Source of the DNA: Gammaproteobacteria bacterium
GTDB taxonomy: Bacteria > Pseudomonadota > Gammaproteobacteria > Pseudomonadales > Pseudohongiellaceae
DNA length: 36,682 nucleotides
Assembly (NCBI GenBank): GCA_030832825.1
Contig: JAURIJ010000028.1
Span: 1 to 36,682 of the forward strand
Direction: 5' to 3'
In this document: positions 1 through 36,682 of the stretch, piece by piece
How positions within the stretch are numbered: the first letter of the stretch is position 1
How the letters are laid out: each line of letters begins with the position of its first letter
The notes under the pieces: generated by a model
The model's input: only the letters and a program-made list of their open reading frames with translations
What the model was told of the DNA's origin: nothing
The model's database searches: none
Made by a program: the position numbers and the translations under genes

Positions 1-505
1 AGTGCACGGGCGTGCCGTCCAGCGTGACCGGCACCTTGCGCACCAGCGAGAAATTCTCCGGTTCGATGAACTGCAGCGCATCGCTGCCGTCGCTGAGAAT
101 CAGGTGCGTGCCGTCCCAGGCCAGGCCCCAGCCTTCGGTGGGGTAATAGTGCGAGGTGATGGTCTCGAAGGTCTCGAGGTCGTACACGAAGACGATATTG
201 GACTGCCAGGTCAATTGATACAGGCGATTGCCGACAATCGAGATTCCTTCACCGAAATAGCGGCTGGGCAGGCGGATGCTCTGCAGCACGCGCCCCTCTT
301 CCCAGGCGATCCGGCTCAGCGACGAGCGCCCATTGAGTCCGGTGCCCTCGTAGAGATAGCCGCCATTGAACTCCAGCCCCTGGGTGAAGGCATCGGTGCG
401 ATGGGGGTAGGCCTTCACGACTTCGTAGCCGTAAACCGGCACCTCGGCCTGAGCGAAGCCCGCGCAAAGAAGCAGTGCAGAGCCGAACAGCAGTGATTTC
501 AACAT
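1..505 (-). CDS. Glutaminyl-peptide cyclotransferase (glutamine cyclotransferase), partial
   Basis: The gene runs off the left edge, so only the first 168 residues are visible. The family (plant/bacterial-type glutamine cyclotransferase, a beta-propeller fold) converts N-terminal glutamine of peptides to pyroglutamate. Seen: an ATG at 503-505, a signal peptide of about 20 residues (MLKSLLFGSALLLCAGFAQA) predicting export, then family motifs AFTQGLEF, LYEGTGLNGRSSL, FGEGI, YQLTW and EGWGLAWDG in the expected order. It is divergent from the HIT gene at 613, with about 107 bp between them. The catalytic acid usually noted for the family lies in the EGTG/GEG region and appears intact. The family assignment is strong; the in vivo substrate is unknown. 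Confidence 0.88.
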   Translation of the reverse strand, partial: MLKSLLFGSALLLCAGFAQAEVPVYGYEVVKAYPHRTDAFTQGLEFNGGYLYEGTGLNGRSSLSRIAWEEGRVLQSIRLPSRYFGEGISIVGNRLYQLTWQSNIVFVYDLETFETITSHYYPTEGWGLAWDGTHLILSDGSDALQFIEPENFSLVRKVPVTLDGTPVH

Positions 506-559
506 GGACAGAGGCACCAGCCTGGCTTGATCAAGGACAGAGGGAACGCGACACGAGCG

Positions 560-568
560 TGCTAGACT
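560..568 (+). promoter_or_regulatory. Candidate extended -10 promoter for the HIT gene
   Basis: The sequence TGCTAGACT has the TG-N extension followed by a hexamer matching TATAAT at four of six positions. It lies about 45 bp upstream of the HIT gene start codon. No good -35 hexamer is seen, which is acceptable for an extended -10 promoter. It is supported only by motif and position. Confidence 0.3.
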
Positions 569-612
569 CCCGCCACGACAGCTCGACCAAAGTCTATGGA
601 GGAAGCCAGACC

Positions 613-960
613 ATGGCAAGCAATTGTCTTTTCTGCCGGATTGCCGCCGGCGACATTCCGTCAAGCGCGGTTTACAGCGATGACGAGATCTACGCCTTTC
701 GCGACATCAACCCCGCCGCGCCGCAGCACATCCTCGTGATCCCGCGCCGGCACATCCAGAGCCTGGCCGACACCGAAGCGGACGATGCCGGCGTGCTCGG
801 TCGCCTGCTGGTGTGTGCGCGAACCATCGCGGAACAACAGGGCTTCGCCCAGACGGGGTTCCGCAGCGTGTTCAACACAGGAGTCGATGGCGGGCAGACG
901 GTCGGCCATCTGCATCTGCATCTGCTGGCCGGGCGCGCCCTGCACTGGCCACCAGGCTGA
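613..960 (+). CDS. HIT-family (histidine triad) nucleotide-binding protein, HinT-like
   Basis: A protein of 115 aa, the usual HinT length. HIT proteins of this branch hydrolyse the phosphoramidate bond of nucleoside 5'-phosphoramidates and related adenylates in the cytoplasm. Seen: an N-terminal CLFCRI (C5, C8) zinc-knuckle motif, the conserved PxxxxHxLVIPRxH segment at 35-47, and the triad HLHLHLL with H99, H101 and H103. The ATG at 613 is chosen because a GGAGG-type ribosome site ends 11 bases upstream and family members start with this M-x-x-C-x-F-C layout; an earlier in-frame ATG at 475 would add unrelated residues. The stop codon directly abuts the convergent mtnA stop. The last residues (ALHWPPG) are the normal family ending. 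Confidence 0.93.
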   Translation: MASNCLFCRIAAGDIPSSAVYSDDEIYAFRDINPAAPQHILVIPRRHIQSLADTEADDAGVLGRLLVCARTIAEQQGFAQTGFRSVFNTGVDGGQTVGHLHLHLLAGRALHWPPG

Positions 961-2064
961 TCAGCGCCCCAGCCGCTCGCGCAGCGCTCCCAGACTGACC
1001 GGGTCCGCGCCCACGATGCCGTGTTCGGTGATCAGGGCCGTGACCAGCCGGGCGGGCGTGACATCGAAGCCGTAGTTGTTGACCGCACTGTGGCTGGCCA
1101 TCACCTGCACACGACTCAACACGCCTTGCGCATCCAGACCCTGCATGTGGGATACCTCGTGGGCATGGCGCTGCTCGATGGGAATCTCGCGCACGCCATC
1201 CTGCAGCGTGAAATCGATGGTGGACACCGGCAGTGCCACGTAGAACGGCACGGCATTGTCGTGGGCCGCGAGTGCCTTGAGGTACGTGCCGATCTTGTTG
1301 CAGACATCGCCTGTCGCCGTGGTGCGGTCACTGCCCACCAGGCAAAGATCCACCTCACCATGCTGCATGAGATGACCGCCGGCATTGTCCACGATCACGG
1401 TGTGTGCAATGCCTTCCTGCTGCAGTTCCCAGGCCGTGAGAAAGGCGCCTTGATTGCGCGGGCGCGTCTCGTCCACCCAGACATGCAGCGGAATGCCCCG
1501 GGCATGCGCCTTGTAGAGCGGCGCCAGCGCCGTGCCCCAGTCCACTGTGGCCAGCCAGCCGGCATTGCAATGTGTCAGCACGTTCAGGCACGCGGCATCG
1601 CTCTGGCGACGGCGCTTGTCAGTCCAGGCAGCCTCCAGCAAGGCCAGCCCGTGATCGCCGATGGCGCTGCAGGCCGCCACATCCTCATCCGCCAGCTGCC
1701 CGGCCAGCGCGAGCGCCACCTCGCTGCGTTGCAAGTCAGGCACGGGCTGCAGGACCTGCTGCACCCGCTCCAGCGCCCAACGCAGATTGACTGCCGTGGG
1801 GCGCGTCTCCAGCAGGCGGGCACAGATGGCGGCGAGATCCTGAGTGCCTTCGCGCAGGGCAAGCGCCACGCCGTAGGCCGCCGTCACGCCGATCAGCGGA
1901 GCCCCGCGAATCTGCATGCTCTCGATGGCATGACAGGCCTCACTCAGCGTGCGCAGCGCCACGGTTTCGAAGTGGTGCGGCAGGCGGGTCTGATCAATGA
2001 TGCACACGCACTGCTGTGCCGTGTCGAACCAGATCGTGCGGTAGTGCCGGGCGTTCACATGCAT
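961..2064 (-). CDS. mtnA: S-methyl-5-thioribose-1-phosphate isomerase
   Basis: A cytoplasmic enzyme of methionine/methylthioadenosine salvage that isomerises 5-methylthioribose-1-phosphate to 5-methylthioribulose-1-phosphate. The product is 367 aa, normal for the family. Seen: the RGAPLIG motif (53-59), the THCNAG motif carrying the catalytic Cys (C166), and VGSDRTTATGDVCNKIGTY with the catalytic Asp (D246). The start ATG at 2064 has a GAGG ribosome site 7 bases upstream that overlaps the stop of the preceding aldolase gene (TGAGG), so the two genes are almost certainly cotranscribed. Its stop abuts the convergent HIT stop. No mtnP, mtnK, mtnB, mtnC or mtnD is visible in the window, so the upstream phosphorolysis or kinase step must be elsewhere. 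The eIF2B-like fold family includes other isomerases, but these motifs fit MtnA well. Confidence 0.95.
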   Translation of the reverse strand: MHVNARHYRTIWFDTAQQCVCIIDQTRLPHHFETVALRTLSEACHAIESMQIRGAPLIGVTAAYGVALALREGTQDLAAICARLLETRPTAVNLRWALERVQQVLQPVPDLQRSEVALALAGQLADEDVAACSAIGDHGLALLEAAWTDKRRRQSDAACLNVLTHCNAGWLATVDWGTALAPLYKAHARGIPLHVWVDETRPRNQGAFLTAWELQQEGIAHTVIVDNAGGHLMQHGEVDLCLVGSDRTTATGDVCNKIGTYLKALAAHDNAVPFYVALPVSTIDFTLQDGVREIPIEQRHAHEVSHMQGLDAQGVLSRVQVMASHSAVNNYGFDVTPARLVTALITEHGIVGADPVSLGALRERLGR

Positions 2065-2073
2065 GGAAGGTCC

Positions 2074-4056
2074 TCAGATCACCCGCTCGTTGCCGCCGTC
2101 CACGGGTACCTGGGCGCCGGTGGTGCGGGCGAAACCCTCTCCTGCCATGAGCACGGCAAGCCTGGCCACATCGCTCGACTGCACGGTGCAGCCCAGCACA
2201 TTGTTGCGTTTGTAGTCCTCGACGCTCATCTGATAGCTGCGCGCTCGGGCAGCGAGCACGTCCTCACTCCAGATACCTGTGTCGAAGACGGCATTGGGGT
2301 GCAGGGTGTTCACGCGAATGCCCTTGCCACCCAGTTCCAGTGCCGCGACGCGTGCCAGTTGCGCCAGCCCGGCCTTGGCGACGGAGTAGGCCCCGGCTCC
2401 CGGCCCCGGTGCCGGCACATTCTTGGAGCCGATGAAGACCACACCTGGCTGCTGGCCCAGACTCAGGAAGGGCACGCAGGCTCGCAGCAGACGCATGTGC
2501 GAGCTCAGATTGAGGGCCAGCGAATCGTCCCAGACCTTGTCGTCCATGCTGCCCAGCGGAGAGCTGGCTGGGAAGTTTCCGGCATTGCTGACGAGGATGT
2601 CGATGCCACCGAAATGGGCCACCGTCGCCTCGATCGCGCGTTGAATATCGGCGCTCGACGTGACATCGCAGACCAGACCGAGCACCTGGGCACTGCGCCA
2701 CTGCTGCGTGATACCCGGCACGATGTCCAGCGCCACCACGGCGGCACCTTTGGCCACGAAGGCGTCGACACAGGCCTTGCCGATGCCCGACGCTGCGCCG
2801 GTCACCAGCACCACTCGCCCCTCGAACTCCGCACGCGCAGCGCCACGCTTGAGCTTGGCCTGCTCCAGCTCCCAGTACTCCAGGTCAAACAGATCCTGTG
2901 GCGGCAGGGCCGTCCAGCCACCCAGCGCCTCACCCCATTGCATGGCGCGCACGGTGTGCTGGCTGATGTCCTCGATCACACGCAGGCGGCGGGCGTCCTG
3001 GGCGAGATAGACCATGCCACGCTCACGCCACACCGCCGTGCGGGCCACCGGATCGAGGCAGGTGTGATGCGGCTGGGCATGGCGTGAGAAACGCGCGCGA
3101 TAATCGTCGGCGAACTGTTGCAGGCCCGGCAGCGGCTCGGCGTCCAGCACCGCGGAATGCGGCTTGGTGTGAATGCTGTGATCCGGCGTCAGCGGCCCGC
3201 GGGTCGCGACGGCGCCCGCATTGGCCAGAGCGGCGAAACCGGCAGCGGCGGGCGAGCGATCCCAGCGCACCAGCATGGGGGCCCCCAGCAGCTGACTGGC
3301 CGCCAGACGCAGACCGGCCAGGCACTGATAGTCCTGCACCTGGGTTGTCACCGAGCCGGTGGCAGCAGAATCCCAGGCTCCTCGCTTGCGCAGATAGTCT
3401 TCCGCCCTGCTCACGAGTGCGATCATGCGCTCGTAGCTGGCCCGACAGTCATCGTCGAAGGTGATGATGCCGTGATGCAGCAGCACGATCCCTTGCAGGC
3501 GGCTCCAGTCCACATAGCGCGTGGCCTCATGCACTTGGCGCGCCAGAATGAAGCCGGGCATCTCATAGGGCAGCACGAGCACATCCGGGCCATAAAGTTC
3601 GCGCAGAGCCTGCTCGCCACCGGGACTGTTGCTGATGGCAACGACAGCATCGGCGTGGGTGTGATCGACATAGCGCGTGGGCACCAGTGCATGCAGGATG
3701 GCCTCCACCGACGGCGTGGGCGCGCCAGGGTCGAGCAGCGCAAGACGCAGTTCGCGCATCATGTCGGTGTCGGACAATGCGGGCAGCGCGGCGAGGGCCT
3801 TCAGGTAGTCAAGCCGCACGGGCGCAAACCCGCCGGCGGCGATGGTCTGCAAGTCCCAGCCCGAGCCCTTGACGAAGAGCACGTCCTCTTCCTGACCGAA
3901 GACATTGCGCAGGCGGCCCTTGACCGACGTGTTGCCACCGCCATGCAGCACCAGATCGGCATCCCGCCCGAGCAGCCGGGAACTGTAGACGCGCAATCCC
4001 AGTTGCGGATCGCGGGCGAACTGCACCGCATCCTCATCATTCCACAGACTCAACAT
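2074..4056 (-). CDS. Bifunctional class II aldolase / short-chain dehydrogenase fusion
   Basis: A 660-residue fusion. Residues about 1-330 are a class II (zinc) aldolase of the rhamnulose/fuculose-1-phosphate type: HGGGNTS (38-44, phosphate loop), KGSGWDL, DHTHADA (H132 and H134 as zinc ligands) and LLHHGI (third His near 194-195). Residues about 412-660 are an SDR: TGAASGIG (419-426), D444 at the end of strand 2 (favours NAD), NAG (491-493), N516, S544 and Y557-x3-K561. Known relatives cleave rhamnulose-1-phosphate and oxidise lactaldehyde. Here the gene lies 9 nt before mtnA, so I infer that methylthioribulose-1-phosphate could be the substrate, giving DHAP and methylthioacetaldehyde. The ATG at 4056 is preferred over an in-frame ATG at 4101, because the latter lies inside a terminator hairpin. 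Confidence 0.9.
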   Translation of the reverse strand: MLSLWNDEDAVQFARDPQLGLRVYSSRLLGRDADLVLHGGGNTSVKGRLRNVFGQEEDVLFVKGSGWDLQTIAAGGFAPVRLDYLKALAALPALSDTDMMRELRLALLDPGAPTPSVEAILHALVPTRYVDHTHADAVVAISNSPGGEQALRELYGPDVLVLPYEMPGFILARQVHEATRYVDWSRLQGIVLLHHGIITFDDDCRASYERMIALVSRAEDYLRKRGAWDSAATGSVTTQVQDYQCLAGLRLAASQLLGAPMLVRWDRSPAAAGFAALANAGAVATRGPLTPDHSIHTKPHSAVLDAEPLPGLQQFADDYRARFSRHAQPHHTCLDPVARTAVWRERGMVYLAQDARRLRVIEDISQHTVRAMQWGEALGGWTALPPQDLFDLEYWELEQAKLKRGAARAEFEGRVVLVTGAASGIGKACVDAFVAKGAAVVALDIVPGITQQWRSAQVLGLVCDVTSSADIQRAIEATVAHFGGIDILVSNAGNFPASSPLGSMDDKVWDDSLALNLSSHMRLLRACVPFLSLGQQPGVVFIGSKNVPAPGPGAGAYSVAKAGLAQLARVAALELGGKGIRVNTLHPNAVFDTGIWSEDVLAARARSYQMSVEDYKRNNVLGCTVQSSDVARLAVLMAGEGFARTTGAQVPVDGGNERVI

Positions 4057-4091
4057 GTGCCTGGCTCTCGCAAATAGGGGATTCGGAAATG

Positions 4092-4117
4092 AAAAACGCA
4101 CCCTTGGGTGCGTTTTT
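4092..4117 (-). terminator. Rho-independent terminator after the exbD-like gene
   Basis: A perfect 12-bp inverted repeat, AAAAACGCACCC / GGGTGCGTTTTT, with a 2-nt centre. Read leftward it gives a GC stem followed by five U residues, and its A/T flanks make it potentially bidirectional. It begins about 50 nt after the stop of the minus-strand exbD-like gene and sits only 36 bp before the aldolase/SDR start. That leaves almost no room for a separate promoter or a riboswitch before the aldolase operon, so either read-through or a promoter overlapping the hairpin is needed. Confidence 0.85.
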
Positions 4118-4165
4118 CGTGTTGCCGGACCGGTGGCAAACCGCTCCGCGTGACTTAAGAGACCA

Positions 4166-4585
4166 TCAAGGCTCCATTACGGATATCCCGCTAATGCCGG
4201 CCTGTCGGGCAGAGTCCATCACAGCCACCAGCGTTTCCACGTTTGAGCGTACATGCGGCTTGAGGATCAGGGTTGCCGCCGGGTTCTCGGCTTTCAGTCG
4301 GTCAATGTTGGAGCGAATCTGGCTCATCAGAATGGGGCGGGGCTCGCCGTTCAGGATGATGTCGTTGTTGGCGCCAAGCTCGATCAGGATATTCTTCGGG
4401 CCGTCATCCTGCTGTTCATTCTGAGGCTGATTGTTGCTTTGGCTGCTGGCGGCGTCGATGGCCGTCTCGGACAGGAATGTCGCTGTGACCACGAAGAAGA
4501 TCAACAGAATGAACACCACATCGAGCATGGGGGTCAGGTCTACATTGCTTTCATCATTCTTGCGGGCGCCGGCCAGTTTTCTCAT
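4166..4585 (-). CDS. ExbD/TolR-family biopolymer transport protein (no ExbB nearby)
   Basis: A protein of 139 aa, typical of ExbD/TolR. Partners of this type sit in the inner membrane with an ExbB/TolQ pentamer and use proton flow to energise TonB or Tol functions. Seen: a short charged N-terminus, one membrane helix (about 20-40) with the essential proton-path residue D22 in LTPMLDVVFILLIFF, a Gln/Asn-rich linker (about 46-62), and a periplasmic domain ending in VMDSARQAGISGISVMEP. The ATG at 4585 is chosen since AAGG lies about 10 nt upstream and the family N-terminus is short; an in-frame ATG at 4630 adds 15 atypical residues. No exbB, tonB or tolQ is adjacent, so its motor partner must be encoded elsewhere. 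Confidence 0.9.
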   Translation of the reverse strand: MRKLAGARKNDESNVDLTPMLDVVFILLIFFVVTATFLSETAIDAASSQSNNQPQNEQQDDGPKNILIELGANNDIILNGEPRPILMSQIRSNIDRLKAENPAATLILKPHVRSNVETLVAVMDSARQAGISGISVMEP

Positions 4586-4717
4586 TGTTCTATACCTTGT
4601 CTGGAGATGATTGACCTTCTTCCAGGCCAACTCGTCTTGTTATGTCGAATTCGGGGTGGTGATTGCAGAGCGGAAAATGTCCTGAAGCGTTCTGGTTCCT
4701 TAACCGTCTGGAGGCCA

Positions 4718-4745
4718 AGTATACCCGATAAAGAATTGTCCACAA
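4718..4745 (-). promoter_or_regulatory. Candidate promoter for the exbD-like gene
   Basis: On the minus strand the -10 hexamer TATACT (4718-4723, five of six matches) is preceded, after a 16-bp spacer, by TTGTGG (4740-4745). Transcription would start near 4711 and give a leader of about 125 nt before the ATG at 4585. The position, between the tetR stop and the exbD-like start, supports separate transcription of the exbD-like gene. Confidence 0.45.
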
Positions 4746-4810
4746 GCCCCGGAGCCAGGCCCCTCCGGAGCAACCGACAGTCAGCCGATAACCCCGGAAA
4801 TGACCGGAAT

Positions 4811-5395
4811 TTACTGCAGGGAGTCCACAGTAAACTTAACGATTTCAGCCAGTTGCTTCGCCGGCTTGGCATCGCGGGAATTCACGCGCAGGCCGTAAAG
4901 CAGGTTCATCAGCGCTTCCACCGCGAAGTCGGCAGAGACGCCCTTGCGCAGCTTGCCGGCCTTCTCGGCGTCCTTGATGCGCTTGAGAAGTGCCTTGCGC
5001 ACCACGACGAAGGAATTGCGGACGATCTTCTGGATGTCCTTGTTGTAATTGATGCTTTCACACAGGGAATTGACGAGCAGGCAGCCCATGCCACGCTGCT
5101 TGTTGGTCACGGAGATCACCGCCAGGTCGAAGTACCTCTCGATGGCCGCCCAGGGCGCCAGGTCTGCGTTGTTCAGGGACGCGTCCAGATCCTTCGCGAC
5201 CAGCTTGTTGTAGTGGTCGAGACAGGCCTTGAAGAAGGTGTCCTTGTCGCCAAAGGAGTTGTACAGAGTGCCACGGTTGATGCCGGTCACGTCCAGCAGC
5301 TTCTGCACGGAACTGGCTTCGAATCCCTCGCGCCAGAACTGTTCCATTGCATTGGTCAATACATCGTTGTACTCAAACTCTACTGGTCTCGCCAT
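4811..5395 (-). CDS. TetR/AcrR-family transcriptional regulator
   Basis: A protein of 194 aa with an N-terminal TetR helix-turn-helix (about 10-55): VLTNAMEQFWREGFEASSV, then QKLLDVTGINRGTLYNSFGDKDTFF, where INRGTLYNSFGDK is the recognition-helix region. The C-terminal ligand/dimer domain (about 75-190) has the RGMGCLLVNS motif common in one TetR sub-branch that responds to small electrophiles or organic ligands. The effector and target genes are unknown. The upstream region (5396-5667) holds repeated TAxTGATACA boxes and palindromes, consistent with autoregulation. The gene could also act on the exbD-like gene downstream or the DUF445 gene upstream, but neither is shown by the sequence. The ATG at 5395 starts with the family-typical MARP. 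Confidence 0.92.
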   Translation of the reverse strand: MARPVEFEYNDVLTNAMEQFWREGFEASSVQKLLDVTGINRGTLYNSFGDKDTFFKACLDHYNKLVAKDLDASLNNADLAPWAAIERYFDLAVISVTNKQRGMGCLLVNSLCESINYNKDIQKIVRNSFVVVRKALLKRIKDAEKAGKLRKGVSADFAVEALMNLLYGLRVNSRDAKPAKQLAEIVKFTVDSLQ

Positions 5396-5420
5396 GATAA
5401 TTTCTCGGTCTCGTCTCGAT

Positions 5421-5519
5421 TAGTGATACACGATCAGCGCGGAGAACTGCTGATCCAGCGGAAATTAAAAACGGCCGAGATTGTAGTACAGGGCCGTTCT
5501 TTTTACATCTAATGATACA
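5421..5519. promoter_or_regulatory. Repeated TAxTGATACA boxes and inverted repeat upstream of tetR
   Basis: Two near-identical decamers, TAGTGATACA (5421-5430) and TAATGATACA (5510-5519), flank the inverted repeat AACGGCC (5470-5476) / GGCCGTT (5492-5498). The loop of that repeat contains TGTAGTACA, itself a short palindrome. The segment 5498-5533 is unusually AT-rich for this window and is the likely tetR promoter region on the minus strand. These elements are plausible TetR operators; there is no direct evidence of binding. Confidence 0.35.
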
Positions 5520-5611
5520 AAATAATACATATTGCAAGGGAGGGTCATGCATGCTGGAGGCGTTTCGCGAGCTTGTGCACACAGTGTCGAGCGGTCGGCC
5601 AAAGCACAAGG

Positions 5612-5627
5612 TAGAACAGCTGTTCTA
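5612..5627. repeat. Perfect 16-bp palindrome TAGAACAGCTGTTCTA
   Basis: A perfect palindrome in the 272-bp non-coding stretch between tetR and the DUF445 gene. It lies 41 bp beyond the DUF445 stop and about 217 bp upstream of the tetR start. With no U-run on the minus strand it is a poor terminator for DUF445; as DNA it has the form of a dimeric regulator site. The core GAAC-N4-GTTC resembles the Gram-positive LexA box, but no SOS gene is adjacent, so that reading is weak. Confidence 0.4.
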
Positions 5628-5667
5628 TTTTCCTGACTTCACGGAAAAGGGAGAACAGGGGACTCCG

Positions 5668-6396
5668 TCAAATTCCAGACGCAGTCACCACGACTCCGAT
5701 CAGACCGCCGAGCACCCCGCCCCAGACCACCAGCCAGCCCAGATGCTTCTTGATCATGGCCTGCACTATCTCCTTCACCAGCTGCGGGGTCAGCTCGTCA
5801 AGCCGGCGATCCACGATGTGCTCGATGCGCGCATGCAGGGACTCCCGCCCCTCCGTGGCATTGGCGATGCCGCGGGCGAGACTGTCACGGAAGTCCTCGG
5901 AGCCCACGACTCCGAGGAAGTACTCCCGCATCTTGCGCACGAAGGGGTCGCGCAGCGGGTCGAGCGCATCACGTCCGCCGAACATGGCCAGCATGCTGCC
6001 AAACGAAGAGGCCATGATGACATCCAGGAGGGCGTCGAATGCCTTCTCCAGGTCCAGCTTGTCGATGAGTTTCTGAATTTCGGCGTCGAGGCCGCGGGCC
6101 ACGCTGCCGGACTGTTGCAGGAATTTGTCGATGTTATCGGGGCTGAAGAACTGCTGCATGATGAGCTTGCGAATGCCGCGCTTGAAGTCCTCGAAATGCA
6201 GCGGCACGACACCGGAGCCATAGAAGCCTGGCACGCGCTCGAACAGCATGTGGATAGCCAACCAGTTGGTTACGCTGCCAGAAAGGGCGAACAGGCCGAT
6301 GCTCATGAACCACGGAGCCGCCGCAAAGGGCAGCAACCCCAGCAGCACAAGCGCTCCAGCAACAAGATTGGTCAGCAGACTTTTGTCAATTGTCAC
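5668..6396 (-). CDS. DUF445-family membrane protein
   Basis: A protein of 242 aa. The family (DUF445, YheB-like) has no established biochemical role. Seen: N-terminal hydrophobic segments (about 8-42) with the family signature GSVTNWLAIHMLFERVPGF, a long amphipathic helical middle (about 70-215), and a C-terminal membrane anchor (GWLVVWGGVLGGLIGVVVTASGI). The start is a GTG at 6394-6396 with a GGTGA-like site upstream; the residues after it (TIDKSLLTNLVAGALVLLG) lead straight into the first helix, so a later start is unlikely. It lies about 100 bp downstream of the nitrilase gene on the same strand, where Pseudomonas-like genomes usually carry tldD. Confidence 0.85.
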   Translation of the reverse strand: MTIDKSLLTNLVAGALVLLGLLPFAAAPWFMSIGLFALSGSVTNWLAIHMLFERVPGFYGSGVVPLHFEDFKRGIRKLIMQQFFSPDNIDKFLQQSGSVARGLDAEIQKLIDKLDLEKAFDALLDVIMASSFGSMLAMFGGRDALDPLRDPFVRKMREYFLGVVGSEDFRDSLARGIANATEGRESLHARIEHIVDRRLDELTPQLVKEIVQAMIKKHLGWLVVWGGVLGGLIGVVVTASGI

Positions 6397-6498
6397 GGGG
6401 TGTCACCAGCAAGAGACCGCAGTGCGCGCGGCGGGCGGCGCATGATACGGGAAAGCGGAATGCCGATTCAACCAGGCCCGGTCGCGCGGGGCACGGGC

Positions 6499-7359
6499 TC
6501 AGCAGGGTCCATCGCGGAAGCGGCGATGACTCTGAATGGGCATTCTGGCACGCAGGGCCGCCAGAGCCTCCAGATCCAGTTCCGCCACAGCCACACCAGG
6601 ACCGGACTCCACACAGGCCAGGATTCGCCCCCAGGGGTCCACGATCATGGAATGTCCCCAGGTTTCCCGTGTGGCATTGTGGACACCGCCCTGATTGGCG
6701 GCCAGCACATAGCACTGATTCTCGATGGCACGCGCGCGCAGCAGGACTTCCCAATGCGCCGCGCCCGTCACTTTCGTGAAGGCTGAAGGCACTGTGAGCA
6801 GCTGTGCACCCTGCTCCAGCAGGCGCCGGTACAACTCCGGAAAGCGCAGGTCGTAGCAGATGCTCAGACCGATGCAGCCCAGCGGCGTCTGCACGCAGAC
6901 AGGAGCATCCCCCGGCTCGAAGCTGCGCGACTCCGAATACTGCGCCTGACGGTCCTCCACCTGCACGTCGAACAAGTGCATCTTGTCGTAGCGCGCCGCC
7001 AGTCGACCCTGCGGATCGTAGACCATGCAGGCTGGTCGCACGCGCCCGCCTGGCACCCGTTGCGCGAACTCCCCGCTGCATGCCGGCCGTGTACTCAGCG
7101 GCATGCTGCCCGCAATCAGCCAGGCGCCCGTGCTGCGCGCCTGCTCTTGCAGAAAGCCCTGCAGCAGAGCGGCAGTGTCGCCTTCGCGCTCCGCGAACTG
7201 ACTCAGAGGTCCGCCGTCGAGCACGGCGAAGTTCTCGGGCAACAGGATCAGTTCGGCGCCCTGGGCTCGCGCCTCGGCGATCAGTTGCGTCGCACTTCTC
7301 AGATTGGCGTGCACATCGGCGCCACTGACCATCTGCACAACCGCTGCCTTGTGTTGCAT
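6499..7359 (-). CDS. Carbon-nitrogen hydrolase (nitrilase superfamily, Nit1/Nit2-like amidase)
   Basis: A protein of 286 aa. The nitrilase-superfamily triad is complete: E42 in LLPENF, K126 in RYDKMHLFD and C168 in SICYDLRFPELYR. The Nit branch to which it looks closest repairs deaminated or mis-transaminated metabolites such as deaminated glutathione or 2-oxoglutaramate; which one applies here is not shown. The ATG at 7359 is preferred because AGGGGA precedes it by 6 nt. It lies 26 nt after the yhdP stop, so it is cotranscribed with yhdP, a gene pair conserved in many gammaproteobacteria where tldD follows; here DUF445 follows instead. Confidence 0.92.
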   Translation of the reverse strand: MQHKAAVVQMVSGADVHANLRSATQLIAEARAQGAELILLPENFAVLDGGPLSQFAEREGDTAALLQGFLQEQARSTGAWLIAGSMPLSTRPACSGEFAQRVPGGRVRPACMVYDPQGRLAARYDKMHLFDVQVEDRQAQYSESRSFEPGDAPVCVQTPLGCIGLSICYDLRFPELYRRLLEQGAQLLTVPSAFTKVTGAAHWEVLLRARAIENQCYVLAANQGGVHNATRETWGHSMIVDPWGRILACVESGPGVAVAELDLEALAALRARMPIQSHRRFRDGPC

Positions 7360-7385
7360 GGCGTTCCCCTGTGTTGAATGAGACA

Positions 7386-10300
7386 TCAGACCCGTGGCGC
7401 GGAGGGCAGAGCGCCTGGCGCTGCAGGTGCCGTGGCCGGGCCGGGCGAGCTGCCCGCCGGACTGGCAGGCGCGGACTCGGTGGAAGGCGTGCCGAACACC
7501 TGGTTCAAGCGTGGCTCCAGACCTGCCCACGGCCCCTGCAAGGTGTACTGGGCACTGGTCAGACTGTCGACCTGATCCCCGAATATCTGGTCGAACAGGA
7601 ACACACCGACCGCCACCTGCCAGTTGATCAGGTTATTGAGCACCGCGATGCCACTGAGCCAGGGAATGTTGTCGCTGATGGGCAGGGTGATGTACATGCT
7701 GCCATCGATGTTCTGCCGCGCGAGGTCGATATCGCCGGTGATCTGGAACAGACTGGCCGGCCCGATGATCTGCAGCCGGTCCTGGATGCTGACGATGCCT
7801 TGGTTCAGACTCACCTCCCCCAGGATCTGTTCGTAGGACAGCCCGCTGCGCAGCAGGTCGTCGCTGAAACGCAGGCGTCTCACCACGGCGTCGAAATTGA
7901 TGATGCTGATCAGCTTGAGAGCACTGTTGGCCGCGCCGGCGTTGCCTTGCAGGAAACGCCCTTCCAGGATGCGCATGTCCAGGTTGCCGCTGAGCGACTT
8001 CGAGGCGAAGAAGGCCGGACTGCCGGGCCAGTCAAGACTGGCGTTGAACAGCGCACTGGTGCTCTGCAGGCTGGGCGCATACCCGAAGGCGCTGAGCACC
8101 CCGCCGAGATCCCCCGCTTCCAGCACCGCGTTGATGTAGCTGTGATGCCGCTCGCCGTCAAAGGTCCAGAGGACGCGCCCTTCTTCGGCCTCCCTGCCCG
8201 CACGCACTCCGCGGGCATCGATCAGGACATCGGTGAATTCGGCGCCCGCCGGTGTCGGGCGCAGGCTGAAGGACCAGCGACCGTAGTCCGCGTCGCCACG
8301 CATGATGCTGTCTGCCGCAAACTGCATGGCCACGAAGCGCCTCGGATCGACGCCAGCCAGCGCATCCACGCGTTCGGGCGGCTCGGGCGGCCCCATGAAC
8401 CTGGCCAGAGCCGGATCGAGCTCCGGAGGCTTCGGCTCCGGCGGCGCCGGCAGGCGCAGATGCTGCAACTTCACATCCAATGGCAGCGAGCGCGAGTAGG
8501 GGAGATTGATCTCGCCGGCCACCATGTCACTGCGCAGTGCCAGATGCCAGGCGCGATCACGTGGCGACACCTGCACATTGAGGCCAGGCACGGTCTGCCC
8601 GAAGGCCTGCAGACTGCCGATGGTCACATCCGCAAGGTTGAGCACATCCCGCAAGGTACTGAACCCCGCAGTGGAATTCGCGGAGCCGCCGGCATCGCCG
8701 GCCAGTGCAGCCGTCCACTCCTCGAGCTGCAAGTGCGGCAGACTGCCCACCACGTCGATCCCCGGGGCGCTTGCATTCAGACGACGCACATTGAGGGACA
8801 GGTCCTGCGCACCGAGATACACCAGGCCATCGCGTACGCGCCCCTGGTCCACGCCCAGCGTGAGCGAGACAATATCCGCCAGCCCGGCCTGGATCTGCTG
8901 CCGTCCCTCCAGGAAATCGATGCCCAGCCGGAAGTCCATGGCCTGGGCGGCAGGCTTGGCAAAAGGTGCCGGATACCCCAGCTCCACACCCTGCAGAGCG
9001 GACTCGACACTGAGCCGGCGACGCGCCGCCGCGGCCGTCGCAGGATCGGCGTCAACCGCGGGCTGGACAATGTCCAGACGGGCCACATAGTCCATTTCAC
9101 CCTGCATGCGCGACAACAGATCGACCACGAACCGACTCTGTCGAGGCCAGCTGGCCAGGGCATCAATTCCGACCCGGCCCTGAAGATCCACCTGCGTGGT
9201 GCTGGTTCGCGCCGCGTCCACCACGCTGTTGATCGCCACACTGACGGGCTGTTCAAACAGCTGAGCCTGCAGAGCGCTGCCCTGCAGACCACTCTGCGTG
9301 TTGTAGTGCAGGACGCCGGCGATGCCATCGAAAAGCAGATCGAACTCGGGGATGAACAGGCTGTTGTCCTGCAACTGCACCGCTACGTCGACGACGGGCG
9401 TGGCGGCCGGAACTGCCAGCGGGAAGCTCAGTCCCAGTCCCACGTTCACGGTGCCGCGACCCTCCCAGTTCTGCAGCAGGCTGCCGCTGCCCCGGGTCGC
9501 CGGCGCCAGGGCCAGGAAATCGATGGCCTGCTCGGCAGTGCCACTGCCCAGCCCTGTCACACTCAGCCAGCTGCCCTGCCCCTGCACATCCGGCCGTATG
9601 GCAGCGGACGTGGCATCGAAGGCAAGGCCCAGGGTTTCGCCGGACTCCACGTGAATGTCGATGTTGCGGTCAGCAATCACCACATGCCCTTGCAGCTGCT
9701 CCAGTGCAGGCCAGTCGCGTCCGTACACGAGGGTGCCCTCGTCGACATTGAACACCAGCTGCAGCGTCCGACTCTCGGGCGCCGCTCCCGGGAGCATCGA
9801 GCCGCGATAGATCAGGCCACTGTTGAACGCCCGGCCATCGACAATGGCCCCATCGATCCAGTTCATGACACTGCGCAGGTTCTCGCGCACACGAGGCCCC
9901 CGCGGAAGGTACACCGATTTGCGGCTGATATCGGCCTCGGCCAGTCCCACGATGAGCTCCAGCGTAGCGGTGCGCTCCGTCTCGGACGTCTTGCGGAAAT
10001 CCGTGGCGAAGCGGACATGCCCCGTGAGCATGTCGTTCTCAGCCACAATTACACTGCTGGCGAGCCGCAAGTGCTGCCCCTCGGTCAGATCCAGCGCGAA
10101 ATCGACGCGCCCGTTGACCCGATCATAAGTCCACATGTCATTGAAGATATCCGGCAGCTGCATCATGAAGCGCGAGCTGTCGACCTCGGCCATGCCACGC
10201 AGGTGCTGCGCGCTGGCATCGAGCGACATCTCCACATAGCCGTCCATGCCCCACAGCGAGGGCATGCCATTGCGCGCGTTCAGGCTGACATCGCTCAGAT

Positions 10301-11531
10301 TCGCCGTCAGCGTGAGCCGAGGCGCAGCGGCGTAAGCCGGCCCGGCCGCCGCAGGAAACGCCCAGCGCAGCGCCACTTGCTGCAGATCGCCGCGCAGATT
10401 GTGTTCCGTGAGCTGTGCATCGGTGGCAGGCGGCAACAGATCCAGGCGCGTTGCCAGCATGTTCAGGAACCCCAGATCGACCCGGTCCGCGCGCAGCTCG
10501 ACGAAGTCGCCAGGGACAAGCTGCACATAGGCATTGCTGTTCTCCCAGAAGACGGACTCCTGTTGCAGCGACAGATCCCGGGCCCATATCTCCCAGCCTG
10601 AGGTGTCCGCGAGTCGGCGCAGGAAGAAGGCGGCACGGGCATCCTCCAGCAACACGGCCGCCTCCCCGGCAGGGCGCTCCAATCCGAGCCCCTGCAGCGC
10701 CACGCTGCCCTGCACCGATTCCAGTTGCCCGGCCTGCACATGCGCCCAGACTTCGCCGCCCCCAGCGAGCGAATGCAGCTGCAGCAGCTCGCCCAGAGCC
10801 AGCCCCTGCAGCATTTCGGAATAATCAGACGGCGGCAGGCTGGCGTACAGCGTGCCGGACAGATCAGCCAGGGTGACGCCCGTCAGCTCCGCAGCGAAGA
10901 CGAGCGGCTGCGTGACGCCTGTCTGCGCCAGTTCCAGATGCAGGAAACGTTGCGCCCCCTGATTTCGCAGAAGCAGATCACTGCGCTCGAAAATGCTGCT
11001 GCGGCCGTCCTGCCGCAGCAGTGTCAGGCGCAGATCGCTCAGTCGCAGATTGCTGACTCGCGAGACCAGCGCGAGCATCTGATCCAGGTCCATCGGAACG
11101 TCTGGATTCACGGCCAGACCGGAAAGTTGCCAGCGACCGCTGGCATCCTCGTGCAGGGTGAGTTCAGGATTGCGGATATCGATGGCGCGCAGCACCAGGC
11201 GGCGCTGCAGCAGACTGCCGAGAGCATCGAGCTCCAGGGTGATGTTGTCCAGCAGCACAAGCTGCTCGCTGGGCGAGGACACGACGGGGAAAATCAGCAC
11301 CTGCTGCAGGGAGAGCACGGGATTGAAGCGCAGCCAGCTGCCTTCCAGCACACCGATCTGCACCTGCTGGCCAAGACTGGCGGACAGACTAGCCTCGACA
11401 TCTTCGCGGTACTGCGCCGCATAGGGCAGCAACTGACGCCCGACGCTGACGTAAACGGCCACCAGCATCAGCAGCATCAGTGCCAGCGTGATGAACAGCG
11501 AGATTGTCTTCTTGATTGCGGTGAGGATCAT
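7386..11531 (-). CDS. yhdP: YhdP-family AsmA-like inter-membrane phospholipid transport protein
   Basis: A very large protein of 1381 aa (the E. coli protein is about 1270). YhdP, with TamB and YdbH, is an AsmA-like bridge that moves phospholipid from inner to outer membrane. Seen: an N-terminal inner-membrane helix (about 7-30, ISLFITLALMLLMLVAVYV), the start of an AsmA-like beta-rich repeat region (YREDVEASLSASLGQQVQIG), long periodic beta segments, and a conserved C-terminal block (LNFDAV-like, QITGDIDLARQNIDGSMYITLPISDNIPW, split here for brevity). The end is a Pro/Ala/Ser-rich tail of about 35 residues, probably disordered. The ATG at 11531 (MILTAIKK) is preferred to an in-frame ATG at 11573, because it puts the helix at the N-terminus. 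The gene lies between rng and the nitrilase in the conserved order. Confidence 0.93.
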   Translation of the reverse strand: MILTAIKKTISLFITLALMLLMLVAVYVSVGRQLLPYAAQYREDVEASLSASLGQQVQIGVLEGSWLRFNPVLSLQQVLIFPVVSSPSEQLVLLDNITLELDALGSLLQRRLVLRAIDIRNPELTLHEDASGRWQLSGLAVNPDVPMDLDQMLALVSRVSNLRLSDLRLTLLRQDGRSSIFERSDLLLRNQGAQRFLHLELAQTGVTQPLVFAAELTGVTLADLSGTLYASLPPSDYSEMLQGLALGELLQLHSLAGGGEVWAHVQAGQLESVQGSVALQGLGLERPAGEAAVLLEDARAAFFLRRLADTSGWEIWARDLSLQQESVFWENSNAYVQLVPGDFVELRADRVDLGFLNMLATRLDLLPPATDAQLTEHNLRGDLQQVALRWAFPAAAGPAYAAAPRLTLTANLSDVSLNARNGMPSLWGMDGYVEMSLDASAQHLRGMAEVDSSRFMMQLPDIFNDMWTYDRVNGRVDFALDLTEGQHLRLASSVIVAENDMLTGHVRFATDFRKTSETERTATLELIVGLAEADISRKSVYLPRGPRVRENLRSVMNWIDGAIVDGRAFNSGLIYRGSMLPGAAPESRTLQLVFNVDEGTLVYGRDWPALEQLQGHVVIADRNIDIHVESGETLGLAFDATSAAIRPDVQGQGSWLSVTGLGSGTAEQAIDFLALAPATRGSGSLLQNWEGRGTVNVGLGLSFPLAVPAATPVVDVAVQLQDNSLFIPEFDLLFDGIAGVLHYNTQSGLQGSALQAQLFEQPVSVAINSVVDAARTSTTQVDLQGRVGIDALASWPRQSRFVVDLLSRMQGEMDYVARLDIVQPAVDADPATAAAARRRLSVESALQGVELGYPAPFAKPAAQAMDFRLGIDFLEGRQQIQAGLADIVSLTLGVDQGRVRDGLVYLGAQDLSLNVRRLNASAPGIDVVGSLPHLQLEEWTAALAGDAGGSANSTAGFSTLRDVLNLADVTIGSLQAFGQTVPGLNVQVSPRDRAWHLALRSDMVAGEINLPYSRSLPLDVKLQHLRLPAPPEPKPPELDPALARFMGPPEPPERVDALAGVDPRRFVAMQFAADSIMRGDADYGRWSFSLRPTPAGAEFTDVLIDARGVRAGREAEEGRVLWTFDGERHHSYINAVLEAGDLGGVLSAFGYAPSLQSTSALFNASLDWPGSPAFFASKSLSGNLDMRILEGRFLQGNAGAANSALKLISIINFDAVVRRLRFSDDLLRSGLSYEQILGEVSLNQGIVSIQDRLQIIGPASLFQITGDIDLARQNIDGSMYITLPISDNIPWLSGIAVLNNLINWQVAVGVFLFDQIFGDQVDSLTSAQYTLQGPWAGLEPRLNQVFGTPSTESAPASPAGSSPGPATAPAAPGALPSAPRV

Positions 11532-11606
11532 CGTGACTTCAGCTCGGCACCTGCGACATTGCGCGGGCGGCACGCTCGCCCAGTATTGGTGTGCGTCAGG
11601 ACTGGC

Positions 11607-13085
11607 CTAGAACAGCACAACGTCAAACTGTTCCTGAGTATACATGGGTTCGACTTCAAACCTGACCGTCTTGCCCGTCAATTCTTCCAGGTCCGCCACC
11701 GCGCTGGACTCTTCGTCCAGCAGCCGGTCCACCACCACCTGCGCGGCCATGACCAGAATCACATCGTTCTCGTAGGCGCGCGCCACACGAAGGATTTCGC
11801 GGAAGATTTCATAGCAGACCGTCTCGGCGGTCTTCACGCGGCCACGCCCCTTGCACACCGGGCACTCGCTGCACAGCAGCTGGCCCAGACTCTCGCGGGT
11901 GCGCTTGCGTGTCATCTCCACCAGCCCCAGCTCGGACATGCCCGTGATGGTGCTGCGGGCATGATCCTTCTCGAGCGCCTTCTGCAGGGTGCGCAGCACC
12001 TGCCGCTGGTGCTCAGCGTCCTGCATGTCGATGAAATCCAGAATGATGATTCCACCCAGATTGCGGATGCGCAGCTGTCGCGCGATGGCCGTGGCCGCCT
12101 CCAGGTTGGTCTTGAGGATCGTCTCGGCATGATTGCGGCTGCCGAGGTAGGCGCCCGTGTTCACGTCGATGGTGGTCATGGCCTCGGTCTGGTCGATGAT
12201 GAGATCGCCGCCCGATTTCAGTTTCACCTCGCGCCCGAGCGCCTTGTTGATCTCGTCGTCAATGCCGTACAGGTCGAAGATGGGCCTCTCGCCCACGTAC
12301 AGCTCGAGACGATTGCGAAACTCCGGAATGAAGTCGTCGATGAAGCGCGCAATCTCGTCGCTGGCGGCCTGGGTGTCGACGCGGATCTTCTCGATCTGGG
12401 GGGTGATGAGATCGCGCATCGCGCGCATGTACAGCGGCACATCGCGATACACGATATGTGCGTCACGGCTCTCACCGATGCGTCGCTCGACCGCCGTCCA
12501 CAGCTTCTTCAGGAAGCGGATGTCTTCCAGCACCTCTTCCAGCGTGGCACCCTCGGCCGCCGTGCGGATGATGAAGCCTCCGCGTCCTTGCATGTCTTCC
12601 TGCGCGATGGCCTGCTCGACCACGGCCTTCAGACGAGCGCGCTCCTCGTCGTTCTCCAGCCGCTGGGAAATGCCGAAGTGCGTGCTGCGGGGGAGGTACA
12701 CCAGATTGCGCGAGGGCAGGGTCAGATGGGTGCTCAGACGCGCCCCCTTGGTGCCGATCGGGTCCTTCACCACTTGCACCACGATCATCTGGCCTTCACG
12801 GACCAGGTTCTGAATGGGTGCCGGATTCGGATCGCGGACCTCGAAGCCCTCGGGGCTGATGGGCGAGATGTCGGCACTGTGAATGAACGCCGCGCGCTCC
12901 AGACCGATGTCGACGAAGGCCGCCTCCATGCCCGGCATCACACGCACCACCTTGCCCACGTGGATGTCGCCGACATGGCCCTTGCTGTGCGGCCGCTCGA
13001 CGAATATCTCCTGCAACAGGCCGTTCTCGATCAAGGCGACGCGGGTCTCCATGGGGGTGACATTGATCAGGATCTCTTCACTCAT
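11607..13085 (-). CDS. rng: Ribonuclease G
   Basis: A protein of 492 aa, normal for RNase G (too short for RNase E, which has a long C-terminal scaffold). It is a cytoplasmic endoribonuclease for 16S rRNA 5'-end maturation and mRNA decay. Seen: an S1 RNA-binding domain (about 37-120, HVGDIHVGKVVRVMPGMEAAFVDIG), a 5' sensor region, catalytic Asp residues D307 (TTIDVNTGAY) and D350 (ILDFIDM), and the zinc-link CPVCKGRG (C408, C411). The ATG at 13085 shares one base with the maf stop (TGATG), suggesting translational coupling. The short start MSEEILINVTPMETRVA matches the family. Confidence 0.97.
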   Translation of the reverse strand: MSEEILINVTPMETRVALIENGLLQEIFVERPHSKGHVGDIHVGKVVRVMPGMEAAFVDIGLERAAFIHSADISPISPEGFEVRDPNPAPIQNLVREGQMIVVQVVKDPIGTKGARLSTHLTLPSRNLVYLPRSTHFGISQRLENDEERARLKAVVEQAIAQEDMQGRGGFIIRTAAEGATLEEVLEDIRFLKKLWTAVERRIGESRDAHIVYRDVPLYMRAMRDLITPQIEKIRVDTQAASDEIARFIDDFIPEFRNRLELYVGERPIFDLYGIDDEINKALGREVKLKSGGDLIIDQTEAMTTIDVNTGAYLGSRNHAETILKTNLEAATAIARQLRIRNLGGIIILDFIDMQDAEHQRQVLRTLQKALEKDHARSTITGMSELGLVEMTRKRTRESLGQLLCSECPVCKGRGRVKTAETVCYEIFREILRVARAYENDVILVMAAQVVVDRLLDEESSAVADLEELTGKTVRFEVEPMYTQEQFDVVLF

Positions 13086-13708
13086 CAAGGCCTCCCGGGG
13101 CCGGCATCCAGGGCAGTGGGCACGTCGAATGCGGCCAGCAGCTGCGCGGTTTCGAACAAGGGCAGCCCCACCACCCCCGTGTAGCTGCCCGTCATGGACT
13201 GCACGAACAAGGCGCCAAGCCCCTGGATGGCATAGGCACCCGCCTTGCCGGCCGGTTCGCCGCTGGCCCAGTAGTGTTCGCAGTCCTGAGCACTCAACGC
13301 GCGAAAGCGCACCTCGGTGCAGGACATGCGTCCTTCCGAACGCTCGCCCTGACACAGCGCAACGGCGGAGTACACCTGATGCTCGGTGGCGGACAACAAT
13401 TGCCACATGCGCAGAGCATCCACGCGGTCGCGCGGCTTGCCGAGGATCTGGCCGGCACACACCACGATGGTGTCGGCTCCCAGCACCGGCAGAGTGAGCC
13501 CGGACATCAGGGCCTGGGCCGAGCGGGCCTTCTCCAGGGCCAGCCGCTGCACGTAGTCCTGGGGCAGTTCCCAGGGGCGGGTGGTTTCGTCGACCTGGTG
13601 CTCGATAACGGTGAAGGACACGCCGATCTGACGCAGCAGCTCCATGCGCCGGGGCGAGGCCGAGGCCAGCACGAGGCGGGGACTTGCAGGCGAAACTGAA
13701 AGGGACAT
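13085..13708 (-). CDS. maf: Maf-family nucleoside triphosphate pyrophosphatase (YhdE-like)
   Basis: A protein of 207 aa. Maf proteins hydrolyse canonical or modified NTPs to NMP and PPi; the YhdE branch prefers dTTP/UTP. Seen: the SASPRR signature (16-21) near the N-terminus, VDET, the LGADTIV motif with the metal-binding Asp, GKPRD, and the C-terminal YAIQGLGALFVQSMTGSYTGVVGLP. The ATG at 13708 follows AGGAG by 4-5 nt; an upstream in-frame ATG at 13753 would overlap the mreD coding region. The gene sits between mreD and rng, as in Pseudomonas and E. coli relatives, and overlaps rng by one base. Confidence 0.95.
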   Translation of the reverse strand: MSLSVSPASPRLVLASASPRRMELLRQIGVSFTVIEHQVDETTRPWELPQDYVQRLALEKARSAQALMSGLTLPVLGADTIVVCAGQILGKPRDRVDALRMWQLLSATEHQVYSAVALCQGERSEGRMSCTEVRFRALSAQDCEHYWASGEPAGKAGAYAIQGLGALFVQSMTGSYTGVVGLPLFETAQLLAAFDVPTALDAGPGRP

Positions 13709-13733
13709 GGGGCTCCTGCGAACGTTGGGGAGG

Positions 13734-14222
13734 CTAGCGCACGCTGAAACCACGACGCATCTGGCGCAACAGCACGAAAAGCCAGGGCCAGAGGAACGCG
13801 CTGGAGAGGGCGCCGAGCAGGAAGAAGAGGTCCGAGGTGACCGCCTGATTTGCGGCGATCTTCATCCAGTGGGTCATCATGAGATAAAGGCCGGTCATCG
13901 CCAGCACCACGCCACTCTGCTGCAGGGACGAGAACATGCGCAAGCGCTGGTGCAGGCTCAGCGTGATGTAGGCGATCACGGCCAGCGCGAGGGCATTGAG
14001 CCCCAGCAGCGAGCCATCGAGAATGTCGAGGAGCAGTCCTGCCACCCAGGCGAAACCGATGCCGAAGCGATACGGCAGTGCCATGGCCCAGTAGATCAGC
14101 ACCATGGACACCCACTGCGGACGATAGTTGAGCGCCCACTCCGGGAAAGGCACGATGGCCAGCAGGAAGGCCACTACGAACGTGAGGTAGACCACCCAGG
14201 TGGCATTGGTTTTCTGTTCCAT
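13734..14222 (-). CDS. mreD: Rod shape-determining protein MreD
   Basis: A polytopic inner-membrane protein of 162 aa in the elongasome (MreB-MreC-MreD-RodA-PBP2). Seen: about five hydrophobic helices, with the early PFPEWALNYRPQWVSMVLIYWAMALPYRFGIGFAWVAGLLLDIL region (discussed by motif: P-x-W near 28-36 and the GxxxGLLLDIL stretch) typical of MreD. The ATG at 14222 lies 4 nt after the mreC stop, so mreC and mreD are coupled. The downstream maf gene begins 25 nt after its stop. MreD is poorly conserved in sequence, so context supports the call strongly. Confidence 0.93.
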   Translation of the reverse strand: MEQKTNATWVVYLTFVVAFLLAIVPFPEWALNYRPQWVSMVLIYWAMALPYRFGIGFAWVAGLLLDILDGSLLGLNALALAVIAYITLSLHQRLRMFSSLQQSGVVLAMTGLYLMMTHWMKIAANQAVTSDLFFLLGALSSAFLWPWLFVLLRQMRRGFSVR

Positions 14223-14226
14223 CGGT

Positions 14227-15309
14227 TCAGTCCTGTCCTGCCGGGGCTTCGGGCACGATGTCGGCCAGTTCGGACGGCAGCGGCATGTCCTCGGCGGGGG
14301 TGCTCTCGGCAGTCGCTCCCTGCGCGGCAGCCGGGTCGGCCGGCGTGTCGCCCGCCACAGGTTCCACCGCAGCATCCTGCAGCGGAACGGCCTGGCCGGC
14401 GTCGACGGCGGTTGCCGGGTCAGTCATCACGCCCGCCTCGGGCTCCTGCGCCTGGGTCACCTCGATCCAGTCGGGCACGCTGCCATTCACAGGGGCCACT
14501 TCTGCTTCTTTCACCGGCAGTTCGAGCAGCATCACATGACGGGTGCGATCCATCTGCGCGAGCGGCCGGGCCCTGATGATGGAGAAGGGCTGGCCCGGGT
14601 CATGCACTACACTGGTGACCTCGGCCACAGGATAGTCCTTGGGGAACCGCTGGCCGAGGCCGGAACTCACCAGCAGATCACCCACCACGATGTCGCTGGT
14701 GTCGGGCACATACTCCAGCTCGATTTCGGGGATCTCGCCGCGACTGCCACGGGCAATGGCGCGCTCCCCACTGCGATTGACCTGCACCGGCGTCCCGTGA
14801 CGCGAATCGGTGATCAGCATGACCCAGCTGGTGAAAGGCAGCACTTCCACTACCTGCCCCATCAAGCCGTAGGCATCGAGCAAGGCCTGACCGGCCTCCA
14901 CGCCATGCTGGGCGCCGCGGTTTATGAGCACGCGGCGCGAGCCCGGATCGCTGGAGATATTGATGATCTCGGCCGTGAGGATGCGCCCCTCGACGCTGGC
15001 CGAGGCCTCCTGGAGGGCACGCAGACGGTGGTTCTCGCTGGCCAGACCGGCCAGCAGCTGCAGCTCGCGTCGGGCGAACAGTAGCTCCTCGCGCAGGCTC
15101 TGATTCTCGGCGATCAGATCACTGTGCGAGACGAACACGTCATCGATCCAGTAGGACACTCGAGCGGGAGTATCAGCGACCCAGAAGATCGGGGCCGTCA
15201 GGAAGCCGAGGGCGAAGCGGACTCTATCCAGGTAATCAAAGCGAATGTCTGCGAACATGACAGCCAGCGATAGCACCACGAACGCTGCGATGCGGTACTC
15301 CAGCGACAC
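14227..15309 (-). CDS. mreC: Rod shape-determining protein MreC (annotated from GTG; true start may lie upstream)
   Basis: At least 360 aa: an inner-membrane anchor (about 5-22), a coiled coil (about 65-100, ENQSLREELLFARRELQLL), the two beta-barrel MreC domain (about 105-275), and an unusually long Ala/Pro/Glu-rich C-terminal tail of about 85 residues. It organises the elongasome in the periplasm. The only standard start near the N-terminus is the GTG at 15307-15309. Reading upstream in frame gives IKTLFIKG before VSLEYRI, which aligns with the usual MreC N-terminus (E. coli MKPIFSRGPSLQIRL, from memory); the position of Met is an ATC at 15331-15333, with GTC just before. A CGGGG site lies 7 nt upstream of that ATC. 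The gene follows mreB by about 40 nt. Confidence 0.95.
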   Translation of the reverse strand: MSLEYRIAAFVVLSLAVMFADIRFDYLDRVRFALGFLTAPIFWVADTPARVSYWIDDVFVSHSDLIAENQSLREELLFARRELQLLAGLASENHRLRALQEASASVEGRILTAEIINISSDPGSRRVLINRGAQHGVEAGQALLDAYGLMGQVVEVLPFTSWVMLITDSRHGTPVQVNRSGERAIARGSRGEIPEIELEYVPDTSDIVVGDLLVSSGLGQRFPKDYPVAEVTSVVHDPGQPFSIIRARPLAQMDRTRHVMLLELPVKEAEVAPVNGSVPDWIEVTQAQEPEAGVMTDPATAVDAGQAVPLQDAAVEPVAGDTPADPAAAQGATAESTPAEDMPLPSELADIVPEAPAGQD

Positions 15310-15351
15310 GCCTTTGATGAATAGTGTCTTGATGACAAAACCCCGAACTGT

Positions 15352-16746
<1,395 letters not shown>

Positions 16747-17034
16747 ATGGCTTTGGAAAGATCGGACGTCGAGAAAATCGCCCACCTGGCACGTCTGCAT
16801 GTGGATGCAGAGGAGGCTCAGGAAGTGGCCGGCAGAATCTCGTCCATCCTCGCCCTGATCGATCAGATGCAGAGCATCGACACCCGCGATGTCGCCCCCC
16901 TGGCTCACCCTTTCGATGCCGTCCAGCGGCTGCGCAAGGACGAAGTCACCGAGGTGGATCAGCGCGAGTACCTGCAGCGTATCGCCCCTGCCACCCAGGA
17001 TGGTCTCTATCTGGTGCCCAAAGTCATCGAATGA
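16747..17034 (+). CDS. gatC: Asp-tRNA(Asn)/Glu-tRNA(Gln) amidotransferase subunit C
   Basis: A protein of 95 aa. GatC is the small linker that stabilises the GatA-GatB interface in the cytoplasmic transamidosome. Seen: the family pattern [17 protein letters not shown], the middle [21 protein letters not shown] and the ending [16 protein letters not shown], all typical. The ATG at 16747 has GGAG 9 nt upstream. It is the first gene of gatCAB, in the standard order. Confidence 0.97.
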
Positions 17035-17121
17035 TCGCCCGTTCCGAACACGCCAGTTCACTTCTCAGTGCTCACTATCCGGCGCCACGGTGCGCCTCAC
17101 GAATCAAGGACACATGCCAGC

Positions 17122-18585
17122 ATGACTCGCAGAACGGTCGCTGAACTCTCCCGCTCCCTGGCCCGAGGCGAATTCTCCAGCCTCGAACTCACCCAGGACT
17201 ATCTGGCGCGCATCCGCGCGCACAACGCGCTGTACAACGCCTACATCACGGTGACGGAAGAGCTCGCACTGACTCAGGCCGCAGCTGCGGATGCGCGACG
17301 GGCACGCGGTGAACACGGCCCGCTGACCGGCATTCCGCTGGCGCACAAGGACATCTTCTGCATGCAGGACGTGCTGACCACCTGCGGCTCGAAGATGCTG
17401 GCCAATTTCGTCGCGCCCTACAATGCCACTGTGGTGGAGCGCTTCAACGCGGCCGGCGCCGTGACGCTGGGCAAGACCAACATGGACGAGTTCGCGATGG
17501 GCTCCTCCAATGAAACGAGCTTCTTCGGAGCGGTGCGCAATCCCTGGGACCCGGAACGCGTGCCCGGCGGCTCCTCCGGCGGCTCGGCAGCTGCTGTCGC
17601 GGCGGACCTGTGCGCAATGGCCACCGGCACCGACACCGGTGGTTCCATCCGTCAGCCGGCGGCCTTCTGCGGCATCACCGGCTTCAAGCCGAGCTACGGC
17701 AGGATCTCGCGCTGGGGCATGATCGCGTTCGCCTCCAGCCTCGACCAGGCCGGCCCCATCTGCAAGAGCGCCGAAGACGCCGCCCTGATGATGAATGTGA
17801 TGGCCGGACCGGACAGCCGCGATTCCACCTGCGTGGAGACGCCCGCTCCGGATTACATGGCCACGCTCAATGACTCGCTGCAGGGCCTGCGCATCGGCGT
17901 GCCGAAGCAGCATCTGGCCAAGGGCCTCGGCGCCGAGGTGGAAGCGGCGCTGCAGGCAGCGCTGAAGGTATTCGAGAGCCTGGGCGCGACGGTGAAGGAA
18001 GTGGATCTGCCCAACAATCACCTGTCCGTGTCTGCCTACTACGTCATTGCCCCGGCCGAGGCCTCGGCCAACCTGTCCCGTTTTGACGGCGTGCGCTACG
18101 GCTACCGCTGCGCCAGCCCGGCCAATCTCGAGGACATGTACAAGCGCACGCGCAGCGAGGGCTTCGGCAGCGAGGTCAAGCGCCGCATCATGGTCGGCAC
18201 CTACGCGCTGTCGGCCGGCTACTACGATGCCTACTACATCAAGGCGCAGCAGATTCGCCGCCTGATCAAGCAGGATTTCGACAAGGCGTTCCAGGATGTC
18301 GATGTCATCATCGGCCCCACCACGCCGCACACCGCCTTCAAGGTGGGCGAGAAGAACGACGACCCAGTGACGATGTACCTCGAAGACATCTACACCATCG
18401 GCGTCAACCTGGCCGGCCTGCCCGGCATCTCGATTCCCGCCGGCAGTGCCGTAGCCCCCAACGGCCGCTCGCTGCCCATCGGCATTCAGCTGGTCGGCAA
18501 CATCTTCGCCGAAGCCCGCGTCCTCAACATCGCACACCAGTTCCAGCAGCACACGGACTGGCATCTGCAACAGCCGGAGGTTTGA
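17122..18585 (+). CDS. gatA: Asp-tRNA(Asn)/Glu-tRNA(Gln) amidotransferase subunit A
   Basis: A protein of 487 aa. GatA is the glutaminase (amidase-signature) subunit that releases ammonia for amidation of mischarged Asp-tRNA(Asn) or Glu-tRNA(Gln). The Ser-cisSer-Lys triad is intact: K76 (LAHKD), S151 ([13 protein letters not shown]) and S175 ([11 protein letters not shown]). The ATG at 17122 is used because AAGGA lies about 12 nt upstream and [20 protein letters not shown] matches the family; an in-frame ATG at 17068 adds a non-family extension. It lies 87 nt after gatC and 3 nt before gatB. Confidence 0.97.
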
Positions 18586-18588
18586 GAC

Positions 18589-20022
18589 ATGAGCTGGGAA
18601 ACAGTGATCGGTCTGGAAGTGCACGTACAACTGGACACCCGCAGCAAGCTCTTCTCCGGCAGCAGCACCACCTTCGGTGCGCCGCCCAACACGCAGGCCG
18701 GGGTCTATGACCTGGCCATGCCCGGCACCTTGCCCGTGTTGAACAAGGAAGCCCTGCACATGGCGGTGAAGTTCGGCCTGGCGGTGGACGCCGAGATAGG
18801 CCGCCGCTCGGTGTTCGACCGCAAGAACTATTTCTACCCCGATCTGCCCAAGGGCTATCAGGTGAGCCAGCTGCAGTTCCCCACCGTGGGCAATGGCAGC
18901 CTGCAGATCACGCTCGACGACGGCACTCAGAAAGTCATCGGCATCACTCGCGCCCACATCGAGGAAGACGCGGGCAAGTCCCTGCACGAGGACTTCCAGG
19001 GCTTCTCCGGCATCGACCTGAACCGCGCCGGCACCGCGCTGCTGGAGATCGTGTCCGAGCCGGAGCTGCGCAGCGCCCGCGAAGCCGTGGCGTATTTGAA
19101 GAAGCTGCATTCCATTATCCGCTACCTCGGCATCTCCGATGGCAACATGGCGCAGGGCTCCATGCGCTGCGACGCCAACGTCTCCGTGCGCAAGCTCGGT
19201 GCCACCGAGTTCGGCACCCGCGCCGAGATCAAGAACATCAACTCCTTCCGTTTCGTCGAGAAGGCCATCCTGCACGAGGCACAGCGCCAGATCGACCTCA
19301 TTGAGGATGGTGGCCGCGTGATCCAGGAGACGCGTCTGTACGATGCCGACCGTGACGAGACGCGCTCCATGCGCAGCAAGGAAGTGGCCAACGATTACCG
19401 CTATTTCCCCGAGCCCGATCTGTTGCCCGTGGTGATCGATGAAGCCTACATCGAGGCGGTGCGCGCCGAGCTGCCCGAGCTGCCCGATGCCAAGCGGGCG
19501 CGTTTCGTGAGCCAGTACGCGCTGAGCGAGTACGACGCCGGCGTGCTCGCCAGCAGCCGCGCGATGGCCGATTACTTCGAGGATGTGGCCCGCCTCTGCG
19601 GCGATGCCAAGCTGTCTGCCAATTGGGTGACCGGCGACCTGCAGGCTCTGCTCAACAAGAGCGATCTGGAGATCGAGCAGTCGCCGGTGAGTGCTCAGCG
19701 CCTGGGCGCCTTGATCGGCCGCATCAAGGATCAGACCATTTCCAGCAAGATCGCCAAGACCGTCTTCGAGGCCATGCTGGGCAATGAGCACAGCGTGGAC
19801 GACATCATCGAATCCCAGGGTCTCAAGCAGGTCACCGACAGCGGCGCCATTGAAAAACTGGTGGACGAGGTGATCGCGGCGAACCCGGATCAGGTGGCCC
19901 AGTATCGTGCCGGCAAGGACAAGGTGTTCGCGTTCTTCATCGGGCAGGCCATGAAGGCGTCACGCGGCAAGGCCAATCCCGAACAACTTAATGCCCTGCT
20001 GCTGAGCAAGCTCAAGGGCTGA
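18589..20022 (+). CDS. gatB: Asp-tRNA(Asn)/Glu-tRNA(Gln) amidotransferase subunit B
   Basis: A protein of 477 aa, the standard length. GatB binds the misacylated tRNA, activates its side chain and receives ammonia from GatA. Seen: the N-terminal [22 protein letters not shown] region, [27 protein letters not shown], the RCDANVSVR motif, [10 protein letters not shown] and the C-terminal tRNA-binding YqeY-like tail (about 400-477) ending [15 protein letters not shown]-like. The ATG at 18589 is 3 nt after the gatA stop, so the genes are coupled. Confidence 0.97.
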
Positions 20023-20049
20023 TGCCCCACTGAAGGACGACGACAGACT

Positions 20050-20382
20050 ATGGAAGAGAAAAAAACCGGCGCGGAGCGCACGCAACCCGCGGTCAGAGAC
20101 GAATTCTGGACTGACGAGCGCATTCGCAGCTACCTGCAGTTCCTGCCCCCCGAAGGGGTGCCGGCGGATTACCACATCCTGCAGAAGGCGTATCGGGGCA
20201 TGCTGCCAGACGCTTTCGAGCGTTTCATCGCGTACTTCGTGGCCGCCGGCCGCGATCTCAATGTGCGCCATGTCGATGCCAGCACCTTTGCCGATCACGT
20301 GGCGAAGCATCGCCGCTCGACGGAATACCTGCGCCTGCTCGAGCAGGCCGGCGCGCTTCGCTCAAGCCAGAGCGTCGACTAG
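20050..20382 (+). CDS. PA4642-family protein of unknown function
   Basis: A protein of 110 aa. I recognise the pattern [30 protein letters not shown] followed by [19 protein letters not shown] and a final helix ([16 protein letters not shown]) as the small PA4642-type family of Pseudomonas and related genera; no function is known to me. It is soluble, without signal peptide or membrane helix, and largely helical, with an ankyrin-like feel in the last 40 residues ([23 protein letters not shown]). A GAAGGA site lies about 14 nt before the ATG. Its TAG stop overlaps the convergent rhlB-like stop in the tetramer CTAG. Confidence 0.8.
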
Positions 20383-21686
20383 CGACGCGGCGCCCGCCCG
20401 CCACTGCGGCCATCGCGGCCGCGTCGCTCTGAGGATCTCCCACCACCGCTGCGCTCGCCTGTCTTGGGCGGCGCCACGAACTTGGTCGCGCGCGAGAAGG
20501 GCGGTGGCGGCGTCAGCAGGGCGTCATCCGGACGGATGCAGGCCAGCTTGCGACCCAGCTTCTCCTCGATGTTCGGCAACAGGAAGGAATCCTCTTCACA
20601 GGCGAAGCTGATGGACGTGCCGACATTGCCGGCACGGCCGGTGCGTCCGATGCGGTGCACGTAGTCCTCGGCCTCTTCCGGCAAGCTGAAGTTGATCACG
20701 TGGGTCACGTCATCGATGTGCAGTCCGCGTCCCGCCACGTCTGTCGCCACCAGCACCTGCAGCTTGCCCTCACGGAAGGCCTCCAGAGTCTGCACGCGCT
20801 TGTTCTGGGCAACCTCGCCCGACAGCAGTCCGCAATTGATGCCGTGCCGGTAGAGATTGTCGGCCAGCTTGCGCACCTGATCGCGGCGATTGTTGAACAC
20901 GATGACCTTGTCGGCCCCCTGCGCCTGAATCAGGTTGTAGAGCAGCTTGTACTTGTCCTCGGTGGTGACGAGATAGACGATCTGATCAATGGTGTCGGTG
21001 GCCACTTTCTGCGGCTCGATCTCGACCATGATCGGGTCCATCGCCCAGCGCCGCGTAAGCTCGAGGATCTCGGGCGTGAAGGTGGCGCTGAACAGCAGCG
21101 TCTGGCGACAATCCTTGGCCGGCGTGCGGGCGACGATGGCGCGCACCTGCGGAATGAAGCCCATGTCCAGCATGCGATCCGCCTCGTCGATGACCATCAG
21201 CTCCACCAGGCCCAGATAGACCTGGTCGTTCTGCACGAAATCGATCAGACGCCCCGGCGTGGCCACCACGATGTCCACCGGGCGCTTGTCCAGCGCGCGC
21301 AGCTGCTTCTGATAGTCCTCGCCGCCCACCATGGTCACGATGTGCAGGTCGGCGTACTTGGCAAGATTCTGCGCGTCGCTGGCGATCTGCATCACCAGTT
21401 CCCGCGTGGGCGCTATGATCAGGGCGCGCGGCTCGCCGATGTAGCGCGTCTCGCGGATGGGATTGGTGACCAGGTCGTTGATGATGGTGATGAGGAAGGC
21501 CGCGGTCTTGCCGGTGCCCGTCTGGGCCCGACCGGTGACATCGTTGCCTTGGAGCGAATACTTGAGGCTCTGGGCCTGGATGGGAGTGCAGTGGGTGAAG
21601 CCGAGATCTGCGATGGCCTTGTTCAGGGGTTCAACCAGATTGAAAGCCGCAAAGAGCGTCTTCTGGTTGCTTGATTCATTTTCCAT
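20379..21686 (-). CDS. rhlB: DEAD-box ATP-dependent RNA helicase, RhlB-like
   Basis: A protein of 435 aa with the complete DEAD-box set: Q motif ([12 protein letters not shown]), motif I AQTGTGKT, Ia PTRELV, Ib [34 protein letters not shown] and [10 protein letters not shown]. RhlB unwinds RNA with ATP and works with the RNase E degradosome in relatives. The C-terminal tail (about 400-435) is rich in Arg, Gly and Ser ([21 protein letters not shown]), likely RNA-binding. RhlB rather than RhlE or SrmB is chosen from the N-terminal layout (F[19 protein letters not shown]) and the conserved [13 protein letters not shown]; this sub-family choice is less certain than the DEAD-box call. Confidence 0.88.
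20381..20428. repeat. 11-bp inverted repeat at the convergent stop of PA4642-like and rhlB-like genes
   Basis: AGCGACGCGGC (20381-20391) and GCCGCGTCGCT (20418-20428) form a perfect 11-bp inverted repeat with a 26-nt loop, starting inside the overlapping stop codons. It lies in the Arg/Gly-rich 3' end of the helicase gene and has no U-run, so it may be incidental to codon bias or may help halt converging transcription. Confidence 0.4.
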
Positions 21687-21801
21687 AGGGAACTACGCCG
21701 CGGGCATTGCTGCCGGTTGAGTGACCCCGACTGCTCGCCTACGGCGCCATCCAGGTCAATAATGTCTTTAAAATCCGAAACTTATGCGCCGTTCCAGAAA
21801 G

Positions 21802-21825
21802 CGCGCCGGCATCATAGCCGGCGCG
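21802..21825 (-). terminator. Candidate terminator hairpin after moeB
   Basis: CGCGCCGGC and GCCGGCGCG form a perfect 9-bp GC-rich stem with a 6-nt loop, 11 bp after the moeB stop on the minus strand. Only a short CTTTCT follows, so it is a weak intrinsic terminator. The remaining 115 bp to the rhlB-like start include an AT-rich stretch (21761-21783) that could hold that gene's promoter. Confidence 0.5.
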
Positions 21826-21835
21826 GGATTGAACA

Positions 21836-22609
21836 TCAATAGTGCAGGTCCGCCCCGGTCACTGTGGCGGCGGCGCAGACCGGGCAGGCCGGGTCGCGCG
21901 GCAGGCGCAGGGAACGCCACTGCATGGTGAGCGCATCCAGCAGCAACAGACGTCCGGTGAGCGGCTCGCCCACGCCCGCCAGCAGCTTGATGGCCTCCAT
22001 CGCCTGCACCGCGCCGATGATGCCGACCACCGGTGCCATCACCCCGTTGCGGGCACAGCTCGCCTGCTCGTCATCGCCCTTGCGGTACAGACACTGGTAG
22101 CACGGGCTGGCGGGCTGCCGCGGATCGAACACCGTCACCTGCCCCTCCAGTCGAATCGCAGCGCCGGAGACCAACGGCACGCGATGACGCACGCTGGCCG
22201 CATTGAGCGCGAAGCGCGTGCTGAAGTTGTCGCAGGCATCGAGCACCAGACTCACGCCGGGCAGCAGGCCATCCAGATCGGCCTCGGTCAGGCGCTTCTG
22301 CAGGGGGGTGACACGCACATGGGGATTGAGGCGGCGCAACGTGGCTGCGGCAGACTGCACCTTGGGCATGCCGAGGCTGTCCTGGTCGTGGACGATCTGG
22401 CGCTGCAGGTTGCTCAGATCGACCGTGTCGTCGTCCGCCAGCAGCAGGTGCCCCACGCCGGCCGCCGCGAGATACATGGCCGCCGGACTGCCCAGACCGC
22501 CCATGCCCACGATGAGCACCGAGGCATCCAGCAGTGCCTGCTGCCCGACGACGTCCATCTCGGGCAGCATGATCTGGCGACTGTAGCGAAGCAGTTCTTC
22601 GTCCTGCAT
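21836..22609 (-). CDS. moeB: Molybdopterin-synthase adenylyltransferase (MoeB/ThiF family)
   Basis: A protein of 257 aa. MoeB adenylates the C-terminus of MoaD in molybdopterin synthesis; ThiF does the same to ThiS. Seen: YSRQIMLPEMDVVGQQALL, the ATP-binding GMGGLGSP, DxDxVDLSNLQRQ, DACDNFSTRF, and zinc cysteines CYQC and CPVC. There is no rhodanese extension. MoeB is preferred over ThiF because it lies at the end of hemA-prfA-prmC-moeB, the usual place for moeB. The ATG at 22609 is used, since GGGAGA lies 5 nt upstream; the GTG at 22624 is less likely. No moaD or thiS is nearby. Confidence 0.9.
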   Translation of the reverse strand: MQDEELLRYSRQIMLPEMDVVGQQALLDASVLIVGMGGLGSPAAMYLAAAGVGHLLLADDDTVDLSNLQRQIVHDQDSLGMPKVQSAAATLRRLNPHVRVTPLQKRLTEADLDGLLPGVSLVLDACDNFSTRFALNAASVRHRVPLVSGAAIRLEGQVTVFDPRQPASPCYQCLYRKGDDEQASCARNGVMAPVVGIIGAVQAMEAIKLLAGVGEPLTGRLLLLDALTMQWRSLRLPRDPACPVCAAATVTGADLHY

Positions 22610-22669
22610 GGGTGTCTCCCTCACTCGTGTCTCATGGCCGGGCAGCGGCGGACAGGTGGCCCGTGGCGG

Positions 22670-23530
22670 TCAATCACCCTGAATCTCAAGGCAGCCCAGT
22701 GTCACGCGCGGCAATTCATTCAGATCGGCCAGCGTGCGCACGCCACTAAAGCCCGCCTCGGCCAGCAGCTGACGCACGGCGGGCCCCTGTTCGAAACCGT
22801 GTTCCAGCAGCATCCAGCCGCCGGGCGCCAGATGACGCGGGGCAGCGTTGCAGATCGCCTGCAGATCGGCCAGTCCCTGTTCGGCGGCTACCAGCGCACT
22901 GGCGGGCTCGAAGCGAAGATCGCCCTGCCCCAGATGCTCATCCCCCGGCGCGATGTAAGGTGGGTTGCTCAGGATCAGGTCTAACTGCCCTTCCGGCAGC
23001 GCCTCACACCAGCTGCCCTGGCGGAACCCGACATTGCGGATGCCAAGCCGGACGGCGTTGTCGCTGGCCACCTGCAGGGCGGCCGCGCTCTGATCCGTGG
23101 CCAGCACCTGCCAGTGTGGCCGCTCGCTGGCGAGTGACAGCGCGATGGCTCCGCTGCCAGTGCCCAGATCGGCGACGCGCAGGGCCTCGGCCCCCTTCGG
23201 CGCGGCCAGCGCCAGTGCGGTTTCCACCAGCAGTTCGGTCTCCGGACGCGGAATCAGCACGGCGGGCGTCACCCGCAGGCGCAGAGTCCAGAACTCCCGC
23301 TCTTCCAGGAGGTAGGCCACGGGCTCACCGAGGATGCGCCGCTCCAGCAGGGCCTCGAAACGGCCTCGCTCGGCCGGCGTCAACTGCCGCTCGGGCCAGG
23401 CGTAGAGTCCCGCGCGAGTGGCCCCCAGCGCGGCGGACAGCAGCAGCTCGGCGTCGATCTGCGCGGTGTCGGACCCGAACAGGGCATGTTGCGCCATGCG
23501 CAGGGCCTGGCCGCTGCTGAGGGCGGTCAT
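22670..23530 (-). CDS. prmC: Peptide chain release factor N5-glutamine methyltransferase
   Basis: A protein of 286 aa. PrmC (HemK) uses SAM to methylate the Gln of the GGQ motif in RF1 and RF2. Seen: an N-terminal helical substrate-binding domain (about 1-80), LIPRPETELLVE, the SAM loop DLGTGSG (121-127) and the catalytic SNPPYI (N189-Y192). It begins 3 nt after the stop of prfA, whose product is its substrate, and is followed after 60 nt by moeB. Confidence 0.97.
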   Translation of the reverse strand: MTALSSGQALRMAQHALFGSDTAQIDAELLLSAALGATRAGLYAWPERQLTPAERGRFEALLERRILGEPVAYLLEEREFWTLRLRVTPAVLIPRPETELLVETALALAAPKGAEALRVADLGTGSGAIALSLASERPHWQVLATDQSAAALQVASDNAVRLGIRNVGFRQGSWCEALPEGQLDLILSNPPYIAPGDEHLGQGDLRFEPASALVAAEQGLADLQAICNAAPRHLAPGGWMLLEHGFEQGPAVRQLLAEAGFSGVRTLADLNELPRVTLGCLEIQGD

Positions 23531-23533
23531 GGC

Positions 23534-24622
23534 TCAGGACTCCGCCAGCTCGGCCAGCAGGTCCGCCTGATGCTCGTTGATCAACGGCTGGACCACCGAA
23601 TCCAGCGCGCCTTCCATCACCTCGGACAGCTTGTAGACGGTGAGGTTGATGCGATGGTCCGTGACGCGCCCCTGCGGGTAGTTGTAGGTGCGGATGCGCT
23701 CCGAGCGATCGCCCGTGCCCACCAGCTTGCGGCGGGTGTCCGACACTTCCTGCGCGGCCGCCTGCTGCGCCTGATCGTTCAATTTGGCATGCAGCAGCGA
23801 CATGGCGCGCGAGCGGTTCTTGTGCTGAGAACGCTCGTCCTGGCACTCCACCACAATGCCGCTGGGAATGTGCGTGATGCGAATGGCGGAGTCCGTCTTG
23901 TTGACGTGCTGACCGCCGGCGCCACTGGAACGGAAGGTATCGATCCGCAGGTCCGCCTTGTTGATCTCGATCTCCGCCAGTTCATCCATGGCGGGCATCA
24001 CGGCCACCGTGCAGGCCGAGGTGTGGATGCGCCCCTGGGTCTCGGTCTCGGGCACGCGCTGCACACGGTGAGCACCCGACTCGAACTTGAGATGGCCGTA
24101 GACATTGCGGCCCTCGATGCGGGTGATGATTTCCTTGTAGCCGCCATGCTCACCTGGGCGCTCGCTCAGGATTTCCACGCGCCAGCCCTGAGTCTCGGCA
24201 TAGCGGGAATACATGCGGAAGAGATCCCCGGAGAAGATCGCCGCCTCGTCGCCGCCGGTGCCGGCACGCACTTCCAGGAAGATGTCGCAGCTGTCTTTCT
24301 CATCGCGGGGCAGCAGCAGTTTCTGCAGGGCCAGCTCTTCGGCCTCCAGCCCGGCCTCGATGCTGCGCACCTCGTCGTCCGCCATGGCGCGGATGTCACT
24401 GTCGGCATCCTTCTGCATCTCGCGGGCCTGACGCAGTTGATCGAGCACTTGCTGATAGGCGATGTAGGCCTTCACCACGGGCTCGATCTCGGCGAACTCT
24501 TTCGACAGCGCGCGGAAGCGCTCCTGATTGCCAATGACCTCGCCATCGCTGAGCAGCGCTTCCAGCTCTTCATGGCGATCACGCAGATTGGCGAGCTTGT
24601 GCAGTATCGATTCCTTGATCAT
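23534..24622 (-). CDS. prfA: Peptide chain release factor 1
   Basis: A protein of 362 aa, standard for RF1. It terminates translation at UAA and UAG. Seen: the stop-codon reading tripeptide in the P-x-T form (PET, 191-193, in [12 protein letters not shown]), which marks RF1 rather than RF2 (SPF), and the peptidyl-release motif GAGGQHVN (GGQ 236-238). The ATG at 24622 overlaps the hemA stop by four bases (ATGA), indicating translational coupling. Unlike RF2, no programmed frameshift is expected or seen. Confidence 0.98.
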
Positions 24623-25935
24623 TCGGTGGCGCCATCCAGGTCGAACAGTTCGCGGGTCAGCAGCAGCACTTCATCACGGCCATCGGCACTGGCCTTCTTC
24701 ATCTGCACGCTGGGCGAGTGAATCAGCTTGTTGGTGAGTCCGCGCGCCAGGGCTTCCATCACCTGGGCGGGCGCTTCGCCTTTCTCCAGTGCTCGCAGGG
24801 CCTTCTCCACTTCACGGTCGCGCAGCTGCTCGGCCTTCTCGCGGAAGGCGCGCAGGGTGTCCACGGCATTGAGCGAGCGCAGCCGGCGCTGATACTCCTG
24901 CACGCCACGCTCGATGATGGAGGCGGCCTGGGCGGCGGCCTCGGTGCGGCTCTTGACGTTGTCCTCGATGACGTCGCGGATGTCATCGACGCTGTATAGA
25001 TAGGCATCGGCGATCTCGCCGACCTGCGGCTCGATGTCGCGCGGCACGGCCAGGTCCACCAGCAGCATGGGCTTGTGCCGCCGCCGCTTGATCGCGCTCT
25101 CCACCGCGCCCTTGCCAAGCAGGGGCAACTGGCTGTTGGTGGACGACACCACGATGTCGGCCTTCACCAGCTGCTCGGGAATGTCGGACAGCAGCACACC
25201 GGCCGCCCCGAATTTCTCGCCCAGCTCCACCGCGTTCTGCAGAGTGCGGTTGGCCACCACGATGTGCTTGACGCCCTTGTCGGTCAGATGCCGGGCCACG
25301 AGCTCGATGGTGCGCCCAGCGCCGATCAGCAAGGCGTTCAGGCTGGCGAGATTGGAGAATATCTGTTCGGCGAGCGTGACGGCGGCGTAGGCCACGGACA
25401 CCGGGTTCTCGCCGATGGCGGTGTCAGTGCGCACCTGCTTGGCGATGGTGAAGGCTTCCTGGAAGGCGCGCCCCAGGGTGCCGCTGACCACGCCCATTTC
25501 CTTGGACACGGCATAGGCAGACTTGATCTGACCCAGGATCTGCGGCTCGCCCAGCACCATGGAGTCCAGGCCGCAGGCCACGCGCATGAGGTGACGCACG
25601 ACATCCTGCTGCCAGTGGAAGTAGGTGCAGCGCTGCACCTCGGCGCGATCCAGACCATGGTACTGGCTGAGCCAGTCCAGCAGGCGCAGCTCTTGTTCGC
25701 GCAGCTGTTTGTCCTCAGGCTCGACGTCAGACTCGCCGCCCGCGCCCTCGCCGAGATCCACCTGGGCATAGAGCTCAGTGCGGTTGCAGGTGGACACAAT
25801 CACCACTTCGTCCAGCGCCGGGAGGGCCGTCGCACGCTGGATGGCGTCCGCGACCTTTTCCGGCGGAAACGCCACGCGCTCGCGAAAGTCGATGTTCGCG
25901 GTATTGTGATTGATACCGAGTAGAACCAGCGCCAT
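24619..25935 (-). CDS. hemA: Glutamyl-tRNA reductase
   Basis: A protein of 438 aa, slightly longer than usual because of an acidic insert after the catalytic domain start (about 60-88, [15 protein letters not shown]). It reduces Glu-tRNA(Glu) with NADPH to glutamate-1-semialdehyde, the first step of C5 haem synthesis. Seen: the GINHNTA start, nucleophile C50 in [33 protein letters not shown] (split: [15 protein letters not shown]), the NADPH site IGAGRTIEL, and a C-terminal dimerisation helix. The ATG at 25935 is chosen over an in-frame ATG at 25971, as AAGGGG lies 6 nt upstream and the sequence begins with the family [13 protein letters not shown]. Confidence 0.97.
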
Positions 25936-26062
25936 AGGGCCCCTTGTCGGACGGGACAAGCAGAACTGCATGCGGAAAAAGCGGGCTATGGTACTAAATT
26001 AGCCCCGGACTTCCCAACTGGAATATGGCAGCGATTGTGGCGCCAGGCCAGCGGGGCCTGTG

Positions 26063-26092
26063 TTGTGAAGTCCACGATATTGCAGTTACACT
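26063..26092 (+). promoter_or_regulatory. Candidate promoter for the TPR lipoprotein-lolB-ispE operon
   Basis: TTGTGA (26063-26068) and TACACT (26087-26092) are separated by 18 bp in the 250-bp divergent region between hemA and the TPR gene, about 95 bp before the TPR start codon. The match to sigma-70 consensus is moderate. No clear hemA promoter was found on the other strand. Confidence 0.4.
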
Positions 26093-26185
26093 GCCGGGCA
26101 CTTGCACAAAGGCCGTTTTTCCCAGTGATTGCGTGCCGTTGCGAGCCCCGTTTCTTCCTGCCACATGCCCGCTGGCCAACCGCCC

Positions 26186-27940
26186 ATGACGCATCTTGCT
26201 CCTGCACTTCTGACGCTTTCCCTTGCCCTGACTCTCGGCGCCTGCCAGAGCACCCCCGGCACCGAGCCGCGGCCGGAGCCCGTGCCCGAGGTGAACACCG
26301 CCAGCGCAGAACCGGCGCCCACGCCTGCCCCCATCGAATACGGCAATTTCACCCCTGAGCAGCTCAACCGCGCCATGATCAATGAGCTGGCCGGACAGCG
26401 CGGCTACCTGCCTGAGGCTGTGCGAGACTACTACGCGCTGGCGGTGGAAACCCGCGACCTGGCCGTCGTGCGTCGGGCCAGCCAGTTCGCGGCCGCCGCC
26501 GAGGACACCGACACCATGATCGCGCTGGGTCGTCTGTGGCTGGAGATCGAGCCCGATTCCGAAGAAGCCCATCTCGTCATGGCCTTCCAGCTGCTGGAAG
26601 CCGGCATGCTCGAGGAGTCCATGGAACACATGGGCAGCATCCTTGCCATCGGCGGCGAGCTCGATTTCTCCGTGATTTCCGGCCGCACCCAGTACCTGCT
26701 GCCGGAACAGCGTGCCAGCCTGCTGGCGGAATTCCAGAAGCTGCACGCCCGCTTCCCCGAGCACGAGACGCTGCACTATGCCGTGATGCAACTGCTGGAG
26801 CAGAGCAATCAGCACGCTGAGGCCCTGGCGGAACTCACGCTGTACAAGGAACGTCACGGCAACTCGGCCCGTATCCTGTTGATGGAAGCGCAGCTGCATC
26901 TGCAGCTCGAGCAACTCGATCGCACCATCGAGCTGCTGGAAGAAGGCATCGAGACCTACCCGGACCATCGCCTGATTCGCTTCAACTATGGCCGCATCCT
27001 GGTGCAGACCGGCAATCTCGAAGATGCCCGCGAGCAGTTTGAGGAACTCGTCCGCATGGCGCCGGACGACTATGAAAGCCTCTACTCCCTGGCCCTGCTG
27101 GAACTGGAGCTGGAGTCCCTCGACGCCGCGCGCAGTTACCTGATCAGGTTGCAGAATGCCGGTGAGCGACCGAACGAGACCCACTACTACCTGGGCTTCA
27201 TCGACGAGAACCAGGGCCGCCTCGCCGACGCCATCACCCACTATCTTCAGGTCGAGCCTACGTTCTCGAACTACCTCAATGCCCAGCGGCAGGCCGTGCG
27301 CCTTCTGGTGCAGCAAACGCGCCACGACGAAGCCCACGCCCTCGTGCTGAGCGTGTCCGACGGTCGTCCGGAAGTGGAGCTGATGCTGCTGTCCGTCGAA
27401 GTGGACGCCCTGATGAGCGCCAACCAGCTCGAGCGCGCCGACGCGCGACTCACCGAGGCCTTGCAGGTCTACGTCGACAACATCGACTTGCTGTTCGCCC
27501 GCTCGCTGGTCAACGACCGTCGTGGCGATCTGGCCAAGGTCGAGGAAGACCTGCGCCGCATCATCGAGCTCGAACCGGAAAATGCCACGGCGCTCAATCA
27601 GCTCGGCTACACCCTGGCAGATCGCACCGACCGCTACAACGAGGCACTCGCCCTCCTGGAACGCGCGATTGCCGCCGATCCGGAAGATCCGGCCATCATC
27701 GACAGTCTGGCGTGGGCGCAGTTCAAGCTCGGGCGCTACGACGAAGCCCTGGCCAATCTCGAACGCGCATTTGCGGCGTTTCCCGATCCGGAAGTGGCCG
27801 CCCACCTCGGCGAAGTGCTCTGGACGATGGGGCGACGCAGCGAGGCCAATCGCGTCTGGAACGACTCCCTGCGCGAAAACCCCGAGAGCCGCATCCTGCT
27901 CGACACCATCGAACGCCTTCGCAACGGGGCCGGCAGTTGA
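26186..27940 (+). CDS. Tetratricopeptide-repeat lipoprotein (PA4667-like)
   Basis: A protein of 584 aa. Seen: a lipoprotein signal (MTHLAPALLTLSLALTLGAC) with lipobox LGAC and acylated Cys20; Q and S follow, with no Asp at +2, so the Lol system should send it to the outer membrane. A Pro-rich linker (about 25-48) precedes many TPR-like helix pairs to the C-terminus (for example EPENATALNQLGYTLADR and DPEDPAIIDSLAWAQFKLGRY). TPR proteins scaffold complexes; no partner is known to me. The ATG at 26186 has no clear ribosome site, and 26165 is an alternative, but 26186 gives a correct signal length. It overlaps lolB by three bases, and this gene pair is conserved in Pseudomonas-like genomes. Confidence 0.9.
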   Translation: MTHLAPALLTLSLALTLGACQSTPGTEPRPEPVPEVNTASAEPAPTPAPIEYGNFTPEQLNRAMINELAGQRGYLPEAVRDYYALAVETRDLAVVRRASQFAAAAEDTDTMIALGRLWLEIEPDSEEAHLVMAFQLLEAGMLEESMEHMGSILAIGGELDFSVISGRTQYLLPEQRASLLAEFQKLHARFPEHETLHYAVMQLLEQSNQHAEALAELTLYKERHGNSARILLMEAQLHLQLEQLDRTIELLEEGIETYPDHRLIRFNYGRILVQTGNLEDAREQFEELVRMAPDDYESLYSLALLELELESLDAARSYLIRLQNAGERPNETHYYLGFIDENQGRLADAITHYLQVEPTFSNYLNAQRQAVRLLVQQTRHDEAHALVLSVSDGRPEVELMLLSVEVDALMSANQLERADARLTEALQVYVDNIDLLFARSLVNDRRGDLAKVEEDLRRIIELEPENATALNQLGYTLADRTDRYNEALALLERAIAADPEDPAIIDSLAWAQFKLGRYDEALANLERAFAAFPDPEVAAHLGEVLWTMGRRSEANRVWNDSLRENPESRILLDTIERLRNGAGS

Positions 27941-28548
27941 GCAGACGTTTGTCCTTCCCCCTCGTGACTCTGCTGCTCTGTCTGGGGCTTGCCGCCTGCA
28001 GCAGCACCCCGCGCATGGATGCCCCGGTCAACGACGACTGGCAGGCGCGGCGCGATCTGCTCGAATCCATCACCCAGTGGGAATTCACCGGTCGCATCGG
28101 CGTGCGTGACGACAAGGACTCCCACACCTCACGCATCCGCTGGCGCCAGCAGAACGAGACCTATGTGATCAATCTGTGGGGCACGCTCAACGCCGGCGCC
28201 ACCGAGATCACCGGCCGGCCCGGCGAAGTGGTGCTGGTGCAGGAAGGCAAGCCGCCGCTGCGGGCTGCCACCCCGGAAGCCCTGGTGTACGAGCAGCTGG
28301 GCTACGACCTGCCGGTGGCCAAGCTGCGCTTCTGGATCAAGGGCGTGCCCGCTCCAGAGGGCATCAGCACACCGTCCTTCAATGCCGAGAATCATCTGAT
28401 CACGCTGGAGCAGGATGGCTGGACGGTGCAGTACCTCGGCTACACCAATTACGCGACGGAGTCGCTGCCCACGCGCATCCGCATCGAAAAACCGCCCCTG
28501 CGTCTGGATTTCGTGCGTCTCGACTGGGCCCTGCAAGGCACACCATGA
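27937..28548 (+). CDS. lolB: Outer-membrane lipoprotein insertion protein LolB
   Basis: A protein of 203 aa. LolB receives lipoproteins from LolA and inserts them in the outer membrane; it is itself a lipoprotein. Seen: signal peptide with lipobox LAAC (Cys21), then WQARRDLLESITQWEFTGRIGVRDDKDS, the beta-rich pocket, WGTLNAGATEITG, and LRFWIKGVPAPEG. No ATG fits: the start is the TTG at 27937-27939, which overlaps the TPR gene stop (TTGA), consistent with translational coupling. Starting later would cut the signal peptide. Its TGA overlaps the ispE ATG. Confidence 0.95.
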   Translation: MSRRLSFPLVTLLLCLGLAACSSTPRMDAPVNDDWQARRDLLESITQWEFTGRIGVRDDKDSHTSRIRWRQQNETYVINLWGTLNAGATEITGRPGEVVLVQEGKPPLRAATPEALVYEQLGYDLPVAKLRFWIKGVPAPEGISTPSFNAENHLITLEQDGWTVQYLGYTNYATESLPTRIRIEKPPLRLDFVRLDWALQGTP

Positions 28549-29381
28549 CCGCCACCCTGCACATCGCGTCGCCCGCCAAGCTGAACCTGTTCCTGCACAT
28601 CACCGGGCGCCGCCCCGACGGTTATCACGAACTGCAGACGATCTTCCAGCTCATCGACTTTGGCGACACGATGGAGATCACGCCGCGCGAGGACGGCGAC
28701 CTGCGACTGCACACGGCCGTCCCGGAGCTGGCCAATGACGACAACCTGATCCTGCGTGCGGCCCGGGCCCTGCGCGAGGCCAGCGGCTGCATGCGCGGTG
28801 CAGACATCACCCTGCACAAGCGCATCCCCATGGGCGCGGGTCTTGGCGGTGGCAGTTCCAATGCGGCGAGCACGCTGCTGGGCCTCGATCGCCTGTGGCA
28901 AACGCATCTGGGCACCGAGCGCCTGAGCACCCTCGGTCTGCGCTTGGGGGCAGATGTCCCACTCTTCGTGCAGGGCGAATCCGCGTGGGCGGAAGGCATC
29001 GGCGAACGCCTGACACCGGTCACTCTGCCACCGAAATTCTTCGTGGTTCTGTGCCCGGATTGCCACGTTTCCACACGGGACATTTTTTCCAGCGAGCAAT
29101 TGACACGGCACACGAGTGCCATCAAAATGGCCGCCTTTCTGGCTGGGCAGACCAGAAATGACTGTGAAAATCTCGTCAGAAGCCTCTACCCGCCCGTCGA
29201 TGAAGCCCTTGTGTGGCTCGCTCGATTCGGTCAGGCAAGAATGACGGGAACCGGAGCCAGCGTCTTTGCAGGCTTCGATTCGGAAGAGCAGGCCAGCGCA
29301 GTTCTGGCACAACTTCCGAGGCACTGGAAAGGGTTCACAGCCCGCGGACTGCAGCGCAGCCCGGCGCTGAATCCCACCTAG
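28545..29381 (+). CDS. ispE: 4-diphosphocytidyl-2-C-methyl-D-erythritol kinase
   Basis: A protein of 278 aa. IspE phosphorylates CDP-methylerythritol with ATP in the MEP isoprenoid pathway. Seen: SPAKLNLFLHITGRRPDGYHEL (split: AKLNLFLHI, K11), the GHMP ATP loop PMGAGLGGGSSNAAS, GADVPLFVQG, and the C-terminal MTGTGASVFAGF. The ATG overlaps the lolB stop (ATGA). It is followed by tRNA-Gln after 44 nt with no terminator between them, so a common transcript through to prs is likely. Confidence 0.97.
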   Translation: MTATLHIASPAKLNLFLHITGRRPDGYHELQTIFQLIDFGDTMEITPREDGDLRLHTAVPELANDDNLILRAARALREASGCMRGADITLHKRIPMGAGLGGGSSNAASTLLGLDRLWQTHLGTERLSTLGLRLGADVPLFVQGESAWAEGIGERLTPVTLPPKFFVVLCPDCHVSTRDIFSSEQLTRHTSAIKMAAFLAGQTRNDCENLVRSLYPPVDEALVWLARFGQARMTGTGASVFAGFDSEEQASAVLAQLPRHWKGFTARGLQRSPALNPT

Positions 29382-29425
29382 AATCCAGGCTGCCGCGAAG
29401 GCATTCGCAAAACATGCAGAGTTTT

Positions 29426-29501
29426 AGGGGTGTCGCCAAGTTGGTAAGGCACAAGGTTTTGATCCTTGCATGCGTTGGTTCGAGTCCAGCCACCCCTGCC
29501 A
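29426..29501 (+). tRNA. tRNA-Gln (anticodon TTG)
   Basis: A complete cloverleaf of 76 nt. The acceptor AGGGGTG pairs with CACCCCT, the D arm is GCC/GGC, the anticodon stem CAAGG/CCTTG encloses TTTTGAT with anticodon TTG, and the T arm is GTTGG-TTCGAGT-CCAGC. Discriminator G and encoded CCA (29499-29501) are present. It lies between ispE and prs as in Pseudomonas; no terminator was seen on either side. Confidence 0.97.
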
Positions 29502-29653
29502 TATTCATTACGTCTCAGGTGCAGGCCCCATCCAGGCGCCTCATCCTCGGCAAGTCCCCGCAATGACCCTGAATGACGGGCGGATCGCATATCTCAAGCC
29601 TGACAACTACAAGCAGCTCTGACCCCACGCAGTCTGCGAAGGACACCACGCAC

Positions 29654-30604
29654 ATGGCAAACAACCTGATGGTCTTCACCGGCAACGCCCATCCCGTGCT
29701 GGCAGACAAGATCGCCAGACACATCGGCATTCCCCTGGGCGAAGCCACCGTCAGCAAGTTCAGCGACGGCGAAGTGAATGTCGAGATCAAGGAGAACGTG
29801 CGCGGCAAGGATGTCTTCATCATCCAGCCCACCTGCGCACCGACCAACGACAGCCTCATGGAGCTGCTGCTGATGGCCGATGCCCTGCATCGCGCCTCCG
29901 CCAACCGCATCACCGCCGTGATCCCCTATTTCGGTTACGCCCGCCAGGATCGTCGCGTGCGTTCCTCGCGCGTGGCCATCAGTGCCAAGGTGGTGGCTGA
30001 CATGATCGTGGCCGTGGGCGTGAACCGCGTGCTCACGGTCGACCTGCACGCCGAACAGATCCAGGGTTTCTTCAGCATCCCGGTGGACAACGTCTACGGC
30101 TCGCCGCTGCTGACGGAAGACATCGAACGCCAGCAGTACGAGAACCTGACCGTGGTGTCGCCCGACGTGGGCGGCGTGGTGCGTGCCCGTGCCGTGGCCA
30201 AGAACCTGAACGTGGACCTGGCGATCATCGACAAGCGTCGCCCTCAAGCCAACGAAGCCCAAGTCATGCACATCATCGGGGAAGTGCAGGGTCGCACCTG
30301 TCTCATCGTGGACGACATGGTGGATACCGCCGGCACCCTGTGCAAGGCAGCTGCAGCATTGAAGGAACACGGCGCCGCGCGCGTGGTGGCCTACTGCACC
30401 CACCCGGTGCTTTCCGGCAACGCCTACGCCAACATCAGCACCTCCGATCTGGACGAGCTGGTGGTGACCGACACCATTCCGCTGAGCGAGGAATTCAGCA
30501 AGACCAAGCGCGTGCGTCAGCTCAGCATGGCGAAGCTGCTCGCGGAATCCATCCGTCGCGTCAGCAACGAAGAATCCATCAGCGCGATGTTCGACAACAC
30601 CTGA
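29654..30604 (+). CDS. prs: Ribose-phosphate pyrophosphokinase (PRPP synthase)
   Basis: A protein of 316 aa. It makes PRPP from ribose-5-phosphate and ATP for nucleotide, His and Trp synthesis. Seen: [16 protein letters not shown], the [10 protein letters not shown] loop, [10 protein letters not shown] (ATP site), the [11 protein letters not shown] metal/ATP motif, [10 protein letters not shown], the catalytic KRRP, and the PRPP loop [10 protein letters not shown]. The ATG at 29654 follows AAGGA by about 11 nt; an in-frame ATG at 29573 would lie in the leader after the tRNA and adds non-family residues. Confidence 0.98.
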
Positions 30605-30771
30605 TTCAGGGTCGCAGCGCACTGAGGTGCGTCGGCCGTTCCTAGTGAACAGCGGGCGCCACACACGGTATCGGCAGATCGGCTGCCGAGCCGGACAACA
30701 CCGAGCCAGGCTGGTCGCAAGCTGGGCAAGGTCTGACGATGTTGTGAAACATCACTTACTGGAGATACACG
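30605..30771 (+). other. prs-rplY intergenic leader with two small hairpins
   Basis: A 167-bp gap holding CGCAC-tgag-GTGCG (30618-30631) and CGGCAG-atcgg-CTGCCG (30672-30688). Neither has a U-run, so they are not intrinsic terminators. The segment could be a spacer or part of the rplY 5' leader. I recognise no known riboregulator in it. Confidence 0.35.
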
Positions 30772-31377
30772 ATGTCCAATGCATTCGAACTCAACGCAAC
30801 AGCCAGGACGGATCTGGGGAAAGGTGCGAGCCGCCGCCTGCGCCGTCTGGCTGACATGGTTCCCGCCATCATCTACGGTGAAGGCAAGGCGCCGGCCAAT
30901 ATCAGCATCGCCCACAAGGACATTCAGAAGGCCCTGTCCAACGAAGCCTTCTTCTCGCACATCATCACGCTGAGCGTGGATGGCAAGTCCGAGCAGGTGG
31001 TGATCAAGGCCCTGCAACGTCACCCGGCCAAGCCGCGCATCATGCATGCCGACTTCCAGCGCGTTAGCGCCGACCACGCCATCGTCGTGGCCGTGCCTCT
31101 GCACTTCATCAATGAAGACAAGTGCAAGGGCGTGAAGCTGGGCAGCGGCAGCATCATCAAGAGCCTGAACGAACTGCAGGTCAGCTGTCTGCCGAAGGAT
31201 CTGCCCGAGTTCATCGCGGTCGACTTGACTGAACTTGGCGTTGGCGAGTCCCTGCACATTTCCCAGATCGTGCTGCCTGCCGGCGTCACCAGCGTCGACC
31301 TGGCGTATGGTCACGATGCGGACAACGCGGTGGTCACCGTTCTGGCTCCCCGTGGCGGTGCGGACAGCGCTGCCTGA
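30772..31377 (+). CDS. rplY: 50S ribosomal protein L25 / general stress protein Ctc
   Basis: A protein of 201 aa, the long two-domain form (E. coli L25 has only the first 94 residues). It binds 5S rRNA. Seen: N-terminal L25 domain (about 1-95; TARTDLGKGASRRLRR, MVPAIIYG, and KPRIMHADFQRV) and the C-terminal TL5/CTC beta domain (about 96-190; VPLHFINEDKCKGVKLGS, LPEFIAVDLTELGVGESLHI). ACTGGAGA lies about 7 nt upstream of the ATG. It lies between prs and pth, the standard order. Confidence 0.97.
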   Translation: MSNAFELNATARTDLGKGASRRLRRLADMVPAIIYGEGKAPANISIAHKDIQKALSNEAFFSHIITLSVDGKSEQVVIKALQRHPAKPRIMHADFQRVSADHAIVVAVPLHFINEDKCKGVKLGSGSIIKSLNELQVSCLPKDLPEFIAVDLTELGVGESLHISQIVLPAGVTSVDLAYGHDADNAVVTVLAPRGGADSAA

Positions 31378-31416
31378 TCCCTGTCTGGCTCTCTGCTGCG
31401 CTGCGGAACCTCCATC

Positions 31417-32007
31417 ATGCAAGGCAACGCACTCAAGCTGATTGTGGGTCTGGGAAATCCAGGCACGCAATACCGCTGCAACAGGCATAACGCAGGGGCC
31501 TGGTTCCTCTCCCGCGTGGCCGCCGAATGGCATGGCGAGCTGCGCGCGGAAGCGAAATTCTTTGGCGAGGCCGGCCGCATCTCCCTGGCCGGACACGATG
31601 TGCGCCTGCTGTTTCCCACGACCTACATGAATCGCAGTGGCCAGAGCGTGGCCGCTTTCTGCAGCTATTTCGACATCGCCCCGCAGAACATGCTGGTGGC
31701 CTATGACGAGATCGACTTCGACGTGGGCACCACGCGCTTCAAGTTCGGGGGCGGCCACGGCGGCCACAACGGCATGCGCGACATCATCAGCGCCATGGGC
31801 GACCAGAAGGACTTTCACCGTCTGCGCATCGGCGTCGGTCATCCGGGCAACAAGGCCCAGGTGGCGAACCACGTGCTAAGCGACCCGTCGAAACACGAGT
31901 TTGAAGTCATCCTGGGCGACATCGACCTGGCACTCCGCACACTCCCCCACGCCGTGAAGGGAGACTGGCAGAACGCCATGCACAATCTGCACACCAAACC
32001 CGCCTGA
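31417..32007 (+). CDS. pth: Peptidyl-tRNA hydrolase
   Basis: A protein of 196 aa. It frees tRNA from prematurely released peptidyl-tRNA. Seen: [12 protein letters not shown], catalytic H24 (RHNAG), N72 (TTYMNRSG), D97 (YDEIDFDVG) and N118 ([11 protein letters not shown]), all at the positions expected with a four-residue offset from E. coli numbering. It sits 39 nt after rplY and 37 nt before ychF. Confidence 0.98.
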
Positions 32008-32044
32008 GGGCGGCATCCGAATCACCGAATCAAGGAACACAAGC

Positions 32045-33136
32045 ATGGGCTTCAAATGCGGCATCGTAGGTCTCCCCAACGTGGGCAAGTCGACCTTGTT
32101 CAATGCTCTGACCAAGGCAGGCATCGCGGCGGAGAATTTCCCCTTCTGCACCATCGAGCCCAACTCCGGCCTGGTGCCCATGCCTGACCCGCGACTCGAC
32201 GCCCTGGCCGCCATCGTGCAGCCCCAGCGGGTGATCCCCACCACCATGGAATTCGTGGACATCGCCGGCCTGGTGGCTGGCGCCTCCAAGGGCGAGGGCC
32301 TGGGCAACCAGTTCCTGGCCAATATCCGTGAAACCGACGCCATCGCCCACGTGGTGCGGTGCTTCGAGGACACCAATGTGATCCACGTGGCGGATCGCAT
32401 CGACCCGGCGGCGGACATCGAAGTCATCAACACCGAACTGGCGCTGGCCGACCTGGAAACCGTGGAAAAGGGCATCAATCGCATCGCGCGGATCGCCAAG
32501 GGCGGTGACAAGGATGCGGTGCGCCAGGTCGCGCTGTTCGAGCGCGTGCGCGCCCACTTGGACCAGGCCCTGCCCGTGCGCATGCTCAACCTGAACAAGG
32601 AAGAGCTGGCCGACCTGTACGGCCTGCACCTGCTGACCGTCAAGCCCACCATGTACATCGCCAACGTGGACGAGAGCGGTTTCGAGAACAACCCGCATCT
32701 GGACCGCGTGCGTGAGATCGCCACCGCCGAGGGCGCCTCCGTGGTGCCCATCTGCAACAAGCTCGAATCCGAGATCGCCGAACTGGACGATGCCGAGAAA
32801 CTGGAATTCCTGCAGGACCTGGGCATGGCAGAGCCCGGGCTCGACCGCGTGATCCGCGCAGGCTACGCGCTGCTGGGCCTGCAAACCTACTTCACCGCCG
32901 GGGTGAAGGAAGTGCGCGCCTGGACGATCAAGCAGGGCGCCACTGCGCCCCAGGCGGCGGGCGTCATCCACACCGACTTCGAGAAGGGCTTCATTCGCGC
33001 CGAAGTCATCGCCTATGCGGACTTCATTCAGTACAAGGGCGAACAGGGAGCGAAGGACGTTGGCAAGTGGCGTCTGGAAGGCAAGGAATACATCGTGCAC
33101 GACGGCGATGTGGTGCATTTCCGCTTCAATGTCTGA
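32045..33136 (+). CDS. ychF: Redox-regulated ATPase YchF (OLA1 family)
   Basis: A protein of 363 aa. YchF is an Obg-related P-loop ATPase that binds ribosomes and is linked to oxidative stress. Seen: Walker [10 protein letters not shown], the switch region FPFCTIEPN, the [17 protein letters not shown] motif, the NVDE base-contact motif (NxxE rather than NKxD, which explains ATP rather than GTP use), a coiled-coil insertion and the C-terminal TGS domain (about 280-360; [16 protein letters not shown], ending VVHFRFNV). AAGGA precedes the ATG by about 8 nt. Confidence 0.98.
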
Positions 33137-33148
33137 CGCCTTGCAGGC

Positions 33149-33177
33149 TTGACAAGAAAAGCGCGAGTGGCCAGAAT
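33149..33177 (+). promoter_or_regulatory. Candidate promoter for tRNA-Met
   Basis: A perfect TTGACA (33149-33154), a 17-bp spacer, then CAGAAT (33172-33177, four of six matches). It lies about 50 bp upstream of the tRNA-Met gene and just after ychF, giving a plausible short precursor leader. Confidence 0.55.
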
Positions 33178-33226
33178 TCGCAGCCTCAAAACGGATCGGG
33201 GTGTCAGACCGACCGCACAGACAAAT

Positions 33227-33303
33227 GGCTATGTAGCTCAGCTGGTTAGAGCGCAGCATTCATAATGCTGATGTCCGTGGTTCAAATCCACGCATAGCTA
33301 CCA
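33227..33303 (+). tRNA. tRNA-Met (elongator, anticodon CAT)
   Basis: A complete 77-nt cloverleaf. Acceptor GGCTATG pairs with CATAGCT (first pair G-U), the D arm is GCTC/GAGC, the anticodon stem CAGCA/TGCTG encloses TTCATAA, and the T arm is CGTGG-TTCAAAT-CCACG. CCA is encoded (33301-33303). Identity to elongator Met is preferred over Ile2 and fMet by its similarity to E. coli tRNA-Met and its paired first position; lysidine-modified Ile2 cannot be fully excluded from sequence alone. Confidence 0.95.
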
Positions 33304-33311
33304 TACAAGAC

Positions 33312-33340
33312 AAGGGCCTGCGGCGCTGCAGGTCCTTTTT
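33312..33340 (+). terminator. Rho-independent terminator after tRNA-Met
   Basis: AAGGGCCTGC (33312-33321) pairs with GCAGGTCCTT (33328-33337, one G-U pair) around a 6-nt loop, followed by a T run to 33340. It closes the prs-to-tRNA-Met series. An overlapping 11-bp inverted repeat, GCGGCGCTGCA (33320-33330) with TGCAGCGCCGC (33344-33354), would compete with it. Confidence 0.9.
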
Positions 33341-33366
33341 GCTTGCAGCGCCGCCACGGCAAGGCT

Positions 33367-33438
33367 GGTCAATTATCGACCACTCCCTGCACCAACCACG
33401 CCGATGTCGCCCCATTCCTTCCCGCTCGACAATTGACC
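33367..33438. repeat. Paired inverted repeat upstream of the diguanylate cyclase gene
   Basis: GGTCAATTATCGA (33367-33379) and TCGACAATTGACC (33426-33438) are reverse complements with one mismatch, 46 bp apart. The left copy is also part of a smaller inverted repeat, TGGTC-N7-GACCA (33366-33382), and the right copy overlaps AATTG-AC-CAATT. They lie 57-130 bp before the start codon at 33496 and look like regulator sites. No match to a named regulator is claimed. Confidence 0.4.
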
Positions 33439-33495
33439 AATTCTTCCCTCGCGTTCCACACTTGCCCCCACTTGTCGTCCTTGTCGAGCCTGCCA

Positions 33496-34677
33496 ATGGA
33501 AAGCCTGCACCTGCCCACGATGGTGATGCTCATCATCTTCATCCAGATCCTCTCCTGTGTGAGCATGTTCGCGACCTGGCTGATCGACCGGCAGATGCCC
33601 GGCATCGGTCTCTGGTCCCTGGGCTCGATGGTGAATCTCGCCGCTTTTGCCATCTATGCGGGACTCACGACAGCGGAACACGAGTCGCATCTGGGCGTCG
33701 TGGCGGTGGACGCCTTTCGGGTCTTTGCCGCGCTCACCGCCTTCATAGGGGCCTTGCAGCTGCGTCAGTTCATCGCCCCCCTGGGCGCCCAGGCGTGGCT
33801 GCTGATTTGCGCCTTGATCGCGGCGTTCAGCTGGCTGGTGAATCTGGACATCCGCCTGGGGATCGTGGCGCCCGACGCCGCCACCGCCGTGCTGGCAGTG
33901 CTCGCCAGCATCGCGATGTTGTGGCGCAACACTTCCCAGAGCGAACGCAAGGTCTACGGCATCACCGCCTTCTTCATCAGCCTGGCTGGACTGGCCTTCG
34001 GCGCCCGTGCCCTGCAGGCCTGGGCCGTGCCCGACGTAGCCCAGTTGCAAACCTTCAGCTACGCAGCCATGCCTTTTGCCATCATGCTGATTTCCATTGC
34101 CGGCTGGAGCAGCGGCGTGATAACGGCTTGCTACTACCGCAGCCAGCAGCGCATGCTGGCCATGGCGCGCGAGGACGTGCTGACCGGGCTGCCCAATCGG
34201 CGGGGGCTGGAAGAGGCACTGGCCCGCGTGCTTGCGCTGGCGCAGCGCGAGCTGACGGGCTTCGGCATCATCCTGATCGACCTGAACCGCTTCAAGCAGG
34301 TAAACGATACGCACGGCCACGCACTCGGGGACGCCCTGCTGCAAGAGCTGGCGCGCCGACTGCACGACTTCGTGCGCGACGCGGATATGGCGGGGCGTCT
34401 CGGGGGCGACGAATTCCTGCTGATCCTTCCGGGGGTGCAGCAGCCGCAGGACATGCAGAACACGCTCGCGCGCCTGCAGCGCAGCATCAACGGCGACGTG
34501 CAGCTGCAAGACCTGACACTGCCGCTGAGCATCAGTGCCGGCGGGGCCCTGTGGCCGGAAGATGGACAAAGCATCGACGATCTGATGAACCACGCTGACA
34601 AGGCCATGTACGCCTACAAGCACGCCCGTGGCGTGCAGCGCAGCGGGCCGCCGGAGAAAGTTCTGGCTGGCGCCTGA
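33496..34677 (+). CDS. Membrane-bound diguanylate cyclase (GGDEF)
   Basis: A protein of 393 aa. It should convert two GTP to cyclic di-GMP. Seen: six or seven hydrophobic helices in residues about 8-213, forming an N-terminal membrane sensor of unidentified type, then a GGDEF domain (about 225-385) starting DVLTGLPNRR, with NDTHGHALGD and an intact GGDEF (303-307). RDAD (294-297) lies exactly five residues before it, matching the RxxD inhibitory site, so product feedback is expected. No EAL domain. The ATG at 33496 is chosen because the first helix begins directly after it; the ribosome site is weak. Upstream repeats suggest regulation. Confidence 0.93.
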   Translation: MESLHLPTMVMLIIFIQILSCVSMFATWLIDRQMPGIGLWSLGSMVNLAAFAIYAGLTTAEHESHLGVVAVDAFRVFAALTAFIGALQLRQFIAPLGAQAWLLICALIAAFSWLVNLDIRLGIVAPDAATAVLAVLASIAMLWRNTSQSERKVYGITAFFISLAGLAFGARALQAWAVPDVAQLQTFSYAAMPFAIMLISIAGWSSGVITACYYRSQQRMLAMAREDVLTGLPNRRGLEEALARVLALAQRELTGFGIILIDLNRFKQVNDTHGHALGDALLQELARRLHDFVRDADMAGRLGGDEFLLILPGVQQPQDMQNTLARLQRSINGDVQLQDLTLPLSISAGGALWPEDGQSIDDLMNHADKAMYAYKHARGVQRSGPPEKVLAGA

Positions 34678-34780
34678 CGCCGAGTCGTGGCACGCTCCTT
34701 GCGTCAAGAGGCGGACGGACAGGGCACCGCAAGCAGGCCGCACGTGCCTGCAGTGTCCCTGGGCCGCCCACGAGGATTTC

Positions 34781-35971
34781 ATGCAACGACGTCAGTTCCT
34801 GCGCGGCTCCGCCGCCCTGCTTTCCACCGCCGGCGCCAGCCGCGCGCTCGCCGTGGACACCCCCGCAGTGGTCGGCCCGGCGGCTGCCAGCCTGCAGTCG
34901 GACGACCTCCCTCTTGCCCCCATTCGCGCCAGTGCCGACCGCATCATCGAGATGAATGTCTGTACCCGGCCCTTCCGGGCGCAGGGGCCGCGCATCGAGC
35001 TGGAGCGCATTGGCCGCCGCCAGGTCGTGCACAATTATGGGCACGGCGGCAGCGGCTGGTCCCTGTCCTGGGGCAGCGGCCTGCTGGCCACGCAAATGGC
35101 GCAGAGCACTGGCGCGCAGCGCATCGCCATCGTCGGCTGCGGCGCCATCGGCCTGACCACGGCGCTGGTCGCCCAGCAGGCGGGTCTGAGCGTGACCATC
35201 TATGCCAGCGAGCGCCCTCCCTATGTGCGCTCACAGTTCGCTACGGGCTCGTGGACGCCGGATTCGCGCATCTGCACGGCCGAGTTCGCCGCGCCCTTCG
35301 CCGAGCGCTGGGAAGCCATGGCGCGCTATTCCTTCCGCCGCTATCAGGCACTGCTGGGCGTGGCGGGGGATCCGGTGGAATGGCGCGACATGTACAGCCT
35401 GTCCGAGCGTGCGCCCGGCACGCCGTCACCCCACGGGGAATCGACCGAGCCCGAGTACCCGGATTTCGAGGACGCCCTGCTGGCCGACCTCACTCCGCGC
35501 GCTGTGGACCTGAGCGCTCACGCCCATCCCTTCCCCACGCCCTATGTGCGACGCCGGCCGGCCCTGGTGTTCAATATCGCCAGTTACTCACGCCTGCTGC
35601 TGGAAGAATTCGAGCGCGCGGGTGGCCGCATCGAGACGCTGACGCTGCGCGAGCGCAGCGATTTCGCCGCGATCGACGAGCGCACCATCGTCAATTGCAC
35701 CGGCTATGGCGCGCGCGCCCTGCTCAATGACGACACGATCATTCCCGTGCGCGGCCAGACCTGCAAGCTGATCCCCCAGCCCGAGGTGCACTATGGCCTG
35801 AACTACGGCGATCGCCGCGTCTCGGTGTATCCGCGCCGCGACGGCCTGCTGGTGCAGGCGCAGGCCGAGGGCGATTTCAACAACGACAAGGAAAACCTCG
35901 ACCCTCAGGAGTCGATCACGGCCGTCGAGCGCCTCGCGCAGATCGTGCACGAGATGAAGCTCAAGGGCTGA
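34781..35971 (+). CDS. Tat-exported D-amino-acid-oxidase-like FAD oxidoreductase, apparently circularly permuted
   Basis: A protein of 396 aa. Seen: a twin-arginine signal (RRQFLRGSAALL, likely cleavage after ALA at about 24), implying export of a folded, cofactor-loaded protein. Family motifs occur in an unusual order: RPFRAQGPRIELER and VVHNYGHGGSGWSLSWG (84-98), which are C-terminal in ordinary D-amino-acid oxidases, come first; the FAD Rossmann motif IVGCGAIGLTTAL (GxGxxG 119-124), normally N-terminal, comes next; NCTGYGARAL (305-314) and RGQ (324-326) follow; and the protein ends soon after DGLLVQAQAEGDFNN. The ordinary family oxidises D-amino acids to 2-oxo acids, ammonia and peroxide. 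The ATG at 34781 follows GAGGA by 4-5 nt. The substrate here is unproven. Confidence 0.85.
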   Translation: MQRRQFLRGSAALLSTAGASRALAVDTPAVVGPAAASLQSDDLPLAPIRASADRIIEMNVCTRPFRAQGPRIELERIGRRQVVHNYGHGGSGWSLSWGSGLLATQMAQSTGAQRIAIVGCGAIGLTTALVAQQAGLSVTIYASERPPYVRSQFATGSWTPDSRICTAEFAAPFAERWEAMARYSFRRYQALLGVAGDPVEWRDMYSLSERAPGTPSPHGESTEPEYPDFEDALLADLTPRAVDLSAHAHPFPTPYVRRRPALVFNIASYSRLLLEEFERAGGRIETLTLRERSDFAAIDERTIVNCTGYGARALLNDDTIIPVRGQTCKLIPQPEVHYGLNYGDRRVSVYPRRDGLLVQAQAEGDFNNDKENLDPQESITAVERLAQIVHEMKLKG

Positions 35972-36006
35972 GGGGACAGGGCGCCGCCGGGCGCGCAGGA
36001 GATTCG

Positions 36007-36682
36007 ATGAACGCACGCCCCCTGGATTCGGCACTGGTCAGTGTGGACTGGCTCGCTGCCGCCCTGAGCGCTCCCGTTGAGCTTGGCGCTCCCTTGGTGC
36101 TGCTGGATGCCAGCTGGCACATGCCGGCGGCGGCACGCGACGGCGAGGCCGAATGGCGGGCGGAGCGCATCGGCAACGCCGGCTTCTTCGACTTCGACCG
36201 GCGTATCTGCGACCGCGACTCGCCGCTGCCCCACATGCTGCCGGACGAAGCGCTGTTCACCACGGAAATACGCCGCCTGGGCGTGCAGCAGGACAGCGTG
36301 GTGGTGGTGTACGACAGTGTCGGCATCTTCTCGGCGCCGCGTGCCTGGTGGATGCTGCGCGCCATGGGGCACTCCCGGGTGGCGGTGCTTGATGGCGGCC
36401 TGCCGGCCTGGAAGCAGGCGGGACATGCCGTGAATCGGGACGCGCCGAAAGGTGTCTCTGACCCCATGGCGGGGAACGCATTCACGGCGCGTTTGAGCAC
36501 GTCGCTGGTCTGCGACTGGCGCGAGGTGCTGCGGGCGACCACAGCTCCGGATGTCTGCATTCTGGATGCCCGCTCGGCGGATCGCTTCCACGGCCGGGCG
36601 CCGGAACCGCGTCCAGGACTGCGCGGCGGTCACATGCCGAGCGCTCACAGCCTGCCCTTCGATCAGCTGGTGCAGGGCGGCC
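36007..36682 (+). CDS. sseA: 3-mercaptopyruvate/thiosulfate sulfurtransferase (rhodanese), partial
   Basis: Open at the right edge; 225 residues visible. Tandem-rhodanese sulfurtransferases of the SseA type move sulfur from 3-mercaptopyruvate to acceptors. Seen: LLDASWHMP (32-40), GFFDFDRRICDRDSPLPHMLP (split: FFDFD at 60-64 and SPLPHMLP at 72-79), VVVYDSVGIFSAPRAWWML, VLDGGLPAWKQAG, then the second domain with ILDARSADRFHGRAPEPRPG and GGHMPSA. The catalytic Cys loop (CGSG in SseA) lies beyond the window. No signal peptide is evident. The ATG at 36007 has AGGAG 5-6 nt upstream and lies 35 nt after the oxidase stop, so the two are likely one operon. Confidence 0.92.
   Translation, partial: MNARPLDSALVSVDWLAAALSAPVELGAPLVLLDASWHMPAAARDGEAEWRAERIGNAGFFDFDRRICDRDSPLPHMLPDEALFTTEIRRLGVQQDSVVVVYDSVGIFSAPRAWWMLRAMGHSRVAVLDGGLPAWKQAGHAVNRDAPKGVSDPMAGNAFTARLSTSLVCDWREVLRATTAPDVCILDARSADRFHGRAPEPRPGLRGGHMPSAHSLPFDQLVQGG

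Follow-up and report, generated by a model that had tools for sequence, protein, structure and literature searches.

A circularly permuted relative of D-amino-acid oxidase with a twin-arginine-type signal in Proteobacteria

The window, the whole stretch of DNA that was analyzed, is 36,682 nucleotides long. It comes from a draft genome of 2.7 Mb in 72 contigs. It encodes one flavoprotein related to D-amino-acid oxidase (DAAO), and the gene was the sole match of its kind within its own genome. The order of residues in the protein is a signal (1 to 24), a linker, RPFR...HNYGHGG...WG (63 to 98), GCGAIG (119 to 124), and the remainder. The coordinates, the frame, and the motif positions given in an earlier, sequence-only reading of this DNA (RPFR from residue 63, block to G98, GCGAIG at 119 to 124) were right. 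The upstream neighbors are presumably the housekeeping genes prs, rplY, pth, and ychF. A rhodanese-family sulfurtransferase gene lies downstream of the oxidase gene (36007-36682) and is cut by the end of the window. The features of the oxidase gene are as follows.

34781..35971, + strand: CDS of the circularly permuted DAAO-like flavoprotein, 396 aa plus stop, with ATG at 34781
34781..34852, + strand: twin-arginine-type signal peptide, residues 1-24, from the sequence; cleavage probably after Ala-24
34931..35104, + strand: moved block, residues 51-108, equal to the canonical C-terminal part (RPFR, HNYGHGG...WG, last helix), from sequence and profile matches
35105..35119, + strand: new joint of the old C and N termini, residues 109-113; loop, block pLDDT 98; the best rotation opens here
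35120..35968, + strand: canonical N-terminal part, residues 114-396, with the start of the FAD Rossmann fold and the substrate domain
34976..34978, + strand: codon of Arg66, equivalent of the DAAO substrate-carboxylate arginine
35792..35794, + strand: codon of Tyr338, near-invariant across the permuted sequences
35822..35824, + strand: codon of Ser348, in the place of the DAAO active-site tyrosine
35903..35965, + strand: new C-terminal helix, residues 375-395, ending at about canonical residue 269

A phmmer search of PDB sequences with the protein retrieved human D-aspartate oxidase (E 2.2e-16) along with DAAOs. The three printed alignments are crossed: query residues 54-107 correspond to the C-terminal part of the matched chain, and 109-373 correspond, in pieces, to its N-terminal part. 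Residues 274-329 of human DAAO (2du8) were matched by query residues 54-106. A profile from 24 permuted sequences matched a Rasamsonia DAAO (E 2.1e-37), and its four printed alignments crossed likewise. The Pfam DAO model (PF01266) also matched in two pieces, inverted within one open reading frame. Model positions 1-297 lie at 35120-35947 (67.8 bits), and positions 301-353 lie at 34937-35098 (24.3 bits, E 3.2e-5, which alone is below the family cut-off).

The order was measured with an HMM of 319 positions from 21 canonical bacterial DAAOs, with the window core taken from residue 45. The native core matched in two pieces, of 105.7 bits (HMM 3-256) and 47.9 bits (HMM 260-315). The best of 352 rotations opens before residue 111 and gave a single match of 159.4 bits over HMM 3-315. 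The family content of the protein is present once, in rotated order, as in a natural circular permutation. The PDB sequence searches, the rotations, and an AlphaFold2 model agree on a DAAO or D-aspartate oxidase chain with its new ends at about residues 269 and 274 of the canonical enzymes.

The AlphaFold2 model of the protein was confident, with pLDDT under 50 for residues 1-37. It contained strands at 55-66, 71-77, and 80-86 in the moved block, followed by a helix at 96-108. The C terminus of a canonical control likewise contained strands and then a helix in a comparison of predicted structures. Residues 113-391 of the model aligned to DAAO 1-269 in the structure search; the structure searches gave no alignment for residues 51-108. 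The sequence-only reading had put the link between the old ends at about 15 residues. The joint contains about 5 residues instead (109-113), because the model places the old C-terminal helix at residues 96-108 and the first FAD strand at 114-118.

Within the family to which the window belongs, a match at E <= 0.001 was found in 81 of 137 genomes; for 79, the window's genome among them, E was below 1e-47. Across an evenly drawn sample of the phylum, 20 of 398 genomes reached at least 217 bits, the window's genome being one of these too, and the best match listed after them scored 36 bits. Two of these 20 carriers have an in-frame stop. A class-wide protein search retrieved matches from 7 of 274 genomes, which were weak apart from the window's own (best E 7.3e-8). 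One of them, L048, was read closely and has the canonical order. The permuted sequences come from Gamma- and Alphaproteobacteria. Carriers include [Pseudomonas] boreopolis, Asticcacaulis, Brevundimonas, and Caulobacter. Kozakia, Niveispirillum, and Rhizobium carry the gene on plasmids, some of them complete. Several carriers are one-contig genomes, for example G536, G678, G428, G616, and G718.

The comparison set contained 45 permuted sequences, with the window's and those of these five named genomes included. It was made up without copies with an in-frame stop (L064 and L065), truncated, masked, or split copies (L002, L009, L015, L016, L019, L027, and L028), near-duplicates (L004, L020-L024, and L026), further copies from one genus of the window's family, g8 (L032, L037, L038, L042, L043, and L045), and family-search matches that lacked a fetched locus. 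The canonical set (n = 21) was made up without L122, a partial match, and L104, which is the same as L018. It contained 20 sequences from Actinomycetota, plus L048 from the window's class.

In the native reading, the C-terminal piece precedes the N-terminal piece in all 45 permuted sequences, the window's included. A strict domain-order filter (bound HMM 240) was passed by 36 of them. The other nine also have the C-terminal piece first, with matches that start at HMM 214-240, at or below the bound. In the 36 that passed, the first piece begins within HMM 242-267, and the end of the second falls within 193-258 (249-258 in 31), so the place of the cut is about the same. One rotation at the FAD strand, applied to every sequence, raised the single-domain score in 31/45. 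The remaining 14 scored about 0.4 to 1.1 bits lower and were still split into two domains, so the domain order in the native reading is the better measure. With leave-one-out models, all 21 canonical sequences were read as one domain, and all 21 were split in two once rotated. The circular permutation proposed from the sequence is supported by sequence matches, by structure prediction against a canonical control, and by relatives that share the order and the cut.

A tree was built from the 45 permuted sequences, rotated, and the 21 canonical ones. One branch (100/97) parts the two sets, with the canonical bacterial DAAOs, canonical in order in 21/21, on the side opposite the permuted sequences; the tree has two long branches, odd letter composition in 11 sequences, and two groups without a third outgroup. 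The single branch and the shared cut would fit one old event, without proving one origin. L073, L074, and L075 form a deep permuted clade.

The FAD-binding motif GxGxxG is present, and its three glycines in GCGAIG were found in 45/45 permuted sequences. The C-terminal signature RPxR...H-x-YGHG...WG is also present at residues 63-98, by sequence and profile matches. The residues of HxYGHGG and WG hardly vary among the permuted sequences. Residues R63, H84, Y86, G87-G89, G98, G119, G121, and Q326 (window numbering) are invariant in both the permuted and the canonical sets. Arg66, which we take to be the equivalent of R283 in human DAAO, is Arg in 44/45 permuted and 21/21 canonical sequences. L062 encodes RPFL for RPFR, with Leu in place of the otherwise kept substrate arginine.

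Ser348 lies at what we assume is the place of the active-site tyrosine, Y228 in human DAAO numbering. None of the 21 sequences of the window's clade (clade I) has Tyr at this position. They contain Ser (14), Gly (2), Asn (2), Ala (1), and Phe (1), with Glu in L076. Outside clade I, Tyr is found in 24/24 other permuted and 19/21 canonical sequences. The position of Tyr338 is Tyr in 44/45 permuted sequences and Trp in one. Since the arginine is kept and the equivalent of Y228 is lost, the substrate or the chemistry of the window protein may differ. Ser348 in place of the tyrosine, together with the near-invariant Tyr338, points to a change of substrate or acceptor in the window's clade.

Strong purifying selection acts on the moved block. 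Its dN/dS values against L002, L003, L004, L005, and L006 were 0.00, 0.045, 0.033, 0.094, and 0.069, and those of residues 113-396 were 0.061, 0.107, 0.116, 0.176, and 0.135, with synonymous sites near saturation against L005 and L006. The block was below the rest of the protein in all five comparisons.

The twin-arginine signal of the window protein is clear by eye (MQRRQFLRGSAALLSTAGASRALA), although its Pfam TAT_signal match (14.5 bits) is under the cut-off of 22.7. By pattern, RR and a hydrophobic stretch were found in 43/45 permuted sequences and a lipobox in 28/45. In L039 the pattern took a later RR, and the signal is visible in its sequence. By the same count, L073 and L075 have no export signal. 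The pairing of permutation with an apparent Tat signal, on which the sequence-only reading had remarked, recurs in 43 of the sequences, but the two are not tied together. The two sequences that lack a signal make permutation and export separable, and the permutation has no need of export.

The best explanation is that the gene encodes a natural circularly permuted relative of DAAO and D-aspartate oxidase that is probably exported by Tat and would oxidize a D-amino or similar acid. We give this a probability of about 0.7. The product is most likely an FAD-dependent oxidase or dehydrogenase that is exported by Tat and acts on D-amino (or similar) acids. The computations show the chain opened in a loop between a helix that ends near canonical residue 269 and a strand that starts near 274. 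The last 50 to 60 canonical residues stand in front, and the old C-terminal helix leads through about 5 residues into the FAD strand. This may have been one old event, probably by duplication, fusion, and trimming. The protein would fold with FAD in the cytoplasm and then be exported by Tat to the periplasm. In clades with a lipobox it may be membrane anchored after export. We infer the substrate and the electron acceptor of the window enzyme. It may oxidize a D-amino acid or a similar amino or imino acid in the periplasm, with the carboxylate held by Arg66. The electrons would pass either to oxygen, which would yield hydrogen peroxide, or to a carrier in the periplasm, for example cytochrome c.

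The neighborhoods bear on three other readings of a permuted protein. It could work in the periplasm as a respiratory dehydrogenase of D-amino acids, or of another amine, passing electrons to cytochrome c and not to oxygen, a reading that is possible but not the one we favor. The export signal in 43/45 sequences is consistent with this. In Kozakia a cytochrome c gene lies 5 bp downstream of the permuted gene. In g8, a gene for a secreted cytochrome-like protein lies 83-2221 bp downstream on the same strand in 16/22 loci. This protein contains a CxxCH motif and a weak Cu2_monoox_C match (loci L095, L097, and L124-L142). Pfam at 1e-5 gave no match for the L095 and L142 proteins, and L095 has weak cytochrome c and Cu2_monoox_C matches. 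However, no such adjacent gene was seen in the window or in the other loci of that neighborhood listing, and the synteny in g8 may be plain inheritance. A peroxiredoxin-family gene near six g8 loci (one representative scanned by Pfam) fits peroxide production at least as well. Alternatively, the protein could serve the turnover of D-amino acids from the cell wall or D-peptides, with release by a peptidase and deamination outside the cytoplasm. In L006 an LD-carboxypeptidase-like gene (S66) lies 59 bp downstream, Kozakia has upstream genes for hydrolases of the S9-peptidase and beta-lactamase families, and an M3 oligopeptidase gene lies near five g8 loci (one representative scanned by Pfam), all of which point this way. 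These genes differ by genome, each occurs in few, and they share no operon, and we consider this reading somewhat unlikely. A sulfur pathway, in which D-cysteine would yield 3-mercaptopyruvate for the adjoining sulfurtransferase, is very improbable. The rhodanese-family gene follows the oxidase gene in the window, L003, and L005, but it is confined to these three close relatives, and the sulfurtransferase has no export signal by eye where the oxidase has one.

That the order is an artefact of assembly or annotation, or that the gene is decayed and functionless, is next to impossible. The window's contig belongs to a draft assembly of 72 contigs, and some relatives (G034, G031, G606, and G528) have broken copies. 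The window gene has an open frame, with dN/dS of 0-0.18 outside the signal region, and the same order is found on complete plasmids and in one-contig genomes. Assembly error or fusion with a second copy, named by the sequence-only reading as what would overturn the permutation, was rejected within the limits of the tests: the inverted order turns up in independent genomes, some of them finished, and the window protein carries no fused second complete DAAO. A wider extension of the favored permuted-oxidase reading is rather unlikely. It would make the permuted DAAO-like proteins a large, undescribed proteobacterial family of single origin that moved outside the cytoplasm. The window's clade would have a new chemistry (Tyr228 lost, Tyr338 fixed) and comprise periplasmic dehydrogenases that feed cytochrome c, with the new N terminus as an oriented membrane tether.

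The closest known systems are the eukaryotic DAAOs and D-aspartate oxidases (6rkf, 1kif, 2du8, 7ct4, and 1c0k). The window protein resembles them in its FAD and substrate parts, in the RPxR and HNYGHGG blocks, and in the fold of its residues 113-391. Unlike them, the window protein has an inverted motif order, joined old ends, and an export-type signal, has lost the C-terminal tail, and has Ser348 in place of the active-site tyrosine in its clade. Because the order is inverted and the FAD motif is not N-terminal, it belongs to a permuted sister group and is not a DAAO in the strict sense. The canonical bacterial DAAOs of the comparison set are also among the closest known systems, as are glycine oxidase, sarcosine oxidase, and L-amino-acid deaminase, other enzymes of the DAO superfamily. 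Natural circular permutations in swaposins, lectins, and bacterial glucanases are the same kind of change in other protein families. We know of none in the DAO flavoenzyme superfamily. Pfam and NCBIfam gave general matches only, the best NCBIfam match being 27.5 bits against a cut-off of 250.8. No description of a permuted D-amino-acid oxidase was found among the matches listed in the open-licence literature, an absence that is weak evidence because it covers open-licence papers and part of the matches. The enzyme family is known, and its natural circular permutation is not described as far as the literature was searched.

Many structures of DAAO, a textbook flavoenzyme, have been solved. With a widespread natural permutant one can ask directly on which chain ends folding, FAD loading, and Tat export depend. 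The rotated enzymes and their unrotated counterparts form pairs that allow tests of how permutations arise and persist. The proteins are also a pointer to the oxidation of D-amino acids outside the cytoplasm in Proteobacteria. Because linear profiles hit them in two crossed pieces, annotation can easily file them under plain FAD-dependent oxidoreductases, as has happened to the Kozakia and Rhizobium copies.

A conserved operon that names the substrate was not found in the neighborhoods, which differ between clades, and no listed neighbor was seen across clades. Regions L078-L097 and L124-L142 served the neighborhood comparison only. A DAAO open reading frame that passes the filter is present in 52 of the 53 neighborhood loci, the exception being L086. 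Two other neighboring open reading frames gave no Pfam match at 1e-5. The Rhizobium plasmid copy is flanked on one side by a berberine-bridge-like FAD oxidase gene and on the other by one that encodes a thiamine-diphosphate-binding protein. In family f205 (L085, L087, L089, and L091) the permuted gene lies 36-79 bp before a gene that we take to be hslU-like. L089 and L091 also contain a presumed hslV-like gene, 19 and 382 bp upstream. With hslV-like upstream and hslU-like downstream, the permuted gene is lodged in a protease operon in these two loci.

The match in L028 (G034) covers query residues 1-217 only. The copy in G031 is split over two frames and gives two matches. Both are probable cases of gene decay in some relatives. 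L004 (CAMCRC010000026.1) is titled as a Klebsiella pneumoniae MAG. Its copy is 83% identical to the window protein, and it is probably a mislabelled bin.
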